From NCBI GenBank assembly GCA_019635875.1, contig JAHBYP010000002.1:868001-932000 (forward strand): a stretch of DNA of 64,000 nucleotides. The letters run 5' to 3'. A program made the translations under genes and the position numbers. The stretch's first letter is position 1. Each line of letters opens with the position of its first letter. The notes under the pieces were generated by a model that ran no database searches, was not told where the DNA came from, and saw only the letters and a list, made by a program, of their open reading frames with translations. The stretch comes from Alphaproteobacteria bacterium (GTDB taxonomy: Bacteria; Pseudomonadota; Alphaproteobacteria; Reyranellales; Reyranellaceae). This document shows positions 1 through 64,000 of this stretch, in pieces.

Positions 1-855
1 CGTGCCGGCACGATGGTCGCGGCGGCCGGCGGCTTCGAATCGAACATCGAGTGGCTGAAGCAATACTGGGGCGACGCGGCGGACAATTTCCTGATCCGCG
101 GCACCTCGAACAATCGCGGCACGATCCTCAAGCTGCTGCTCGACAAGGGCGTGCAGGAGGTCGGCGATCCGACGCAGTGCCACGCCGTGGCGATCGACGC
201 GCGCGCGCCGAAGTACGATGGCGGCATCATCACGCGGCTCGACTGCGTGGTCTTCGGCATCGTCGTCAACAAGCACGCCCAGCGCTTCTATGACGAGGGC
301 GAGGATGTCTGGCCCAAGCGCTACGCCATCTGGGGCCGGCTGGTGGCGGGCCAGCCCGACCAGATCGCCTGGATCGTCTTCGACGCTCCGTCGCTCACCC
401 TGTTCATGCCCTCGCTCTATCCGGCGATCGAGGCGCCCTCGATCCGCGCGCTGGCGCAGAGGCTCGGGCTCGATGCCGACGCGCTGGACAGGACCGTGAC
501 CGATTTCAACGAAGCGGTGCGTCCCGGAACCTTCGATCACACCATCCTCGACGATTGCCGCACCGAGGGGCTGACGCCGCCCAAGACGCATTGGGCGCGG
601 CGCATCGAGACGGCGCCGTTCTATGCCTATCCGGTGCGGCCGGGCATCACCTTCACCTATCTCGGCACGCGCGTGAACAAGCAGGCGCGCATGCTGATGA
701 AGGACGGCACGCCCTCGGCCAACATGTTCGCGGCGGGCGAGATCATGGCCGGCAACGTGCTGGGCCGCGGCTACGCGGCGGGTATCGGCATGACCATCGG
801 CAGCGTCTTCGGCCGCATCGCCGGACGGGAGGCGGCGGCCTATGCACGCAACTAA
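1..855 (+). CDS. tcuA: FAD-dependent tricarballylate dehydrogenase (3' part; start lies before the window)
   Basis: TcuA oxidises tricarballylate to cis-aconitate with FAD, passing electrons to TcuB. The reading frame is open from base 1, so the N-terminal FAD-binding part is missing here. The visible 280-odd residues carry features typical of the fumarate reductase/TcuA flavoprotein family: AAGGFESN near the start, a RLDCVVFG..VN stretch, the RFYDEGEDVWPKRYAIWG block, and a C-terminal AAGEIMAGNVLGRGYAAG.GM segment that closes the FAD site. The stop overlaps the start of tcuB by 14 bp, so the two genes are translationally coupled. The identification is strengthened by the adjacent TcuB; other FAD-dependent succinate-type dehydrogenases are the alternative. 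Confidence 0.88.
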   Translation, partial: RAGTMVAAAGGFESNIEWLKQYWGDAADNFLIRGTSNNRGTILKLLLDKGVQEVGDPTQCHAVAIDARAPKYDGGIITRLDCVVFGIVVNKHAQRFYDEGEDVWPKRYAIWGRLVAGQPDQIAWIVFDAPSLTLFMPSLYPAIEAPSIRALAQRLGLDADALDRTVTDFNEAVRPGTFDHTILDDCRTEGLTPPKTHWARRIETAPFYAYPVRPGITFTYLGTRVNKQARMLMKDGTPSANMFAAGEIMAGNVLGRGYAAGIGMTIGSVFGRIAGREAAAYARN

Positions 856-1963
856 GGCGCTCGACGAAGCCGAACGGCTGATGACGGTCTGCAACTCGTG
901 CCGGTACTGCGAGGGCCTGTGCGCGGTCTTCCCGGCGATGGAGATGCGCCGCGCCTTTCCCGACGGCGATCTTAACTATCTCGCCAATCTCTGCCACGGC
1001 TGCGGCGCCTGCTACTACGACTGCCAGTTCTCGCCGCCGCACGAGTTCAACGTCAATGTGCCGGTGAACCTCGCCCAGGTACGCGCCGAGTCCTATCAGG
1101 CCTATGCCTGGCCGCGCGCGCTGGCGCCGTTGTTTCAGCGCAACGGGCTCGCCATCAGCCTGATCGCCGCGGCGAGCGTCGCTTTGTTCGTCGCCGGCTT
1201 CATTGTCTGGAACGATCCATCGGTGCTGTTCGGCACCCATGTCGGGCCGGGCGCCTTCTATCGCCTGATGCCGCACAACGCGATGGCGCTGATCTTCGGC
1301 GCGGCGTTCCTCTACGCCATCGTCGCGATGATCATGGGCATGGTGAATTTCTGGCGCTCGATCGAGCATCCGATCGGGGCACCCGGCGGCATCGCGGCGA
1401 TCTGGCAGGCGATCAAGGATGCCGGGCAGCTGCGCTATCTCGATGGCGGCGGCGTCGGCTGCTTCAACGACGACGACAAGCCGGTCGATCGCCGACGGCT
1501 GTATCACCACCTGACCTTCTACGGCTTCATGCTGTGCTTCGCCTCGACCTGCGTGGCGACGCTGTATCACTACGGCTTCGGCCGCATCGCGCCGTACCCA
1601 TGGTGGGATCTGCCGCCGCTGCTCGGCACCATCGGCGGCATCGGCCTGCTGATCGGTCCCGCCGGCCTGCTGGCGGCGAAATGGCGGCGCGATCCCGAGA
1701 TCCGCGATCCGGCGCGCTACGGCATGGAGGTGGCGTTCCTCGCCATGCTCTTCCTCACCAGCCTCACCGGTCTGGCGCTCCTGATCCTGCGCGGCACGCC
1801 GGCGATGGGCGTGCTGCTGGCTGTCCATCTCGGCGTGGTGTTCGGCCTGTTCATCACCATGCCCTATGGCAAGTTCGTGCACGGCATCTACCGCTTTCTC
1901 GCCCTGGTGCGCTACACCCGCGAGCGGCAGGCGATGGCATCAGGTCACGCCGACGCGGCCTGA
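842..1963 (+). CDS. tcuB: Tricarballylate utilization protein TcuB (iron-sulfur membrane electron carrier)
   Basis: TcuB (CitB-like) reoxidises the FAD of TcuA and passes electrons to the membrane quinone pool. The 373-aa protein has two N-terminal cysteine clusters, C17/C20/C23/C27 and C51/C54/C57/C61, as expected for iron-sulfur ligands. They are followed by about six hydrophobic membrane segments from residue ~105 to the end, the usual layout and length of the family. Its ATG lies inside the last codons of tcuA. No TcuC transporter or TcuR regulator follows; the next gene is convergent and overlaps the last 19 bp. Confidence 0.9.
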   Translation: MHATKALDEAERLMTVCNSCRYCEGLCAVFPAMEMRRAFPDGDLNYLANLCHGCGACYYDCQFSPPHEFNVNVPVNLAQVRAESYQAYAWPRALAPLFQRNGLAISLIAAASVALFVAGFIVWNDPSVLFGTHVGPGAFYRLMPHNAMALIFGAAFLYAIVAMIMGMVNFWRSIEHPIGAPGGIAAIWQAIKDAGQLRYLDGGGVGCFNDDDKPVDRRRLYHHLTFYGFMLCFASTCVATLYHYGFGRIAPYPWWDLPPLLGTIGGIGLLIGPAGLLAAKWRRDPEIRDPARYGMEVAFLAMLFLTSLTGLALLILRGTPAMGVLLAVHLGVVFGLFITMPYGKFVHGIYRFLALVRYTRERQAMASGHADAA

Positions 1964-2340
1964 ACCTCTTCGGCCAGATGCAGCCACGGCAGCTGTTCGT
2001 CGCGGAACACGTGACGGGTTGGTGCGCGGAACTGCTCGGCGCGATCGAACCCGCCAACATGGAAGTGCGCTTCGGCCGGGCGACTCGCGCTCTCGCACAT
2101 CAGTGTCGAGCCACAGGTGCGACAGAAACCGCGCGTCGTCCGCGGCGAGGACGCGAACTTGGTGATCTCGCCTTTGGTCAACCGGTAGGCCGTGTGCTCG
2201 AAGGCCAGGTATGCGGAAACCGGTGCGCCGGTGTGGCGGCGGCAGCTCTGGCAATGGCACCAGAACTGGTACTTCGGCGCGCCGGATGCCACGAAGCGAA
2301 CGGCGCCGCACAGGCAGCCACCTTCAAATGTCTCGCTCAT
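1945..2340 (-). CDS. GFA family protein (CENP-V/glutathione-dependent formaldehyde-activating fold)
   Basis: A 131-aa zinc-binding protein of the GFA fold. After the start MSETFEGG it has the zinc-ligand pattern GGCLCGAVRF, the CHCQSCRR pair and a later FCRTCGSTL pair. The ATG at 2340 is chosen because a GGAG lies 8 nt upstream; an in-frame TTG at 2358 is less likely. The cellular substrate of most GFA proteins is unknown, and the formaldehyde link of the family name should not be assumed. It converges on tcuB and overlaps its end by 19 bp. A second GFA protein lies at 4946. Confidence 0.85.
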   Translation of the reverse strand: MSETFEGGCLCGAVRFVASGAPKYQFWCHCQSCRRHTGAPVSAYLAFEHTAYRLTKGEITKFASSPRTTRGFCRTCGSTLMCESASRPAEAHFHVGGFDRAEQFRAPTRHVFRDEQLPWLHLAEEVQAASA

Positions 2341-2556
2341 GCTCGCCACTCCGTGCAAGTGCGGTCGTTGGGCCGATGAGGAAGACTAGGCGCCTGCGAT
2401 CGCGCGCGCATCGCTGAAACCACCCAATGCCTTGGGCCCGCGGGCGCCGCGCGGCTGCGCCCGGCGCCATGACGGCTTGGCCATGGGCCCTCGAAAGCCG
2501 GCGGGGGACATGCTAAGTATTACCTGAAGCGAATGTCGCCTTACTAGAGAGCCACG

Positions 2557-2790
2557 ATGGGCACAACTGTCACCAGCAAAGGCCAGGTCACGATCCCGAA
2601 GCGGGTTCGGGATCTGCTGGGAATCGGACCGGGAAGCATGATCGACTTCGAGCGCGCCGAGGACGGCCGTATCGTTCTGGTCAAGGTCCAGAAGAGGGCC
2701 CGTCCGAACCGCTTCGCCCGCCTTCGCGGCCACGCCGGCAAGGGCCTGAGTACGGCGGAGATCATGGCCATGACGCGCGGTGAGCGGTGA
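2557..2790 (+). CDS. AbrB/MazE/SpoVT-type antitoxin (VapB-like)
   Basis: A 77-aa swapped-hairpin DNA-binding protein. The N-terminal half (MGTTVTSKGQVTIPKRVRD...) is the AbrB/SpoVT signature: a TSKGQVTIPK strand-turn followed by R..LGI.PG..I.F. The C-terminal tail (residues ~45-77) is basic and would wrap the toxin. Its last 11 bp overlap the PIN-domain gene at 2780, the usual toxin-antitoxin arrangement. These antitoxins normally repress their own operon; no clear operator palindrome could be assigned upstream. Confidence 0.85.
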   Translation: MGTTVTSKGQVTIPKRVRDLLGIGPGSMIDFERAEDGRIVLVKVQKRARPNRFARLRGHAGKGLSTAEIMAMTRGER

Positions 2791-3196
2791 CGTGGTCCTG
2801 GTCGATACCAATGTTCTGCTCGATCTCGTGACCGACGATCCCGATTGGGCGGAGTGGTCGCTGGCCCGTCTCGAGGAGGCCGCTTTGGCGGGCCCGGTCC
2901 TGATCAACGACATCGTCTACGCCGAGACCTCGATCCGCTACGATCGGATCGAGGACCTCGACGCGATGCTTTCCCAGGCGATGATCGAGATCGCGGCGAC
3001 GCCGCGTTCCGCGTTGTTCCTCGCGGGCAAGGCCTTTCAGCGCTACCGCGCGGCTGGCGGCACGCGAACTGGAGTCTTGCCCGACTTCTTCATTGGCGCC
3101 CACGCGGCGGTCGAAGGCTGGCCGCTACTCACGCGAGACGCTGGCCGCTATCGCAGCTATTTTCCGAAGATCGTCCTGATCGCTCCTGCCGCTTGA
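2780..3196 (+). CDS. vapC: PIN-domain ribonuclease, VapC-type toxin
   Basis: A 138-aa PIN domain with all the acidic metal-binding residues expected of an active RNase: D9 in VLVDTNVLLD, E49 in DIVYAETSIRY, D102 in VLPDFFIGAHA and D120 in LTRDAGRYRSYFP. The GTG at 2780 gives the 11-bp overlap with the antitoxin gene and a normal PIN start; no better ATG is present in frame. Family knowledge says such toxins cleave tRNA or rRNA until neutralised by the partner antitoxin; the actual target is unknown. The pair sits immediately beyond the 3' end of the yifB gene. Confidence 0.85.
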   Translation: MSGDVVLVDTNVLLDLVTDDPDWAEWSLARLEEAALAGPVLINDIVYAETSIRYDRIEDLDAMLSQAMIEIAATPRSALFLAGKAFQRYRAAGGTRTGVLPDFFIGAHAAVEGWPLLTRDAGRYRSYFPKIVLIAPAA

Positions 3197-3214
3197 CGGC
3201 CATCGGCCGCGCGA

Positions 3215-4792
3215 TCAGGCCGCCAGCGCCGCGCGCGGTTGTGGGCGGCGCCATGACAGTGCTTCGGCGACATGCAGACGCCGCACCGCGTCGCAGCCGT
3301 CGAGATCGGCCAGGGTACGTGCCACGCGCAGCACGCGGTGATAACCGCGCGCCGAAAGCTTGAGGCGTTCGACGGCGGTCGAGAGCAGGGCGCGGCCATC
3401 GGCGTCGGGCGTGGCGACCTGGGCCAGGGCTTCGCCGTCGATCTCGGCATTGCAGCGCGCTGAGCCGGCCAGGCGTTCGCGCTGGATGGCGCGGGCGGCG
3501 GCGACGCGCGCGGCGACGTCGGCCGAGGACTCCGCCGGTGGCGGCAAGGTGAGATCGGCCGGCGACACCGGCGGCACCTCGATCACCAGGTCGATGCGGT
3601 CGTAGAGCGGGCCGGAGATGCGGCCCTGGTAGTCGGCGCCGCAGCGTGGGGCGCGGCCGCAGGCACGGCTGGGCTCGTCCATGTCGCCGCAGCGGCAGGG
3701 GTTCATGGCGGCCACGAGCTGGAACCTTGCTGGGAATGTTACATGCGCGTTGGCGCGGGCGACGCTGATGCGGCCGCTCTCCATTGGCTGGCGCAGCGCC
3801 TCCAGGGCACTGCGCGCGAACTCCGGCAGCTCGTCGAGGAAGAGGACGCCGTTGTGCGCCAGCGATGCTTCCCCGGGCCGCGCACGCAGGCCGCCGCCGA
3901 CCAGCGCCTGCAGGGTGGCGGAATGGTGCGGGTCGCGGAACGGGCGGCGGCGGGTGAGGCGCCCATCGCCCAGCTCGCCGGCGAGCGAGGCGATCATCGA
4001 CACCTCCAGCGCCTCGTCCGGCTCCAGCGGCGGCAGCAGGCCGGGCAGGCGCGCCGCCAGCATCGACTTGCCGGCGCCGGGCGGGCCGATCATCAGCAGG
4101 TTGTGGCCGCCGGCGGCCGCGACCTCGAGCGCGCGTTTGGCGGTCTCCTGGCCCTTGATGTCGGCGAGGTCGGGATAGCGCGCCTCCTCGCCGCGCAGGC
4201 TGGCCGAGGGCGGTGACAGCACCTGCGCGCCCTTGAGGTGGTTGACCAGCGCCAGCAGGCTGGGCGCCGCCAGCACCTCGCCGCAGCGCGAGGCGCGCCG
4301 GGCGGCCGCCTCGTCGTCCTCGTTGGCGGCATCGACATGGTCGAAGCCGCCCCACGCCGCCTCGCCGCCGCAGGCGGCGGGGCAGATCACGCCGCGGCCA
4401 TCGGCGGCGGCGTGCACGGCGGTGGGCAGCACGCCGGCGACCCGGGTGATCGCACCATCGAGCGCGAGCTCGCCCAGCACCACGTAGCCTTCCAGCGCGT
4501 CGGCCGGCAGCACGCCGATCGCCGTCATCAGCGCCAGCGCGATCGGCAGGTCGTAGTGGCTGCCCTCCTTGGCGAGGTCGGCGGGCGAGAGGTTGATGGT
4601 GATGCGTCGCGGCGGCAGCGCCAGCCCCAGCGCAGCCAGGGACGCGCGCACGCGCTCGCGGCTCTCGCCGATCGCCTTGTCGGGCAACCCGACCAGCGAG
4701 AAGGCCGGCATGCCCGGGGCGATCTGCACCTGCACGTCGATCGGCACCACGTCGATGCCCTGGAACGCCACCGTGCGCACCCGCGCCACCAT
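3215..4792 (-). CDS. comM: YifB/ComM family Mg-chelatase-like AAA+ ATPase
   Basis: A 525-aa protein of the ComM/YifB family. ComM is a hexameric helicase that promotes branch migration during integration of transforming DNA. Order of domains: an N-terminal Lon-protease-like fold (residues 1-~190, with SLVGLPDKAI.ESRERVR and NLSPADLAKEGS.YDLPIAL), the AAA+ core with Walker A GPPGAGKS at about 236-243 and a FLDELPEF Walker B, then a cysteine-bearing segment (MNPCRCGD...RAPRCG) and the C-terminal Mg-chelatase helical region. The ATG at 4792 follows GGGAGG; a GTG two codons earlier is less favoured. Full length for the family. Confidence 0.93.
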   Translation of the reverse strand: MVARVRTVAFQGIDVVPIDVQVQIAPGMPAFSLVGLPDKAIGESRERVRASLAALGLALPPRRITINLSPADLAKEGSHYDLPIALALMTAIGVLPADALEGYVVLGELALDGAITRVAGVLPTAVHAAADGRGVICPAACGGEAAWGGFDHVDAANEDDEAAARRASRCGEVLAAPSLLALVNHLKGAQVLSPPSASLRGEEARYPDLADIKGQETAKRALEVAAAGGHNLLMIGPPGAGKSMLAARLPGLLPPLEPDEALEVSMIASLAGELGDGRLTRRRPFRDPHHSATLQALVGGGLRARPGEASLAHNGVLFLDELPEFARSALEALRQPMESGRISVARANAHVTFPARFQLVAAMNPCRCGDMDEPSRACGRAPRCGADYQGRISGPLYDRIDLVIEVPPVSPADLTLPPPAESSADVAARVAAARAIQRERLAGSARCNAEIDGEALAQVATPDADGRALLSTAVERLKLSARGYHRVLRVARTLADLDGCDAVRRLHVAEALSWRRPQPRAALAA

Positions 4793-4945
4793 GCCCACCT
4801 CCCGCTGTCGGAGGAGAACACATATAGAACGAGTGATGGAAAAGGAAATGTACCTACGGTTGTATTCCGGCGACCCCGTCGGACCTTGGCCGCCTGCGAC
4901 GGCGGGTTAGTATCCTGGCAACGTTTCGACCCGAGGAGGTCCTCG

Positions 4946-5371
4946 ATGCCTGCGAGAACCGGCGGATGCCTGTGCGGCGCGATCCGCTACGAATGCGAGG
5001 GCGAGGCGCAGTTCGCGCTGCAATGCCACTGTCGCGACTGCCAGCGCGGCAGCGGCGCGCCGCACGTCGCGGCCGTGCGAATGCCGGCGGCCGGCTTTCG
5101 CTTCACCAGTGGCGCGCCCCGGCGATACACCGCCAAATCCGATGCCGGCAACGACATCACGCGCGTCTTCTGCGGCGACTGCGGCACGCCGCTCTACGTG
5201 CAGGTCTCGACGCGCCCCGACATCGTCGGCGTGCGCGTGTGCACATTCGACGAGCCCGGCTGGTTCCGGCCCGAAGCCAACATCTTCGTCAAGAGCGCCC
5301 AGCCCTGGGATCGGCTCGATCCCGCCATCCCGGCCTTCGCGACCTATCCCAGCGGCAAGGCATATTCCTGA
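4946..5371 (+). CDS. GFA family protein
   Basis: A 141-aa GFA-fold protein with the zinc motifs GGCLCGAIRY (from residue 6), CHCRDCQRGSG and FCGDCGTPLY. The ATG at 4946 is preceded by GAGGAGG at ideal spacing. It is a distant relative of the GFA protein at 1945; sequence identity is concentrated in the cysteine motifs. It is followed after 21 bp by an amino-acid-synthesis family gene in the same direction and could share its transcript. Biochemical role unknown. Confidence 0.87.
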   Translation: MPARTGGCLCGAIRYECEGEAQFALQCHCRDCQRGSGAPHVAAVRMPAAGFRFTSGAPRRYTAKSDAGNDITRVFCGDCGTPLYVQVSTRPDIVGVRVCTFDEPGWFRPEANIFVKSAQPWDRLDPAIPAFATYPSGKAYS

Positions 5372-5392
5372 GGATCGAGGGGGAAGATCGCC

Positions 5393-5938
5393 ATGCCGTT
5401 CATCCGCAAGACGCTCGTCAGCATCGAGACCATCCACGCCACCATGGGTGAGAGCCTGCCCAGGCCGATCCGTCGTGTGCTGGGCCTGGCGGTGATCGCC
5501 AATCCCTTCGCCGGCCGCTACGTCGCCGATCTTTCGCCCTTGTTCCAGGCCGGCCGCGACACAGGCGAGCGGCTGATGCCCGAACTGGTCGCGGCGCTCG
5601 GCGGACCGGCCGTGTCCTATGGCAAGGCGGCGCTGGTCGGCGTCGATGGCGAGATGGAGCATGGCGGCGCCTGCATCCATCCCATGCTGGGCAAGCCGAT
5701 GCGCGCGGCGATCGGCGGCGGCCAGGCGGTGATCCCTTCGAATGTGAAGGTGGGCGCGCCGGGCGCGATCCTCGACATCCCGCTGGGACACAAGGACGAC
5801 GTCTGGTCATTCGACCATTTCGACACCATCACCGCGATGCTCGCCGATGCGCCGCGTGCCGACGAGATTGTCGTCGCCCTCGCGCTGGCCGACGGTGGAC
5901 GCGCAAACCCGCGCTGCGGCTCCGGTCCGATTCGCTGA
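5393..5938 (+). CDS. Amino acid synthesis family protein (AA_synth/PF06684-like)
   Basis: A 181-aa protein resembling the 'amino acid synthesis' family, a group of small cytosolic proteins of unproven activity often found beside catabolic genes. Recognisable blocks are an N-terminal RKTLVSIETI, a central ANPFAGRYVADLS and YGKAALVGVDGEMEHGGA, and a C-terminal IPLGHKDDVWSFDH. No signal peptide or membrane segment. The start MPFIRK follows GGGGGAAGAT. The neighbouring MarR regulator and Rieske oxygenase suggest a small aromatic/xenobiotic catabolic cluster, which is inference only. Confidence 0.7.
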   Translation: MPFIRKTLVSIETIHATMGESLPRPIRRVLGLAVIANPFAGRYVADLSPLFQAGRDTGERLMPELVAALGGPAVSYGKAALVGVDGEMEHGGACIHPMLGKPMRAAIGGGQAVIPSNVKVGAPGAILDIPLGHKDDVWSFDHFDTITAMLADAPRADEIVVALALADGGRANPRCGSGPIR

Positions 5939-5963
5939 CCACGCCGTGCTATAGGGACGGGCC

Positions 5964-6470
5964 ATGCCTCGGTCCCGTTCCAATCCCGGCGCCGCTCCCC
6001 TGGTCCTCGACCTCGAGCGCTACGTGCCGGCGTTGCTGGTGTTCCTCGCCAACAAGCTCACGTCAGGGGCCTCGACCCTGCTGCGTCGGCATTTCGGCGT
6101 CGGCACCACCGAATGGCGCATCATGGCGCTGCTGGCGGTCGAGCCGTGGATCACCGCCAACCGCATCTGCAAGGTGATCGGCTTCGACAAGGCGGCGGTC
6201 AGCCGCTCGGTGGCGGTGCTGCAGGACAAGGCGCTGGTGCTGAGCCGGCCGCACGCTTCCGACAGCCGCAGCCAGGAGCTCACCCTGTCGAAGAGCGGCT
6301 GGCGCCTGCACGACCGTATCATCCGCATGTCCCTGGAACGCGAGGAGCGCCTGCTGTCGGGCCTGAAGCCGGCCGAGCGCGAGCAGCTGATCGGCCTGCT
6401 CAACCGCCTGCTCGCCAAGATCCCGCACATGAACGGGCCGATCGAGATTCCGCCCGAACGGGGTGGTTGA
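5964..6470 (+). CDS. MarR family transcriptional regulator
   Basis: A 168-aa winged-helix regulator. The DNA-binding region runs from about residue 45 to 115: TEWRIMALLAVEPWITANRI, then the recognition helix DKAAVSRSVAVLQDKALV and the wing with HASDSRSQ. Family members usually repress the neighbouring catabolic or efflux gene until a phenolic ligand binds. A perfect 7-bp-arm palindrome overlaps its stop codon and lies just before the Rieske oxygenase gene, so that gene is the probable target. Confidence 0.88.
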   Translation: MPRSRSNPGAAPLVLDLERYVPALLVFLANKLTSGASTLLRRHFGVGTTEWRIMALLAVEPWITANRICKVIGFDKAAVSRSVAVLQDKALVLSRPHASDSRSQELTLSKSGWRLHDRIIRMSLEREERLLSGLKPAEREQLIGLLNRLLAKIPHMNGPIEIPPERGG

Positions 6471-6480
6471 CAAGTCAACC
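6465..6480. promoter_or_regulatory. Candidate MarR operator
   Basis: GGTTGACAAGTCAACC is a perfect inverted repeat with 7-bp arms and a 2-bp centre. It overlaps the stop codon of the MarR gene and ends 42 bp before the Rieske oxygenase ATG. MarR-family sites are typically 16-20 bp palindromes of this kind. A TTGACA inside it could also serve as a -35 hexamer. Binding is inferred, not shown. Confidence 0.55.
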
Positions 6481-6522
6481 ATATCGGCCCAAGCTCGCGG
6501 TAATCACCAGGGGAGGATGGCC

Positions 6523-7587
6523 ATGTTCATCCGCAACACGTGGTACGTCGCGGGCTGGTCGGGCGAAGTGCCGGCCGACGGCTTCCTGGCGCGCACCATC
6601 CTCAACACGCCGCTGGCGCTGTGGCGCGACGCGCAGGGACAGGTCGTGGCCTTCGAGGACATGTGCTGCCATCGCGGCGCGCCCTTGTCGCGCGGACGCC
6701 GTGAAGGCGACTGCGTGCGCTGCATGTATCACGGCCTGCTGTTCGACCGCGCCGGCAAGTGCATCGAGGTGCCGTCACAGGATCTCGTGCCGGCCAATGC
6801 GCGCGTGCGCACCTTTCCGATTGTCGAGAAGTATCAGTGGATCTGGATCTGGATGGGCGATGTCGAGAAGGCCGACCCGGCGCTGATCCCCGACACGCAC
6901 TGGCTCGACGATCCGGCGTGGCGCAGCATCAAGGGCGGCTATACCCACTACGACACCAACTACCTGCTGATCTGCGACAACCTGCTCGATCTGGCGCACC
7001 TGCCCTACGTGCATCCGACGACCCTGGGCGGCTCGGAGGACTATGCGAAGAGCCCGGTCAAGGTCGAGCGCATCGAGCGCGGCGTGCGGGTCACGCGCTG
7101 GGCGCTCGACATCGCGCCGCCGCCCTTCATCCAGAAGGTCAAATCCTTCCCCGGCAACGTCGATCGCTGGAACATCTACGACTTTGTCGTTCCGGGCATC
7201 TTCCTGATGGATTCGGGCATGGCGCCGGTCGGCACCGGCGCGCCCGAGGGCAGCCGGATCGGCGCCGCGTGCTTCCACAGCTGCCAGGCGCTCACCCCGG
7301 AGAGTGAGACCGCCACCCATTATTTCTACGGCCAGCCGCACAATTTCGCGCTCGACCGGCCGGAGGTGACGCAGTCGGTGCACGACAGCGTGGTCGAGGC
7401 GTTCCAGGAAGACCGCGCGATGATCACCGCCCAGGCGCGCAATCTCGAGAAGCGGCCGGATTTCCGCATGGTGCCGATCCGCGCCGACCAGGCGCTCAGC
7501 CAGTACCGCTGGATCGTCGAGCGCATGCTGCAGGCCGAGGCCAACCCGTCGCCGGCGCGCGCGACGGTGTCGAGCGCGGCGTCGTAG
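6523..7587 (+). CDS. Rieske non-haem iron oxygenase, vanillate O-demethylase-like (VanA-type) oxygenase subunit
   Basis: A 354-aa ring-hydroxylating/demethylating oxygenase. The Rieske [2Fe-2S] ligands are C48-x-H50 and C67-x2-H70; the mononuclear iron site is in DNLLDLAHLPYVHP (H159, H164 with a nearby D). The MFIRNTWYVAGW start and length match VanA-type O-demethylase oxygenases. The ATG at 6523 is taken because GGGGAGG lies 6 nt before it; an ATG two codons upstream abuts the Shine-Dalgarno sequence and is less likely. No reductase (VanB-like) gene is adjacent, so electrons must come from a partner elsewhere. Substrate unknown; probably an aromatic acid or ether. Confidence 0.88.
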   Translation: MFIRNTWYVAGWSGEVPADGFLARTILNTPLALWRDAQGQVVAFEDMCCHRGAPLSRGRREGDCVRCMYHGLLFDRAGKCIEVPSQDLVPANARVRTFPIVEKYQWIWIWMGDVEKADPALIPDTHWLDDPAWRSIKGGYTHYDTNYLLICDNLLDLAHLPYVHPTTLGGSEDYAKSPVKVERIERGVRVTRWALDIAPPPFIQKVKSFPGNVDRWNIYDFVVPGIFLMDSGMAPVGTGAPEGSRIGAACFHSCQALTPESETATHYFYGQPHNFALDRPEVTQSVHDSVVEAFQEDRAMITAQARNLEKRPDFRMVPIRADQALSQYRWIVERMLQAEANPSPARATVSSAAS

Positions 7588-7594
7588 CAAATAA

Positions 7595-7618
7595 AAAGGG
7601 CGGCCGAAGCCGCCCTTT
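7595..7618. terminator. Bidirectional rho-independent terminator
   Basis: A perfect 10-bp stem AAAGGGCGGC / GCCGCCCTTT closes on a CGAA loop. It sits between the converging oxygenase and OmpA-like genes. The A-run on the left and T-run on the right allow it to end transcription from both sides. Confidence 0.85.
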
Positions 7619-7641
7619 CGCGTTGACGGGTAGAGTCGCGC

Positions 7642-8859
7642 TTACTGCAGCACGATTTCGACGCGACGGTTCTGCGGCTCGCGCACGCCATCGGCGGTCT
7701 GCACCAGCGGCTGGCTCTCGCCACGGCCGACGACCGAGATTGCCGTGGCCGGGATGCCCTCGCGGACCAGTTGATCCTTGACTGCATTGGCGCGGCGCAG
7801 CGACAAGGCCATGTTGTAGGCATCGGAGCCCGAGCGATCGGCGTGGCCGGTGACGCCGATGCGGGTCTTCCGTCCTGCCTTGGCGTCGGCTGCGGCCTGC
7901 TTGATCGTCGTCGCGGCGGTCGCCGTGATGGTCGAGCGGTCGAAATCGAAGAACACCATGTAGGCCTTGCCGTCGACCACCACCGGATCCGGCGGCACTG
8001 GCACCGGCGAAGCCGCAGGCGCGCCGATATTGTAGGCGACGCGCACGAACGGGCCGTGCGTGAAGCGGTTGCCGCGGCCGGCGCCCGGGCCGGCGGCCGC
8101 TGTCGTGAAGCTGGTCAGCGTCACGCCGCCCCAGTACTCGACGCGATAGCCGGCGGCGATGCTGAGCAGCGGGATCGGCTCGATGGCGACACCGATCTTG
8201 CCGTCGAAATTGTACGTGGTGCGGGTCACGCTCTGGTTGGGCGGCGCAAAGGCGCCGGTGAAGAAGCCGGACTCGTTGAGCCGGCCGAACATCACCGATC
8301 CCGAACCGCCGGCGAACAGGCTGAACATCTCGCTCAGACGCACAGCGCCATCGACGCCCAACCGCGGGCCGATGCCCCAGGTGTTGATGTCCGCCGAGGC
8401 GGGCGAGCCGGCACCCGGCGAGGTTGGCACGCCATAGGTGTGCTTCCAGTTGCCGTAGCGCACGCCGATGAAGGGCCGCACGCCAACCGGGCCGAACGCG
8501 GCGTTGTAGCCGCCCTCGAGGTCGATGGCGAAGAAGCGCGCCTCGTTTGTGGCAATGCCGGTGCCGGCGAACGCGGTCGAGCGCTGCGAGAGCGTGCCGC
8601 CGGTCAGGCCCACGGCGACGTCGAAATCGCCGAAGCGGAAACCACCATGCAGTATGCCCTCCAGGGTGCGTCCCGGCGTGACGCCGCCGATACCGCCGCC
8701 GCCGGTGAACAGCTCGGTGTTCGAGCCGCCGCGGAAGCCATAGAAACCGGTGAGCGAGCCGAACGGTCCCGGCGTCTGCACCTGGGCGTTCGCCGCGCCC
8801 GCGCTCATCGCAACCGCCAGCACCCCGCCTGCCAGCAGGTCTTTGCGCCACAAGATCAT
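7642..8859 (-). CDS. Outer-membrane beta-barrel protein with C-terminal OmpA peptidoglycan-binding domain
   Basis: A 405-aa protein. Residues 1-~25 form a signal peptide ending AGAANA. The middle (to about residue 285) has alternating hydrophobic/aromatic strands of an outer-membrane barrel. The last ~115 residues are an OmpA domain, with the VFFDFDRSTIT strand and GHADRSGSDAYNMALSLRRA, which anchors to peptidoglycan. A short Pro/Val linker joins the two. The upstream 157 bp hold no gene. Structural porin/anchor role is inferred from the family. Confidence 0.87.
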   Translation of the reverse strand: MILWRKDLLAGGVLAVAMSAGAANAQVQTPGPFGSLTGFYGFRGGSNTELFTGGGGIGGVTPGRTLEGILHGGFRFGDFDVAVGLTGGTLSQRSTAFAGTGIATNEARFFAIDLEGGYNAAFGPVGVRPFIGVRYGNWKHTYGVPTSPGAGSPASADINTWGIGPRLGVDGAVRLSEMFSLFAGGSGSVMFGRLNESGFFTGAFAPPNQSVTRTTYNFDGKIGVAIEPIPLLSIAAGYRVEYWGGVTLTSFTTAAAGPGAGRGNRFTHGPFVRVAYNIGAPAASPVPVPPDPVVVDGKAYMVFFDFDRSTITATAATTIKQAAADAKAGRKTRIGVTGHADRSGSDAYNMALSLRRANAVKDQLVREGIPATAISVVGRGESQPLVQTADGVREPQNRRVEIVLQ

Positions 8860-9016
8860 CCGATTTCCCCCAAAGCGTTCTCGCTCGCGGGAAATCTACG
8901 CACGAACTGCAGGCACCGGAAGTGACGTCGGCCGTGCTAGCATTCGATCGCCAGCAGCTGTGACGTTGCGGCAACACCCGCTGGTAATGTTGCTGACCGA
9001 TTGGAGCGGACACACC

Positions 9017-9403
9017 ATGGATGGTGCCCCGACATCCCATGTCACCATGGAGCAGCTGCGCGCGGTGGGCGCGGCCTTCGCGAGGCGCGACGTCGATGCC
9101 ATTGTCGCCGCCTTCGCCCCCGACGGCGAATTCCGCAACGCCAGGGGACCGGACTATTGGGGCCAGAGCTTCAAGGGGCACGCCGCGATCCGCAGCTACT
9201 TCGAGCCGCTGTTCGCCAATGTCAGCGACGTGCAGTGGAAGCACACCAGCGAGTTCATCCACGGCGACCGCGCCGTCACGGAGTGGCACCGCACCGCGAC
9301 GTTGAAAAGTGGCGAGAGGCAGTCCTGGCTGGGCTGCGACCTCTACACCTTCCGCAACGGCCTGATCGTGATGAAGGATACCTATATCAAGGTCGTGGGT
9401 TAG
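9017..9403 (+). CDS. SnoaL/NTF2-like small protein
   Basis: A 128-aa cone-shaped alpha+beta protein of the NTF2/SnoaL group: an N-terminal helix (MEQLRAVGAAFARRDVDAIVAAFAPDGEF) and strands with FKGHAAIRSYFEPLF and WLGCDLYTFRNGLI. These folds act as isomerases, hydrolases or simple ligand-binding proteins, so no reaction is assigned. The ATG at 9017 follows GGAG at 10 nt; an in-frame ATG at 8987 would add 10 residues. It stands alone and is followed by a long palindromic repeat. Confidence 0.75.
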   Translation: MDGAPTSHVTMEQLRAVGAAFARRDVDAIVAAFAPDGEFRNARGPDYWGQSFKGHAAIRSYFEPLFANVSDVQWKHTSEFIHGDRAVTEWHRTATLKSGERQSWLGCDLYTFRNGLIVMKDTYIKVVG

Positions 9404-9429
9404 AGCGGCGAACCAGGAAGCTGGCACAG

Positions 9430-9498
9430 CTGTCATCCCGAGCGCAGCGAGGGATCCAGGCAGCTACCCTGGATCCCTCGCTGCGCTCGGGATGACAG
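9430..9498. repeat. Palindromic intergenic repeat (type A), copy 1
   Basis: A near-perfect inverted repeat whose outer arms begin CTGTCATCCCGAGCGCAGCG and end with the complement, around a short variable centre. It lies between two convergent genes and almost touches the stop codon of the racemase gene. The same arm recurs at 18644, 37171, 39578, 56926 (half), 59058, 61279 and 62111. Confidence 0.92.
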
Positions 9499-9499
9499 G

Positions 9500-10177
9500 T
9501 TAAAGCCCCTGCGCGCGCAGGATCGCCTCGATGTGCAGCTGCGCGCAGTCGATCGCCGGGAAGGTCGTGTTGCTCGGGTCGAACAGCAGTGACAGGTCGG
9601 TGCCGGCGAAGATGATCGTCTTGACCCCGTCGCGGTCGATCAGGGTGTGCGCCATCTCGCTCAGCAGGCGCAGATCGCCTTCCGCGCCCTTGCCCGAATT
9701 GGCCGTGCGCATGTAGGCGTCGTGGATGGCGGTGACCTCGTCGGCGCGCGGCGTGACGAGCTCGACATCGGTGAGCCGGCCGAACATCGCGCTCTCGATG
9801 GTGAAGCGCGTGCCGAACAGCGCGGCACGGCGCACGCCCTGCGCGCGCAGGCTGCCCGCCAGCGGTGGCACGATGTCGATCAGGGGCAGCGGCGAGATCG
9901 GCGCCAGCTCGTCGAAGCAGATATGCGGCGTGACGGCGGGGATGGCGGCCAGCTCGGCGCCGGCGTCACGCATGCGGCCGATCAGGCCGGCGAGATACTG
10001 CGCGAGGCCCTCGAGGTCGCCGGCCTGCACGTAGCGCAGGCCGGTGGGCATGTCGGCGTTGACCATGACCAGCGGCAGCGGCCTGGCCTGGGCGGCGTGC
10101 GCGCCGGCCAGCGCTTCGTAGTAGTGCACCGCGGCGCCGACGCCGACGCCGCCCAGAAGGCCCAGACAGCGGCTCAA
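9500..10177 (-). CDS. Aspartate/glutamate racemase family protein
   Basis: A 225-aa protein of the Asp/Glu/hydantoin racemase fold. It begins (L)SRCLGLLGGVGVGAAVHYYEAL, the family N-terminus, and has a central IPAVTPHICFDEL and a late TIIFAGTDLSLLF. The usual catalytic cysteine pair is not clear: the canonical first site reads T-P-H and the second AGTDL, so classical two-cysteine racemase activity is doubtful. The start is a TTG at 10177 that overlaps the upstream stop (TTGA), implying translational coupling with the unknown protein at 10174-11778. No ATG fits the family N-terminus. Confidence 0.78.
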   Translation of the reverse strand: MSRCLGLLGGVGVGAAVHYYEALAGAHAAQARPLPLVMVNADMPTGLRYVQAGDLEGLAQYLAGLIGRMRDAGAELAAIPAVTPHICFDELAPISPLPLIDIVPPLAGSLRAQGVRRAALFGTRFTIESAMFGRLTDVELVTPRADEVTAIHDAYMRTANSGKGAEGDLRLLSEMAHTLIDRDGVKTIIFAGTDLSLLFDPSNTTFPAIDCAQLHIEAILRAQGL

Positions 10178-11778
10178 CCGAGTTCCGCCAGATCGAAGGC
10201 CCGGCCGAAGCGGCGGCTGCAATCGAGCGCGTCGCCGTACTTGCGATGCGCCGCGGTGTGCTGGGCGCAGGCCAGCAGCAGGCGGCCGCGATCGGGCTGC
10301 CTGTTCTTGAGGTAGTCCTCGATCATGCAGTGGGCGATCTCCTGGTTGTGGGGATCGTTGCCCAGCCGGCTCGCCGCCAGCGCCAGCGCGCGCACCAGCG
10401 GGCCGGTGTCGGTGCCGCTGTCGAGGTAGGCCTTGGTCCACGCCATGCTCTGCTGCCCGTCGAGCGCGATCAGTGCGGACGTCAGGCGCTCGACGATCTC
10501 GGCCGCCGTCATGCGATCGGCGCCCGAAGGGGCGCGCACCGTCGTGCGCGCGAAGTCGCCGCTGAGCTGCTGGTGCCAGGCCGCCTGGTTGAGATAGGCG
10601 GTGGCGAGGAACAGCAGCTTGATGCGCTGCTGATGGGCGAAGTTGTCCCAGAACCAGCCCAGCGTGTTGCAGTACTCGTAGCAGTGCTGCGGCAGCGAGA
10701 AGTTCACGTCGATGTTGGTCTCGATCACCACCTCGGCGGCGCCGAGCTGGATCGCGTCGAGGATCGAGCGCGGATCCTTGCCGGCGTTGAGCAGCCGCGC
10801 CAGCGCCTCGATGTTGGCCGGCTCCGGCTGGCGCAGCACGATCTCGAGGAAGGCCTCGGTGTCGGCTGCGCTCATCGGTTCGCGGTTGTCGAGCAGCGCG
10901 CGCTCGCGCTCGGTGGTGCCGCCATAGGGCACGGCGTGCAGCACCTGGCCCTCGATGTAGACGGTGACGGCGTTGCAGGCCATCTCGTAGAGCGAGTACC
11001 AGCGCGGGCCGACGGCGATATCGAGCGCGCCGGCATAGAGCACGTCGTGCGCGTCGTCCCAGCCGATCGCATCGCCCAGCTCGACCGTGGCGCGGGCGCG
11101 GAAGGATTTGTGGCCGGTGGTGTAGGAGCGGTTCTGGAAGGCGCGGTCCTGCACGTCGATCAGGCCGGCGAAGGCAAGCTCGGCCAAAGCGGCGCGGCGC
11201 TCATCCTTGTTCTGCATGAGGCCGAGGAAGACGCGATAGGCGTCGACCACCTGGCCGCGATGAACCAGGGTCGCCCAGTGCTGCAGGCGCTCCTTCAGCG
11301 GCCCGTCGAGCTTGAGCGGCTCCTGGTCGGCCCAGTGCACCACGGGCGAAGGCGGCGGCCCCGCCGGCATCTGGAAGCCGCGGGCGTAGTGGCCGGGCGC
11401 CTTGATGATCTTCTGGTTCCAGATGTCCAGCCCGGTCGGGATGTACCAGATGGTCTGCGCCATCGGCAGGCCGGCCTGCGCGCCGGGCAGCAGGCGCGCG
11501 AGGTTCAGGGTGGCGCGCGCGCTCAGCAGGCAGTGGTCGTTGTTGACGAAGTTCACGTACCCGTCGTCGATGCGCTCGTGATAGGGCACGTGGGTGTAGG
11601 GCGCGTGGATGCGCACCGCCTCGGCCAGCATCTCGGGCAGCGGCCGGCCGGCCTTGCAGAGCTGGTGGTAGGTGTCGAGCGCCCCGACCTGGTCGCGGTC
11701 GAGGATGCGCTCCTCCAGCCGGGCATAGAGGGCGTTGGGGCGGTCGCCTGCTTTCGCCTGGGCCACACCGTCGGGCAT
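10174..11778 (-). CDS. Protein of unknown function (534 aa), coupled to a racemase-like gene
   Basis: I do not recognise this family. The 534-aa product has no signal peptide or clear membrane segment and is rich in aromatic residues, His and Tyr. Notable conserved-looking blocks are HAPYTHVPYHERIDDGYVNF (about 53-72), WYIPTGLDIWNQKIIKAPGH, LPQHCYEYCNTLGWFWDNF and a C-terminal helical segment with DYLKNRQPDRGRLLLACAQH. The many buried His/Tyr/Trp resemble helical metal- or substrate-binding proteins, but no motif is decisive. Its stop overlaps the TTG of the racemase-like gene by 3 bp, so the two probably act together. The start ATG at 11778 follows GGGAGGCGACG. Confidence 0.75.
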   Translation of the reverse strand: MPDGVAQAKAGDRPNALYARLEERILDRDQVGALDTYHQLCKAGRPLPEMLAEAVRIHAPYTHVPYHERIDDGYVNFVNNDHCLLSARATLNLARLLPGAQAGLPMAQTIWYIPTGLDIWNQKIIKAPGHYARGFQMPAGPPPSPVVHWADQEPLKLDGPLKERLQHWATLVHRGQVVDAYRVFLGLMQNKDERRAALAELAFAGLIDVQDRAFQNRSYTTGHKSFRARATVELGDAIGWDDAHDVLYAGALDIAVGPRWYSLYEMACNAVTVYIEGQVLHAVPYGGTTERERALLDNREPMSAADTEAFLEIVLRQPEPANIEALARLLNAGKDPRSILDAIQLGAAEVVIETNIDVNFSLPQHCYEYCNTLGWFWDNFAHQQRIKLLFLATAYLNQAAWHQQLSGDFARTTVRAPSGADRMTAAEIVERLTSALIALDGQQSMAWTKAYLDSGTDTGPLVRALALAASRLGNDPHNQEIAHCMIEDYLKNRQPDRGRLLLACAQHTAAHRKYGDALDCSRRFGRAFDLAELG

Positions 11779-11927
11779 CGTCGCCTCCCGTGTATTTGGC
11801 CGGAGTATGAACCGCTTGGCGCCGGAGGGAAGGGCGGCGATGGAGGTGCCGCCATGCGGCTTTGAGGCCTTGCTCCCGAAAGCAAATCGGGGTGCGCTTG
11901 CGTCCGGAACGACAGGAGGGCGCGACC

Positions 11928-13142
11928 ATGAAGTTCGGCATCTTCTACGAGCTGCAGCTGCCGCGTCCGTGGGAAGCAGGCGACGAGCACCGCCTGTACA
12001 AGAACGCGCTGTCGCAGTGCGAACTCGCCGACCAGCTGGGCTTCGACTACGCCTGGGAGGTCGAGCACCATTTCCTCGAGGAGTACTCGCATTCGCCGGC
12101 GCCCGAGGTCTTCCTCGGCGCCGCCAGCCAGCGCACGAAGCGCATCCGGTTGGGCCACGGCATCTTCCAGCTCACCACCAACCACCCGGCCAAGGTGGCC
12201 GAAAAGATCGCGGCGCTCGACCTGCTGAGCGACGGCCGCGTCGAGTTCGGCATGGGCGAGAGCGCCAGCATCACCGAGCTGGAACCGTTCGGCGTCGACA
12301 TGGAGCGCAAGCGCGAGATCTGGGAGGACGCGGTGCGCGCCCTGATCCCGATGTTCCGCGACGGCGGCTGTTCCTACGACGGGCCGCACTTCAAGTTCCC
12401 GCTGCGCAACGTGCTGCCCAAGCCACTGCAGAAGCCGCATCCGCCGCTGTGGGTGGCCTGCTCGCAATTGCAGACCATAGAAATGGCCGGCCGCCGCGGC
12501 ATGGGCGCGCTGGGCTTCCAGTTCGTCAGCGCCGATGCCGCCCATGCCTGGGTGCACGCCTACTACAACGCCTTCACCCGCCACCTCGACAAGCTCGAGG
12601 ACTACCAGACCAACCCGAACATCGCGCTGGTCAGCTATTTCATGTGCGCGAAGACCGACGAGGAGGCGCGCCGCCGCGCCGAGGGCTCGACCTTCTTCCA
12701 GTTCGCGCTGCAGTTCTATGGCGCGTCGAAGGGCCGCCAGCGTCCCGCGCCGGGCACGGTGAACATGTGGGACGAGTACAACAAGTGGAAGCGCGAGAAC
12801 CCCGACCAGGCCAGGCGCTCGATCGCCGGCGGCCTGATCGGCTCGCCCGAGACCATCCGCAACAAGCTGCGCAAGTTCCAGGCCTCGAACATCGACCAGG
12901 TGATCCTGCTCAACCAGGCCGGCAAGACCACGCACGAGCACATCTGCGAATCGCTCGAGCTGTTCGCCAGGGAGGTGATGCCGGAGTTTCACGCTGCCGA
13001 GCCCGAGCACCAGGACTGGAAACGCAAGGTGCTGGCGGGCGAGATCCGGCTCGAGGAGATCGACACCGCGCCGTTCCAGGACCGCTTCCGCCCCGGCATG
13101 ATCACGGTGAAGCCGCCGGGCGCGGCGACGGCAGCGGAGTGA
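11928..13142 (+). CDS. LLM class flavin-dependent oxidoreductase (luciferase-like monooxygenase)
   Basis: A 404-aa luciferase-like TIM-barrel enzyme using reduced FMN or F420. The N-terminal MKFGIFYELQLPRPW, the WEVEHHFLEEYSHSPAPEVFLGA block and LGHGIFQLTTNHPAKVAEK.AALD.LS.GRVEFGMG are diagnostic. The ATG at 11928 follows AGGAGG. The family includes alkane/aromatic monooxygenases; the exact substrate cannot be read. It is transcribed away from the racemase operon, leaving a 149-bp divergent intergenic region. Confidence 0.88.
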   Translation: MKFGIFYELQLPRPWEAGDEHRLYKNALSQCELADQLGFDYAWEVEHHFLEEYSHSPAPEVFLGAASQRTKRIRLGHGIFQLTTNHPAKVAEKIAALDLLSDGRVEFGMGESASITELEPFGVDMERKREIWEDAVRALIPMFRDGGCSYDGPHFKFPLRNVLPKPLQKPHPPLWVACSQLQTIEMAGRRGMGALGFQFVSADAAHAWVHAYYNAFTRHLDKLEDYQTNPNIALVSYFMCAKTDEEARRRAEGSTFFQFALQFYGASKGRQRPAPGTVNMWDEYNKWKRENPDQARRSIAGGLIGSPETIRNKLRKFQASNIDQVILLNQAGKTTHEHICESLELFAREVMPEFHAAEPEHQDWKRKVLAGEIRLEEIDTAPFQDRFRPGMITVKPPGAATAAE

Positions 13143-13215
13143 CGCCGCCCCCTTCCTCGTGTATTATTGACCAAACGCTCACCTTCTTTCCGGTGGGTCC
13201 GGGCGGAGCAGGGTC

Positions 13216-14139
13216 ATGCGCAACTACATGCAGATTGTCTCGGACAACGTGCCATTGGCGCGCGATTTCGGTGGCCTGCGCGAACCCAATCCGCGCACGC
13301 GCCTGTCGGCCGGCACCCTGGTCGAGGAGAGCTTCCGCGCCGATGGCTGGTCGTTCATCGACGTGCGCACCATGTCGATGGCGCCGACCAGCGGCTGGCT
13401 CAGCCCGCGCCGCGACGCCGGGCCGAAATGCGAGGCCATCCCCGGACCCGGCTTCATGCGCAACCGCGCGCTGGGCGGCCGCACCCTGCCGGAGATCCTG
13501 GGCATCGGCGGCGCGACGCAGGGCTGGGTGCGCAGCGTCGCGCTGCTGCCCATCGGTTACCGGCCGGGCCTGTTCGATCCGCTGACGCTCTACGTCAATC
13601 GCCGCCTGTGGGAGCTCACGGAGAAGTACGACGCGGTGACCTACAGCCAGAAGGTGCGCGACGTCGAGAAGGGCAGCATCGACTGCTCGGGCTGGGTCGA
13701 GTTCGCCAACTGCGCGATCTACGACGAGCTGGTGGGCGGCGTCGCGGCCGAGCTGCTGCCGGCCAAGTTCAAGAAGCTCTTCGACACCGCGGCGGCGTGG
13801 CAGATGACCGGCTGGAAGAAGGAAACCGGCGGCTGGCTTACCGGCAAGGCGTTCTCCACCGACAAGCTGCTGCCCGGCATGATCATCGGCATGAACGCCG
13901 TTGCCAACGACGCGATCGAGCGGCCCAAGGGCATCGACCACATCGTCCAGGTGGCGTGGCATCCCACGACGCACGTGCCGCACATCACCCAGAGCTCGGG
14001 CGGCCAGGGTGTGAACTTCGAGGACATGGATAGCTGGTTCAAGAAGTGGAAGAAGAAGATCGGCACCGACGACCTCTACGCCGTCGACCCCTACGCCAAG
14101 GCCCGCGCGGGGATCGGGGCGTGGCTGTCGACGCACTGA
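13216..14139 (+). CDS. Hypothetical protein with an NlpC/P60-like cysteine-peptidase layout
   Basis: A 307-aa protein without signal peptide. I do not recognise a named family, but residues ~155-275 follow the NlpC/P60 pattern: IDCSGWVEFANCAIYD (nucleophile Cys as in DCSG), then about 95 residues later GIDHIVQVAWHP (histidine as in DHVgi) and HITQSSGGQGVNF. The N-terminal 100 residues are rich in turns and aromatics (SMAPTSGWLSPRRD). Peptidase or amidase activity is an inference from these motifs. It is followed after 65 bp by the nitrile hydratase genes in the same direction. Confidence 0.6.
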   Translation: MRNYMQIVSDNVPLARDFGGLREPNPRTRLSAGTLVEESFRADGWSFIDVRTMSMAPTSGWLSPRRDAGPKCEAIPGPGFMRNRALGGRTLPEILGIGGATQGWVRSVALLPIGYRPGLFDPLTLYVNRRLWELTEKYDAVTYSQKVRDVEKGSIDCSGWVEFANCAIYDELVGGVAAELLPAKFKKLFDTAAAWQMTGWKKETGGWLTGKAFSTDKLLPGMIIGMNAVANDAIERPKGIDHIVQVAWHPTTHVPHITQSSGGQGVNFEDMDSWFKKWKKKIGTDDLYAVDPYAKARAGIGAWLSTH

Positions 14140-14204
14140 TCGGGCATTGAACTGCCCCCTCTGATCCCTCAATCTGCCGCCCATATGGCAGGTGGAGGTA
14201 TCCC

Positions 14205-14810
14205 ATGCCCGACAACATCCATATCCGTCTGAACACCGCGTCCGTCGAGGCGCGGGTCGATGCGATTCAGGCTGCGTTCGAGGAGCGCGGCATGAAGCCC
14301 AAGGAGTTCATCGACGAGTTCCGCGAGCTCGCCGAGGAGAAGTGGCTGCCCGAGAACGGCGCGCGCGTCTGCGCCAGGGCGTGGACCGATCCGGCGTTCA
14401 AGGCGCGGCTGATGGCCAATGGCAGGGATGCGGTGGCCGAGCTCGGGCTCGGCATGCCGGCGCATCACCGTCATCTCGTCGTGCTGGAGAACACGGCCGA
14501 CATCCACAACGTGATCGTCTGCACGCTGTGCTCGTGCACCGCCTTCTCGATCATCGGCCTGCCGCCGGACTGGTACAAGGACCTGGAGTACCGCGCGCGC
14601 GTCGTGCGCCAGTCGCGCACGGTGCTGAAGGAGATGGGGCTCGACCTGCCGGCCTCAACCGAGATCCGCGTCTGGGACACCACGGCCGATACGCGCTACA
14701 TGGTGCTGCCGATGCGTCCCTCGGGCACCGAGGGCTGGTCCGAGGACAAGCTCGCCGCGCTGATCAGCAAGGACATGATGATCGGCGTCGCGCGCGTGCC
14801 GGGGACCTGA
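14205..14810 (+). CDS. nthA: Nitrile hydratase alpha subunit (cobalt-type motif)
   Basis: A 201-aa metal-binding alpha subunit that with the beta subunit hydrates nitriles to amides. The metal claw is VCTLCSCT with C106, C109, S110 and C111; threonine at the second position (C-T-L-C) is typical of cobalt rather than iron enzymes. GLPPDWYKDLEYRARVVRQS follows as in the family. The start follows GGAGG. The beta gene begins 3 bp after the stop. Thiocyanate hydrolase gamma is the main alternative because it shares the motif, but the separate full-length beta partner favours nitrile hydratase. Confidence 0.9.
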   Translation: MPDNIHIRLNTASVEARVDAIQAAFEERGMKPKEFIDEFRELAEEKWLPENGARVCARAWTDPAFKARLMANGRDAVAELGLGMPAHHRHLVVLENTADIHNVIVCTLCSCTAFSIIGLPPDWYKDLEYRARVVRQSRTVLKEMGLDLPASTEIRVWDTTADTRYMVLPMRPSGTEGWSEDKLAALISKDMMIGVARVPGT

Positions 14811-14813
14811 GCG

Positions 14814-15431
14814 ATGGACGGCATCCATGACATGGGCGGCCGGCAGGGCTTCGGCCGCGTGCGCTATGCGCTCAAGGCGCAGACCTTCCACGAACCGTGG
14901 GAGAAGCGGGTCAATGCGCTGTACTCGCTTGCCGTGAAGGCCGGCATCTTCAACATGGACGAGTACCGCCACGCCATCGAGCGCATGGAGCCGAGGCACT
15001 ATCTGTCGGCGAGCTACTACGAGCGTTCGCTGACCAGCCTCGCCACGCTGTGCGTCGAGAAGGGCATCCTCACCCAGGAGGAGCTGGAGCGCCGCGCCCA
15101 GGGCCAGTTCCCGCTCGCCATGCCCAGCGCGCCGGGCCGCGGCAACGTGCCGACGCGCCAGACGCTGAAGCCCGGCGACAAGGTGCGCGTGCGCACCGAT
15201 CACGTGCCCGGCCACGTGCGCATGCCCGGCTACATCCGCGGCAAGACCGGCATCGTCGTCGGCGTGTCGCCGAAGTATCCGTTCCCCGATGCGCACGCCC
15301 ACGGCATCCACGCCGAGGACGAGCCGACCTACGACGTGCGCTTCAACGCCGAGGAGCTGTGGCCCAACAACGCCGATCCGGCGCATGTCCATGTCGGCGT
15401 GTTCGAGAGCTACCTCGAACGGGTGAGCTGA
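14814..15431 (+). CDS. nthB: Nitrile hydratase beta subunit
   Basis: A 205-aa beta subunit. It starts MDGIHDMGGRQGFG, the hallmark N-terminus, has the helical arm WEKRVNALYSLAVKAGIFN and the C-terminal SH3-like barrel with PGDKVRVRTDHVPGHVRMPGY, KTGIVV and YDVRFNAEELWP. It forms the active heterodimer with the alpha subunit directly upstream. No small activator/cobalt chaperone gene (p14K/NhlE type) follows; the next 182 bp are noncoding. Confidence 0.92.
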   Translation: MDGIHDMGGRQGFGRVRYALKAQTFHEPWEKRVNALYSLAVKAGIFNMDEYRHAIERMEPRHYLSASYYERSLTSLATLCVEKGILTQEELERRAQGQFPLAMPSAPGRGNVPTRQTLKPGDKVRVRTDHVPGHVRMPGYIRGKTGIVVGVSPKYPFPDAHAHGIHAEDEPTYDVRFNAEELWPNNADPAHVHVGVFESYLERVS

Positions 15432-15613
15432 AGCGAAGGGCATGATGACGCCGCGCAGGAGCCCGAAGGGCCGGCGCAGAACTGACGGACTTGCGCCGGC
15501 GATTCCCCGCCGGCGCCGCCGCTCCGGACCATGATGAGGATCACGGGACCGCGTCGCCTGCGACAGGCGGCCGCCTGGTCTATCCTGCGTTCCCACCAGA
15601 CCGAGGTGATGAC

Positions 15614-16360
15614 ATGACGGACCGACGCAATATCGATCCCCAGGAGTGGGAGCTGCGCTGCGACCTCGCGGCGGCCTATCGCCTGTTCGCCCGCTTCGGC
15701 ATGGACGACCTGATCTTCACCCACCTGTCGGTGCGCCTGCCGGGCAAGCAGCACCGCTTCCTGCTCAACCCTTTTGGCTACCTGTTCGACGAGATCACGG
15801 CGTCGAGCCTGATCGCCGTCGACCCCGAGGGCCACGCCATCGAGAAGATCGACGAGGCCAGGATCAACAATGCCGGCTTCACCATCCATTCGGCCGTGCA
15901 CATGGCGCGCGAAGACGCACAGTGTGTCATGCACAGCCACACGACGGCCGGCATGGCGGTGGCGGCGCAGGAGCAGGGCCTGCTGCCCCTGAACCAGATG
16001 TCGATGCAGTTCTTCGGCCGCACCAGCTATCACGACTACGAAGGCGTTGCGCTCGATCTCGACGAACGCGAGCGGCTGGTGCGTGATCTCGGCGACAACA
16101 ATGCGATGATCCTGCGCCACCACGGGTTGCTGACCACGGGCCGCACCGTCGGCGATGCCTTCTACGAGATGTACTACCTCGAGCAGGCCTGCCGCCTGCA
16201 GATTGCCGCCACGCAGGGTGGTCAGAAGATCGTCGTGGCGCCGGACTCGGTCGCCGAGCACACCGCGCGGCAGTTCGAAAGCTTCGAGAGCAAGGGGCAG
16301 CGCCCGTGGGCGGCGCTGAGGCGCCGCCTCGATCGCGAAAGCCCCGACTACGCGACCTGA
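15614..16360 (+). CDS. Class II aldolase/adducin family protein
   Basis: A 248-aa zinc-dependent aldolase-fold protein. Motifs: LFARFGMDDLIFTHLSVRLPG near the N-terminus, an INNAGFTIHSAVHM segment, the zinc ligands in MHSHTTAGMAVA, and NNAMILRHHGLLTTGRTVGDAFY. The ATG at 15614 follows GAGGTGATGAC. Members include fuculose-phosphate aldolases and many uncharacterised decarboxylase-like proteins, so the substrate is open. Single gene with a 182-bp gap from the nitrile hydratase genes. Confidence 0.87.
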   Translation: MTDRRNIDPQEWELRCDLAAAYRLFARFGMDDLIFTHLSVRLPGKQHRFLLNPFGYLFDEITASSLIAVDPEGHAIEKIDEARINNAGFTIHSAVHMAREDAQCVMHSHTTAGMAVAAQEQGLLPLNQMSMQFFGRTSYHDYEGVALDLDERERLVRDLGDNNAMILRHHGLLTTGRTVGDAFYEMYYLEQACRLQIAATQGGQKIVVAPDSVAEHTARQFESFESKGQRPWAALRRRLDRESPDYAT

Positions 16361-16401
16361 TACGCGCCGTCGCTTCGTCTGCGCCTCGTGCCGGGAAAGT
16401 G

Positions 16402-16920
16402 ATGTGCGCCGCGACAACCAGCGGTACAAGGAAGCAAGAGATCAGCACGAACATTGCGCGAGCGCTGCACCCTGGCGCAGACTCTGTTGCCCTGTCCATT
16501 CTCCCGGATCGGATCGCGTTGGCGGATTGCACTGTCGTCACCGGCAACGAGACCGCCGGCTGCACATTGTCGGCGCCGGGCCAAACCCTCACGATCCAGG
16601 GGGCTGCCACCCTGAACGGCTACATCAACATGACGGGCGCGGGCACGGTGCTGACTGTCGACAATGGCGGGACCTTTCGGTTTCTCGCGGGTCAACCGGG
16701 CCAGCCTGCAAACTCCGCCATTACCGTGTCGGGGATGAACGGAGTCGTCATCAACAACGGAACCTTGACCTTCGCCAACGCGACCAACACGGCGCTCGAT
16801 CTGCTCGTGCTCAGTGGAACGGGGTTCAATGTAGTCAATGGCGCAACGGGAGTAGTTTCCAACAACAGCACCAACGGCTTCGCCAATGCCGTCAGCAACG
16901 CGCCAACGAAGCGAGGGATG
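16402..16920 (+). pseudogene. Remnant of an adhesin/autotransporter-like beta-helix gene
   Basis: An open frame without a normal gene structure. Its translation, unlike that of the neighbours, is rich in Gly, Asn, Thr and Val and has the repeated short-strand rhythm of a beta-helix: TLTIQGAATLNGYINMTGAG, VLTVDNGGTFRFLAG, VVINNGTLTFANATNTALD. No convincing signal peptide precedes it and no barrel follows; the frame runs into the GST gene in another phase. The base composition is visibly lower in G+C than around it. It could be a decayed or partly transferred large surface protein. The ends are approximate. Confidence 0.4.
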
Positions 16921-16924
16921 ATTC

Positions 16925-17590
16925 ATGTCGATGCGGCTCTTTTCAGGTCCACTGAGCATGTTCGGCGCCAAGGCGGAGATCGCCGCGCTGGAGAAGGGCC
17001 TCGACGTCAAGGTCGAGATGGTGGCCTTCGACATGAAGGCGCTGTACGAGCCCAAGCATCCCGAGGTGCTGCGCGTCAACCCCAAGCGCCAGGTGCCGGT
17101 GCTGATCGACGGCGATCTCGAGATCTTCGATTCGACGCAGATCTTCGAGTACTTCGAGGAGATCAGGCCGCAGCCGCCGCTTTGGCCCACCAGCGTCAAG
17201 GGCCGCGCCCGGGCGCGGCTCCTGGAGATGAAGTCCGATGAGGTCTTCTTTCCACACATCATCCGGCTGATGGGTCTGCAGCGCAGCCTCGACGAGCCGG
17301 CAGCTGTCACGGCGATCGCCGCGGCGATTGCCTACGACCGCGAGATGGAGGCGCTGCTGGCCGACGATCGCGAGTACCTGGCCGGCGATTTCTCCTACGC
17401 CGACATCGCCTTCTACATGGCGCAGTTCTTTGCCGACCGGCTGGGCGCGCCGATGCCGGCCGATGTCGGCCGGCTGCTGGCGTGGCGCGAGCGCATGACG
17501 GCGCGGCCGGCGGTGCGCCAGGTGGCCACTGCCATGGCGCGCTTTCTCGTCTCCGTCGGCGGTCGCAAGCCCGGCTTCATCGCCGTCTGA
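16925..17590 (+). CDS. Glutathione S-transferase family protein
   Basis: A 221-aa GST. The thioredoxin-like N-terminal domain shows the conserved RQVPVLIDGDLEIFDSTQIFEYFEE region (glutathione site: cis-Pro in VPVL and the D-S of FDSTQI). The helical C-terminal domain contains the N-capping motif region YLAGDFSYADIAFYMAQFF. The ATG at 16925 is preceded by GAGGGATGATT. Cytosolic; substrate unknown. It begins directly after the adhesin-like remnant. Confidence 0.88.
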   Translation: MSMRLFSGPLSMFGAKAEIAALEKGLDVKVEMVAFDMKALYEPKHPEVLRVNPKRQVPVLIDGDLEIFDSTQIFEYFEEIRPQPPLWPTSVKGRARARLLEMKSDEVFFPHIIRLMGLQRSLDEPAAVTAIAAAIAYDREMEALLADDREYLAGDFSYADIAFYMAQFFADRLGAPMPADVGRLLAWRERMTARPAVRQVATAMARFLVSVGGRKPGFIAV

Positions 17591-17655
17591 CCAGTCCGGA
17601 ACCTGCGTCGGCTGCGGACGTTGGCGGTCGATAGCCGCAGCAACGGAGGCAGGCC

Positions 17656-18087
17656 ATGCATGTCAGCGACGCCATGACGCGCGACGTCCAGATCGCCAAC
17701 CCCGACCAGACCATCCAGCAGGCGGCCAAGCTGATGGCCAGCATCGACGCCGGCGTCCTTCCCGTGGGCGACAAGGACAAGCTCGTGGGCATGATCACCG
17801 ACCGCGATATCGCGATCCGTGCCGTGGCCGACGGCAAGGGGCCCGACACAAGGGTGCGCGACGTGATGAGCAAGGAAGTGAAGTACTGCTTCGAGGACGA
17901 GACCGTCGAGGCGGTGTCGCGCAACATGGGCGACCAGCAGATCCGCCGCCTGCCGGTGGTCAGCCGCGACAAGCGGCTGGTCGGCATCCTCTCGCTCGGC
18001 GACGTCGCAACGACGCGCGACAGCGGCCATGCCGGCCAGGCGCTCAAGGGCATCTCGCGGCCGGGTGGTGCGCACAACCAGCATTGA
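17656..18087 (+). CDS. CBS-domain pair protein
   Basis: A 143-aa protein made of two CBS domains (MHVSDAMTRDVQIANPDQTI..., GVLPVGDKDKLVGMITDRDI and VRDVMSKEVKYCFEDETVEA..., IRRLPVVSRDKRLVGILSLGD). Such pairs bind adenosine nucleotides and sense energy or redox state; stand-alone ones are often stress-induced. No fused enzyme domain. It precedes a secreted CHRD protein with a palindrome between them. Confidence 0.92.
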   Translation: MHVSDAMTRDVQIANPDQTIQQAAKLMASIDAGVLPVGDKDKLVGMITDRDIAIRAVADGKGPDTRVRDVMSKEVKYCFEDETVEAVSRNMGDQQIRRLPVVSRDKRLVGILSLGDVATTRDSGHAGQALKGISRPGGAHNQH

Positions 18088-18131
18088 GGCGGCTTCGGCA
18101 ACCCTGGAGAGAACGGGGACGTTTCCTGGCC

Positions 18132-18145
18132 AGGGGACGTCCCCT
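18132..18145. promoter_or_regulatory. GGGGACGT palindrome before the CHRD gene
   Basis: AGGGGACGTCCCCT is a perfect 14-bp palindrome. A direct partial copy, GGGGACGTTTCC, lies at 18115-18126. The pair lies in the 75-bp gap between the CBS and CHRD genes. It could be an operator or part of a small REP-like repeat; neither can be decided from this window. Confidence 0.4.
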
Positions 18146-18162
18146 CTGTCTGGAGCAAGCCG

Positions 18163-18612
18163 ATGTTCTCACGCATCCTGATCGCCGCCGCCGCCGGATT
18201 GCTGGCCGCGGGCGGCATGGTGCTGGCGCAGGGCGGCCAGGGCCCGTCCGATCGCCGCGTCACCGCCTCGCTCACTGGCGCCAAGGAGGTGCCCCCGGCG
18301 CAGACCGCCGGCTCGGGCACGGTTGAAGGCGTGGTCAACATGGCCAGCCGCGAGCTGACCTGGAACATCAAGTGCAGCGGGCTGAGCGGGCCGGTGACGG
18401 GCATGCACTTCCACGGACCGGCCAGCGAGGCCCAGAACGCCGGCGTCGTGGTGCCGATCCAGGGCAGCTGCGCCGGACAGGGCACGACGGGCAAGTCGGT
18501 GATCGACCAGAACGGCCTCGCCGATCTGATCGCCGGCAAGTGGTACGTCAACGTCCATACCCAGCGCTATCCCAATGGCGAGATCCGCGGCCAGGTGGCG
18601 GTGCCGCGCTAG
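18163..18612 (+). CDS. Secreted CHRD-domain protein
   Basis: A 149-aa protein with a signal peptide (MFSRILIAAAAGLLAAGGMVLAQ) and a single CHRD domain: ASLTGAKEVPPAQTAGSGT, LTWNIKCSGLSGPVTGMHFHGPA, and a C-terminal WYVNVHTQRYPNGEIRGQV. Bacterial CHRD proteins are extracytoplasmic and of unknown function. The two Cys residues may form a disulfide. Confidence 0.9.
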   Translation: MFSRILIAAAAGLLAAGGMVLAQGGQGPSDRRVTASLTGAKEVPPAQTAGSGTVEGVVNMASRELTWNIKCSGLSGPVTGMHFHGPASEAQNAGVVVPIQGSCAGQGTTGKSVIDQNGLADLIAGKWYVNVHTQRYPNGEIRGQVAVPR

Positions 18613-18643
18613 CTAGAGTGACGCACGCAATATCAAGACTCAT

Positions 18644-18714
18644 CCTGTCATCGCGAGCGCCGCGAGGGATCCAGGAAGGCTGCCTGGATCCCTCGCTGCG
18701 CTCGGGATGACAGG
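18644..18714. repeat. Palindromic intergenic repeat (type A), copy 2
   Basis: Outer arms CCTGTCATCGCGAGCGCCGCG and CGCTGCGCTCGGGATGACAGG; the left arm carries a few changes relative to the consensus. It lies between the convergent CHRD and TonB-receptor genes. Confidence 0.9.
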
Positions 18715-18752
18715 TGCATCTGATTGGCCGCTCGTGGCTCTAGCGCGGCTGT

Positions 18753-20711
18753 CTAAAACGTGAAGCGCGTGCCCAGTGTCAGGTTGATGCCGGGCAGCGG
18801 CGCGGCGTTCTTGATGAACGAGGTGTGCGCGATGGCATGCTCGTTCAGCAGATTGTTGGCGCGCAGGTAGACCTGCCAGGTATTGATCGGGTTGAACTGC
18901 CCGCCATAGGCGATGCCGACGTTGAGCATGTTGTAGCCCGGCGTGGCGGTCTCGACCGGCGCCACGTGGCCCTGGCCGAAGACGTGATAGAACTGCACGA
19001 AGCCGCTCAGGCTTCCCGGACCAATTTCGTGGCGCGCGTCGATGCGGGCGCCGAGGCGGCCGGGCGGAATGCGCGGGAGGTTGTCGCTGTTGGTCAGCCG
19101 CGCGCGCACGTAGTCGCCGAACACCGAGACGTCGATATTGTCGTTGACCGCGTACTTCGCCTCGGCCTCCAGGCCGTAGAGCTCGGCATCGGCCTGGCGG
19201 AAGTTGATCACGCGCAGGTCGTCCATGATCGCACCGGTGTCGGACTGGAAGATGAAGTTGTTCACCACGTTACGATAGACGCTGACGCCGAACTGCAGCG
19301 CGCCGGTCTTCTTGCGCAGGCCGATCTCCAGATTGTACGAGGTCTCGGGCCGCAGGTTGACGTCGCCGACCTCGAACTGCCCGGTGGCGATGTGCGGGCC
19401 GTTGGCGAACAGCTCCTCGGCCGTCGGCAGGCGCTGCGAGCGCGAGAAGGCGATGGTGGCGGCATAGCCCGGCGCGAAGTCCCACGTGCCGCTGATCGAG
19501 GCGGAGAAGCCGTCGTGCCGGCGGGTGGGCAGATCGCCCGTGGGCCGGATGTGCTGCCAGTCGTAGCGCAGCCCGCCTTCGACGTGGAACTGGCCGAAGC
19601 TGTAGCGCTCGATGAGGAAGAGGCCGAAGCTTTGCGTCAGGGTCGGCGGCAGGAAGGCCTCGTCGCCGATCGCGGTGAAGTCGCGCCGCAAGCCCTGCAC
19701 GCCGGCCACCCCGCGCAGCCCGTCGAACAGGCGGTGGACCACCTCGAGCCGGCCGTCGAAGGCGTGGTTGTGGAAGGTCGTGGCGATCGACTCGTCCTCG
19801 ACCTCCTGGTGCTGATACCAGACATTGGCCAGCCGGAAGCGCACCTTCTCGATGCCGTCGAACGGCTCGCGCACCTCGCCGCGCATGTCGAGCCGCTGGC
19901 TGCGCATGTTGATGAGCACGGTCTCCTCGTTGGGCAGGCCGTACTGGCTGCGGTACTCGCCGTAGGCCGCCCCGACGTAGCCCCAGCTGTCGATCCACGA
20001 CGTGCCGGCACTGAAGTTCCAGCCGTTGTTGAACGAGTTGCGCACGCGCCGCGACGGCGGATCGCCAAATCCCCTGGCGGTGTAGTAGTCCTGGGCGTTG
20101 CGCGCCGTGCCCTCGAGCCGCGCCGCGACGTTGCCGTGCCCGACGGTGAAGCCGAGGAAGCCGGCGATCTCCTCGGCGCTGCTGTTGAAGTGCAGGCCGG
20201 TGTCGGCCTGGTAGCCGCGTGTCGGTACCGCGGTCGGGATCCGCGAATCGATGACGTTGACCACGCCGCCGATCGCGCCGCCGCCGTACAGCAGCGTCGA
20301 CGGGCCCTTGAGGATCTCGATCTGCCGCGCGCCGAACGGATCGCTGGTGACGGCGTGGTCCGGGCTCACCGAGGCGGCGTCTAGGGTGTCGACGCCGTCG
20401 TTGAGCACCCGCACGCGCGGGCCATCGAAGCCGCGGATGATCGGGCGGCTGGCGCCGGCGCCGAAATGGCTCGACGTCACCCCCGGCACCTCGCGCACCG
20501 TCTCGCCCAGTGTCGCAGCGCGCCGCTGATCGAGGCCCGGGCCGGCGAGCACCGATGCCGGCGCGGCGACGTCGTCGAGGCTGCGCGACAGCGGTATGCC
20601 GGTCACTTCCAGCGGCGGCAGGGTGATGGTCGGCGAGGTGGTTTGTGCGATCGAAGGGGCGGCGACCAGAAGGCCGGAAAAGGCGAGAATAGTCTTTCGA
20701 ATCATGGACAT
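18753..20711 (-). CDS. TonB-dependent outer-membrane receptor, ZnuD-like (zinc uptake)
   Basis: A 652-aa receptor with signal peptide (ends SIAQ). The plug domain reads LGETVREVPGVTSSHFGAGA, SRPIIRGFDGPRVRVLNDGV and DTLDAASVSPDHAVTSDP, followed by IEILKGPSTLLYGGGAIGGVVNV. These blocks, especially S.SPDHAV, are those of the ZnuD zinc receptors. The rest is a 22-strand barrel ending in the terminal aromatic LTLGTRFTF. The ATG at 20711 follows GGGGGA. A Zur-like palindrome lies 30-47 bp upstream, in keeping with induction under zinc shortage. Other metal or haem ligands remain possible. Confidence 0.87.
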   Translation of the reverse strand: MSMIRKTILAFSGLLVAAPSIAQTTSPTITLPPLEVTGIPLSRSLDDVAAPASVLAGPGLDQRRAATLGETVREVPGVTSSHFGAGASRPIIRGFDGPRVRVLNDGVDTLDAASVSPDHAVTSDPFGARQIEILKGPSTLLYGGGAIGGVVNVIDSRIPTAVPTRGYQADTGLHFNSSAEEIAGFLGFTVGHGNVAARLEGTARNAQDYYTARGFGDPPSRRVRNSFNNGWNFSAGTSWIDSWGYVGAAYGEYRSQYGLPNEETVLINMRSQRLDMRGEVREPFDGIEKVRFRLANVWYQHQEVEDESIATTFHNHAFDGRLEVVHRLFDGLRGVAGVQGLRRDFTAIGDEAFLPPTLTQSFGLFLIERYSFGQFHVEGGLRYDWQHIRPTGDLPTRRHDGFSASISGTWDFAPGYAATIAFSRSQRLPTAEELFANGPHIATGQFEVGDVNLRPETSYNLEIGLRKKTGALQFGVSVYRNVVNNFIFQSDTGAIMDDLRVINFRQADAELYGLEAEAKYAVNDNIDVSVFGDYVRARLTNSDNLPRIPPGRLGARIDARHEIGPGSLSGFVQFYHVFGQGHVAPVETATPGYNMLNVGIAYGGQFNPINTWQVYLRANNLLNEHAIAHTSFIKNAAPLPGINLTLGTRFTF

Positions 20712-20740
20712 ACGCGTCCCCCAAGCGGCTGCTTTCCAGG

Positions 20741-20758
20741 GAACGTTATAACATTACA
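20741..20758. promoter_or_regulatory. Candidate Zur box upstream of the TonB receptor
   Basis: The site reads TGTAATGTTATAACGTTC on the receptor strand, an imperfect palindrome around TTATAA. Proteobacterial Zur boxes are AT-rich palindromes containing ATGTTATA..TATAACAT, which this resembles strongly and which stands out in very GC-rich surroundings. Its position 30 bp before the start codon fits a repressor site. Confidence 0.6.
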
Positions 20759-20803
20759 TATCGCTCGTGAAGACAATTCAGGCGGGCTTCGCCTGATCCG
20801 ACT

Positions 20804-21166
20804 TCAAAGCTTTGTGGCGAGCCGGGTGAGGAAGGTGGCGACGGTGGGGGTCAGCTCACCATCGGCCTTGGCGGCGATCACCTTGCCGCTGGCCGAAAGC
20901 GTGGTGATGGCGATCGACCACTTCGCGGTGCCGCCGGCCGATTCGATGACGTAGTCGGTGGTCGACTGCCCGGCCTGGTAGGGCTCGAGCAGCCGCCAGC
21001 CGGTCCAGTGGAAGCGCGCGAAGCGGATGGCGGCACGGTCGGCGGGATCGACGACGTTGCCGTCGGGGTCGAACAGGGTGACGGACAGCGTCGCGGCGTC
21101 GGCCTTCTCGCCGTACTTCGCGACCAGGGCCTGGGCGATGCGCGCGACCATCGGGGACTCCGTCAT
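20804..21166 (-). CDS. Hypothetical protein (120 aa)
   Basis: I do not recognise the family. The product starts MTESPMVARIAQALVAKYGEK, has no signal peptide, and is a mixed alpha/beta cytosolic protein with FHWTGWRLLEPYQAGQSTTD in the middle and a C-terminal amphipathic helix. The ATG at 21166 is preferred over upstream in-frame codons, which run into a repeat. It lies between the ABC importer operon and the TonB receptor on the same strand, separated by repeats on one side and the Zur-like site on the other. Confidence 0.55.
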   Translation of the reverse strand: MTESPMVARIAQALVAKYGEKADAATLSVTLFDPDGNVVDPADRAAIRFARFHWTGWRLLEPYQAGQSTTDYVIESAGGTAKWSIAITTLSASGKVIAAKADGELTPTVATFLTRLATKL

Positions 21167-21189
21167 CAGTTGCGGCCGTAACTCACCAT

Positions 21190-21312
21190 ACCTTCCCCCG
21201 GAGGGGGAAGGTGGCGCGCAGCGCCGGATGGGGGACGTCGAAGACGGACACCTGCGTTCGTCTTCGACATCCCCCTTCCGCCCTTCGGGCACCTTCCCCC
21301 TCCGGGGGAAGG
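21190..21312. repeat. Composite palindromic repeat (CCTTCCCCCGGAGGGGGAAGG type)
   Basis: A 123-bp inverted structure. The outer modules CCTTCCCCCGGAGGGGGAAGG and its partner CCTTCCCCCTCCGGGGGAAGG are each palindromic, and an inner arm GGGGGACGTCGAAGACG pairs with CGTCTTCGACATCCCCC around a short loop. It separates the hypothetical gene from the ABC importer operon. Structure and sequence differ from the TCATCCCGAG family, so this is a second repeat family. Confidence 0.8.
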
Positions 21313-21316
21313 GAAT

Positions 21317-22318
21317 TTACGGATGCAGGTGGCAGGCCACGGCGCGGCCGCCGGGGCGGCCCTTGAGCAGCGGTTCCTGTGTCTTGCAGACATCCATCGC
21401 GTGCGGGCAGCGCGGGTGGAAGCGGCAGCCGGGCGGCGGCCGCAAGGCGCTCGGCACCTCGCCGGTGATGATCTGCTGTGGTCGCGTCGCCTCGAGCTCG
21501 GGATCGGGAATCGGGATCGCCGCCAGCAGGGCCCGGGTATAGGGATGCAGCGGGTCGCGATAGAGTTCGTCGCGCGTGGCGATCTCGACGATCTTGCCGA
21601 GATACATCACGGCGATGCGGTCGCTGATGTGTCGCACGACGGCGAGGTCGTGGGCGATGAAGATGTAGGTCAGGCCCAGCCGCTGCTGCAGCTCCATGAA
21701 CAGGTTCACCACCTGCGCCTGGATCGACACGTCGAGCGCCGAAACCGCCTCGTCGCAGATGATCAGCGACGGCTCGAGCGCCATGGCGCGCGCGATGCCG
21801 ATGCGCTGACGCTGGCCGCCGGAGAACTCGTGCGGGTAACGGTCGACCATGTCGGGCAACAGCCCGACCATCGAGATCAGCGCCGAGACGCGCTCGCGCA
21901 ACGCCTTGCGGTCGTTGCCCAGGCCGTGCACCTCCAGCGGCTCGCCGACGACGTCGCGCACGCGCATGCGCGGGTTCAGCGAGCCGTAGGGATCCTGGTA
22001 GACCATCTGCATGCGCCGTCGCGTATGGCGCATGCGCTCCTCGTCGTAGCCCGCGATGTCCTCGCCCTCGAAGACAATGCGGCCTTCGGTCGGCGGCAGC
22101 ATGCGCAGCACGGCCAGCCCCGTCGTCGACTTGCCGCAGCCGCTCTCGCCGACCAGGCCCAGCGTCTCGCCGCGCCTGAGGCTGAAGGAGATGCCGTCGA
22201 CCGCCTTCACCGTGGCGACCTGCTTCTGGACGATCACCCCCTTCATGACGGGGAAATGAACCTTGAGATCCTCGACGCGCAGGATCTCGTCGGATGCGGC
22301 GGTGGTGGCGTCAGGCAT
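21317..22318 (-). CDS. Peptide/opine ABC transporter ATP-binding protein (DppF/OppF type)
   Basis: A 333-aa ATPase. Walker A GESGCGKST, signature FSGGQRQRIGIARAMA, Walker B LIICDEAVSALD and the H-loop IFIAHDLAVV are intact. The C-terminal oligopeptide-specific extension with GCRFHPRCPHAMDVC (iron-sulfur-type cysteines) marks the OppF/DppF subfamily. The ATG at 22318 overlaps the stop of the preceding ATPase gene. Last gene of a five-gene importer operon. Confidence 0.92.
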   Translation of the reverse strand: MPDATTAASDEILRVEDLKVHFPVMKGVIVQKQVATVKAVDGISFSLRRGETLGLVGESGCGKSTTGLAVLRMLPPTEGRIVFEGEDIAGYDEERMRHTRRRMQMVYQDPYGSLNPRMRVRDVVGEPLEVHGLGNDRKALRERVSALISMVGLLPDMVDRYPHEFSGGQRQRIGIARAMALEPSLIICDEAVSALDVSIQAQVVNLFMELQQRLGLTYIFIAHDLAVVRHISDRIAVMYLGKIVEIATRDELYRDPLHPYTRALLAAIPIPDPELEATRPQQIITGEVPSALRPPPGCRFHPRCPHAMDVCKTQEPLLKGRPGGRAVACHLHP

Positions 22319-23300
22319 GGGCTTCGGCACGTGCCTCGAGGAAACAGGCCTTGAAGTGGCTCTCGCCCACCGCTTCGAGCGGCGGCCGCTCGTCGTGACA
22401 GCGTTGCGTCGCCATGCTGCAGCGCGCGGCGAAGGCGCAGCCCGGCGGCAGCTGGGCGAGGTTGGGCGGCTGACCCTCGATAGGCACCAGGCGCTGGCGC
22501 GTATCGCCGTCGAGCCGGGGGATCGAGGCCATCAGGCCCCTGGTATAGGGATGCCGCGGGAACTTGTAGAGGATGCGCGCCGGCGCGGTCTCGACGATGC
22601 GTCCGCCATACATCACCACGACGCGGTCGGCGTAGCGCGCCACGACGCCCAGATCGTGGGTGATCAGGATCAGCGCCGAGCCGGCCTCACGGGCCTGGTT
22701 CTTCAAGAGATCGAGGATCTGGGCCTGCACCGTGACGTCGAGCGCGGTGGTCGGCTCGTCGGCGATGATCAGCTTGGGCTGGCAGGCCAGGGCCATGGCG
22801 ATCATGGCGCGCTGGCGCATGCCGCCGGAGAACTGGTGCGGCCAGGCGTTGACGCGGGCGGCGGCATCGGGGATGCGCACGCGGCCCAGCAGCTCCTTGG
22901 CCTTGTCGATCGCCACATTCCACGGCGCCCTGCGGTGCAGGTTGATCGGCTCGCCGATCTGCTTGCCGATGGTCAGCGCCGGATTGAGCGAGCTCATCGG
23001 CTCCTGGAAGATCATGGCGATCTTGTCGCCGCGGATGGCGCGGATGCCGGAGTCGTCGAGCTTCAAGAGGTCGACGCCGTCGAAGATCACCTCGCCCCGC
23101 TCGATCCTGCCGGGCGGGTTGGGAATCAGGCGCAGGATGGACAGCGCGGTGACGCTCTTGCCCGATCCCGACTCGCCGACGATCGCCACCGTCTCGCCGG
23201 CGGCGACGTCGAAGGACACCGAATCGACGGCGGTGACCACACCGCCGTCGGTCCGGAAACGCGTCGTCAGGTCGCGGACCTGGAGGAGGGGCTCTGCCAC
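22311..23300 (-). CDS. Peptide/opine ABC transporter ATP-binding protein (DppD/OppD type)
   Basis: A 329-aa ATPase, partner of the DppF-like protein. Walker A GESGSGKSVT, signature QFSGGMRQRAMIAMALA, Walker B LIIADEPTTALD and the H-loop LILITHDLGVV are all present, with the C-terminal GCAFAARCSMATQRCHDE motif. It starts 7 bp after the binding-protein stop codon on the same strand, consistent with one transcript. Confidence 0.92.
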   Translation of the reverse strand: MAEPLLQVRDLTTRFRTDGGVVTAVDSVSFDVAAGETVAIVGESGSGKSVTALSILRLIPNPPGRIERGEVIFDGVDLLKLDDSGIRAIRGDKIAMIFQEPMSSLNPALTIGKQIGEPINLHRRAPWNVAIDKAKELLGRVRIPDAAARVNAWPHQFSGGMRQRAMIAMALACQPKLIIADEPTTALDVTVQAQILDLLKNQAREAGSALILITHDLGVVARYADRVVVMYGGRIVETAPARILYKFPRHPYTRGLMASIPRLDGDTRQRLVPIEGQPPNLAQLPPGCAFAARCSMATQRCHDERPPLEAVGESHFKACFLEARAEAHA

Positions 23301-23307
23301 GGTGCGC

Positions 23308-25005
23308 TCAGAAGCCCATCTTCTTCTTCAGGTCCTGGTCGACCCAGATGCGCGCGTAGATCGGGCCGGGGCGCACGGCACCGGCACGCAGCTCGCCGCC
23401 GTAGTTCTTCACCCACGGCCACCACGCCGAATAGACGTAGGGCGTCGGCATCCAGATGTACGGCGCTTTGTCGAGGATCTCGCGCGTCATCTCCTTGAGC
23501 ATGGCCTGCCGCTTGGACTCGTCGCGCGTGCGATAGACCTCGTCCATGCGCGCATCATAGGCCTTGTCCGACCATCCCGACGGATTCCACTGCTGGCCCG
23601 TCGTGAAGCTCTTGCGGATCGTGGTCGTCGGGTTGGTGTGGCCGTTGTTCATGAAGTAGCCGGGCGTCATCTTGCGCGTCGTCATGGCCGAGAGGAACGC
23701 GGCGTACTCCATCGGCTGGATCTCGATCTTCACGCCGATCTGCTCGAGGTAGGCGGCGATCAGCGGCAGCAGATCCATATGGTCGGGGTTGCAGGCGCAG
23801 ACCTGGACCTTGAAGCTGAAGCCGTTGGGATGGCCCGCCTCCGCCAGCAGCTTCTTGGCCTTGGCCGGGTCGTAGGTGAACAGTTCCTTCACCGAATCGG
23901 GCATCGACTCGAGCGGCTCGAAGTAGCCGACATAGTCAGGATGCATCGGGTAGGCGAAGAGCTCGGCATGGCCATTGTAGTAGGCCTTGACGATCTCCTG
24001 CTTGTTCACCGCCATATTGAGCGCGCGACGCACGCGGACGTCGTCGAACGGCTTCTGGTCGACCTGGAAGGCCATGAACGTGCCGGACTGGTTGAGCCAG
24101 CGGTTCCACTGCAGCTGCGGCGCGCTCTTCTTCAGGCTGTCGACGTTCTGCCAGCGAATCGCCTCCAGCATGTCGAGCTTGCCGGTGCGCAGCGCTGAGA
24201 TCCACGTCGCCTCGTCCTTGATCGTGCGGTAGACCACCTTGTCGAGATAGGGCAGCTGGTACTGCTTGCCGCCGATGGTCTCCTTGTCCCAGTAGTTCGG
24301 GTTGCGCGTGTAGGTGTTGGAGTTGCCCTGCACGAAATCGCCGAGCTGGAACGGCCCGGTGCCGACCACGTTCTTCCAGTTGGTGGCGCCGGCGTCGACC
24401 ACTTCCTTGGGCATGATCACCGAGAAATAGCCCCAGCCGAACCGGTAGTCCCACTCCGCGAAGTAGTCCTTGAAGGTGAAGACGACGGTGTGCTTGTCGG
24501 TCGCCTCGACCTTCTCGACATGCGCGAAGTAGTCCTTGATGCGCCGCGGGCTGCCGTTCAGCCGGTTGAAGCTGAACACCACGTCATCGGCGACGAACTC
24601 GCGCGCCTTCATCACGCCCTGCTTCTCGGGAAACATGATGCCCTTGCGCAGCTTGATCTCGACCCGGGGCGGATTCTCCTTCCACTCCCAGCTCTCGGCC
24701 AGCTCGCCGCGCATCGCCTCGTTCGACAGCCAGGCGTCCGGCACGAAGGAGAACTTGCCGCCGTTGCGCTTGGCCTTGGTCAGGTCGGCGGCGAACAGCT
24801 GCTCGTAGAACATGCCGGTGTCGTGGTTGAGCTTCCAGTTCCAGTCGTGCGGATCCCACGACAGCGCCGAAAGCGTGATGTAGACCGTGCCGACCTCCAG
24901 CGTGCCGCCGTATTTCGGCGCCGTGTTCTCGGCCAGCGCGGAAGTCGTCGCCAGCCCCAGCGCCGTCGCGCCCGCCAGCATGGTGCGCTTCAATCCCCGT
25001 ATCAT
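23308..25005 (-). CDS. ABC transporter periplasmic solute-binding protein, family 5 (peptide/nickel/opine type)
   Basis: A 565-aa SBP_bac_5 protein. The signal peptide runs MIRGLKRTMLAGATALGLATTSALA. The mature chain has the family features: KYGGTLEVG, ENPPRVEIKLRKGIMFPEK, VVGTGPFQLGDFVQGN.NTYTRNPNYW and a later RRALNMAVNKQEIV. The ATG at 25005 follows GGAGG at 6 nt; an in-frame ATG at 25017 lies before that ribosome-binding site. It defines the substrate of the importer; long family members bind oligopeptides, opines or other amides, and which cannot be read. Confidence 0.92.
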   Translation of the reverse strand: MIRGLKRTMLAGATALGLATTSALAENTAPKYGGTLEVGTVYITLSALSWDPHDWNWKLNHDTGMFYEQLFAADLTKAKRNGGKFSFVPDAWLSNEAMRGELAESWEWKENPPRVEIKLRKGIMFPEKQGVMKAREFVADDVVFSFNRLNGSPRRIKDYFAHVEKVEATDKHTVVFTFKDYFAEWDYRFGWGYFSVIMPKEVVDAGATNWKNVVGTGPFQLGDFVQGNSNTYTRNPNYWDKETIGGKQYQLPYLDKVVYRTIKDEATWISALRTGKLDMLEAIRWQNVDSLKKSAPQLQWNRWLNQSGTFMAFQVDQKPFDDVRVRRALNMAVNKQEIVKAYYNGHAELFAYPMHPDYVGYFEPLESMPDSVKELFTYDPAKAKKLLAEAGHPNGFSFKVQVCACNPDHMDLLPLIAAYLEQIGVKIEIQPMEYAAFLSAMTTRKMTPGYFMNNGHTNPTTTIRKSFTTGQQWNPSGWSDKAYDARMDEVYRTRDESKRQAMLKEMTREILDKAPYIWMPTPYVYSAWWPWVKNYGGELRAGAVRPGPIYARIWVDQDLKKKMGF

Positions 25006-25082
25006 GCGATCCTCCATTTCGTTTCGTTCGCCCGTCGCAAATGACGCGGTGGACCGCTCGTCCTGCCGCGCCTGAAACGCGC

Positions 25083-25163
25083 TCAGCCGACGTACCGCAG
25101 GACTCTGCGCGCGCCGTCGAGCACGTTGATCTCGCCGCCACCAAACACGATGCCGCATGCCAT
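25083..25163 (-). CDS. Possible 26-aa small protein between ABC importer genes
   Basis: The short frame reads MACGIVFGGGEINVLDGARR then VLRYVG. It has a strong ribosome-binding site (GGAGGGAGAG) 5 nt before the ATG and lies between the permease stop and the binding-protein start. No family is recognised. It may be a leader peptide or the remnant of a longer gene rather than a functional protein. Confidence 0.3.
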   Translation of the reverse strand: MACGIVFGGGEINVLDGARRVLRYVG

Positions 25164-25207
25164 GCCACTCTCCCTCCGATGGGTGTCCGCCCCGCCGGTC
25201 GGACGCC

Positions 25208-26110
25208 TCAACGCGAGCCGCGCATGCGCGGGTCGAGCAGGTCGCGCAACGCGTCGCCGAAGACGGAGATCGCGTAGACGACGATGGTCAGGCACAGACC
25301 CGGCGCCAGCGCCAGCCAGGGTCCCTGGTACATGTAGGCGCGGCCCGAACCGCTGAGCATGCCGCCCCAGGTCGGCGCCGGCGGCGGCACGCCGAAGCCG
25401 AGGAAGGACAGGCCGGACTCGGCGAGGATCGCCACCGCCACGCGATTGGTGAACAGCACGATCACCGGCGCCATGACGTTGGGCAGCACGTGGCGCCACA
25501 GGATGCGGAAGGTCTTGGCGCCGGTCGACTTGGCGGCGTGCACGTACATGTTCTCGCGCACCGAGACCACGGCGCCGCGCACGATGCGCGAGCCGGCGAT
25601 GCCGAGCGCCAGTCCCAGCACGACGATGATCTGCGGCATGCCCGGGCCGACCACCGAGACGACGACGATCAGCACGATCAGCTCGGGGAAGCTCATCCAG
25701 GCGTCGACGAAGCGCTGCACCACCATGTCGAACTTGCCGCCGAGATAGCCGGTCAGCACGCCGAGCACGATCGAGATCACGGTCGCCAGGCCGGCGGCGC
25801 AGAAGCCGATGATCACCGAGAGCTGCGCGCCGTAGAGGCAGCGCGAGAGCATGTCGCGGCCCGAATTGTCGGTGCCGAACGGAAAGGCCAGGCTGGGCGG
25901 CTTGAGCCGGTTCATCAGGCTGATCTGGTTGTAGCCGTAGGGCGCCAGCAGATCGGCGAACACGCCGCAGAACAGGAAGATCGCGAAGATCACGGCGCCC
26001 GCCGCGCCCAGCGGCTTCTCGCGGAACAGGCGGACGAGGAATTCCATGAACGGCCCGCGGCGTGGCCGCGGCTTGGCCTGGGCGACGGCGGCTTCGGCGA
26101 CGGCGGTCAT
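25208..26110 (-). CDS. Peptide/opine ABC transporter permease (DppC/OppC type)
   Basis: A 300-aa inner-membrane permease. An N-terminal cytosolic stretch with basic residues precedes the OppC_N membrane helix (GAAGAVIFAIFLFCGVFADLLAPYGY). The conserved FGTDNSGRDMLSR motif, five more helices and the EAA-loop region (AAKSTGAKTFRILWRHVLPNV) follow. The ATG overlaps the stop of the DppB-like gene (ATGA), so the two are coupled. Confidence 0.93.
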   Translation of the reverse strand: MTAVAEAAVAQAKPRPRRGPFMEFLVRLFREKPLGAAGAVIFAIFLFCGVFADLLAPYGYNQISLMNRLKPPSLAFPFGTDNSGRDMLSRCLYGAQLSVIIGFCAAGLATVISIVLGVLTGYLGGKFDMVVQRFVDAWMSFPELIVLIVVVSVVGPGMPQIIVVLGLALGIAGSRIVRGAVVSVRENMYVHAAKSTGAKTFRILWRHVLPNVMAPVIVLFTNRVAVAILAESGLSFLGFGVPPPAPTWGGMLSGSGRAYMYQGPWLALAPGLCLTIVVYAISVFGDALRDLLDPRMRGSR

Positions 26111-27063
26111 CGATAGCGCACCTTCGGATCGAGCAGCCCGTAGCTGAGATCGACGATCAGGTTGATCAGCATCACCGCCAGGCCGACGACGAGGAACACG
26201 CCGGTGATGATCGGATAGTCGCGCTGGCTGACGGCCTCGAGCAGCAGCAGGCCCATGCCAGGAATGACGAAGATCTGCTCCATGATGACGGCGCCGCCGA
26301 TCAGGATCGGCGCCTGCAGGCCGATCAGCGTGACGACGGGGATCAGCGCGTTGCGCAGCGCGTGGCGCATCACTACGAGCCTCTCGCTCAGGCCCTTGGC
26401 CCAGGCGGTGCGCACGTAGTCCTGGCGCAGCACCTCCAGCATCATGGTGCGCGTCAGCCGCATGGTGATGGCCGATAACGAGCAGCCCAGGATGATCGCG
26501 GGCACGATCATCTGGCTGAGGTTCTGGATCGGGTCCTGCGAGAAGGGCACGAAGCGGATCTGCGGCGACCAGCCCCACCAGATCGACGGGAAGACCATGA
26601 CCAGCGTGCCGAGCCAGAAGCTCGGCACCGCCAGCATCAGGATCGAGAAGGAGCGGGTGACATAGTCGCCGGCCGTGTCCTGGCGGATCGCCGAGTAGAC
26701 GCCGATCGGGATCGCCACGGTCAGCGCGACCAGCAGCGACAGCAGGCCGAGCTCGAAGGTCACCGGCAGGCGCTGCAGCAGCTGCTCGGTGACCGGCGTG
26801 TTCTGCCACAGCGACTTGCCCATGTCGCCGGAGAACAGGATTGCGCCGATCCACTTGAAGTACTGGGTGTACATCGGCTGGTCGAGGCCGAGCGCGGCCT
26901 GCAGCGCCTCGCGGTCCTTCTTGCCGGCGCTGATGTCGTTCTGGCTGAGCATCAGGTCGATGATGTCGCCCGGGATCAGGCGGACAGTGACGAAGACGAT
27001 GACGCTGGCGAAGAACAGCGTGGGAATCAGGGCGAGCAGACGGCGCGCGATGTAGGCCTGCAT
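26107..27063 (-). CDS. Peptide/opine ABC transporter permease (DppB/OppB type)
   Basis: A 318-aa permease with six membrane helices. N-terminal MQAYIARRLLALIPTLFFAS is the OppB signature; later TRTMMLEVLRQDYVRTAWAK and GLSERLVVMRHALRNALIPV form the EAA loop. First gene of the importer operon (order: B-type permease, C-type permease, possible small ORF, binding protein, two ATPases). A 126-bp gap separates it from the selenoprotein-like gene upstream. Confidence 0.93.
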   Translation of the reverse strand: MQAYIARRLLALIPTLFFASVIVFVTVRLIPGDIIDLMLSQNDISAGKKDREALQAALGLDQPMYTQYFKWIGAILFSGDMGKSLWQNTPVTEQLLQRLPVTFELGLLSLLVALTVAIPIGVYSAIRQDTAGDYVTRSFSILMLAVPSFWLGTLVMVFPSIWWGWSPQIRFVPFSQDPIQNLSQMIVPAIILGCSLSAITMRLTRTMMLEVLRQDYVRTAWAKGLSERLVVMRHALRNALIPVVTLIGLQAPILIGGAVIMEQIFVIPGMGLLLLEAVSQRDYPIITGVFLVVGLAVMLINLIVDLSYGLLDPKVRYR

Positions 27064-27189
27064 GTGTCCTGGTCGTTTCTCGAGCCCTCGTGCCGGCGCC
27101 TCTTGGCGGATCGCTCGACGGCGGGAACCCTACGAGCGGCCTGCGGGCGAGTCAAAGAAACAGCGCATCCATCGGCAGGGCGTTTCGCA

Positions 27190-28278
27190 TCACGACTTTT
27201 CGCTGAGAAAACGATCGAGTCGCAGCGCCGTGCGCAGATCGGCGACCGCCTCCGCCTTGGGCGGCTCGAGCGGAATGCCCGTGGCGTCGGCGATGCGGGT
27301 GATGCCATCGAAGCCGGCGATCACCGCCGCAGCGTCGATCATGGCCGCCTCGCCCAGCGCGGCCACCAGCGCGGCACGCGCGCTCGCCAGGGTCCCTGGC
27401 TCGTCGGCCAGCGCCTTGTCGGCGAACGCCGTCAACAGCGTCGATGCAGGGACCCCGGTATCGGTGCCGCCGGCGACCCCATCGAGCTCGTATTCCTGCC
27501 CGCCGTGTCTGCCGCTCGCCCGGAGCAGGACCGCATGGCTGGCGGTTCAATAGACGCACTGGTTGAGGGCCGCGACGCGCGAGGCCAGCAGCTCAATCTG
27601 GGCGTGACTGACGGCGCGGTACTCGCGGGCGAAGTCGCGCATCGCCGCCGATGGCAGGTACATCACCTCGAACATGTCCCACCAATGCATCATCGAGCGC
27701 GGCACGAGGCTCAGCGCGTGATGCACGTATCCTCCGCCGCGCCGGCGCGGCCCGGGTTGGGCCTGGTAGAGGTCCGGATCCTCGGCGGTGCAATCGTCGG
27801 GCAGCAGCGTCGCCATCCATGCCACGCCCGGCTTCGCGCCGGTCGGCCGGCGACGCGTGGGCATGCCCGGCTTCGGGGCCGGCAAGCGCCACGGCTCGAG
27901 GCCGCTCGCACGGCGGAACGTGTCGACCGCGACGGTGATGGCGATCACCGACACCAGCTCGACATAGCGCTCCTCGTCGAGGCCCGCTTCGACGATCCCG
28001 CGATACCAGCCATGGCCCAGCCGGCCGGGATCGGTGCGGATGCGATGGATCGCCTCGATCGCCGGCGCCGGCAGGACACCGGGCGTATCGTGGTCGCCGG
28101 CGGCCATTGACGGCGACAGCGCCACTTTCCGCGCGGCGCACAGGCGGCATTGCGCGGCGCGACGCGTCTCGGCGGCGATCGCCACGCGCTCGGCGCCGTT
28201 CCACCAGGTGCCGGGTTCGCCGACCTCCGACCATGCCTGAGCCTGGGCGGCGGCGAGGTCGCGGCGGATCATCTCCAT
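27190..28278 (-). CDS. AhpD-like alkylhydroperoxidase-related selenoprotein (in-frame UGA at 27547-27549 = Sec244)
   Basis: Conventional reading stops after 243 residues at LNQCVY. The stop is TGA, and the frame stays open for another 118 codons to TGA at 27190. Reading the UGA as selenocysteine gives NQC-V-Y-U-TASH: C241-x-x-U244-x3-H248. This is exactly the AhpD active-site spacing C-x-x-C-x3-H, with Sec replacing the second (peroxide-reactive side) Cys. The first half has the AQCRLCAARKVALSP segment and a helix-rich AhpD-type body; the second half is a coherent alpha-helical extension. A SECIS-like hairpin follows the UGA. Predicted role: thiol/selenol peroxidase-type reduction. A nonsense mutation is the alternative, but would be a coincidence at that residue. 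Confidence 0.85.
27512..27528 (-). promoter_or_regulatory. Candidate bacterial SECIS hairpin of the AhpD-like gene
   Basis: On the coding strand, 18 nt after the UGA, CUGCUC pairs with GAGCGG (one G-U pair) around the loop CGGGC. The loop starts 24 nt after the UGA and has G at its second position, within the rules for bacterial SECIS elements (loop 16-37 nt downstream, G among the first two loop bases). The stem is modest and should be folded properly. Confidence 0.5.
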
Positions 28279-28290
28279 GGCGTCACGCTC

Positions 28291-28830
28291 TCACGAATGG
28301 CCAATGGCGTCGAACACGTAGTGGCGGCGCGGCACGTCGGCCCGGCGGGAGTTGTACCAGCGCGTGCGATCCTCGACCCAGCGGAAGCCCAACCGTTCGA
28401 GGATGCGGCCGGAGGCCGGGTTGTCGGCGGCGTGACCGGCCTGCAGCCGGCGAAGGCCCAGTGTGCCCGTTGCGAAGGCCAGCACCGCGGCGGCGGCCTC
28501 GCTGGCCAGGCCGCGACCCCAGTAGTCCCGCTCGAGCCAGTAACCGAGCTCACCGCACCCGTCCTGGATCTCGTCGACATCGGCGCAGCCGATGACCCGA
28601 CCGTCGACCACGACGGCGAAACGATAGGCCGTACCCGCCCGCCATTCGACCGCGTGCTCTCTCAGCCAGGCGGCGACGTGTTCCAGCACTGGCGGGTAGG
28701 CCGGGAATACCAGCATGCGCGTGACCTCGAAGTCCGACCGGATCTCGAAGACACGCTGGGCGTCCTGCGGCGTGAAGGCGCGCAGCAGGAGGCGCGGCGT
28801 CCGCAGCGTGAAATCTGGCAGGATGCTCAT
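28291..28830 (-). CDS. GNAT family N-acetyltransferase (RimJ/RimL type)
   Basis: A 179-aa acetyltransferase. It begins LRTPRLLLRAFTPQDAQRVF, the RimJ/RimL start, has GELGYWLERDYWGRGLASEA as the acetyl-CoA-binding motif A and ADNPASGRILERLGFRWVED as motif B. The ATG at 28830 gives the usual length. It lies 13 bp from the start of the selenoprotein-like gene on the same strand and may be co-transcribed with it. Substrate (protein N-terminus or small amine) unknown. Confidence 0.9.
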   Translation of the reverse strand: MSILPDFTLRTPRLLLRAFTPQDAQRVFEIRSDFEVTRMLVFPAYPPVLEHVAAWLREHAVEWRAGTAYRFAVVVDGRVIGCADVDEIQDGCGELGYWLERDYWGRGLASEAAAAVLAFATGTLGLRRLQAGHAADNPASGRILERLGFRWVEDRTRWYNSRRADVPRRHYVFDAIGHS

Positions 28831-28927
28831 GGCGCGGCAGGCTACGCCATCCGGCCAACCGTGAGAATTGCAGCCTTGAGCCATCGGCACGGCAGGGCGC
28901 GCCGGCCCGATGCTAGGGTGCGCGCGC

Positions 28928-30139
28928 ATGACAGTCGTCGTCCTCGCGAATCTGCGCGCCTTCGCTCCCTCGCTGGGTGTCATGCTCGGCGTGCAGTCAA
29001 TGGTCTCGGTCGGCGCGGCGGCGATCGCCGTGCTGGCGCCGGTGATCGCCCCGGAGGCCGGGGTCGCGCCGTCGAACATCGGCATCTACACCATGGCGCT
29101 GTTCGGCTGCGGCATGGCCTCGGCCCTGATCGGCGGCGCGCTGGTGCCGCGCTTCGGCCCGGTGCGCGTGTGCCAGATCAGCCTGCTGATGGGCGCCGTC
29201 GCGCTGGGGCTGGCGCTCAGCGGCCATGTTGCCGGGCTGATGCTCTGTGCCGTCATCATGGGTCTGGGCATGGGCGCGCCAACGCCGGCCAGCTCGCACC
29301 TGCTGTTCCGCGTCACGCCCTCGCGGGTTCTCGGCACCGTGCTGTCGATCAAGCAGACCGGCGTGCCGCTGGGCGGCGCGTTGGCCGGCGCCATCCTGCC
29401 CGGGGTGACGCTGATGTGGGGCTGGCGCGGCGCGCTGGTCGCGGTGGCGGTCGCGACGGTCCTGTCCGTGCTCGCCATCCAGCTCTGGCGCCAGGACATG
29501 GACAGCGACCGCGATCCGGCGCGGCCGGTGAGCCTGCCCGGGCTGTGGGGCAGCATGGCGCTGATCTGGCGCCAGCCCGACCTGCGGCTGATCGCGCTGA
29601 CGGCCGCCACCCTGTCGGCCGGGCAGGTCAGTGTCTCGGCGTTCTACGTTACCTATCTGGTGGAGATCGGCCTGTCGCTGACCGCCGCCGGCTTCGCACT
29701 GGCGGTGGCGCAGCTCTCGGGCGTCGCCGGCCGCGTCGTCTGGGGCGCCATCGCCGACTGGTCGGGCCGGCCGCTGCTGGTGCTGACGGGGCTCGCCATC
29801 GTGGCGGCGCTGGCGACCCTGGCGGTGACGCGGCTTGCCGTCGACTGGCCCTCGATCGGCATCCTCGCGCTCAGTGTCGTGCTCGGCGCGACGACCATCG
29901 GCTGGGCCGGCGTGGTCTATGGCGAGGTGGCGCGCCGCGCGCCCGCCGGTCGTACCGCGGAGGCCAGCGGCGGCATCACCGCCTTCATGTTCGCCGGCAT
30001 CGTCATCGGACCGGCGATCTTCAGCGCCATCGTGCAGGCCGCCGGCAGCTTCACGCCGGCCTACGCCGTCCTGGCGGTGGCGATCGCGGCGATCGCGGCG
30101 GCCATGCTGTGGCGCCTTTCGCAGGGTGGCGCGCGGTGA
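28928..30139 (+). CDS. MFS transporter
   Basis: A 403-aa major facilitator protein with about 12 hydrophobic segments. The first cytosolic-loop signature is weak, but the SLLMGAVALGLALSGH and GMGAPTPASSHLLFR segments and the later RVVWGAIADWSGR loop (motif A of the second half) identify it. The ATG at 28928 is used; an in-frame codon at 28910 would add six residues. It precedes a cluster of CoA-transferases and might carry their organic-acid substrate (inference from position). Confidence 0.85.
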   Translation: MTVVVLANLRAFAPSLGVMLGVQSMVSVGAAAIAVLAPVIAPEAGVAPSNIGIYTMALFGCGMASALIGGALVPRFGPVRVCQISLLMGAVALGLALSGHVAGLMLCAVIMGLGMGAPTPASSHLLFRVTPSRVLGTVLSIKQTGVPLGGALAGAILPGVTLMWGWRGALVAVAVATVLSVLAIQLWRQDMDSDRDPARPVSLPGLWGSMALIWRQPDLRLIALTAATLSAGQVSVSAFYVTYLVEIGLSLTAAGFALAVAQLSGVAGRVVWGAIADWSGRPLLVLTGLAIVAALATLAVTRLAVDWPSIGILALSVVLGATTIGWAGVVYGEVARRAPAGRTAEASGGITAFMFAGIVIGPAIFSAIVQAAGSFTPAYAVLAVAIAAIAAAMLWRLSQGGAR

Positions 30140-30205
30140 GGCTGCCGTGTTGACGCTGGCCGGGCGCGTGGTGTTGCCTCGGCCGGTCGGGGAGAGACGC
30201 GGATC

Positions 30206-31417
30206 ATGACGGACGAGAGCCTGCCGTTTTCCGGGCTGCTGGTGCTCGACGTGTCGACCTTCGTCGCCGGGCCGGCCGCCGCCACCATCCTCGGCGATTT
30301 CGGCGCCGACGTGATCAAGGTCGAGCCGCCGGGCGAGGGCGATCCCTTCCGCCGTTTCGGCCAGTCGCACGGCGTGCCGCCGCATCCGGTGAATTTCTGC
30401 TGGGAGTTCACCAGCCGCGGCAAGCGCTCCTTCGCCGTCGACCTGAAAAATGCCGAGGGCCGCGCCGCCTTCGAGAAGCTGGTGGCAAGGGCCGACATCG
30501 CCGTCGTGAACTATCCCGCCGCCGTACGCGAGCGCCTGAAGCTGCGCGCTCAGGATCTGCGGCCGCTCAATGAGCGGCTGATCTATGCCTCGCTCACCGG
30601 CTACGGCGAGAGCGGGCCGGATGCCGGCCAGCCGGGCTTCGACGCCACGGCGTATTTCGCGCGCGCCGGCCTGCTTGACGCCATGACCTACGAAGGCGCG
30701 CCGCCGGCCTTCTCGGCGCCGGGCTCGGGTGACCACGCCACCGCCACCGCATTGTTCGCCTCGATCATGATCGCGCTGCGCCAGCGCGACCGCACCGGCC
30801 GCGGCGCCGAGGTCGGCACCTCGCTGCTGGGCAACGGGCTGTGGGCCAACGGCATCCTGGCGCAGGGCGCGCTATTGGGCGCCGTGCTGCCGAACAGACC
30901 GCCGCGCACGCGGCCGCGCTCGGCCGTGGTCAACCAGTACCGCACGTCGGACGATCGCTGGCTGAACCTCGCATTGGCGCGCGAGGAGAAGATGTGGCCG
31001 GTGTTCTGCAAGGCGATCGGCCGCGAGGATCTGGTCGAGGATCCGCGCTTCAGGGAGATGCCGACACGGCGCGCCAACGGTGCGGCGCTGGCCGCGATCC
31101 TCGATCCGATCTTCGCCGCCCGGACGCTGGCCGAATGGGGCGCGCTGTTCAAATCGGTCGGCATCACCTTCGGCGACATCAACCGGCTGGCCGACATCGC
31201 CGGCGATCCGCAGCCCGCGGCGGCGGGCGCCGTGCGCGCCACCGCCAATCCGGCGCTGCCGCGCAGCATCGCCAATCCGCTGCGCGTCGACTTCGCCGAG
31301 CAGCGCCCGGCACGGCCGGCGCCGGCCCTGGGCGAGCACACCGACGCGATCCTGCGCGACCTCGGCTACGGCGATTGCGACATCGCTGCGCTGCGCGAGA
31401 GCGGAGCGGTGGGATGA
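30206..31417 (+). CDS. CaiB/BaiF family CoA-transferase (first of three tandem paralogues)
   Basis: A 403-aa family III CoA-transferase. These interlocked dimers move CoA between carboxylic acids through an aspartyl intermediate. Motifs: LLVLDVSTFVAGPAAATILGDFGADVIKVEPPG at the N-terminus, GKRSFAVDLKNAEG, YASLTGYGESGPDA, and the catalytic Asp in GFDATAYFARAG. The start follows GGGGAGAG. The stop overlaps the next paralogue by 4 bp (ATGA). Confidence 0.92.
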   Translation: MTDESLPFSGLLVLDVSTFVAGPAAATILGDFGADVIKVEPPGEGDPFRRFGQSHGVPPHPVNFCWEFTSRGKRSFAVDLKNAEGRAAFEKLVARADIAVVNYPAAVRERLKLRAQDLRPLNERLIYASLTGYGESGPDAGQPGFDATAYFARAGLLDAMTYEGAPPAFSAPGSGDHATATALFASIMIALRQRDRTGRGAEVGTSLLGNGLWANGILAQGALLGAVLPNRPPRTRPRSAVVNQYRTSDDRWLNLALAREEKMWPVFCKAIGREDLVEDPRFREMPTRRANGAALAAILDPIFAARTLAEWGALFKSVGITFGDINRLADIAGDPQPAAAGAVRATANPALPRSIANPLRVDFAEQRPARPAPALGEHTDAILRDLGYGDCDIAALRESGAVG

Positions 31418-32619
31418 GCGTGGCGCCGCTGCTGACGGGTCTGCGCGTCCTCGACATCGCCTCCTTCATCGCCGGCCCGGCGACGGCAACGGTGCTGGGC
31501 GATTTCGGCGCCGACGTGATCAAGGTCGAGCCGTTCGATGGCGATCCGCATCGCCGCTCCGGCGATTCGCCCGGCATGCCGGTGACGCCGGTGAATTTCG
31601 GCTGGGAGTTGGAGGCGCGCGGCAAGCGCTCGATCGTGCTCGATCTGAAGCATCCCGCGGGACGCGCCGCGCTCGACCGCCTGGTCATGAGCGCCGACGT
31701 GCTGGTCACCAACTTTCCGCCGGCGGTTCGCGAACGGCTGCGGCTGCGCTACGAGGATGTCGCGCCGCTCAACGAACGGCTGATCTACGCCTCGCTGTCG
31801 GGCTATGGCGAGGCGGGCGAGGAGGCCAACCAGCCGGGCTACGACGTCACAGCCTATTTCGGCCGCTCCGGCATCATCGACGCCATGCGCGTGGCCGACG
31901 GGCCGCCGATCCTCACCCTGCCGGCGCAGGGCGATCATCCGACGGCGATGACCCTGTTCGGCGGCATCATGATGGCGCTCTACGCGCGCGAACGCAGCGG
32001 CAAGGGCAGCCGCGTCGCCACCAGCCTGATCCACAACGGCCTGTGGTCGAACGGCAGCCTGGTGCAGGCGGCGCTGGCCGGCGGCTTCGGCGACCCGCGC
32101 CGCCCGCGCACCGAGACGCGCAACGCACTGGTCGGCGTCTATCGCACGCGCGACCAGAAATGGCTGTCGCTGGTGCTGGTGCGCGAGGACAAGCAGTGGC
32201 CGCCATTCTGCCGCGCCATCGGCCTGCCCGAGCTGACCGACGACCCGAGATTCAAGGAACGTCCGACGCGGCAGGCCAACGCCCGGCTGCTGCAACCGAT
32301 CCTCGACGCCACCTTCGCCGGCGACGACCTTGCGGCCTGGAAGCGTCGGCTGGGCGCCGAGGGCATCACCTTCGGCGTCATCGCCAGCCTGCGCGACGTG
32401 ATCGCCGATCCGCAGGCGGAGGCCGCCGGCGCGTTCGTCGCCACCGGCCGCAGCGACCTGCCGCGCGCGCTCGCCAATCCGCTGGAGGTCGAGGTCAGCG
32501 GCAAGGTGCCGCCGCGCCGCCCGCCGGAACTGGGCGAACACACCGACGCCATCCTGCGCGAGGCGGGCTATACCGACAGCGAGATCGCCGTGCTGCGCCA
32601 GTCGGGCGCGGCGGCCTGA
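31414..32619 (+). CDS. CaiB/BaiF family CoA-transferase (second of three)
   Basis: A 401-aa paralogue of the preceding gene, collinear over its length: LRVLDIASFIAGPATATVLG, FGADVIKVEPFDGDP, GKRSIVLDLKHPAGRAALDR, YASLSGYGEAGEEA and the catalytic Asp in GYDVTAYFGRSG. Its ATG overlaps the upstream stop, so translation is coupled. Substrate unknown. Confidence 0.92.
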   Translation: MSVAPLLTGLRVLDIASFIAGPATATVLGDFGADVIKVEPFDGDPHRRSGDSPGMPVTPVNFGWELEARGKRSIVLDLKHPAGRAALDRLVMSADVLVTNFPPAVRERLRLRYEDVAPLNERLIYASLSGYGEAGEEANQPGYDVTAYFGRSGIIDAMRVADGPPILTLPAQGDHPTAMTLFGGIMMALYARERSGKGSRVATSLIHNGLWSNGSLVQAALAGGFGDPRRPRTETRNALVGVYRTRDQKWLSLVLVREDKQWPPFCRAIGLPELTDDPRFKERPTRQANARLLQPILDATFAGDDLAAWKRRLGAEGITFGVIASLRDVIADPQAEAAGAFVATGRSDLPRALANPLEVEVSGKVPPRRPPELGEHTDAILREAGYTDSEIAVLRQSGAAA

Positions 32620-32636
32620 ACGACCATGGAATTGCG

Positions 32637-33848
32637 ATGACCGATCAGTCCCTTCCGTTCGCCGGCCTCAAGGTGCTGGACATCTCCTCGTTCATCGCCG
32701 CGCCGGCGGCGGCGGTGATCCTCGCCGACTACGGCGCCGACGTGATCAAGGTCGAGGGGCCCGACGGCGATCCCAACCGCACCATCGTCAAGGACTCGCC
32801 GAGCTATCCCAAGGGACCGATCAACTATCCCTGGGCGATGGACTCCCGCCACAAGCGCTCGATCGCGCTCGACCTCAAGCAGTCCGCCGCGCGCGAGGCG
32901 CTCGACCGGCTGATCGCGCAGTCCGACGTGCTGATCATCAACTTCCCGCCGCCGGTGCGCGAGCGGCTGCGGCTGCGCTACGAGGATTGCAGGGCGATCA
33001 ACCCGCGGCTGATCTATGCCTCGCTCACCGGCTACGGCGAGAGCGGTCCGGATCGCGACCGGCCGGGCTTCGACGCCACCGCGTATTTCGCGCGGTCGGG
33101 CCTGTTCGACGTGCAGCGCTACGAGGGCGGTCCGCCGGGCACGGCGGCGCCGGCGCAGGGCGATCGCGCCACGGCGGTGGCGCTCTTCGCCTCGATCCTG
33201 ATGGCGCTGTTGCATCGGCAGAAGACCGGCGAGGGCAGCTGGGTCGGCACGTCGCTTTACGCCAACGGCCTGTGGTCCAACGGGGTCTTCGCCCAGGGCG
33301 CCCTGGTGGGATCGTTCCTGGCGCCGCGGCCGCCGCGCGACCGGCCGCGCTCGGCGCTGGGCAACATCTACCGCACGCGCGACGATCGCTGGCTGCAGCT
33401 CACCATCGTGCGCGAGGACAAATTATGGGCGCCGCTCTGCCGCGCGCTCGAAGAGCCGGAACTGATCGACGATCCGCGCTTCGCCGAGCTCGATGCGCGG
33501 CGCGCCAATTCCAAGGACCTGGTGACGATCCTCGACGGCATCTTCCTCACGCGCGACTACGAGGATTGGCGCGAGCGGCTGGCGGCGCAGAGCATCACCT
33601 TCGGCGTGATCGGCCGCGTGCAGGACCTGCCGACCGACGAGCAGGCGGTGCATGCCGGCGCGATCATCGACGCCGACGTGCCCGAGGCGCCGCGCCAGAT
33701 CAACAACCCGATCCGGCTGAGCTTCGCGCAGACGCGCACGCCCAGGCCGGCGCCCGTCCTGGGCGAGCACGGCGAGACCATCCTGCGCGAAGCCGGGATG
33801 GATGCCGGCGCGATCGCCGCGCTGAAGGCGTCGAAGGGGTTGCTGTAA
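32637..33848 (+). CDS. CaiB/BaiF family CoA-transferase (third of three)
   Basis: A 403-aa paralogue. It opens MTDQSLPFAGLKVLDISSFI, has YGADVIKVEGPDGDP, HKRSIALDLKQSAAREALDR, YASLTGYGESGPDRDRPGFD with the catalytic Asp in GFDATAYFARSG. It resembles the first copy (30206) more than the second in this region. It follows the second gene after 17 bp. The three probably act in one pathway or form mixed dimers; this is inference. Confidence 0.92.
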   Translation: MTDQSLPFAGLKVLDISSFIAAPAAAVILADYGADVIKVEGPDGDPNRTIVKDSPSYPKGPINYPWAMDSRHKRSIALDLKQSAAREALDRLIAQSDVLIINFPPPVRERLRLRYEDCRAINPRLIYASLTGYGESGPDRDRPGFDATAYFARSGLFDVQRYEGGPPGTAAPAQGDRATAVALFASILMALLHRQKTGEGSWVGTSLYANGLWSNGVFAQGALVGSFLAPRPPRDRPRSALGNIYRTRDDRWLQLTIVREDKLWAPLCRALEEPELIDDPRFAELDARRANSKDLVTILDGIFLTRDYEDWRERLAAQSITFGVIGRVQDLPTDEQAVHAGAIIDADVPEAPRQINNPIRLSFAQTRTPRPAPVLGEHGETILREAGMDAGAIAALKASKGLL

Positions 33849-33854
33849 CGACCA

Positions 33855-33957
33855 CGTCGTCCCGAGCGCAGCGAAGGACCTTGCGGTGTAGCGGTCACAT
33901 CAAAGCGATCCACCCGTTCGCACTACTGCGAGGTCCTTCGTTGCGCTCAGGACGACG
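33855..33957. repeat. Palindromic intergenic repeat (type B variant)
   Basis: The arms CGTCGTCCCGAGCGCAGCGA and its partner ending GCTCAGGACGACG enclose a longer unrelated centre. It is a variant of the TCATCCCGAG family with GGACCT in place of GGATCC next to the loop. It lies between the convergent CoA-transferase and efflux genes. Confidence 0.85.
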
Positions 33958-33963
33958 GCGGAT

Positions 33964-35061
33964 CTACCGCGTCTGCGCCGTCGAGTCGTCGGGCTTCCTC
34001 GAGTCCTTCTTGCCACCGAGTATGCCGGCGACGACGTCGCCGACGCTGCGCTGCCGGCCGGTGTCGATGCGCACCATGGCGGTCATGCCGGCGCGCAGCG
34101 GCGGCTCGCCGGCGTGCGGCAGCAGGCGCAGCTTCACCGGCAGGCGCTGCACGACCTTGACCCAGTTGCCGCTGGCGTTCTGCGGCGGCAGGATCGCGAA
34201 CTCCGCGCCGGTCGCCGGGCTCAGGCTCTCGACGATCGCTTCCCAGACAACGTCGGGGTAGATGTCGAGCGCGACGCGGGCGCGCTGGCCGACGCGCACA
34301 TGCGTGAGCTCGGTCTCCTTGAAATTGGCCTCGACCCATGGCCGATGCGCGGCGACCAGGGCGAACAGCGGCGTCGACGCCTTGACCTGCTCGCCCGGCT
34401 GGGTGCGCAGATTGACGACGATGCCGTCGACCGGCGCGCGGATCTGGGTGCGCGCGAGATCGAGCGCGGCGCGTTCGCGCGCCGCGCGCTTCTCGCGCAC
34501 CATGGGATGCTGGTCGGCGGGCAGCTGCGGATCGCCGTTCAGCGCCGTCAGCACGCGGTGCAGCTTCTCCTTCACCGTGGCGACGCGGTCGGTGGCGCTG
34601 CGCGCGTCGTTCTGCGCCTCGTCGCGCTTGGCCGCCGACAGCACGCCCGTCCGGGCCAGTTCCTCCTGGCGCTGCCACTGGCGCTGGGCGTAGGCGGCGC
34701 GCGCCTCGGCATCGGCCAGCTCGCTCACCGCCTCGCGCCAGGTGGCGCGCAGGGTCTCGACATGGGTGCGCGCGGCGTCGAGCTCGGCCTCGGCGGCCTC
34801 CAGCGCCAGGCGGAACGGCGCGGTCTCGATGGTCAGCAGCACGTCGCCGGCCTTGACCTCGGCGTGGTCGCGCACCGGCACGCGGCGCACCGGGCCGGCG
34901 ACCTCGGGCGCGATCTGCACGATATTGGCCTTCACATAGGCGTTCTCGGTGCTGATGTAGCGGCCGCCGGAGAGCCACCAGAACACGCCGCCGGCGACCG
35001 CAGCCGCCGGGATCACCACCAGCAGGGCGAAGCGCAATGCGGTGCGGTGGCGGTAGCTCAC
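33964..35061 (-). CDS. HlyD/EmrA family periplasmic adaptor of a multidrug efflux pump
   Basis: A 365-aa membrane-fusion protein. A single N-terminal membrane anchor (FALLVVIPAAAVAGGVFWWL) is followed by the first lipoyl half (STENAYVKANIVQIAPEVAG), an alpha-hairpin of about 100 residues, the second lipoyl half (IRAPVDGIVVNLRTQPGEQV) and a beta barrel with WVEANFKETELTHVRVGQ. The start is GTG at 35061, overlapping the MarR stop as GTGA. Partner of the DHA2 transporter at 35609. Confidence 0.9.
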   Translation of the reverse strand: MSYRHRTALRFALLVVIPAAAVAGGVFWWLSGGRYISTENAYVKANIVQIAPEVAGPVRRVPVRDHAEVKAGDVLLTIETAPFRLALEAAEAELDAARTHVETLRATWREAVSELADAEARAAYAQRQWQRQEELARTGVLSAAKRDEAQNDARSATDRVATVKEKLHRVLTALNGDPQLPADQHPMVREKRAARERAALDLARTQIRAPVDGIVVNLRTQPGEQVKASTPLFALVAAHRPWVEANFKETELTHVRVGQRARVALDIYPDVVWEAIVESLSPATGAEFAILPPQNASGNWVKVVQRLPVKLRLLPHAGEPPLRAGMTAMVRIDTGRQRSVGDVVAGILGGKKDSRKPDDSTAQTR

Positions 35062-35555
35062 GGCGCGGCCGCTCCGCGCGCGCGCGGCTCGGCACCGCCC
35101 GGGGCGCTGTCGTCGCCGGCCAGCATCTGCAGGCGGCGCTTCACCGCCGCTGCCATGCGCGTGAACTCCGCCTGCTCCTTGCTCGACAGCGGCTTGAGTG
35201 CGTCGTCGACCGTGGCCCGGGCGATCTTCCACATGCCGGCGTGCACGCTGCGCGCATGCGCCGTCAGGTGCAGGCGCTTGATGCGGCGGTCGACCGGATC
35301 GGGCCGGCGCTCGAGCCAGCCGCCATTCTCCATGCGGTCGATCATGCGGCCGGCGCTGGCGCGGTCGAGTTCGAGCATCTCGGCCAGCTCGGTCTGGCTG
35401 GCGCCGGGCCGGCGGGTCAGCCGGGTCAGCACCAGCCACTGCGCGCGGGTCAGCCCGAGCTCGCGCACGCGCCGGTCGAAGACCGTGCGCATCAGCCGCG
35501 CCACGTCCGACAGCACGTAGCCGATGTAGTCGTCGTCGTTCGGGCCCACGCCCAT
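35058..35555 (-). CDS. MarR family transcriptional regulator of the efflux pair
   Basis: A 165-aa winged-helix protein: GLTRAQWLVLTRLTRRPGA, recognition helix QTELAEMLELDRASAGRMID, wing RRPDPVDRRIKRLHLT. It is divergent from the DHA2 efflux gene and coupled to the HlyD-like gene, the usual arrangement for a local repressor of both. A palindrome in the 53-bp divergent gap is the likely operator. Confidence 0.92.
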   Translation of the reverse strand: MGVGPNDDDYIGYVLSDVARLMRTVFDRRVRELGLTRAQWLVLTRLTRRPGASQTELAEMLELDRASAGRMIDRMENGGWLERRPDPVDRRIKRLHLTAHARSVHAGMWKIARATVDDALKPLSSKEQAEFTRMAAAVKRRLQMLAGDDSAPGGAEPRARGAAAP

Positions 35556-35583
35556 CTCCCATGCGCCGACGCGAGTCGACCGA

Positions 35584-35605
35584 TAATGTTGTCTAGGCTA
35601 CATTA
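35584..35605. promoter_or_regulatory. Candidate MarR operator in the divergent efflux promoter
   Basis: TAATGT and ACATTA are perfect 6-bp arms separated by 10 bp, in an AT-richer patch between the divergent MarR and DHA2 genes. The spacing and location fit a MarR dimer site that would repress both directions. Proposed from symmetry only. Confidence 0.5.
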
Positions 35606-35608
35606 GCC

Positions 35609-37162
35609 ATGACCATGACATCAAGTGCCGCCGCCACGCCCCTGGAGCAGGCCAGCCCCGCCGAATCCTTCTCGGTCGGCCGGCGGGTGCTGATCCTGGT
35701 CATGGTGGTGCTGGGCTCGACGCTCTACGCCACCACCCTGCTGATCGCCTCGACCTTGCTGCCGCAGATGCAGGGCGCGATGTCGGCGACCCAGGACGAG
35801 ATCGCCTGGGCGATGACCTTCAACATCCTGGCCACGGCGGTGGCGACGCCGATGACCGGCTGGCTGGTGGCGCGTTTCGGCAGGCGCGAGACCATGACCT
35901 GGGCGGTCCTGTGCTTCACCGTCACCACCCTGCTGTGCGGCATGGCCGAATCGCTGGAGACGCTGATCCTCTACCGCGTGCTGCAGGGTGCGCTGGGCGC
36001 GCCGGTGATCCCGCTGTCGCAGACCATCCTGCTCGATGCCTTCCCCAAGAGGCAGCAGGGGCTGGTGACCTCGATCTTTGGCATGGCCGTGGTGATCGGG
36101 CCGGTGATCGGCCCGACGGTCGGCGGCATGCTGTCGGAGCTCTACAGCTGGCGCTGGGCCTTCTACATGATCGTGCCGGTGGGCGTGCTGTCGTTCGTCG
36201 GCCTGCGCTTCACCCTGCCCTACGACCGGCCGACCGGACGCATCGCGCTCGACTGGACCGGCTTCCTGTCGCTCTCCGTCACCATCGCCTGCGTGCAGCT
36301 GGTGCTGGCGCGCGGCCAGCGCCTGGACTGGTTCGAGTCCGGCGAGATCGTCGTCGAGACCTTCATCGCCGTCCTCGCCTTCTGGATCTTCCTGGCGCAC
36401 AGCCTCACCGCGTCCAAACCGTTCCTCAACCTGCGCCTGCTGCTCGACCGCAACTACGCCATCGGCCTGGTACTGGTGCTGATCTACGGCATGCTGAACT
36501 TCACGCCGATGGTGCTGCTGCCGCCGCTGCTGCAGCAGCATGCCGGCTTCCCCGACCAGCTGATCGGCGAGGTGATCGCCGCGCGCGGCGTCGGCGCCAC
36601 CATCGGCTTCTTCCTGGCGATCTTCGTCGGCCGCATGGACCCGCGCATCGGCCTGATCGGCGGCTTCGGGCTGCTGGCGATCTCCGGCTTCTGGCTGATG
36701 CACATCGACCTCAACGTCGACATGGGCACCCTGCTGGCCAACAGCCTGGTGCAGGGCGTCGCCATCGGCGTGATCTGGGTGCCGCTCACCCTGGTGACCT
36801 TCTCGACCACCAGCCCGGCCAATCTCGCCGAGGGCACGGCGGTCTACCACCTGCTGCGCAATATCGGCTCGAGCTTCTTCATCTCGATCTGCGTCGCCGA
36901 GATCGTGCGCTCGACCGGCGTGAACTACGGTCGCCTGGTCGAGCTGGTGAACCCCTACAACAAGGCGCTGGCGCTGCCCTGGGTCACCGGCGGCTGGGAC
37001 GTCACGACGGTGCAGGGCCTGGCGCGGCTGTCCCGGGAGATCAACCGCCAGGCGGCGATGATCGGCTACATCAACGCCTTCGGCCTGTTCACCCTGTGCT
37101 CGGCACTCGCGGTGCCGATGATCCTGCTGATCGGCCGGCGGGCGAGGGCGAGATTGGCCTGA
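35609..37162 (+). CDS. DHA2 family (EmrB/QacA-type) MFS drug efflux transporter
   Basis: A 517-aa transporter with 14 membrane segments. Signatures: LPQMQGAMSATQDEIAWAMT, the motif A equivalent GWLVARFGRR, RVLQGALGAPVIPLSQTIL and GPVIGPTVGGMLSELYSWRW, all typical of EmrB. Works with the HlyD-like adaptor encoded divergently and an outer-membrane channel not present here. The first ATG is chosen; a second lies two codons later. No strong ribosome-binding site is visible. Confidence 0.92.
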   Translation: MTMTSSAAATPLEQASPAESFSVGRRVLILVMVVLGSTLYATTLLIASTLLPQMQGAMSATQDEIAWAMTFNILATAVATPMTGWLVARFGRRETMTWAVLCFTVTTLLCGMAESLETLILYRVLQGALGAPVIPLSQTILLDAFPKRQQGLVTSIFGMAVVIGPVIGPTVGGMLSELYSWRWAFYMIVPVGVLSFVGLRFTLPYDRPTGRIALDWTGFLSLSVTIACVQLVLARGQRLDWFESGEIVVETFIAVLAFWIFLAHSLTASKPFLNLRLLLDRNYAIGLVLVLIYGMLNFTPMVLLPPLLQQHAGFPDQLIGEVIAARGVGATIGFFLAIFVGRMDPRIGLIGGFGLLAISGFWLMHIDLNVDMGTLLANSLVQGVAIGVIWVPLTLVTFSTTSPANLAEGTAVYHLLRNIGSSFFISICVAEIVRSTGVNYGRLVELVNPYNKALALPWVTGGWDVTTVQGLARLSREINRQAAMIGYINAFGLFTLCSALAVPMILLIGRRARARLA

Positions 37163-37170
37163 AGATCGAG

Positions 37171-37236
37171 CTGTCATCCCGAGCGCAAGGAATCCAGGGA
37201 AGCAGCCTGGATCCCTCGCTGCGCTCGGGATGACAG
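37171..37236. repeat. Palindromic intergenic repeat (type A), copy 3
   Basis: Begins CTGTCATCCCGAGCGCAAGG and ends CTGCGCTCGGGATGACAG. The left arm lacks a CGAG tetranucleotide present in the right arm. It lies between the convergent efflux and exonuclease genes. Confidence 0.9.
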
Positions 37237-37244
37237 ATTCTCCT

Positions 37245-38066
37245 TCAAAGATTGAACGTGCCGATCACGGGCACGTGGTCGGAGGCCTTCTCCCAGTCGC
37301 GCGTGTCCTTGAGGATGCGAAAGCCGCCGATCGCGCCGCGCAGCGCCGGCGTGGCGAGGATGTGGTCGAGCCGCCGGCCGCGGTCGGATTTGCGCCAGTC
37401 CTGGTTGCGGTAGCTCCACCACGAATAGAGCTTCTCGTGCGCCGGCGTGAAGAGGCGCGGCACGTCGATCCATTCGCGCGACTTCAGCATGTGGCCGAAC
37501 AGCTCGACCTCGACCGGTGTGTGCGAGACGACGTCGAGCAGCTGCTTGTGGCTCCATACGTCGTGCTCCAGCGGCGCCACGTTGAGGTCGCCGACCGTGA
37601 TCGCGCGCTTGCCCTTGCGCGCGGCCTTCCTCGGCGCGCCGTCGGCGAACCAGGTCGAGATCTCGCGATAGAAGTCGAGCTTGTGCGCGAACTTCAGGTT
37701 GGCTGCCGGGTCGGGCACGTCGCCGCCGGCGGGGATGTAGAGGTTGTCCAGCACGATCGGATCGCCGCCGACATCCAGCCAGGCGCGCACGTGCCGGCAA
37801 TCCTCGCGCATGACGCGGTGGTGGATCTCGACCTTGCTGAAGGGCAGGCGGCTCACGATGGCGACGCCGTTGTAGCCCTTCATGCCGTGGATCAGCCGGT
37901 GCGTGTAGCCCAGCGCCTCGAACGGGGCGTGCGGGAACAGCTCGTCCGGGCACTTGGTCTCCTGCAGGCACAGCACGTCGGGCTTCTCCGCGCGCAGGAA
38001 GCGCTCGATGTTGCCGATGCGCAGGCGGACGGAGTTGATGTTCCAGGTGGCGATGGAAAGCGGCAT
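37245..38066 (-). CDS. xth: Exodeoxyribonuclease III
   Basis: A 273-aa AP endonuclease/3'-5' exonuclease of base-excision repair. All core motifs are visible: N-terminal IATWNINSVRLR, the metal-binding Glu in CLQETKC, the GDLNVAP loop, RRLDHILATPAL and the catalytic His in SDHVPVIG. Length matches XthA. Monocistronic, divergent from the metallopeptidase gene. Confidence 0.94.
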   Translation of the reverse strand: MPLSIATWNINSVRLRIGNIERFLRAEKPDVLCLQETKCPDELFPHAPFEALGYTHRLIHGMKGYNGVAIVSRLPFSKVEIHHRVMREDCRHVRAWLDVGGDPIVLDNLYIPAGGDVPDPAANLKFAHKLDFYREISTWFADGAPRKAARKGKRAITVGDLNVAPLEHDVWSHKQLLDVVSHTPVEVELFGHMLKSREWIDVPRLFTPAHEKLYSWWSYRNQDWRKSDRGRRLDHILATPALRGAIGGFRILKDTRDWEKASDHVPVIGTFNL

Positions 38067-38137
38067 GGGATCCCGAGATTAGCGCGGCGCGTTGTGCCTT
38101 CCTATATAGTGGCGTTTCACCGCCGCCGGAGCATGCC

Positions 38138-39082
38138 ATGCGCCTCGACGACACCCCGGAAAGCGACAACATTGAGGATCGCCGCGACGACGGCCCGGCC
38201 AGCCCGGGCGGCTTTGGCGGCGGCGGTTTCGGAGGTGGCGGTGGCGGCTTCGGCCTGCCGATCGGCGGCGGCGGCATGAGCGGCATCGGCGTGATCGTGG
38301 TGATCGGCGCCGCCCTGTTCCTCGGCATCGATCCCCTGGCGCTGCTGAGCGGCGTGCAATCGCCGCCGCCGCGCGAGTACCAGCAGCCGCGCCAGGCGCA
38401 GCCGAGCCAGACGGCCCGGCCGATCGGGCGCGACGACGAGATGCGCCGTTTCGTCGGCCGCGTGCTGGGCAGCACCGAGGAGGTCTGGCGCGAGCAGCTG
38501 CCCGCGCAGCTCAATCAGCCCTACCGTGAGCCCACCCTGGTGCTCTTTACCGGCCGGGTGAACTCCGCCTGCGGCTCGGCGACGGCGGCGTCTGGCCCGT
38601 TCTACTGCCCCGGCGACATGAAGGTGTACATCGACCTCAGCTTCTACGACCTGCTGCGCACGCGCTTCCGCGCGCCGGGTGATTTCGCGCAGGCCTATGT
38701 CATCGGCCACGAGGTCGGCCATCACATCCAGCGCCTGCTCGGCATCCTCGCCAAGGTGCAGGAGCGCAAGCGCGTGGTCGGCCAGACCGAGGCCAACGCG
38801 CTGCAGGTGCGCGTCGAGCTGCAGGCCGATTGCTTCGCCGGCGCCTGGGCGTTCCATGCCAACCGCAAGCGCGCCATCCTCGAGCCGGGCGACGTCGACG
38901 AGGCGCTGCGTGCCGCCGCGGCGATCGGCGACGACACCCTGCAGGGCCAGGGCGGGCGCGGCACCATCCGGCCCGAGACCTTCACCCATGGCAGCGCCGC
39001 GCAGCGCCAGCGCTGGTTCAAGCGCGGCCTGCAGAGTGGCTCGCTGCGCGACTGCGACACCTTCACCGCGCGCGAATTGTGA
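38138..39082 (+). CDS. Neutral zinc metallopeptidase, YpfJ family
   Basis: A 314-aa membrane-anchored protein. A Gly-rich segment (residues ~25-47) is followed by one membrane helix (IGVIVVIGAALFLGIDPLAL), then a periplasmic domain containing GHEVGHHIQRLLG (zinc ligands HExxH) and a downstream ELQADCFAGAWAF with the third ligand. CGSATAASGPFYCPGD is also conserved in this family. Substrates unknown. The last 4 bp overlap the deaminase gene (GTGA). Confidence 0.9.
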   Translation: MRLDDTPESDNIEDRRDDGPASPGGFGGGGFGGGGGGFGLPIGGGGMSGIGVIVVIGAALFLGIDPLALLSGVQSPPPREYQQPRQAQPSQTARPIGRDDEMRRFVGRVLGSTEEVWREQLPAQLNQPYREPTLVLFTGRVNSACGSATAASGPFYCPGDMKVYIDLSFYDLLRTRFRAPGDFAQAYVIGHEVGHHIQRLLGILAKVQERKRVVGQTEANALQVRVELQADCFAGAWAFHANRKRAILEPGDVDEALRAAAAIGDDTLQGQGGRGTIRPETFTHGSAAQRQRWFKRGLQSGSLRDCDTFTAREL

Positions 39083-39552
39083 ACGACGACCAGACATTCC
39101 TGCGCGCCGCGATCGGGCTGTCGCGGCGACGCATGGAGGCCGGCTTCGGCGGCCCGTTCGGCGCCATCGTCGTGCGCGACGGCAAGGTGATCGCCGAGGG
39201 CTTCAACCAAGTGACCTCGGCCAACGATCCGACCGGCCACGCCGAGATCAGCGCCATCCGCGCCGCCTGCGCGGCGCTGAAGAATTTCAGCCTCGCCGGC
39301 TGCACGCTCTACACCAGCTGCGAGCCCTGCCCGATGTGCCTGGGCGCGATCTACTGGGCGCGCCTGGACCGCGTGGTCTACGCCAACACGCGCGCCGATG
39401 CCGCCGCCATCGGCTTCGACGACGACCACATCTACCGCGAGTTCGACAAGCCGATCGCCGCGCGCGTGATCCCCTTCACCCACCTGCCGTCCGAGGAAGG
39501 CCGGGCGGTGTTCGCGGCCTGGCAGGCCAAGCCGGACAAGGTCCTGTACTAA
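39079..39552 (+). CDS. Nucleoside/guanine deaminase (cytidine-deaminase fold)
   Basis: A 157-aa zinc deaminase. Zinc ligands and catalytic Glu are in GHAEISAIRAA and TSCEPCPMCLGAIYW. NDPTGHAE and the C-terminal IYREF.KP..AR resemble guanine deaminase of the GuaD/YfhC type rather than TadA. The start is GTG at 39079, overlapping the metallopeptidase stop; no ATG fits. It probably deaminates guanine or a related base. Confidence 0.87.
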   Translation: MNDDQTFLRAAIGLSRRRMEAGFGGPFGAIVVRDGKVIAEGFNQVTSANDPTGHAEISAIRAACAALKNFSLAGCTLYTSCEPCPMCLGAIYWARLDRVVYANTRADAAAIGFDDDHIYREFDKPIAARVIPFTHLPSEEGRAVFAAWQAKPDKVLY

Positions 39553-39577
39553 GCGCATTCCGCGAGAAGCGACCACT

Positions 39578-39646
39578 CTGTCGTCCCGAGCGCAGCGAGG
39601 GATCCAGGCATCGCCGCTGGATTCCTCGCTGCGCTCGGAATGGCAG
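39578..39646. repeat. Palindromic intergenic repeat (type A), copy 4
   Basis: Begins CTGTCGTCCCGAGCGCAGCG and ends GCTGCGCTCGGAATGGCAG, with several substitutions in the right arm. It follows the deaminase gene. Confidence 0.88.
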
Positions 39647-40042
39647 TGGAGCCGCGTGCGACGACCTCGCTCCAGGCTCGGCCCGACATCCTTAAGGATG
39701 GCAAAAAGCCTCGTGCCATCGGCATCGAACCGCAGTTTTCGACAACCGTAGGGGTAGAGATCGACCGCGCGCGATTTTCGTGACTTGCTGGGCGCAAACC
39801 GAAAGGAGCGCGCATGAGTGACGATGGGTGACGATGGTGCCGATAGGGACGGTGCTGCCGGGCGATTTACTGGTTGAAACGGCACCAGGCCCCGACCGCC
39901 GGTAACCCGCTGCGCCTGCATGGCGCGGCCGGACCTCTCCCTCTCTCTAAAGCAAAAGAGGGCGACGTACAGGCACCACAGGCACCACCGTCAACATCCG
40001 GCACCCGGAATCGCAGATGCCGGATGCGGCGGCGCCTGGCGC
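39647..40042. other. Noncoding stretch without a confident gene
   Basis: About 400 bases. On the minus strand a frame around 39660-39815 translates to RSFRFAPSKSRKSRAVDLY followed by PYGCRKLRFDADGTRLF, which has a protein-like look, but it has no good start and reads into the adjacent repeat. No ribosome-binding site, tRNA or terminator was recognised. Confidence 0.4.
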
Positions 40043-40627
40043 TCAGCCGCAGCCGTTGTGCTTTCGCCACAGGGCGGGATCGTGGCCGGGCGGCACCGCC
40101 GCGCAGGGCCCGGCGCCATAGCCGCGCAAGGCGTTGTAGCGCGCCACCTGCTCGCTGCTGAGCAGCGCCGAGACCTTCAGATGCGCCGCCAGGTGGATGA
40201 AGCGCAGCGCCGAGCGGCTGGCGCCGATGTCGTCGAGCATGCGGCGCAGGCTCTGCTCGCTGATCGCGCGGGCCTGGAACGCTTCCTCCAGGGCCCGTTC
40301 GCGCGCGATCAGGCGCTCGCCTTCGGCGATCGCGTCGGCGCGCATGCGCTCGACGATCGCCTCGATCGCCGAGACCTGCGCGGCGGACAGGGCGATCTCG
40401 CGCTTCAGCTCCAGCAGATGGACCGGCCCCGGCATGCCGTTGAGCTCGGCCGCCTTGGCAAGGCCCCAGCCGCCGCCGCGCCGCAGCTCGGCGACGTCGT
40501 CCGGCGACAGCCCCTTGATGGCCCGGCTCTCCTGGCCGGCATAGGGCGAGGGCGCGACATGGCCGTGCTGGGCCTGCGCCGCGGTGGCGACGCACAGCAG
40601 GATCGAGGCGAACAGCGGCAGTTTCAC
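40043..40627 (-). CDS. Periplasmic Spy/CpxP-like (heavy-metal resistance type) protein
   Basis: A 194-aa exported protein: signal peptide KLPLFASILLCVATAAQAQ, a short His-containing linker, then a highly alpha-helical, charged body (ELKREIALSAAQVSAIEAIV, MRADAIAEGERLIARERALE) like the metal-sensing/chaperone proteins CpxP, Spy and ZraP. The start is GTG at 40627; no ATG fits the signal peptide. Divergent from the Crp/Fnr gene with a palindrome between them, so it may be a target. Confidence 0.72.
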   Translation of the reverse strand: MKLPLFASILLCVATAAQAQHGHVAPSPYAGQESRAIKGLSPDDVAELRRGGGWGLAKAAELNGMPGPVHLLELKREIALSAAQVSAIEAIVERMRADAIAEGERLIARERALEEAFQARAISEQSLRRMLDDIGASRSALRFIHLAAHLKVSALLSSEQVARYNALRGYGAGPCAAVPPGHDPALWRKHNGCG

Positions 40628-40685
40628 GGGCAGGCTCCGGGCGCGATCGAGGGAGCCGGACCTTGCCAGACCTGCTCCGGCAGAA

Positions 40686-40703
40686 ACATGATATCTGTCA
40701 TGT
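40686..40703. promoter_or_regulatory. Candidate Crp/Fnr-type operator
   Basis: ACATGATATCTGTCATGT has perfect 6-bp arms (ACATGA/TCATGT) spaced by 6 bp, the geometry of Crp/Fnr sites (consensus TGTGA-N6-TCACA). It overlaps the start codon of the Crp/Fnr-like gene and is 59 bp from the start of the divergent Spy-like gene, suggesting autoregulation. Inference. Confidence 0.5.
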
Positions 40704-41254
40704 CGTTGATCGAGGCCCTGACGCGCCTGGAGCCGGCCGAGCGACGCTTTGGCGCTGGCGAGCACCTGTTCCACCAGGGCGATCGGGTTGCCGTCCTGCA
40801 TCTCCTCGTCGCGGGCAGCGCACGGCTCGTGCGCCACCAGCTCGACGGCGCGACGCTGGTCCTGCAGCGGGCCGGGCCGGGCACGATCCTCGCCGAGGCA
40901 TCGATCTTCTCCGACCGCTACCACTGCGATGCCCTGGCCGCGACGCCGGTTCGAAGCCTGGCGGTGCGCAAATCGTCGATCCGCGCGCGCATCGCCTCGG
41001 AGCCGGACTTCGCGATGGCCTTTGTCGCCCATCTCGCCCGCGAGGTTCAGGCGAGCCGCCTGCGCGCCGAGATCCTGTCGCTACGCACCGTCGCCGCCCG
41101 GCTCGATGCCTGGATCGCCGCGCACGACGGCCGCCCGCCGGCGCGCGGCGAGTGGAAGGCCGTGGCCGGCGAGATCGGCACCAGCGCCGAGGCGCTGTAC
41201 CGCGAGATCGCGCGCCGCCGGGGCCCGGCGGCCTCGGGGCTCAGACGTAGGTGA
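40700..41254 (+). CDS. Crp/Fnr family transcriptional regulator
   Basis: A 184-aa regulator. The N-terminal cyclic-nucleotide-binding fold is visible in GEHLFHQGDRVAVLHLLVAG, RLVRHQLDGATLVLQRAGPG and LAEASIFSDRYHCDA; the C-terminal helix-turn-helix is EWKAVAGEIGTSAEALYREI. It has no N-terminal cysteine cluster, so it is not an oxygen-sensing Fnr. Two ATGs (40688, 40700) are possible; the palindrome covers both. The 3' end overlaps the convergent FAA hydrolase gene by 14 bp. Confidence 0.85.
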   Translation: MSLIEALTRLEPAERRFGAGEHLFHQGDRVAVLHLLVAGSARLVRHQLDGATLVLQRAGPGTILAEASIFSDRYHCDALAATPVRSLAVRKSSIRARIASEPDFAMAFVAHLAREVQASRLRAEILSLRTVAARLDAWIAAHDGRPPARGEWKAVAGEIGTSAEALYREIARRRGPAASGLRRR

Positions 41255-41942
41255 TCGCCACCGAACCGCAGCGCTCGACATGGCCGATCAGGGTGTCGCC
41301 CTTGACCACCGCGCCGACGCCCTCGGGCGTGCCGGTATAGATCAGGTCGCCGATGCCCAGGGTGACCAGGCCGGACAGGTAGGAGATGGTCTCGGCGACG
41401 TTCCAGATCAGTGCGTCGAGATTGGCGTGCTGCCTGGTCTTGCCCGACACGTCGAGCCTGATCTCGCCCTTGTCGGGATGGCCGATTTCCGCGGCGCGGT
41501 AGAGCACGCCGATCGGAGCGGAATTGTCGAAGCCCTTGCCCATGTCCCAGGGCCGGCCCTTGTCGCGGGCGGCGTTCTGGATGTCGCGGCGGGTCATGTC
41601 GAGGCCGGCGGCATAGCCCCAGGCGTGGTCCAGCGCCTTGTCCACCGGCACGTCGGCGCCGGCCTTGCCGATGGCGACCACCAATTCCATCTCGTGGTGA
41701 AGATTCCTGGTCGCCGGCGGGAAGGGGATGCGCACCGGGCTGTTCACATCAGGGGCGACGATGATGGCGTCGGTCGGCTTGGCGAAGAAGAACGGCGGCT
41801 CGCGGTCCGGGTCGCCGCCCATCTCGCGGGCATGTGCCGCGTAGTTGCGTCCGACACAGTAGATGCGCCGTACTGCGAAGAGGTCGGACGTGCCGTGCAC
41901 CGGAACGCCGACGCTCGGCGGCGGCGGAAATACGAAAGCCAT
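41241..41942 (-). CDS. Fumarylacetoacetate hydrolase family protein
   Basis: A 233-aa FAH-fold enzyme of the short (FahA-C/YcgM) type. Motifs: YCVGRNYAAHAREMG, PFFFAKPTDAI, the metal-binding HHEMELVVAIGKAG, GYAAGLDMTRRDIQ and IGDLIYTGTPEGVG. Family members hydrolyse or decarboxylate 1,3-diketo acids (fumarylpyruvate, oxaloacetate); which one is open. The ATG at 41942 gives the standard length. Confidence 0.9.
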   Translation of the reverse strand: MAFVFPPPPSVGVPVHGTSDLFAVRRIYCVGRNYAAHAREMGGDPDREPPFFFAKPTDAIIVAPDVNSPVRIPFPPATRNLHHEMELVVAIGKAGADVPVDKALDHAWGYAAGLDMTRRDIQNAARDKGRPWDMGKGFDNSAPIGVLYRAAEIGHPDKGEIRLDVSGKTRQHANLDALIWNVAETISYLSGLVTLGIGDLIYTGTPEGVGAVVKGDTLIGHVERCGSVAITYV

Positions 41943-41984
41943 GCGATCCTCGTCAAGCAACCTGCCATCAAGCCTTAACACGCC

Positions 41985-42515
41985 ATGGATGACCTGATCG
42001 AGGTAATCGCCGAGCCGCGGCGCCCGACGCGCGGCGTGCTGCGTCATGGCTCGCTGCTGGTGCCCTGCGCGCTCGGCCGCGGCGGCGTGCGCGCCGACAA
42101 GCGCGAGGGCGACGGCGCCACGCCGCTCGGCGTCTTTCCGCTGCGCCGCCTGTGGTATCGCGCCGACCGGCTCGACGCGCCGCCAACCGACGCCCTGCCG
42201 GTCCGTCCCATCCAGCGCGAGGACGGCTGGTGCGACGATCCCGACTCGCCGCAGTACAACCGACCGGTGAGCCTGCCGCACCCGGCGCGGCACGAGCGGC
42301 TGTGGCGCGAGGACGCGCTGTACGACCTGGTGGTCGAGCTCGGCTACAATGACGGCCCGGTCGTGCCCGGCGTCGGCAGCGCGGTCTTCCTGCACGTGGC
42401 GCGAGCGGACTACGGCCCGACCGAGGGCTGCGTCGCGATCGGCCGTGGCGACCTGCTGCGCCTGGTGGCGGCGTTCGGTCCGGCCACCAGCCTGCGGGTG
42501 ACGGCGATGCGCTGA
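41985..42515 (+). CDS. L,D-transpeptidase family (YkuD-fold) protein
   Basis: A 176-aa YkuD-like protein. It has VRADKREGDGATPLGVFPLR near the N-terminus and the catalytic motif HVARADYGPTEGCVAIGRGD with the nucleophile Cys and upstream His. No signal peptide is apparent, so it may be exported by another route or start further upstream. Members cross-link peptidoglycan by L,D bonds or attach lipoproteins. Confidence 0.87.
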   Translation: MDDLIEVIAEPRRPTRGVLRHGSLLVPCALGRGGVRADKREGDGATPLGVFPLRRLWYRADRLDAPPTDALPVRPIQREDGWCDDPDSPQYNRPVSLPHPARHERLWREDALYDLVVELGYNDGPVVPGVGSAVFLHVARADYGPTEGCVAIGRGDLLRLVAAFGPATSLRVTAMR

Positions 42516-42522
42516 GCGCGCG

Positions 42523-42729
42523 CTACTCCTGGTCGGCCGGAATCTCGATGGCCAGCAGCGTCACGCCGCTCGTGGTGGTGCCATTGTACTTGATGCCATT
42601 GTACTTGACGCCGTTGTAGCGGATGCCGTTTTCACCGCCGCCGTTCACACTGACGTAGGCCGTCGCCGGGCCGATGGTGGCGAGAAACGTGGTCGCGATC
42701 AGGGCGGCGAGCATGGCGGTGCGGGACAT
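42523..42729 (-). CDS. Small secreted protein with tandem YNG repeats
   Basis: A 68-aa product with a signal peptide (MSRTAMLAALIATTFLATIG then PATA). The mature part contains NGIRYNGVKYNGIKYNGTT, a five-residue repeat x-x-Y-N-G read from a 15-bp tandem DNA repeat (about 42583-42627). The start follows GGGGAGG. I do not recognise the family. Confidence 0.7.
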   Translation of the reverse strand: MSRTAMLAALIATTFLATIGPATAYVSVNGGGENGIRYNGVKYNGIKYNGTTTSGVTLLAIEIPADQE

Positions 42730-42848
42730 CGGAACCTCCCCGGACGTGGGACAGCAGCGGACCGACTGCTTCGTCGATGGCCGCATCCTGCCAGGGTCAT
42801 GTCACGCCGGGATGTCGCGGCGGCCGCTCTTCTGTCTCGTGCGCAACG

Positions 42849-43079
42849 TCAGGCGTCGGCGCCGGTCGCCGGCTTGTGGCGCGTGGCGAAGAACCACAGC
42901 AGGCCCAGCACGAGGCCGCCCAGCGCGACCATGAAGAGGCCGAACACCGGGTCGGCGGGGATCGCCGCGCCCTTGATTCCCAGCCGCCAGCCGGTCGCCA
43001 TGTTGACGAAGGCGACGACGCCGGCCAGCACGAAGGCGCCGCCGGCGATCTGCGTCACTGTCAGCAGGAACCCCTTCAT
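42849..43079 (-). CDS. Small two-helix membrane protein
   Basis: A 76-aa protein with two membrane helices (LTVTQIAGGAFVLAGVVAFV and VFGLFMVALGGLVLGLLWFF) and a short basic C-terminal tail. The ATG at 43079 follows GGAGG. No family recognised; probably an inner-membrane protein. Confidence 0.65.
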   Translation of the reverse strand: MKGFLLTVTQIAGGAFVLAGVVAFVNMATGWRLGIKGAAIPADPVFGLFMVALGGLVLGLLWFFATRHKPATGADA

Positions 43080-43259
43080 TGGCTGCCTCCGATGCCCGAC
43101 ATCAGCATCGTGCCGCCCGATCGTGGTGGCCCCGTGGCGGCAATGTGCAAAGACCGGCCGCATGTCCGCCATGCCCTGGCCATGGCCGGGAATCCCTTGC
43201 CTCACACCGCCCGATGACAGAATTTCGTTTCAGGGAAACGCTTGGATGACGGGACGGAT

Positions 43260-44468
43260 ATGACCAGCCAGCGCAAGGCCTTCGAGGGCATTCTGGTGCT
43301 CGACCTGACGCAGGGCGTCGCCGGCCCGCACAGCACCATGCTGCTGGCCCAGCACGGCGCCGACGTGGTCAAGATCGAGCCGCCGGAGGGCGATTGGGGC
43401 CGCGGGCTGGGCGAGATCCAGGGCGACCACTGCGCCCACTCGATCGCCTTCAACCGCGGCAAGCGCTCGATCGCCATCGACCTGAAATCGCCCAGGGGGC
43501 TGGAGGTGGTGAAGAAGATCGCCGCCAAGGCCAACATCGTCATCGAAAGCTTCCGCCCCGGCGTGGTGAAGCGGCTGGGTCTGGGCTACGACGACGTCAA
43601 GGCGATCAATCCCAACGTGATCTACACCTCGGTCTCGGGCTTCGGCCAGACCGGCCCGAACAACAAGCGGCCCACGGTCGATGGGCTGATCCAGGCCTTC
43701 AGCGGCATGATGGTGATGAACCGCACCGCCGAGGGCTGGCCGCATCGCCAGGGCATGATCGCGGTCGACGTGACGACCGGTCTGTACGTCTTCAATGCGT
43801 TGAGCGCCGCGCTGATGCGCCAGCTGCGCTTCAGCGAGGGCAGCCATCTCGACCTGTCGCTGATGCAGGCGGCGGCCGCCTGGCAGGGCGCCAAGCTGAT
43901 GGAGTACGTGTGGAGCAACGGCACGCCGCCGCCGCTCTACATGCCGGCCGGGACCTTCAAGACCGCCGACGGCCATATCGTGCTGAGCGCCATGCGGCCG
44001 CACCATTTCCGCAAGCTCTTCGAGCTGGTCGGCCGCCAGGACATCGCCGACGATCCCACCCTGCAGACGCACGAGGATCGCATCCGCGGCACGGCCAAGA
44101 TCATGAAGGCGCTCAACGAGGCGATGCCGGCGAAGAAGACCGATGAGTGGATCGAGCTCCTGCAGGCGCAGGAGGTGTTCTGCGAGCGGGTCAACAACTA
44201 CGCCGACTATCTCGAGCATCCGCACGTCAAGGCGGTGGGCGCCGTCGACTGGGTCGAGCAGCCCGGCACCAGGCGCCTACCCTTCGCCCAGATCCCCGGC
44301 CTGCCGCCGGCGCGCGACACCGACCCGCGCCTGAACTACGCGCCGCATGTCAGCGAGAACTGCGCCGAGATCCTGCGCGATTTCGGCTACGCCCAGGGCG
44401 ACATCGACGCGCTGGTCCAGGCCGGGGCGGTCTTCCCGCCGGCGCCGGTGGCCAAGGCGGCCGAGTAG
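43260..44468 (+). CDS. CaiB/BaiF family CoA-transferase (separate from the 30-34 kb cluster)
   Basis: A 402-aa family III CoA-transferase. Motifs: ILVLDLTQGVAGPHSTMLLA, HGADVVKIEPPEGDWGRGLG, GKRSIAIDLKSPRGLEVVKK, YTSVSGFGQTGPNNKRPTVD with the Asp in TVDGLIQAFSG. Sequence is clearly different from the tandem triplet. The ATG at 43260 is used; an in-frame TTG at 43242 is less likely. Substrate unknown. Confidence 0.92.
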   Translation: MTSQRKAFEGILVLDLTQGVAGPHSTMLLAQHGADVVKIEPPEGDWGRGLGEIQGDHCAHSIAFNRGKRSIAIDLKSPRGLEVVKKIAAKANIVIESFRPGVVKRLGLGYDDVKAINPNVIYTSVSGFGQTGPNNKRPTVDGLIQAFSGMMVMNRTAEGWPHRQGMIAVDVTTGLYVFNALSAALMRQLRFSEGSHLDLSLMQAAAAWQGAKLMEYVWSNGTPPPLYMPAGTFKTADGHIVLSAMRPHHFRKLFELVGRQDIADDPTLQTHEDRIRGTAKIMKALNEAMPAKKTDEWIELLQAQEVFCERVNNYADYLEHPHVKAVGAVDWVEQPGTRRLPFAQIPGLPPARDTDPRLNYAPHVSENCAEILRDFGYAQGDIDALVQAGAVFPPAPVAKAAE

Positions 44469-44541
44469 CCGCCGCTTTTTCGTTTGACCGCGCTGCCGCG
44501 AGGTTCTTGGCTGTCGCCAAGGATCTCGGGGGACACCACGC

Positions 44542-45189
44542 ATGAAGCACCGCGTCATCGCCGTCGCGTTGGCCGCGATCCTGGTGGCGCCAATCGCGTC
44601 GGGCGCGCAGGAGATGAGCCCGGAGTGGGAGCGCTGCGTCAACCGCGGCAACCAGCTCGACACCGACCTGCAGATCGGCAGCTGCACCGCGATCATCCAG
44701 GCCGGCCGCGAAACCACGAACAAACTCGGCATCGCCTACGGCAATCGCGGGCTGGCCTGGCGACGCAGGGGCGACAACGACAAGGCGATGGCCGACTACA
44801 ACCAGGCGATCAAGCTGAAGCCCGACAGCGTCAGCTCGATCAACGGCCGCGGCAACATCTACAACGACCGCAAGCAGTGGGATCTGGCGCTCGCCGATTT
44901 CAACCTCGCCATGCGGCTCTCGCCCAACACCGCGATCATCTACAACAATCGCGGCAATTCATGGGCCGGCAAGGGCGATCACCAGCGCGCGCTCGCCGAC
45001 TACAACGAGGCGCTGCGGCTCAACCCGCAATACGCCAACGCCTTCAACGGGCGCGGCGCGACCTACTTCGAGATGCGCCAGTACGACCGCGCGGTGCAGG
45101 ATTTCGACGCCGCCCTGCGCATCAATCCCAGCCATCGCGATGCGTTGAGCAATCGCGAGAAGGCGATCAAGGCCAGGGCCGGCCGGTAA
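44542..45189 (+). CDS. Periplasmic tetratricopeptide repeat protein
   Basis: A 215-aa protein with a signal peptide (MKHRVIAVALAAILVAPIAS) and about four TPR units (IAYGNRGLAWRRRGDNDKAM, SINGRGNIYNDRKQWDLALA, IYNNRGNSWAGKGDHQRALA, AFNGRGATYFEMRQYDRAVQ). The repeats would form a protein-binding scaffold in the periplasm. Followed closely by an SDR gene. Confidence 0.9.
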   Translation: MKHRVIAVALAAILVAPIASGAQEMSPEWERCVNRGNQLDTDLQIGSCTAIIQAGRETTNKLGIAYGNRGLAWRRRGDNDKAMADYNQAIKLKPDSVSSINGRGNIYNDRKQWDLALADFNLAMRLSPNTAIIYNNRGNSWAGKGDHQRALADYNEALRLNPQYANAFNGRGATYFEMRQYDRAVQDFDAALRINPSHRDALSNREKAIKARAGR

Positions 45190-45200
45190 AGCGAGGTTCC

Positions 45201-45881
45201 ATGCCCACCATTCTGCTCACCGGTGCCGGTCGCGGCCTGGGTATCGAGTTCGTCAGGCACTATGCCGCCGCCGGCTGGCGCGTGCATGCCTGCGCGCGCG
45301 ACGCCGACGCCGCCCCGCTGAAGGCGGTGAAGGGCGATGTGCGACGCCACGCGCTCGACGTCACCGATTTCGCCGCCACAGCGAGGCTGGCTGCCACGCT
45401 GAAGGGCGAGGCGATCGACGTGCTGCTGGCCAACGCCGGCATCGCCGGGCGCGAGGCGACCGAGTTCGGCAAGGTCGACCCCGATGTCTGGCTCGAGACC
45501 TTCCGCGTCAATGCGCTGGCGCCGCTGAAGCTGGCCGAGGCCTTCGTCGATCACGTCGCCGCCTCGCAGCGCAAGGCGATGGTGGCGATCTCCAGCCGGC
45601 TGGGCAGCATCGGGCTGAACCGCGAGGGCGGCCGCTATGCCTATCGCGCCAGCAAGGCGGCGCTGAACATGGCGTGGAGGAGCCTGGCCGCCGATACCCG
45701 GCCGCGCGGGCTGACCTGCGTCGTGCTGCATCCCGGCTGGGTGTCGACCGACATGGGCGGCGCCCAGGCGCCGGTCACGCCACCGCTCAGCATCGCCGGC
45801 ATGACCAAGGTGATCGAGGCGCTGAAGCCCGCCGACACCGGCGGCTTCATCAACTTCGACGGCACCCGCTTCGAGTGGTGA
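45201..45881 (+). CDS. SDR family oxidoreductase (CsgA/sniffer-like)
   Basis: A 226-aa Rossmann enzyme: cofactor motif TGAGRGLG, LLANAGIAG, catalytic Ser in AISSRLGSIG and YAYRASKAALN (Y-x3-K). It ends with HPGWVSTDMGG.AP.TP, typical of the C-factor/sniffer-like carbonyl reductases. The stop overlaps the GTG of the HAD gene by 3 bp. Confidence 0.9.
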   Translation: MPTILLTGAGRGLGIEFVRHYAAAGWRVHACARDADAAPLKAVKGDVRRHALDVTDFAATARLAATLKGEAIDVLLANAGIAGREATEFGKVDPDVWLETFRVNALAPLKLAEAFVDHVAASQRKAMVAISSRLGSIGLNREGGRYAYRASKAALNMAWRSLAADTRPRGLTCVVLHPGWVSTDMGGAQAPVTPPLSIAGMTKVIEALKPADTGGFINFDGTRFEW

Positions 45882-46564
45882 TCCGCGCCATTCTGTTCGA
45901 TGTCGGCGGCCCGCTCGAGGACACCGCCGGGCTCGATGACCGCGCCGACGCGCTGATCGTCGATCTGTTCCGCCGCGAGACGGTCCACATCCAGCCCGCC
46001 GACTATCTCGCCGCCGAAAGCGAGACGCTGGCCTCGCGCGCGCCCGATTTCTGGCGCGGCGTGATCTGGCATTTGTCCGGCCGGTCGCCGGCGCTGGCGC
46101 ACACCGTCTGGACCCGCTTCGCCCAGGCGCGCGGCGCCGATAGCAGGGGCGTGGCGCGCGAGGGCATGATCGAGCTGATCGCAAGCCTGCGCGCCGGCGG
46201 CATCGGCCTGGTCGCGTTCGACGACGCGCCGCGCGATCTCGGCGGCCGGATCGACGGGCTGGGCTACGGTGCGCTGTTCGACGCCGCCGTCAGCGCCACC
46301 GCGCTCGGCACCGCCAAGCCCGATCCACGGCTCTTGCTCGCGGCGGCCGAGGCTTGCGGTGCGCGACCTGCGGAATGCCTGATGGTCGGCGACCGGGTCG
46401 ACCTGGATGTCGCGCCGGCGCGCCGTCTGGGCATGGCGACGATCTGGCTGCGCGTTGGCCGCTGGCGCGACGTCGAGGTGCGCGACTGGACGGAGATGCC
46501 CGACGCCGAGGCGCGCGATGTCGACGCGCTTGCGAGCGCGATCGACCGGCTGACGTCTCAGTGA
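45878..46564 (+). CDS. HAD-like hydrolase
   Basis: A 228-aa HAD-superfamily protein. Motif I reads ILFDVGGPLED, so the second aspartate of the usual DxD pair is replaced by glycine, as in some YihX-like phosphatases. Motif II is weak (LVAFDDAPRDLGG), motif III Lys is in GTAKPDPRLL and motif IV is MVGDRVDLDVAPARRLGM. Start GTG at 45878, coupled to the SDR gene. Catalytic activity may be altered because of motif I. Confidence 0.78.
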   Translation: MIRAILFDVGGPLEDTAGLDDRADALIVDLFRRETVHIQPADYLAAESETLASRAPDFWRGVIWHLSGRSPALAHTVWTRFAQARGADSRGVAREGMIELIASLRAGGIGLVAFDDAPRDLGGRIDGLGYGALFDAAVSATALGTAKPDPRLLLAAAEACGARPAECLMVGDRVDLDVAPARRLGMATIWLRVGRWRDVEVRDWTEMPDAEARDVDALASAIDRLTSQ

Positions 46565-46666
46565 TGCCGCGCGCGACATCTGTCGCCGTGACACGCCGTA
46601 ACACGACGGCCCGCTCGGCCCGATCCGGCATGCGGTACGGTACGATCGTGAATCGGGGAGGGTGAG

Positions 46667-47653
46667 ATGTTCAGGGCAGCTGTGGCGATGCTCGGGCTGC
46701 TGTTCGCCGCGCAGGCCCAGGCCCAGGCCCAGCCCGTGGCCGATCTGCGCGATGGCCGCAGCGGCGAGATCCGCTTCGCCTCGTCCTCGCCAACCGGGCC
46801 AACGGCACTGATGACGGCCAGCGCGCCGGGCGCCGAGATCGTGGGCACGCTCAGCCTGCCGCCGGGCACGGCGCGGGTGCCGGCGATGGTCGTGGTGCAT
46901 GGCAGCGGCGGCGTCTCCGCTGGCCGCGAGCATGCCTGGGCGAAACGCCTGACCGACATGGGCGTCGCCGCCTTCGTCACCGATTCGTTCCGGCCGCGCG
47001 GCGTGGGCTCGACCGCCGAGGACCAGAGCCGGGTCTCGACCGTGGCCATGGTCGCCGACGCCTTCAACGCGCTGAAGCTGCTCGCGACGCATCCCCGCAT
47101 CGATGCCGGGCGCATCGGCATCATGGGCTTCTCCAAGGGCGGGCAGGTCTCGCTCTACACCGCGCTCGAGCCGTTCCGTCGCGCCGTCGCGGGCGACCTG
47201 CGTTTCGCCACCCACGTGCCGCTCTACCCATCCTGCGCGCTGCCCTACATCGCGCGTGAGATCACGCGCGCGCCGATGCTGGTGCTGATGGGTGGCGCCG
47301 ACGACTACACGCCGGCGACGCAGTGCGAACGCTACATCGAGTGGTTCCGCGGCAAAGGTGCGCCGATCCGCTCGATCGTCTACCCCGGCGCCGCGCACGG
47401 CTTCGACTCGCCCTCGGCGGTGCGGCGCATGGACAACGTCCAGACGGCGCGCGACTGCCGCATGGATATCGAGCTGGAGCCGGTGCAGGGCCGTCGCTGG
47501 GACGATGGCGCGCTGGTGCCGCCCGAGCGCATCGGTCCATACCTGCGCGACTGCATGACGCGCGGCGCCAGCTTCGGCGGCAACCCGGCGGCGCTGTCGC
47601 GCGCCGTCGAGGATCTGCGCGCGCATCTGGCGGCGACGATCGGCGCGCGTTGA
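46667..47653 (+). CDS. Secreted dienelactone hydrolase-like alpha/beta hydrolase
   Basis: A 328-aa exported hydrolase. Signal peptide MFRAAVAMLGLLFAAQAQAQ; catalytic Ser in GIMGFSKGGQVSLYTAL, Asp in LMGGADDYTPATQCERYIEW and His in YPGAAHGFDSPSAVRR. HGSGGVSAGREHAW forms the oxyanion loop. It differs from true dienelactone hydrolases in using Ser, as many DLH-family esterases do. Start follows GGGAGGGTGAG. Confidence 0.88.
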   Translation: MFRAAVAMLGLLFAAQAQAQAQPVADLRDGRSGEIRFASSSPTGPTALMTASAPGAEIVGTLSLPPGTARVPAMVVVHGSGGVSAGREHAWAKRLTDMGVAAFVTDSFRPRGVGSTAEDQSRVSTVAMVADAFNALKLLATHPRIDAGRIGIMGFSKGGQVSLYTALEPFRRAVAGDLRFATHVPLYPSCALPYIAREITRAPMLVLMGGADDYTPATQCERYIEWFRGKGAPIRSIVYPGAAHGFDSPSAVRRMDNVQTARDCRMDIELEPVQGRRWDDGALVPPERIGPYLRDCMTRGASFGGNPAALSRAVEDLRAHLAATIGAR

Positions 47654-47665
47654 GCGGCGGTCCGA

Positions 47666-48235
47666 TCACGCCGTGCGCACCTCGATGTCGATGCGCGCCA
47701 GGCGCTCGAACAGGCGCCGGCGCCGGCGATGCGGCCACCAGTCGTAGAGATAGATCTCCAGCGGCCGCCACATCGCCACCCAGCCGACGATCAGCAGGCC
47801 TTCGTTGAGGCCGCGCTGGAAGACATTGTCGGGCAGCACGATCGACAGCAGCTCGCGCAGGCCGGTGCAGGCGGCGAGGAAGGCCAGCCCGATCGTCAGG
47901 CTGACGCGGCCGCGCTCGAACTCCACCCGAAGATCGCGGGCGGCCACGCTGGCGCGATAGGCGAAATAATTGTGGATCGCGTCGGTCAGGCTGCGCGCCT
48001 GCTTCGACTCGGCCTCCGCAGCGGGCAGATGGATCACGAGGCGTGGCCTGCGGTCCTCCGGCAGCTCGGTCAGCGCGCCGACGATCCACTCCTCGGCGTC
48101 GCGATCGAGGTCCCTGGCGAGGAAGGGCGCCGGGTCGAGCGAGTTGAAGAGCTGCGCCACGCTGTCGAGGCTGAGCTCGATCAGCGCCGCGTCGCCCTCG
48201 ATGCGATAGGGCGGCTGGATCCGGTCTCGGCTCAT
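47666..48235 (-). CDS. Hypothetical membrane protein (189 aa)
   Basis: A 189-aa protein of unrecognised family. The N-terminal 110 residues are soluble and acidic; two hydrophobic stretches follow (VSLTIGLAFLAACTG near 110-125 and GLLIVGWVAMWRPLEIYLYD near 145-165), then a basic RRRRR tail. The ATG overlaps the stop of the HNH-like gene (ATGA), so the two are coupled. Confidence 0.7.
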   Translation of the reverse strand: MSRDRIQPPYRIEGDAALIELSLDSVAQLFNSLDPAPFLARDLDRDAEEWIVGALTELPEDRRPRLVIHLPAAEAESKQARSLTDAIHNYFAYRASVAARDLRVEFERGRVSLTIGLAFLAACTGLRELLSIVLPDNVFQRGLNEGLLIVGWVAMWRPLEIYLYDWWPHRRRRRLFERLARIDIEVRTA

Positions 48236-49122
48236 CCGTCGAACAGTGCCGCGCGGTGGGCGGCGAGATAGGCGGCCTGCCGCTCGCCCTTGATGGCGAG
48301 GCGGAACTCGGGATCGATTCCGGCCCGGCGCGCGTCCTCGGCGTCGAGATGGCGGGCCAGCATCACCATGCCGTCATCCTCGAAGGCGATCAGGCCGTGG
48401 CTGAAGGCGACGTGCCAGGTCGGCGTCAGCAGCAGGCCATTTTGCGGATCGAGCCGCTCCTCGTCGCTCGCCAGCACCCAGGGCTTGATCGGCGCGACGA
48501 TCACCAGGCCGGGATTGGTGGTGCCGGTCGCGGCGCAGGTGTCGCGCCACAGCGCCCTGACCTCCTCGCCGAACTTGCCGGCACCGAGCCGCGCGGCGAC
48601 CAGCGCCTCGACCGCCTCGTCGTCGCGCTCGCCGGCGCCCAGCGCCGTGGCCATGGCCTCGCCGACCGCGCCGCCGGCGACCGGATCGCCCGCCAGCATG
48701 GCGTGGATCAGGCGCTGCGCCACACCCTCGCCGATCGGGAAGACCCGCGTCTCGGCGCGCTCGTTGCCCGGCTGCAGCGGCGACTCGACGATCGGAAGGG
48801 CGCCACGCAGCAGGGTGCTGAGCGATTCGAAGGCGAGCGGCGTCGGCAGGTCGAAGAACCGGCCGGGCACGATGCGGGCGGGACGGCGCTGATGGTCGCT
48901 GCCGAGCTCGACGACCTCCTCCTCGCCGGGGCCGACCACCGCGAACACCGCCTCGAGATCGCCGCCGACGAAGGCGAAGCCGAGATCGCCGGGCTTCATC
49001 GCGGCCGCGGTCATGAAGCCGGGCGCGGTCTTGCCGAGCTTGTCGCGCCGGGGCACGACGATCAGCTCCTCGTCCCAGAAATCGATCTCGTCCTCGTTCT
49101 GGTTCAGCCACCAGTACGCCAT
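48232..49122 (-). CDS. HNH-type restriction-endonuclease-like protein with altered active site
   Basis: A 296-aa protein. The N-terminus (MAYWWLNQNEDEIDFWDEEL) suggests an EVE-like modified-base-reading fold. The C-terminal region, from about residue 200, follows the HNH_2 type: WRDTCAATGTTNPGL, then VAPIKPWVLASDEERLDPQN and GLLLTPTWHVAFSHGLIAFE. The first catalytic histidine of the usual A-A-H-I-K-P-W is proline here, while the Asn and second His are kept. Nuclease activity is therefore uncertain. Coupled to the hypothetical membrane gene. Confidence 0.7.
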   Translation of the reverse strand: MAYWWLNQNEDEIDFWDEELIVVPRRDKLGKTAPGFMTAAAMKPGDLGFAFVGGDLEAVFAVVGPGEEEVVELGSDHQRRPARIVPGRFFDLPTPLAFESLSTLLRGALPIVESPLQPGNERAETRVFPIGEGVAQRLIHAMLAGDPVAGGAVGEAMATALGAGERDDEAVEALVAARLGAGKFGEEVRALWRDTCAATGTTNPGLVIVAPIKPWVLASDEERLDPQNGLLLTPTWHVAFSHGLIAFEDDGMVMLARHLDAEDARRAGIDPEFRLAIKGERQAAYLAAHRAALFDG

Positions 49123-49180
49123 GAATGGTCCTTCCGCCTGAGCGGCGGACCTATACGACGCGTAGACGCCGTCGTCATCC

Positions 49181-49210
49181 CTCCCTCTCCCCGCAGGCGG
49201 GGAGAGGGAG
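49181..49210. repeat. CTCCCTCTCCCCGC palindrome
   Basis: Perfect 14-bp arms CTCCCTCTCCCCGC and GCGGGGAGAGGGAG with an AG centre. It directly adjoins the stop codon of the acyl-CoA dehydrogenase gene and separates it from the HNH-like gene. No T-run follows, so an intrinsic terminator role is doubtful. The CTCTCCCCGC core is a common alphaproteobacterial intergenic palindrome. Confidence 0.8.
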
Positions 49211-50479
49211 CTATTCCGCCGCCTTGGGCTTCCTCTGGGTACCCCAGTAACCGAACATCGAGCCGGCGATGCGGCGGATCTGGATCTCCTCCGAGCCCTC
49301 GGTGATGCGGTAGCGCCGGTGGTGGCGGTAGATGTGCTCGAATGGGAAATGTCGGGAATAGCCGACGCCGCCATGCACCTGCATGGCGCGGTCGGCGGCG
49401 TCGCAGCACAGGCGGTTGCCGCGATAATTGGCCATCGCCACCCAGGGGCTGACATCCATGTGGTGCTCGCGGTCGAGATACCAGGCGGTCTTGCGCACCA
49501 GCCCGCGCACCATCTCGGCCTCGGTGTGCAGCTCGGCGAGCGGGAACTGGATCGCCTGGTTGCTCGAGAGCTTCTTGCCGAAGACGACACGCTGGTTGGC
49601 GTATGCCACGCTCATGTCGATGCAGTACTGCGCCGCGCCCAGCGACGAGGCGGCCTGGCGGATGCGGTTCTCGTGCACGAAGGTCTGCGCCACGTCGAGG
49701 CCGTGGCCCTCGGCGCCCAGCATGGTCGAGGCCGGCACCTTGACGTCGCTCAGCGACACCTCGGCGTGATCGCTCGGCATGTTGAAGGTCCACCACATGT
49801 ACTCGACCTTGAAGCCCGGCGTGCTCACCGGCACCAGGAAGCAGGAGATGCCGCGCGCGTCGCCCGCCTTGCCCGACGTGCGCGCGAAGACCAGGTCGTG
49901 CGTCGCGGTGTGCATGCCGGTGTTGAACCGCTTCATGCCGTTGATCACCCAGTCGCCGCCCTGCTTGACCGCGGTGGTCTCCATGAAGGTGGCGTCGGAG
50001 CCGTGTCCGGGTTCCGTCAGGCCGAAAGCGACGCGCTTCTGGCCGGCGAACATCGGCTCGATGAACTGCTCCTTCTGCTCCGCCGTACCGAAATGGTGCA
50101 GCAGCAGGGCCACCGGGAAATTGCCGACGATCGAGCTCTCGTTCTGCAGGTCGTTGTGCAGGCCCAGCCCCTTGTGCGCGAGATGCTCGCGGATGATCGC
50201 CATGGCGAGGTTGGAGCCGTCCTTGCCGCCCAGCGCCCTGGGCAGGGCGAAGCGCAGATGGCCCGCCTTGTCGGCGCGCCGGCGCATCTCCATCAGCAGG
50301 GCTTCCCATTCGCGGCGCGGCTGGCCGTCATTGTCCCAGTCGGTGCGCGCGTGCTCGCGACGATGGTCGAAGAAGCGGATATTGTCGTCCTGCTGCTCCA
50401 GCGGCCGGATCTCGCGCTCGATGAAGGCGTCGAGCTCGCGCAGATACGCGGCGATCTCGGCGGGTATGTCGAAGTCCAT
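49211..50479 (-). CDS. Acyl-CoA dehydrogenase family protein
   Basis: A 422-aa flavoprotein of fatty-acid or related acyl-CoA oxidation. Motifs: FGLTEPGHGSDATFMETTAV (FAD/substrate site), WVINGMKRFNTG, ENRIRQAASSLGAAQYCIDM and QVHGGVGYSRHFPFEHIYRH with EGSEEIQIRRIAG at the C-terminus. The ATG at 50479 follows GAGGAGCG. Natural substrate unknown; length fits long-chain or unusual acyl-CoA members. Confidence 0.92.
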   Translation of the reverse strand: MDFDIPAEIAAYLRELDAFIEREIRPLEQQDDNIRFFDHRREHARTDWDNDGQPRREWEALLMEMRRRADKAGHLRFALPRALGGKDGSNLAMAIIREHLAHKGLGLHNDLQNESSIVGNFPVALLLHHFGTAEQKEQFIEPMFAGQKRVAFGLTEPGHGSDATFMETTAVKQGGDWVINGMKRFNTGMHTATHDLVFARTSGKAGDARGISCFLVPVSTPGFKVEYMWWTFNMPSDHAEVSLSDVKVPASTMLGAEGHGLDVAQTFVHENRIRQAASSLGAAQYCIDMSVAYANQRVVFGKKLSSNQAIQFPLAELHTEAEMVRGLVRKTAWYLDREHHMDVSPWVAMANYRGNRLCCDAADRAMQVHGGVGYSRHFPFEHIYRHHRRYRITEGSEEIQIRRIAGSMFGYWGTQRKPKAAE

Positions 50480-50575
50480 GGCGCGCTCCTCGGGTGAACG
50501 GTCGTTTACCGGATCATGGACAGGCGTTTGGCGCGAGTCGAGGCTGGCAGTTCGCCTGTCGGCTAGAGTGTCGGC

Positions 50576-51127
50576 ATGAGCACCGTCGTCACCTCGCGCC
50601 TGATCCTGCGTCCCCTCGTGCCTGCCGACGCCGAAGCCTATATGGCGATGCGGTTTCATCCCGCCGTCACGCAGTGGCTGCCGGTATCGCAAGGCGAGCC
50701 GGGCGAGCGCGCACTGGCCACGATCGCCGCCTTTGCCGCCGACTGGAGCGGACGCGGCTACGCGCCTTGGGGGGCATTCGAACGCCTGGCGCTCGGCAAC
50801 GACGCGTCGTGCGAGGGCCGGCTCGTCGGACATGTCGGCCTGCGCTTCCTGCCCGAGTTCGACGGCACCGAGGTGCTCTACGCCTTCCACCCCGACCTGC
50901 ACGGCGTCGGATATGCGCGCGAGGCGGCCACGGCGTCGCTGGATTTCGGCTTCGACGTCGTCGGGCTGAAGTCGATCCTGGCGATCACGCGGGAGACCAA
51001 TGTGCGCTCCTGGGGACTGATGAAGCGGCTGGGCATGAATCGCGGCCCCGATGGCCACTACAAGGGCCTCGATGTCGTGCGCTACGATATCGACGCCGCC
51101 ACCTGGCGCTCCAGGAGGAACACATGA
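50576..51127 (+). CDS. GNAT family N-acetyltransferase (first of two neighbours)
   Basis: A 183-aa RimJ/RimL-type acetyltransferase: TSRLILRPLVPADAEAYMAM, motif A VLYAFHPDLHGVGYAREAAT and motif B ETNVRSWGLMKRLGMNRGPD. It is clearly related to the GNAT at 51466 (both contain a GYAPWG/A-x2-ER segment). The stop overlaps the small gene at 51124 by 4 bp. Confidence 0.9.
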   Translation: MSTVVTSRLILRPLVPADAEAYMAMRFHPAVTQWLPVSQGEPGERALATIAAFAADWSGRGYAPWGAFERLALGNDASCEGRLVGHVGLRFLPEFDGTEVLYAFHPDLHGVGYAREAATASLDFGFDVVGLKSILAITRETNVRSWGLMKRLGMNRGPDGHYKGLDVVRYDIDAATWRSRRNT

Positions 51128-51462
51128 CGTTGATGCGACGCATCGCGCCGCTCGGTGGTGCCGGGCTGATGGCGCCTGTCCTGGCAGCACCTGGCAGCCG
51201 CGCGGTCTGCTTCGTGCACGGCTACGGGGCCGCCAGCGTGCTGACGGACGAACGCTACCAGACCATCCTGGGCGGCGTGTTCAAGAGCGACAGCGTCACA
51301 GTCGACTTTCTCACCCGTCGCTTCGCCATGCAGCGCGAGGCGAAGTCAGAAGGCGCGACCGTCGACCAGGGCAATCTGATCCGGACCCAGCAGCAGGACA
51401 TCAATGCCGGCAAGGGGTTCGACATCCTGGGCAATGCCGACCCGCGCGCCAACCAGGTCTGA
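51124..51462 (+). CDS. Hypothetical small protein (112 aa) between two GNAT genes
   Basis: Unrecognised 112-aa protein. A hydrophobic N-terminus after two arginines (MTLMRRIAPLGGAGLMAPVL) could be an export signal. The middle reads VHGYGAASVLTDERYQTILG and the C-terminus is polar. The ATG overlaps the upstream GNAT stop and its stop lies 4 bp before the next GNAT, so it belongs to the same transcript. Confidence 0.6.
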   Translation: MTLMRRIAPLGGAGLMAPVLAAPGSRAVCFVHGYGAASVLTDERYQTILGGVFKSDSVTVDFLTRRFAMQREAKSEGATVDQGNLIRTQQQDINAGKGFDILGNADPRANQV

Positions 51463-51465
51463 AGC

Positions 51466-51990
51466 ATGCGTCCCACCGTCGTCACGGCGCGACTGCATCT
51501 TCGGCCGTTCACCATGGCCGATGCCGAGGCCTATGCCGGGGTCCGCTATCATCCTGACGTGGATGCCTGGCTGATGCCGGCGCCGACCGGGGACCCGGTC
51601 GCGCAGCAGCGCGCGCAGATCGCCGAGTACGACCGGCGCTGGGAGGCCCATGGCTACGCGCCATGGGCGGTGATCGAGCGCGCCAGCGGCCGGCTGGTCG
51701 GTCATTGCGGCCTGCGCTGGATGGAGAGCCTGTCGATCACCGACACGATCTGGACCATGCATCCTGACACGCAGGGCAAGGGCTATGCTCGCGAGGCGGC
51801 GCGCGCGGCGCTCGACTGGGGTTTCGCCAGCGCAGGCTTGCCGCGCATCGGCGCGCTGATCCGTCCCGACAATTTGCGCTCGCAGGCGGTGGCGCGCGCC
51901 ATGGGCATGACCGTCCGGCGCGCCGGTCTCGAGCGCCGACCGGGCCAGATCCGCGATCTCTGGGTGGTGGAGGCGCCATGCGCGGTCTGA
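51466..51990 (+). CDS. GNAT family N-acetyltransferase (second of two neighbours)
   Basis: A 174-aa RimJ/RimL-type acetyltransferase: TARLHLRPFTMADAEAYAGV, WTMHPDTQGKGYAREAARAA (motif A) and RPDNLRSQAVARAMGMTVRR (motif B). Related to the GNAT at 50576, so the pair looks like an old tandem duplication with a small gene between. Its 3' end overlaps the VOC gene by 13 bp. Confidence 0.9.
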   Translation: MRPTVVTARLHLRPFTMADAEAYAGVRYHPDVDAWLMPAPTGDPVAQQRAQIAEYDRRWEAHGYAPWAVIERASGRLVGHCGLRWMESLSITDTIWTMHPDTQGKGYAREAARAALDWGFASAGLPRIGALIRPDNLRSQAVARAMGMTVRRAGLERRPGQIRDLWVVEAPCAV

Positions 51991-52391
51991 TGCATCACCT
52001 CGACCTCACGGTTCGCGACCTCGCGGTCTCGGCACCGTTCTACGACGCGGTGCTGGGCTTCATGGGCTATCGCCGCACGCGCGAGCAGGCCGACGGCTTC
52101 GACTGGGATCGCGAAGTACCAGGCCTGTTCTGCGGCATCGGCATCAAGCCGGCGCGACGCGACGTCACGCATGACCGCTACACGCCCGGCCTGCACCACG
52201 TCGCCTGGGCGGCCGGGAGTCGCGACGATGTCGACCGTCTCCATGCCGAGCTGCGACGCATCGGTGCGCGCATCCTCGACGCGCCCGCCGACTATCCGCA
52301 GTACGGCCAAGGCTACTATGCGGTGTTCTTCGCCGATCCCGACGGGCTGAAACTTGAGTACGTATACGTGCCCGGCCAGACCGCGGGTTGA
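51978..52391 (+). CDS. VOC (glyoxalase/bleomycin-resistance) family protein
   Basis: A 137-aa vicinal-oxygen-chelate protein. Metal ligands are likely in MHHLDLTVRDLAVSAPFYDA, PGLHHVAWAAGSRDDVDRLH and YYAVFFADPDGLKLEYVYVP. Two in-frame ATGs (51978, 51990) are possible. It ends the GNAT transcript. Substrate unknown. Confidence 0.88.
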   Translation: MRGLMHHLDLTVRDLAVSAPFYDAVLGFMGYRRTREQADGFDWDREVPGLFCGIGIKPARRDVTHDRYTPGLHHVAWAAGSRDDVDRLHAELRRIGARILDAPADYPQYGQGYYAVFFADPDGLKLEYVYVPGQTAG

Positions 52392-52445
52392 CGCGAGGCC
52401 GGCCACCGGCCGATCCTCCGCCGCCTTCACGTCAGGAGTTCCGTC

Positions 52446-53576
52446 ATGCCGGCCGCCAACACCTACCGCCTGCTGATCCTGCCCGGCGACGGCATCGGGC
52501 CGGAGGTCATGGGCGAGGTGCGCAAGGTCGCCGAATGGTTCCGCGACCGGAGGCAGGCGCCGATCGAGATCCGCGAGCGGCCGTTCGGCATGGCCTCGTG
52601 GGAGAGGTTCGGCAGCCTGATGCCGGACGAGACCTGGGCCGAGATCAATGCGGCCGACGCGGTGCTGTTCGGCGCCACCGGCTCGCTCGCCCAGCAGGCG
52701 ACAATCTCGGCTGCCGAGCGCAAGAAGGGCAGCCTGCTGACCATGCGCAAGGCGCTCGATGTCTTCGCCAATCTGCGACCGATCAAGGCCAATGCGGCGC
52801 TGCTGTCGGCCTCGTCGCTGAAGCCCGAAGTGGTCGACGGCGTCGACCTGGTGTTCGTGCGCGAGCTCACCGCCGGCGTCTATTTCGGCGAGCCGCGCGG
52901 CGTCGAAAAGCTCGCCGATGGCAGCGAGCGCGGTGTGAACACGCATGTCTATACGACGAAGGAGGTCGAGCGCGTGGCGCGCTTCGCCTTCGAGCTGGCG
53001 CGCCAGCGCAAGGCCGAGGGCAAGCCGGGCCATGTCCATTCCGTCGACAAGGCCAACGTGATGGAAGCGGGCGCGATGTGGCGGCGCATCGTGCAGCGCG
53101 TGCACGATGCGGAGTTCGCCGACGTAACCTTGCATCACATGCTGGCCGACAATTGCGCCATGCAGCTGATCCGCTGGCCCAGGCAGTTCGACGTGATCGT
53201 CACCGACAACCTGTTCGGCGACCTGCTGTCGGATTGCGGCGCGATGATCACCGGTTCGCTCGGCATGCTGCCCTCGGCCTCGCTCTCGGCAAAGGATCAG
53301 CATGGCCGCCGCCGCGCGCTCTACGAACCGATCCACGGCAGCGCTCCCGACATCGCCGGCAAGTCGCTGGCCAATCCGCTGGCGGCGATCCTGAGCTTCG
53401 CCATGTGCCTGCGCGAGACCCTGGGCCAGGCCGAGGACGCGGCGAGGCTTGAGCGCGCCGTCGACAAGGTGCTGGCGTCGGGCGCGCGGACGGCCGATCT
53501 TGCCGCCAAGGGCGCGCCCGCCCTGTCGACCATAGGCATGGGCGACGCCGTCGTGTCAGCGCTTGCGAGTGCGTGA
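52446..53576 (+). CDS. leuB: 3-isopropylmalate dehydrogenase-like NAD-dependent decarboxylating dehydrogenase
   Basis: A 376-aa isocitrate/isopropylmalate dehydrogenase family protein. Conserved pieces: LPGDGIGPEVMGEVRKVAEW, LLTMRKALDVFANLRPIKA, VRELTAGVYFGEPRG, VDKANVMEAGAMWRRIV, and DNLFGDLLSDCGAMITGSLG with EPIHGSAPDIAGKSLANPLA. These fit LeuB; a tartrate/isopropylmalate dehydrogenase of catabolism is possible because the neighbours are not leucine genes. It is followed after 1 bp by a TauD dioxygenase gene. Confidence 0.8.
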   Translation: MPAANTYRLLILPGDGIGPEVMGEVRKVAEWFRDRRQAPIEIRERPFGMASWERFGSLMPDETWAEINAADAVLFGATGSLAQQATISAAERKKGSLLTMRKALDVFANLRPIKANAALLSASSLKPEVVDGVDLVFVRELTAGVYFGEPRGVEKLADGSERGVNTHVYTTKEVERVARFAFELARQRKAEGKPGHVHSVDKANVMEAGAMWRRIVQRVHDAEFADVTLHHMLADNCAMQLIRWPRQFDVIVTDNLFGDLLSDCGAMITGSLGMLPSASLSAKDQHGRRRALYEPIHGSAPDIAGKSLANPLAAILSFAMCLRETLGQAEDAARLERAVDKVLASGARTADLAAKGAPALSTIGMGDAVVSALASA

Positions 53577-53577
53577 G

Positions 53578-54636
53578 ATGAGCCCAGCCGATCTTCCTCC
53601 CGAGCAGACCGGTCCCGCCGCCTGGTACGGGCCCGAGATGGCCAGGCGCACTGACTGGATCGTGCCGCTCTCGACCGACGATCTGGCCGAGATCGTGGCC
53701 GCGACCCGGCCGCTGGTGGCGCGCGAGGCCGATATCGCGGCGATCACCGCGCATGACTTTCCCCTGCCGACGCTGGGCCCGAAGCTGAGAGCGGCGCGCG
53801 AGGATTTGCTCGAGGGTCGCGGCTTCTTCCTGCTGCGCGGCCTGCCGCTGGCAGATTGGAGCATGCGCGAGGCGGCGACGGCCTACTTCGGCATCGGCGC
53901 GCATCTCGGCAACGCGCGCTCGCAGAACGCCAGGGGACACGTGCTCGGCCACGTAAAGGACCTGGGGCTGAGCAGCGCCGATCCCAATGTGCGCATCTAC
54001 CAGACCAACGAGCGGCAGACCTATCACACCGATTCCTGCGATGTGGTGGCGCTCTTGTGCCTGAAGACGGCCAGGCGCGGCGGGCTGTCGACGCTGGTGA
54101 GCTCGACGACGATCTTCAACGAGATGCGCAAGCGCCGTCCCGATCTGCTGGCGCTGCTGTTCGAGCCCGTCGCCACCGACCGGCGCGGCGAGGTGCCGGC
54201 GGGCATGAAGCCGTGGTTCGAGATCCCGGTGTTCAGCTGGCACGCCGGCCACCTCACCGCGATCTACCAGCGCCAGTACATCGACAGCGCCCAGCGCATC
54301 GAGGGCGTGCCGCGTCTGACGCCGCAGACGATCGAGGCGCTCAACCTGTTCGACGATCTCACCAACGATCCGGCGCTCAACCTGCATATGGAGTTCAAGC
54401 CCGGCGACATGCAGTTCGTGCACAACCACACGCTGCTGCACGACCGCACCGGCTTCGAGGACTGGCCCGAGCCGGACAAGCGTCGCCATCTGCTGCGCCT
54501 GTGGCTCGCCGTGCCCGGTGCGCGGCCGCTGCCACCGGTCTTCGCCCAGCGGTATGGGAAGGTCGATATCGGCGATCGCGGCGGCATCATCGTGCCCGGC
54601 GCGGTCAACCTCAACGCGCCGCTCGAGGCGGTGTAG
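53578..54636 (+). CDS. TauD/TfdA family Fe(II)/2-oxoglutarate dioxygenase
   Basis: A 352-aa dioxygenase. Iron ligands are H150-x-D152 in RQTYHTDSCDVV and the distal His in VHNHTLLHDRTGF; RHLLRLWLAVP contains the 2-oxoglutarate-binding Arg. A GRGFFLLRGLPL block near residue 81 is also typical. The ATG at 53578 begins directly after the LeuB-like stop, so the two enzymes probably share a pathway. Confidence 0.9.
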   Translation: MSPADLPPEQTGPAAWYGPEMARRTDWIVPLSTDDLAEIVAATRPLVAREADIAAITAHDFPLPTLGPKLRAAREDLLEGRGFFLLRGLPLADWSMREAATAYFGIGAHLGNARSQNARGHVLGHVKDLGLSSADPNVRIYQTNERQTYHTDSCDVVALLCLKTARRGGLSTLVSSTTIFNEMRKRRPDLLALLFEPVATDRRGEVPAGMKPWFEIPVFSWHAGHLTAIYQRQYIDSAQRIEGVPRLTPQTIEALNLFDDLTNDPALNLHMEFKPGDMQFVHNHTLLHDRTGFEDWPEPDKRRHLLRLWLAVPGARPLPPVFAQRYGKVDIGDRGGIIVPGAVNLNAPLEAV

Positions 54637-54649
54637 GCACGACGGAGCC

Positions 54650-55693
54650 TCAGCGCGATTTCGCGAGCTGTCGCGCGATCGAGCCGTCGGCGAAGCCGAC
54701 CTCGACGATGAAGGCGTTCACCGCGGCGGGTTCGGGCGCGTTGTCGGCGAACAGAATCAGGTCGACCTCCGGGCCTTCGAGCGTCGCCAGCCCGCCGGCG
54801 TGCTGCGTGTTCAGCCACTGATCGCCGGCCACGACCAGCAGCAATGGCTGTGCCGGATCCTTGGTGTGCCAGATCGGCCCGACCGGCCGGCTACTGGCGT
54901 CCATCGCCTGCAGCGCGATATGCATCAGCTCCCGAGAGCTCAGCTTGCCGACATCGATGGTCAGCACGAAGCGGCCGTCGGGCCTGCCGCTGGCCGCGAT
55001 GCCGCGCGGACCGACGCGATCGTCGTAGAGACCGAAGTACACCAGCTTCAGGGTGCCCGGCGGGAGTGCTGGCGGCGGTGACGCTGGCCTGGTCGTCGGC
55101 GGCGGCTGCGAGACGCCCGACGCCGAAGACGGGACCGCCGCAAGCATGGCGCGCTCGTAGCTGGCGGCGAAAGGATTGTGTGTCGGCTCCAGCGTGGCGC
55201 GGCCCTCGGTCCAGCCGATCACCTCCACCGCGGCGACGAGGATCTCGTAGAGCGCCGTCTGCGTTGCTGGCGAGTCGCGCAGGTGCCGCCCCAGCTGCTC
55301 GAGCCGCTCGCTGGCCCGCGCCGTGTCGGTGTTTGCCGGCCAACGTGTGGCGGCGCCAACGCGCAGGACAGCGTGGTCGAGCAGCAGCCTGGCCTCGTCG
55401 CGCAGCGATCGCACGAGATCGGCCTCGGTGACCGCGGGTGCGTCGCGCAGCCAGGCCGTCGCCTGTGCCTTCAGTGCGGCATCGGCCTGTGGCGCCGTCA
55501 TGCCGCCGCGCGCTACGCGCGCAGCGAAGATCATGTCCTGCAGCTCCAGCAGCGGTACCAGCGCCGCCGTGCGCTCGCGGCTGGGTGGATCGCGGGTCGG
55601 CGTGGTCTGCGACCGGGCAGCGGACACGCCGAGCGACAGCGCCGCGGCGACGATCAGCGCCGCGACCGGTCCGCGCATCCCTCGATCACGCAT
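54650..55693 (-). CDS. Hypothetical secreted protein (347 aa)
   Basis: I do not recognise the family. The N-terminus is a signal peptide (GPVAALIVAAALSLGVSAA after basic residues). Residues 40-190 are helical; residues 200-230 form a Pro/Ser/Thr-rich linker (SGVSQPPPTTRPASPPPALP); the C-terminal 120 residues look like a compact alpha/beta domain (LKLVYFGLYDDRVGPRGIAA, LILFADNAPEPAAVNAFIVE). Periplasmic. The start could also be the ATG at 55678. Confidence 0.65.
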   Translation of the reverse strand: MRDRGMRGPVAALIVAAALSLGVSAARSQTTPTRDPPSRERTAALVPLLELQDMIFAARVARGGMTAPQADAALKAQATAWLRDAPAVTEADLVRSLRDEARLLLDHAVLRVGAATRWPANTDTARASERLEQLGRHLRDSPATQTALYEILVAAVEVIGWTEGRATLEPTHNPFAASYERAMLAAVPSSASGVSQPPPTTRPASPPPALPPGTLKLVYFGLYDDRVGPRGIAASGRPDGRFVLTIDVGKLSSRELMHIALQAMDASSRPVGPIWHTKDPAQPLLLVVAGDQWLNTQHAGGLATLEGPEVDLILFADNAPEPAAVNAFIVEVGFADGSIARQLAKSR

Positions 55694-55755
55694 GCCGCCC
55701 TTCACGAACAGCCTCCGCGACGCCCATAGGCGCGCAGGATGCCATGGTCTCGTGG

Positions 55756-56907
55756 TCAGGGTGAGTCGGATCGCAGACGCAGGGCGATGCCGCCCAGGAC
55801 GACGCCGATCACCAGCGCGCCGGCACCGACGGCGAACAGCGGCATGTAGGCCGAGGTGAGCGCGAAGATGTGCGACAGCGCCCAGGCGCCTCCCGCCAGC
55901 GCCACGCCGAAGGCGCCTGTCATCCAGCCCCAGACGCGGCGGTGGTCGGCCAGCCCGACGAGCTCGGCGACCCAGGCGGAGCACAGCGAGGTCGAGCCCG
56001 ACACCAGCATGCCGACGATCAGCGAAGAGGCGAACAGCGCCGCCGGGTGCGTCGAGACCAGCGGCAGGCCGACCGCGGCGGCCTTCGCCAGCATCGACAG
56101 AACGAAGGCGAGACCCAGCCCGAAGCGGTCGGCGAAGAGGCCGCACAGCAAGGGGCCGATCACCACTCCGCCGCCGAAGACGATCCAGTGCATGCCGCCG
56201 TTCTCGAGGCCGTGGCCGAGCGCGCGGGCGATGAAGTCGATCCAGAACACCGTGTGCGGGATGAAGCCGATCGCGTCGCAGCCATAGGCCGCGAGCAGCG
56301 GCCACACGGCGCGCGGAAGCCGACGCGGGGGCGCCGCCGTCGCGGCGAGACCGACGCGCTCGCGCGGGATGGCGAACCAGATATAGGCGGTGAGCGCGGC
56401 GGCGGCGGCGGCCAGCGCCAGCCAGACGATGCGCGGTCCCGCCGCGGCGAGCGCCGGGATGATCAGACCCGAGGCGGTGATGCCGACGCCGATGCCGGTG
56501 ATCACCACGCCGGCTGCGCGGCCACGCCTGTCAGGGGCCGTCACCGCCAGCACGACCGGCACGGCCAGCACCATCAGCACGCCGCCGGTGACGCCGGCGA
56601 GAAAGCGCCACCCGGCGTACCACACGAAGCCGACATTCCAGCCGCACGCCAGCAGGCTGACCGCGGTCAGGGCGGCCGCGAGACGGATTGCATCGGTGCC
56701 CGTCATCGCGCGCGACAGGCGGTCGGCGATCAGCGCGCCCACGAGGTAGCCCGCGAGGTTGGCGGCAGCGAGGTAGGAGGCCTCGGCCGGCGCGAACCAT
56801 CCGGCGGCGATCAGCACCGGAATCAGCGGCGTGTAGGCAAAGCGGCCGAGCCCGTTGCCGATGAACGTCGCCGCCAGCCCGCCGGTCGCGACTCGCCAGG
56901 GATCCAT
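55756..56907 (-). CDS. YbfB/YjiJ family MFS transporter
   Basis: A 383-aa MFS protein with 12 hydrophobic segments. FIGNGLGRFAYTPLIPVLIA and APAEASYLAAANLAGYLVGA at the N-terminus identify the YbfB/YjiJ group. ATG at 56907 is used; GTG at 56919 would add four residues. A half palindromic repeat lies just upstream. Substrate unknown. Confidence 0.85.
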   Translation of the reverse strand: MDPWRVATGGLAATFIGNGLGRFAYTPLIPVLIAAGWFAPAEASYLAAANLAGYLVGALIADRLSRAMTGTDAIRLAAALTAVSLLACGWNVGFVWYAGWRFLAGVTGGVLMVLAVPVVLAVTAPDRRGRAAGVVITGIGVGITASGLIIPALAAAGPRIVWLALAAAAAALTAYIWFAIPRERVGLAATAAPPRRLPRAVWPLLAAYGCDAIGFIPHTVFWIDFIARALGHGLENGGMHWIVFGGGVVIGPLLCGLFADRFGLGLAFVLSMLAKAAAVGLPLVSTHPAALFASSLIVGMLVSGSTSLCSAWVAELVGLADHRRVWGWMTGAFGVALAGGAWALSHIFALTSAYMPLFAVGAGALVIGVVLGGIALRLRSDSP

Positions 56908-56925
56908 GGACGAGGGCACGATGTC

Positions 56926-56951
56926 ATCCCTCGCTGCGCTCGGGATGACAG
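56926..56951. repeat. Half copy of the type A palindromic repeat
   Basis: ATCCCTCGCTGCGCTCGGGA followed by TGACAG is the right arm of the type A repeat without its left arm. It lies in the 51-bp gap between the MFS and cytochrome genes, both on the minus strand. This is a truncated copy. Confidence 0.8.
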
Positions 56952-56958
56952 GGGGCCA

Positions 56959-57807
56959 CTAGTTGGCGCGCGACGGCGGCAGCGAGCGCAGATAGGCGAT
57001 CAGCGCCGCCATGTCGTCATCGCCGATTCGCGCGTAGTAGGAATAGGGCATCGGCGGGAAGAGCTTGCGGCCGTCCTTCGACACGCCGGTGCGGATGGCG
57101 CGCGCGATCTGCGCGTCGCTCCAGTCGGCGATGCCGACCTCCCTGTGCGGCGTGATGTTGGAGGAGACCGAGGTGCCCCACGGTCCGGTGAACGGCCGGC
57201 CACCGGCGCCGAGCTTGGCGAAATCGGGCGAGTGGTCGGCCTTGGGCGGCGTGTGGCACTCGGTGCAGTGGCCCATCGGGCCGGCGAGATAGGCGCCATA
57301 GGCGACCCTGTCGCCGCGCGGCGGCGCCTTCACCTCGCCCACCGGCGGGCCGTAGGTCGGCGGCAGGGGCATGCGGTAGGTCGACTTCGCCACCGCGTTG
57401 CGGATCGGCTTCACCGTGCGCAGATAGGCGATCATCGCCCGCACATCGGCGTCGGCGAGGCCGCGATACATGCCGAAGGGCATCGGCGGTCCGATGATCG
57501 AGCCGTCCGGGCGCTTGCCCTCGCGGATCGCCAGGAACAGCTGGTCGTCGGTCCACCGGCCGATGCCGGTCTCGGGGTCGGGGGTGATGTTCGAGGCGAT
57601 GGCCGTGAAGGGCTGCTCCTCGATCACGAAGCCGCCGGCCAGCGCCATGCTGGGCAGGTCGCCCTGCGGCCCCTTGGGCGTGTGGCAATTGCCGCAGGCC
57701 GCGATGGTCTCGACGAGATAGCGGCCGCGCTCGACGGTCGACTGGGCCTGCGCCAGTGACGCTGTCCCGATCAGCGCCGCCGCCAGCATCATGGTTACGC
57801 CACGCAT
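56959..57807 (-). CDS. Dihaem c-type cytochrome (dehydrogenase electron-acceptor type)
   Basis: A 282-aa periplasmic cytochrome. Signal peptide MRGVTMMLAAALIGTASLAQ; two haem-binding motifs CGNCH (after LVETIAA) and CTECH (after GPMGH), each followed by an MP-type axial-ligand region (PPMPFGMY, PPMPYSYY). Two repeated cytochrome domains in tandem resemble subunits of alcohol/aldehyde dehydrogenase complexes. Start follows GGAGAGCGACG. No dehydrogenase is adjacent, so it likely partners one elsewhere. Confidence 0.92.
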   Translation of the reverse strand: MRGVTMMLAAALIGTASLAQAQSTVERGRYLVETIAACGNCHTPKGPQGDLPSMALAGGFVIEEQPFTAIASNITPDPETGIGRWTDDQLFLAIREGKRPDGSIIGPPMPFGMYRGLADADVRAMIAYLRTVKPIRNAVAKSTYRMPLPPTYGPPVGEVKAPPRGDRVAYGAYLAGPMGHCTECHTPPKADHSPDFAKLGAGGRPFTGPWGTSVSSNITPHREVGIADWSDAQIARAIRTGVSKDGRKLFPPMPYSYYARIGDDDMAALIAYLRSLPPSRAN

Positions 57808-57922
57808 CGTCGCTCTCCCATACCTGGTACCGCCCCGCTTATAGCCGGGCCGCGATGCAACACGGAACGCTTGTTCGCGTCGGGCGCGCTGGGCATCGTG
57901 TCGCCACCACAGGAGGACACGC

Positions 57923-59050
57923 ATGAGCACGGCACTGGAGCTTCGATCCAAGATCAGCAAGGGCGGCGAGCTGGAGATCTCGCTGGCCAAGGTCGACATC
58001 CCCGAGCCCGGCCCCGATCAGGTCGTGGTCAGGGTCGAGGCGACGCCGATCAACCCCTCGGACCTCGGCCTGCTGATCGGCCCGGCCGACATGAGCCAGG
58101 CCACGGCGTCGGGCAGCGGCGAGGGCATCGTCGTCAAGGCGCAGATCCCGGCGCCGGCGCTGCCGTTCCTCGCCGCGCGGCTCGACCAGTCGATGCCGGT
58201 CGGCAACGAGGGCGCCGGCACGGTGGTGAAGGCGGGCGAATCGGAAGCGGCGCAGGCGCTCTTGGGCAAGACGGTGTCGATGGTCGGCGGCGCGATGTAC
58301 GCGCAGTACCGCAGGATCAAGGCCGTCGAGTGCCAGGCGCTGCCCGAGGGTACCAGCGCCGCCGACGGCGCGTCGTGGTTCGTCAACCCGCTCACCGCGC
58401 TGGGCATGACCGAGACGATGAAGCGCGAGAACCACAAGGCGCTCGTGCATACGGCGGCGGCCTCGAACCTCGGCCAGATGCTGAACAAGATCTGCCTGAA
58501 GGACGGCATCGGCCTGGTGAACATCGTGCGCAGCGCCGAGCAGGCCAGCCTGCTGCGCGGCATCGGCGCCAGGTATGTCGTCGATTCGACTGCGCCGACT
58601 TTCATGGACGACCTGGTGCAGGCGCTGGTCGAGACCGGCGCCACCATCGCCTTCGATGCCATCGGCGGCGGCAAGCTGGCCGGGCAGATCCTGACGGCGA
58701 TGGAGATCGCCATCAACAAGACGGCCAAGGAGTACAGCCGCTACGGCTCCAACGTGCACAAGCAGGTCTATGTCTACGGCAGCCTCAATACCGGGCCGAT
58801 GGAGGTGACGCGCAATTTCGGCATCGCCTGGGGCATCGGCGGCTGGCTGCTCACCCCATTCCTGCAGAAGATCGGCCGGCCCGAGCAGCTGCGCCTGCGC
58901 CAGCGCGTGGTGTCGGAGCTGAAGACGACCTTCGCCAGCCACTACACCAAGGTCGTGTCGCTGCCCGAGGCGCTGCAGCTCGACAACATCGTCGCCTACA
59001 GCAAGCGCGCCACGGGTGAGAAGTACCTGATCAATCCGAACAAGGCTTAG
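57923..59050 (+). CDS. Zinc-independent medium-chain dehydrogenase (quinone-oxidoreductase-like)
   Basis: A 375-aa MDR superfamily protein: GroES-like N-terminus (VRVEATPINPSDLGLLIGPA), GNEGAGTVVKAG, NPLTALGM, and a Rossmann part (HTAAASNLGQMLNKICLKDG). The structural zinc cysteines are absent. Quinone or enone reduction with NAD(P)H is the family role; the substrate is open. Confidence 0.87.
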   Translation: MSTALELRSKISKGGELEISLAKVDIPEPGPDQVVVRVEATPINPSDLGLLIGPADMSQATASGSGEGIVVKAQIPAPALPFLAARLDQSMPVGNEGAGTVVKAGESEAAQALLGKTVSMVGGAMYAQYRRIKAVECQALPEGTSAADGASWFVNPLTALGMTETMKRENHKALVHTAAASNLGQMLNKICLKDGIGLVNIVRSAEQASLLRGIGARYVVDSTAPTFMDDLVQALVETGATIAFDAIGGGKLAGQILTAMEIAINKTAKEYSRYGSNVHKQVYVYGSLNTGPMEVTRNFGIAWGIGGWLLTPFLQKIGRPEQLRLRQRVVSELKTTFASHYTKVVSLPEALQLDNIVAYSKRATGEKYLINPNKA

Positions 59051-59057
59051 TACGGCA

Positions 59058-59110
59058 CTGTCATTCCGAGCGCAGCGAGGAATCCAGATCCCTCGCTGCG
59101 CTCGGGATGA
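59058..59110. repeat. Type A palindromic repeat interrupted by the insertion sequence
   Basis: The left arm (CTGTCATTCCGAGCGCAGCG...) is complete. The right arm runs CCTCGCTGCGCTCGGGATGA and stops there, lacking the expected CAG. The missing CAGG follows ATGA at 60467-60474, on the far side of the insertion sequence. The repeat therefore was the target site. Confidence 0.85.
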
Positions 59111-59187
59111 TGGGGTGGATGGCCCCCAAACGGCATCGAGCGTGCCACACTGGTGTCGTTGAAGCAGCCAGTCAAAGGGGACCGTCC

Positions 59188-60213
59188 ATGGAACAGGCTA
59201 TCACGATCGGACTGGACATCGCGAAGAACGTCTTCGAGCTGCATGGCCGCGACGCCAGCGGCAAGGTGGTGTTGCGTCGTCGCCTGAAGCGGGCGCGGAT
59301 GGCGGAGTTCTTCGCCGGGCTGCCGAAGGCGACCATCGGCATGGAGGCGTGCGGCTCGGCGCACCACTGGGGGCGGGTGCTTCAGGGTCTGGGCCACGAG
59401 GTTCGGCTGATGCCGCCGGCCTACGTGAAGCCCTACGTCAAGCGCAACAAGAACGACGGGCGCGACGCTGAGGCGTGCTGCGAGGCGATGAGCCGTCCAG
59501 ACATGCGCTTCGTGCGGCTGAAGACGGTGGAGCAGCAGGCGGCGCTGTCGCTGCATCGCAGCCGCGAGCTGCTGGTGCGCCAGCGCACGCAGACGGCCAA
59601 CGCCCTGCGCGCGCTGCTGGGCGAGTTCGGCATCGTGGCGCCGGTCGGCAAGCGCGGCCTGGATCAGCTGCTGGCGGCGATCGGCGAGGACACGGCAGGG
59701 CTGCCGCGCTCGGCTCTGATGTCTGCGCGCAGCCTCGCGGCCCATCATGCCCAGCTCGAGACGACGATCGAGGAGCTGCAGGCAAGCATCGTGGCTGAAG
59801 CGCGGGCCGACGCCCGGGCGCTGCTGTTGGGGAGCGCGCCCGGGGTCGGCCCGCTCACCGCCCATGCCCTGCTCGCCACCATGCCGGATCCGGCGATGTT
59901 CAAGAGCGGCCGCGACTTCGCCGCCTGGCTCGGCCTGACGCCGCACGACCAGTCGAGCGGCGACAAGCAACGCCTCGGCGCCATCACCAAGCAAGGCGAC
60001 CGCACCCTGCGCCGCCTGCTCGTGCTCGGCGCCACCGCCTGGCTGCGCCACGTCGCCCGCCAGCCCGACAAAGCCTCGCCCTGGCTGCGCCGCCTGATGG
60101 CGCGCCAGCACAAGAAGAAGGTGCTGGCCGTCGCCCAGGCCGCCCGCACCGCCCGCATCCTGTGGGCCATGCTCAGGGACAACCAGCCCTATCGCGCTCC
60201 GCTCGCCGCCTGA
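59188..60213 (+). CDS. IS110 family transposase (DEDD recombinase)
   Basis: A 341-aa transposase, complete. The RuvC-like DEDD residues are D10 (GLDIAK), E53 (GMEACGSAHHWGR), D90 and D93 (KNDGRDAEA). The C-terminal Tnp_20 domain has PGVGPLTAHALLATMPD, DFAAWLGLTP and a candidate nucleophile Ser at 256/257 in DQSSGDKQRLG. ATG at 59188 is preceded by AAAGGGGACC; in-frame upstream codons lie in the element end. All core residues intact, so the element may be active. Confidence 0.93.
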   Translation: MEQAITIGLDIAKNVFELHGRDASGKVVLRRRLKRARMAEFFAGLPKATIGMEACGSAHHWGRVLQGLGHEVRLMPPAYVKPYVKRNKNDGRDAEACCEAMSRPDMRFVRLKTVEQQAALSLHRSRELLVRQRTQTANALRALLGEFGIVAPVGKRGLDQLLAAIGEDTAGLPRSALMSARSLAAHHAQLETTIEELQASIVAEARADARALLLGSAPGVGPLTAHALLATMPDPAMFKSGRDFAAWLGLTPHDQSSGDKQRLGAITKQGDRTLRRLLVLGATAWLRHVARQPDKASPWLRRLMARQHKKKVLAVAQAARTARILWAMLRDNQPYRAPLAA

Positions 60214-60470
60214 GACGACGAGCCGGCGCCAACCCTTCGCAAGGAGCCAGCAACGATAGATGGCGAAATCGGTAGGCCTACCGGACCGGGAACACTCCCT
60301 GCTGTCATCGCCCCTCGAGGGCGTCGGGATGATTGGAGATCACGGCCACGGATACCTTCTTGGCCAGCGGCTCTCACTGCCGCACACACAGGTCGCATAC
60401 ATGACTGCTCCTACCTGCTCGCCAAACGTCGCTACTCACACCTTGCGAAACGGGGGCCGTCCATACATGA
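60214..60470 (+). ncRNA. Candidate bridge RNA/seekRNA of the IS110-type element
   Basis: Noncoding tail of the element with three hairpins: CGGTAGG/CCTACCG (60270-60283), CGCCC-CTCGA-GGGCG (60309-60323) and GCGGC-TCTCACT-GCCGC (60367-60383). Flanking the second hairpin are CTGTCATC (60302-60309) and TCGGGATGA (60324-60332). These match the bottom and top strands of the target palindrome at the insertion point. CATACATGAC at 60396-60405 matches the right junction (60462-60471). That is the layout of target- and donor-binding loops. Transcript ends and promoter are not known. Confidence 0.7.
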
Positions 60471-60492
60471 CAGGAGCGGAGGAGGAGACACC

Positions 60493-61275
60493 ATGCGCCT
60501 GGCCAACAAGATCGGCATCGTCACCGCCGCCGGCTCGGGCATGGGCCGGGCCGGCGCGATCCGCTTCGCGAAGGAGGGGGCGAAGGTCGGCGTCGTCGAT
60601 ATCGACCAGGCCGCCGTCGACGCCGTCGTCAAGGAGATCGAGGCGGCGGGCGGCAAGGCGATCGGCATCGCCACCGACCTGCGCCAGGACGACAACGCGC
60701 GGCGCATCGTGCGCGAGACGGCGAAGGCGTTCGGCGGGCTCGACTTCGTGTGGAACCATCTCGGCCATCCCGGGCCGGCCGCGGTCGAGGGCATGGACTG
60801 GAAGGATTTCGACCTCGCCGTCGATCTCAACCTGCGCTCGCAGATCGTCACCACGGAAGCCGCGCTGCCGGAAATCAAGGCGCGTGGCGGCGGCGGCAGC
60901 CTGCTGTTCACCGCCTCGACCTCGGGCCTGCAGGGCTCGCAGTTCAGCCCGATCTACTCGGCGGTGAAGTTCGGTGTGGTGGGCTTCGTGCGCGCGCTGG
61001 CCAAGCGCGTCGCGAGGGACGGCGTGCGCGTCAACGCCATCTGCCCGGGCGCCACCGACACGCCGATGCTGCGCGTCTTCGTGGCGCGGCCCGACCAGCA
61101 GAGCACCCAGGGCCGCGATCCTGAGGAACTGGTGCGCCTTCGCGCGGGCGCCAACGCCATGGGCCGCCCGGCGCGGCCGGAGGAGATCGCCAACGCAGCC
61201 CTGTTCCTGCTGTCGGATGAGGCGAGCTTCATCACCGGCGCCGCCCTGCCGGTCGATGGCGGCACGACAGCGTGA
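60493..61275 (+). CDS. SDR family oxidoreductase
   Basis: A 260-aa classical SDR: TAAGSGMGRAGAIRFAKEGA cofactor motif, NHLGHPG, catalytic Ser in LLFTASTSGLQG, Tyr and Lys in YSAVKFGVVGF and ending ITGAALPVDGGTTA. The NAG motif is replaced by NHLG. Start at 60493 follows GGAGGAGAC, which lies 4-5 bp beyond the inferred IS end; the element may have replaced its original promoter. Substrate unknown. Confidence 0.9.
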   Translation: MRLANKIGIVTAAGSGMGRAGAIRFAKEGAKVGVVDIDQAAVDAVVKEIEAAGGKAIGIATDLRQDDNARRIVRETAKAFGGLDFVWNHLGHPGPAAVEGMDWKDFDLAVDLNLRSQIVTTEAALPEIKARGGGGSLLFTASTSGLQGSQFSPIYSAVKFGVVGFVRALAKRVARDGVRVNAICPGATDTPMLRVFVARPDQQSTQGRDPEELVRLRAGANAMGRPARPEEIANAALFLLSDEASFITGAALPVDGGTTA

Positions 61276-61278
61276 TCG

Positions 61279-61346
61279 CTGTCATCCCGAGCGCAGCGAG
61301 GAATCCATGCTGCTGCCTGGATCCCTCGCTGCGCTCGGGATGACAG
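61279..61346. repeat. Type A palindromic repeat forming the end of the IclR gene
   Basis: Begins CTGTCATCCCGAGCGCAGCG and ends CTGCGCTCGGGATGACAG. The IclR-type gene on the minus strand reads into this repeat and uses a TGA inside it as stop, so the repeat supplies its last codons. Confidence 0.9.
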
Positions 61347-62088
61347 AGGCGGCCTTCGCGACATCGGCGGCGATGGCGCGGGCCATGGCGGTCAGCGGTC
61401 CGGCGTAGCGTTCGCCGGCCTGCGGCTCGCTCAATGCCGAGCGCGGGAAGCGCATCGAGATGCAGCCCAGCACGCGCGCACCCTGCCTGATCGGCACGGC
61501 CATGCCGTGCAGGCGCAACGGCCTGGGCGGCACGGTGAAGGCGTAGCCGTCGCGGCGGATGCGCTCGAGCGCGGCGCCGAGCGCCGGGCCCTGGCGCACG
61601 CCGATGCTGCGCAGCACGGCGCGGCGGTCCTCGTCCGGGCAGAAGGCCAGCCAGACGCGGCCCAGCGCGCCCACCAGCATCGGGCTCTTGCGGTTGTAGC
61701 CGGCGGCCTCGAACGACATCGGGCTCTCGGGCGCCGTCGAATGGCGCACCACCATGGCGCCGGCGCTGGGCGTCGCGAGATACAGCGGCCAGCCGTGCTC
61801 GCGCGTGAAGCCGCTCATGTGCGGGATGGCGGCGTCGACCAGGTGGTCGATGAAGCGCACGCCGCCGGCCAGGTTCAGCACGCGATCGGTCAGCCGGTAA
61901 CCCGCCTCGCGCGAGACGCGCGCGGCGTAGCCCAGGGCGATCAGCGTGTGCAGCAGGCGCACCAGGGTCGGCCGCTTCAGCCCGGTCTCGGCCGCCAGCA
62001 CCGTGAGCGTGGTCGAACGCCTTCGGTTCAGCGCCTCCAGCACGGCGAAGGCGCGGGCGATCGGCTCGATGACGGTTTGACCGGGCAT
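61282..62088 (-). CDS. IclR family transcriptional regulator (C-terminus encoded in a repeat)
   Basis: A 268-aa IclR regulator: winged HTH (FAVLEALNRRRSTTLTVLAA, TGLKRPTLVRLLHTL.ALGY) and an effector domain (WPLYLATPSAGAMVVRHSTA, GRVWLAFCPDEDRRAVLR, GCISMRFPRSAL). The normal family end is near AADVAKAA; the last ~22 residues are encoded by the palindromic repeat at 61279. Divergent from the TauD gene at 62276, with an operator-like palindrome in between, so it probably controls that gene. Confidence 0.88.
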   Translation of the reverse strand: MPGQTVIEPIARAFAVLEALNRRRSTTLTVLAAETGLKRPTLVRLLHTLIALGYAARVSREAGYRLTDRVLNLAGGVRFIDHLVDAAIPHMSGFTREHGWPLYLATPSAGAMVVRHSTAPESPMSFEAAGYNRKSPMLVGALGRVWLAFCPDEDRRAVLRSIGVRQGPALGAALERIRRDGYAFTVPPRPLRLHGMAVPIRQGARVLGCISMRFPRSALSEPQAGERYAGPLTAMARAIAADVAKAASVIPSAARDPGSSMDSSLRSG

Positions 62089-62110
62089 GGCGGTGGAGAC
62101 TCCTGAATCT

Positions 62111-62180
62111 CCTGTCATCCCGAGCGCAGCGAGGAATCCAGGATGCAGCCTGGATCCCTCGCTGCGCTCGGGATGACAGG
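62111..62180. repeat. Type A palindromic repeat, copy in the divergent IclR/TauD region
   Basis: Begins CCTGTCATCCCGAGCGCAGC and ends GCTGCGCTCGGGATGACAGG. It lies 23 bp upstream of the IclR start, in its putative leader. Confidence 0.9.
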
Positions 62181-62188
62181 AAGAGCCT

Positions 62189-62205
62189 AGTCCGCAATAC
62201 GGACT
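62189..62205. promoter_or_regulatory. Candidate IclR operator
   Basis: AGTCCGCAATACGGACT has perfect 6-bp arms around CAATA. IclR-type regulators commonly bind short palindromes with such GC-rich arms and AT-rich centres. It lies in the divergent gap, 70 bp before the TauD ATG and beyond the repeat as seen from IclR. Confidence 0.6.
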
Positions 62206-62275
62206 CTGTCGACTTTGCCCGGGCGCGGCGGCGGCGGCGGGCCTACAACGGCGGTCGACCACGCGGAGGAAGCCC

Positions 62276-63112
62276 ATGGCCTACCAGACCATCGACGTGC
62301 GCAAGCTCACCCCCACCATCGGCGCGGAGATCTTCGGCGTCGATCTCGGCAAGCCGCTCGGCAACCAGCAGTTCCAGGAAGTGCATGACGCGCTGATGGA
62401 CAATCTCGTGGTCTTCTTCCGCGACCAGAAGATGAGCATCGACCAGCACAAGGATTTCGGCCGCCGCTTCGGGCCGCTGCACACGCATCCCAACGCGCCG
62501 ATCGAGTTTCCCGACCATCCCGAGATCCTGGTGATCAAGGCCGACGAGAAGAGCAAGCACGTCGCCGGCGAGGAGTGGCACACCGACGTCTCGTGCGATC
62601 GCGAGCCGCCGATGGGCTCGATCCTCTATCTCACCGAGGTGCCGGAAGGCGGTGGCGGCGACACGCTGTTCGCCAACATGTACCGCGCCTACGAGACGCT
62701 CTCCGACCCGATCAAGCGGATGCTGCAGGGGTTGACGGCGCTGCACGACAGCTCCAAGGCGCACTACTACCGCGTCAAGGCCACCGATCGCGACGACATC
62801 AAGTTCCCCAACGCCGAGCATCCGATCGTGCGCACCCATCCGGTGACCGGCAGGCAGGCGCTGTTCGTCAACCGCGGCTTCACGCTCCGCATCCCGCAGC
62901 TGCGCAAGGTCGAGAGCGACGCGCTGCTCGAGATGCTCTATCGCCACATCGAGACGCCGGAGTTCCAGTGCCGCTTCCGCTGGCAGGCCGACTCGGTGGC
63001 GTTCTGGGACAATCGCTGCACCCAGCACCACGCGATGTTCGACTACTACCCACAGCGCCGCTACGGCCACCGCGTCACGGTCTGCGGCGACAAGCCGTTC
63101 TATCGGGCGTAG
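62276..63112 (+). CDS. TauD/TfdA family taurine dioxygenase-like protein
   Basis: A 278-aa Fe(II)/2-oxoglutarate dioxygenase. Iron ligands H102-x-D104 in EEWHTDVSCDREPPMGSILY and the distal His in NRCTQHHAMFDYYPQRRYGH, with the 2-oxoglutarate-binding Arg nearby (GHRV). RDQKMSIDQHKDFGRRFGPL is typical of TauD. Starts ATG 62276 after GGAGGAAG. Alkylsulfonate or phenoxyacetate-type substrates are possible. Divergent IclR gene is the likely regulator. Confidence 0.92.
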   Translation: MAYQTIDVRKLTPTIGAEIFGVDLGKPLGNQQFQEVHDALMDNLVVFFRDQKMSIDQHKDFGRRFGPLHTHPNAPIEFPDHPEILVIKADEKSKHVAGEEWHTDVSCDREPPMGSILYLTEVPEGGGGDTLFANMYRAYETLSDPIKRMLQGLTALHDSSKAHYYRVKATDRDDIKFPNAEHPIVRTHPVTGRQALFVNRGFTLRIPQLRKVESDALLEMLYRHIETPEFQCRFRWQADSVAFWDNRCTQHHAMFDYYPQRRYGHRVTVCGDKPFYRA

Positions 63113-63120
63113 CGCCCTCG

Positions 63121-63202
63121 CTGTCGTCCTGAGCGGAGCGAAGGACCTGGCGGTATTGCGATTGGTCGACTGCGAGATCCTTCGCTTCGCTCAGGATGAC
63201 AG
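63121..63202. repeat. Palindromic intergenic repeat (type B variant)
   Basis: Arms CTGTCGTCCTGAGCGGAGCG and CGCTTCGCTCAGGATGACAG around a longer centre, similar to 33855-33957. It lies between the convergent TauD and hypothetical genes and supplies the stop of the latter. Confidence 0.88.
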
Positions 63203-63493
63203 GGTGCGCTTTCCCAGCATCTCCGTCGCCAGCTGCGTCCACTCCTCCTCGAGTGTGAGCTTGGACACCGGGCGGCCGGCGCGGCGGTACCAGCCGCTGG
63301 CGTTGCTCATGTCGCCTTCCTGGCGATGCAGATGCGCGTGCACCACGTCGCAATCGGCCTCGCCCTCGTGGCCCTGCACGGTCTCGTGCGCCTTGCTCCA
63401 GTCGCCTTGGCGCAGCCACCACAGCGCTTCGAGCGCGGGGCCAAGATCGGTCGGCGCGGACTTGGCGGCCTGGAAGGCTTCGAGTGTCGGCAT
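63191..63493 (-). CDS. Conserved-looking small protein (100 aa) downstream of the UGSC gene
   Basis: A 100-aa helical protein, cytosolic: LEALWWLRQGDWSKAHETVQ and DCDVVHAHLHRQEGDMSNAS are TPR-like helices, then WYRRAGRPVSKLTLEEEWTQ. The ATG at 63493 begins 3 bp after the UGSC gene stop (63497), so it is translated with it. The last codons and stop (CTG TCA TCC TGA) lie inside a palindromic repeat. Function unknown; may serve the selenoprotein. Confidence 0.7.
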   Translation of the reverse strand: MPTLEAFQAAKSAPTDLGPALEALWWLRQGDWSKAHETVQGHEGEADCDVVHAHLHRQEGDMSNASGWYRRAGRPVSKLTLEEEWTQLATEMLGKRTLSS

Positions 63494-63496
63494 GGC

Positions 63497-63997
63497 CTAC
63501 TCCAGCAGGATGGGCAGCGCCTGTCGGTAGGCGACCTCGGCGCGCTCTTTCAGCTCGGGCAAGGTGCAGCTGCCGATCGGGTGCTGCACCGTGAGGAAGG
63601 GATAGTCGGCCAGGCCGAGCACGCGCGCGATGTTGCGCGCCGTGACCTCGAACGGCGTGGTGCACAGCACCACCGCGCGCTTGCCCAGCTGCTCGAAGGT
63701 GATTCCGTCGTGCAGACTGCACGTCGAGCAGGACCCTCAATCGCCCAGGCCGGTGATGAGGAAATCCACCTCCTGCGCGACCGAGGTCAGCGTGTTGCCC
63801 GGCGCCGGCGCGCTGGCGTTCTTCTTCGAGGCCAGCGTGCGCACCGTGCAGCCGTGACGCTGCACGAAGAGCGCGGCGACCTCGTTCAGCATCTCCTCGG
63901 CGTTGAGCTTGCCGTTCTCGAGGATGCCGATGCGCATGCCGTCGATCTTCGCGAGCCTGGGCGCGCGGATCGCCGCGCGCTTGGGCGTGGTCGACAT
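63497..63997 (-). CDS. UGSC-motif selenoprotein (in-frame UGA at 63737-63739 = Sec87)
   Basis: From the ATG at 63997 the frame reads MSTTPKRAAIRAPRLAKIDG, IGILENGKLNAEEML, then FLITGLGD followed by TGA. Reading the TGA as selenocysteine gives U-G-S-C-STCSLHDGITFEQLGK and continues to TAG at 63497 (166 aa). The U-G-S-C motif defines a known (seleno)protein family. The continuation carries AVVLCTTPFEVTARNIARVL and VQHPIGSCTLPELKERAEVA, consistent with a functional protein. A SECIS-like hairpin with an AGUCU loop follows the UGA. Function of the family is unknown; a redox role is inferred. ATG at 63997 may not be the true start as the window ends here. Confidence 0.85.
63705..63727 (-). promoter_or_regulatory. 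Candidate bacterial SECIS hairpin of the UGSC gene
   Basis: Coding-strand sequence after the UGA: nine bases, then UCG-A-CGUGC, loop AGUCU, GCACG-A-CGG. Five perfect pairs cap a bulged A-A and three further pairs (one G-U). The upper stem begins 13 nt and the loop 18 nt after the UGA. The AGUCU loop is close to the GGUCU loop of the E. coli fdhF SECIS bound by SelB. Confidence 0.7.
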
Positions 63998-64000
63998 CGG

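Follow-up and report, generated by a model that had tools for sequence, protein, structure and literature searches.

A UGSC-family selenoprotein of Reyranellaceae, its near-obligate partner and a possible two-subunit, thioredoxin-coupled enzyme

We analyzed a 64,000-nucleotide stretch of a genome from the alphaproteobacterial family Reyranellaceae (contig JAHBYP010000002.1, positions 868,001 to 932,000), hereafter the window, at one end of which a minus-strand open reading frame (ORF) at 63497-63997 is open except for a single in-frame TGA at 63739-63737. This TGA (63737-63739, minus strand) is the U of a U-G-S-C motif in the context VDFLITGLGD-U-GSCSTCSLHDG, where it is read as selenocysteine (Sec; U87 in ORF numbering) and is followed by 79 residues. 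The ORF product matched the Pfam UGSC family, PF24696, with 155.2 bits against a cut-off of 25 (E 2e-45, residues 8-164) and, lacking its first 6 residues, scored 120.8 bits against NCBIfam NF041046, just under the naming cut-off of 125; these were the only Pfam or NCBIfam models matched, and a paralogue from the same genome (L012) reached 141 bits against NF041046. The gene, which covers 63497-64000 within the window and has an N-terminus common to its relatives, probably starts at an ATG at 64015, 15 bases past the window end, from which the protein would begin MQLYSPMSTT; relatives keep MQLY(A/S)P, for example MQLYAPT. Starting there, the protein would be 172 aa long with Sec as residue 93. 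The ORF and the PF24696 match agree with an earlier sequence-only reading of this DNA, which had proposed a U-G-S-C selenoprotein with the TGA at the U and 79 codons after it, and on sequence grounds the element is a genuine member of the UGSC family, which is itself not new. That family (PF24696/NF041046) was drawn from GOS metagenomes in 2008 with a thioredoxin-like fold suggested and without a partner (PMC2398784); our observations agree with it in the U-G-S-C motif, whose first position is Sec in the majority of members and Cys in some others, and add a near-obligate partner, a thioredoxin linkage and a Rossmann-like model.

The 6.2-Mb genome encodes tRNA-Sec (72 bits), adjoining selB (457 bits) and selA (558 bits) genes, and selD (266 bits), so that the selB and selC for which the sequence-only reading had advised a search are both present, with selA and selD in addition. 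All four UGSC paralogues in this genome carry the TGA, and a UGSC gene was found in each of 74 other genomes of the same family (74/74), with exactly one TGA in every match listed; the closest named relatives are from Reyranella. We then scanned more widely with a pattern that omitted the U column and found at least 588 relatives, of which the best 80 loci were analyzed. These spanned Alpha-, Beta-, Gamma- and Deltaproteobacteria, Chloroflexi, Acidobacteria, Acidimicrobiia and Binatia, and within them TGA occupied the Sec site in 81/81 places. Homologues with Cys at this site (CGSC) occur in an alphaproteobacterial genome (L139), on plasmids of Arthrobacter, Embleya and Roseovarius, and on haloarchaeal plasmids of Natrinema, Halalkalicoccus and Halorientalis, as the alignment proposed by the earlier reading had anticipated; that reading had named a lack of Cys homologues or of Sec machinery as what would speak against it, and both the homologues and the machinery are present. 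A search of a viral collection returned no relatives. Among single cases, the exceptional G411 (L138) shows TGC where the Sec codon is expected, with its TGA at another point of the frame, a TGA-type UGSC gene on an Acidovorax sp. T1 plasmid (L176:6929-7219) appears in the annotation as no more than a shortened hypothetical protein, and another on Paracoccus versutus pBEN (L181) is truncated or absent in the annotation used.

The E. coli fdhF-type SECIS has a short apical stem and a small loop about 18 nt from the UGA, all within the coding region. Downstream of the UGSC TGA (T counted as 1), nt 17-21 (CGUGC) pair with nt 27-31 (GCACG) around a loop at nt 22-26 (AGUCU), which places the apical hairpin at 63709-63723 on the minus strand, with the stem at 63723-63719 and 63713-63709, the loop at 63718-63714 and a UGA-to-loop spacing of 18 nt. 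The element thus resembles that of fdhF in its short apical stem, small loop, spacing of about 18 nt and intracoding position, and differs from it in an NGUNU loop and in an apical stem of 5 bp overlapping the S-C-S-x-H-D codons. The sequence-only reading had described this 5-bp stem, its AGUCU loop and the 18-nt distance exactly. All five pairs were complete, at a fixed distance from the UGA, in 98/98 distinct Sec sequences, against a mean of 3.35/5 pairs and a full stem 11% of the time when synonymous codons were shuffled, an excess that is not itself a probability because the 98 sequences are related to one another; given the breadth of phyla, inheritance alone is an unlikely cause of the conservation. 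Two pairs covary (21-27, C-G to G-C; 18-30, G-C to A-U). The loop reads NGUNU in all 98 (AGTNT in 92, TGTAT in 6), and its Ser codon is AGT in 92/92, whereas AGT makes up 18% of downstream Ser codons. Conversely, the NGUNU loop is absent from the 7/7 Cys homologues examined, two of which still form five pairs.

Folding the region, as the earlier reading had recommended, was less informative for this sequence by itself, which folds barely better than its shuffles (z -1.3), while the comparative pairing was complete, and our SECIS verdict consequently rests on the comparison across sequences. Rfam gave no SECIS family match in the region. The modest single-sequence fold bears on the one reading that would dispense with Sec altogether, in which the TGA truly ends translation and the frame beyond it is a pseudogene or open by chance; a single sequence alone could not have excluded this. 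The comparative data have already refuted it, as the in-frame TGA is kept across phyla, hairpin conservation exceeds what codon choice produces, Cys homologues read through the site and the genome holds complete Sec machinery, and we now regard it as having practically no chance of being correct. Judged by these comparisons, recoding of the UGA relies on a SECIS hairpin of the standard bacterial kind, along with SelB and tRNA-Sec.

A 100-aa ORF begins 3 nt after the UGSC stop (63191-63493, minus strand), and the sequence-only reading had taken a small coupled gene to be a companion of UGSC; its product has no Pfam or NCBIfam match, and tblastn against all fetched loci recovered no homologue besides that at its own locus. 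We therefore rejected it as the partner of UGSC, and it probably lies outside the system. Elsewhere the window holds an IS110-family (RNA-guided) transposase at 59188-60213 on the plus strand (322 bits to NF033542) and a REPIN-like repeat of paired inverted CGCTC(A/G)GGATGAC copies about 50-65 nt apart, at 9432-9496, 37173-37234, 61281-61344, 62114-62177 and 63123-63200; the motif has 13 matches in the window against 0.18 expected.

Upstream, and just outside the window, the UGSC gene adjoins a gene for a protein of about 350-357 aa (window-equivalent 64020-65096), whose stop codon lies 4 nt before the UGSC ATG. In this genome all five copies of the partner (5/5) stand beside the four UGSC genes and none occurs elsewhere. 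Across 20 Reyranella-family genomes, 65/66 UGSC genes have a partner gene no more than 300 bp away, and 85/87 partner matches have a UGSC gene within 5 kb; the three exceptions sit on contigs in which the counterpart was not found, and two of them are partial matches. The pairing extends to 76/80 of the wider loci (the best 80 of at least 588), in Proteobacteria, Chloroflexi, Acidobacteria, Acidimicrobiia and Binatia, and to every plasmid locus opened for UGSC (8/8, including three from haloarchaea), with two partner copies in some. A partner gene in Haladaptatus (L187) had no UGSC neighbour within the fetched stretch. The partner is annotated in databases as a hypothetical protein and belongs to no Pfam or NCBIfam family (53 members tested by Pfam, with a single chance match). 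In Variovorax boronicumulans, UGSC and partner form one polypeptide with a clear UGSC match (103 bits), and similar fusions with a weak UGSC match occur in Vibrio europaeus and Sporomusa termitida. The near-universal adjacency or fusion of the two proteins suggests that they work as one enzyme, of which UGSC and the partner would be two subunits. PMC2398784 mentions a fusion of UGSC to a domain called 'Unknown_1', which is possibly the partner. The Vibrio and Sporomusa fusions, both plasmid-borne (L183, L184), have replaced Sec as well as Cys (DMGTS) and adjoin aconitase X and DUF126 genes; having lost both residues, these relatives cannot perform Sec/Cys chemistry and probably represent a non-redox branch.

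The AlphaFold2 model of UGSC (pLDDT 92) has five strands alternating with helices and places Sec after strand 3 (residues 79-85), before the next helix. Its structural matches were Rossmann, flavodoxin and receiver-domain folds; thioredoxins were not among the matches listed, a listing that alone cannot exclude that fold. UGSC is thus predicted to be Rossmann/flavodoxin-like and not obviously of the thioredoxin fold assumed in the literature. The partner model, also at pLDDT 92, had no confident solved counterpart (best VIA Z 4.5), and a PDB sequence search returned no credible relative of UGSC or of the partner. Foldseek placed the partner weakly (E 4e-5, TM about 0.25; VIA Z at most 4.5) near class I fumarases and cyclic amide hydrolases, which we did not accept as a sign of relationship. 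Only C80 and C178 are nearly invariant among its cysteines, and two such residues are too few for a fumarase-type cluster.

In several lineages the gene neighbourhood links the pair to thioredoxin. The Cys three residues after Sec (UxxC; U87 and C90) is invariant in 58 sequences. An Arthrobacter plasmid carries trxB, trxA, partner and UGSC in a row, trxB lies in the UGSC clusters of Roseovarius and of Variovorax SRS16, and TrxB-like CxxC flavoproteins stand beside paralogue 4 of this genome, a Dehalococcoidia copy and the V. boronicumulans fusion. Moreover, the partner of paralogue 3 and its relative in L139 begin with an additional domain that contains CPTC, has no Pfam match and is probably thioredoxin-like. 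Thioredoxin or thioredoxin reductase genes adjoin UGSC in a minority of loci (one TrxB and one TrxA among 80 genome loci), and this adjacency recurs in unrelated phyla. Other neighbours are catabolic (CoA-transferase III, luciferase-like oxidoreductases, SDR, TctC and acyl-CoA dehydrogenase) and are accompanied by LysR/IclR-type regulators and transporters; in the loci opened, they indicated no single substrate. Reyranella relatives hold several diverged UGSC-partner versions per genome, and the four diverged paralogues here, each with its own partner, suggest different substrates.

These features recall D-proline and glycine reductase. The carrier chain of glycine reductase comprises NADPH, thioredoxin reductase and thioredoxin. 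Like PrdB and GrdB, UGSC is a small Sec protein with UxxC after a beta strand and a separate, larger partner, joined in some operons by Trx/TrxR genes; it differs in occurring mostly in aerobes and haloarchaea. In the published model for PrdA/PrdB, the PrdB selenolate attacks substrate held on PrdA, and the selenoether is then resolved by a Cys of PrdB to leave a selenide-sulphide for an electron carrier to reduce (PMC3091704); both PrdA/PrdB and GrdE/GrdB are reduced through a Trx-type or NADH-linked relay (PMC3091704, PMC13188914). Family-level HMM comparison of UGSC with GrdB/PrdB (PF07355, TIGR04483) gave no match, and hhalign gave only a weak one (probability 7-10%, E 0.003-0.005) in which the U columns did not line up, which is why we describe UGSC as working like PrdB/GrdB and do not file it with them. 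Similarly, none of the 53 partner members tested by Pfam matched PrdA/GrdE, and with no confident fold match either, a pyruvoyl-type substrate-binding subunit is unsupported for the partner. By analogy, we hold with moderate confidence that the UGSC pair works like D-proline or glycine reductase. The genome also encodes four GrdB/PrdB-type TGA proteins (L014-L017, at C12:123915, C2:452965, C1:916147 and C5:410783) with a U-P-V-C or U-P-F-C motif followed by a hairpin-like stretch, for which the PDB sequence search likewise gave no credible relative; together with the four UGSC paralogues they make up at least eight predicted selenoproteins.

We somewhat favor the explanation that UGSC provides the small, Sec-bearing half of a catabolic enzyme that has two subunits, is coupled to thioredoxin and has a mechanism like that of D-proline or glycine reductase. 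In such an enzyme the Sec, placed where the third strand ends and the next helix has its N-terminus, would attack as a selenolate a substrate bound by, or between, the UGSC and partner subunits; the Cys three residues on would resolve the adduct, giving a selenenylsulfide for thioredoxin and thioredoxin reductase to reduce. The setting points to the breakdown of organic acids or CoA esters, chiefly in haloarchaea and in bacteria with an aerobic metabolism. The signals for Sec decoding, the near-obligate pairing, the fusions and, in several lineages, the thioredoxin linkage were observed directly in the sequences; the complex, its chemistry and the class of substrate are inferred from them.

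Two other readings draw on much of the same evidence. UGSC could be a stand-alone thioredoxin-fold oxidoreductase with the partner as client or metabolic neighbour, in keeping with its listing among thioredoxin-fold proteins (PMC2398784, PMC13188914), the typical redox motif UxxC and the Trx genes near some loci; the AlphaFold model, however, matches flavodoxin, receiver-domain and Rossmann-like folds, and a subunit accounts better than a client for both the fusions and the near-obligate pairing, so that we consider this unlikely. Slightly less probable again is that UGSC is a peroxidase or repair-type redox protein whose selenolate reduces peroxide or an organic hydroperoxide, the partner being a scaffold: Sec, a resolving Cys and a thioredoxin system are also the pattern of peroxiredoxins, and a reference title records peroxidase activity for GrdB itself, yet the gene context is catabolic, with its LysR/IclR-type regulators and transporters, and four diverged paralogues with a partner each point to different substrates.

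We give about an even chance to UGSC and the partner being the two subunits of an undescribed class of thioredoxin-coupled (seleno)enzyme in Bacteria and haloarchaea, one that would carry out reductions or substitutions in catabolism of a mostly aerobic kind. PMC9402790 puts UGSC at 8.2% of selenoprotein genes, yet without an assigned function. The partner, sometimes fused, and the thioredoxin link turn UGSC into part of a defined candidate complex of two subunits, open to expression and assay, and the Cys forms in Arthrobacter, Variovorax and haloarchaea would allow its chemistry to be studied without selenium machinery.
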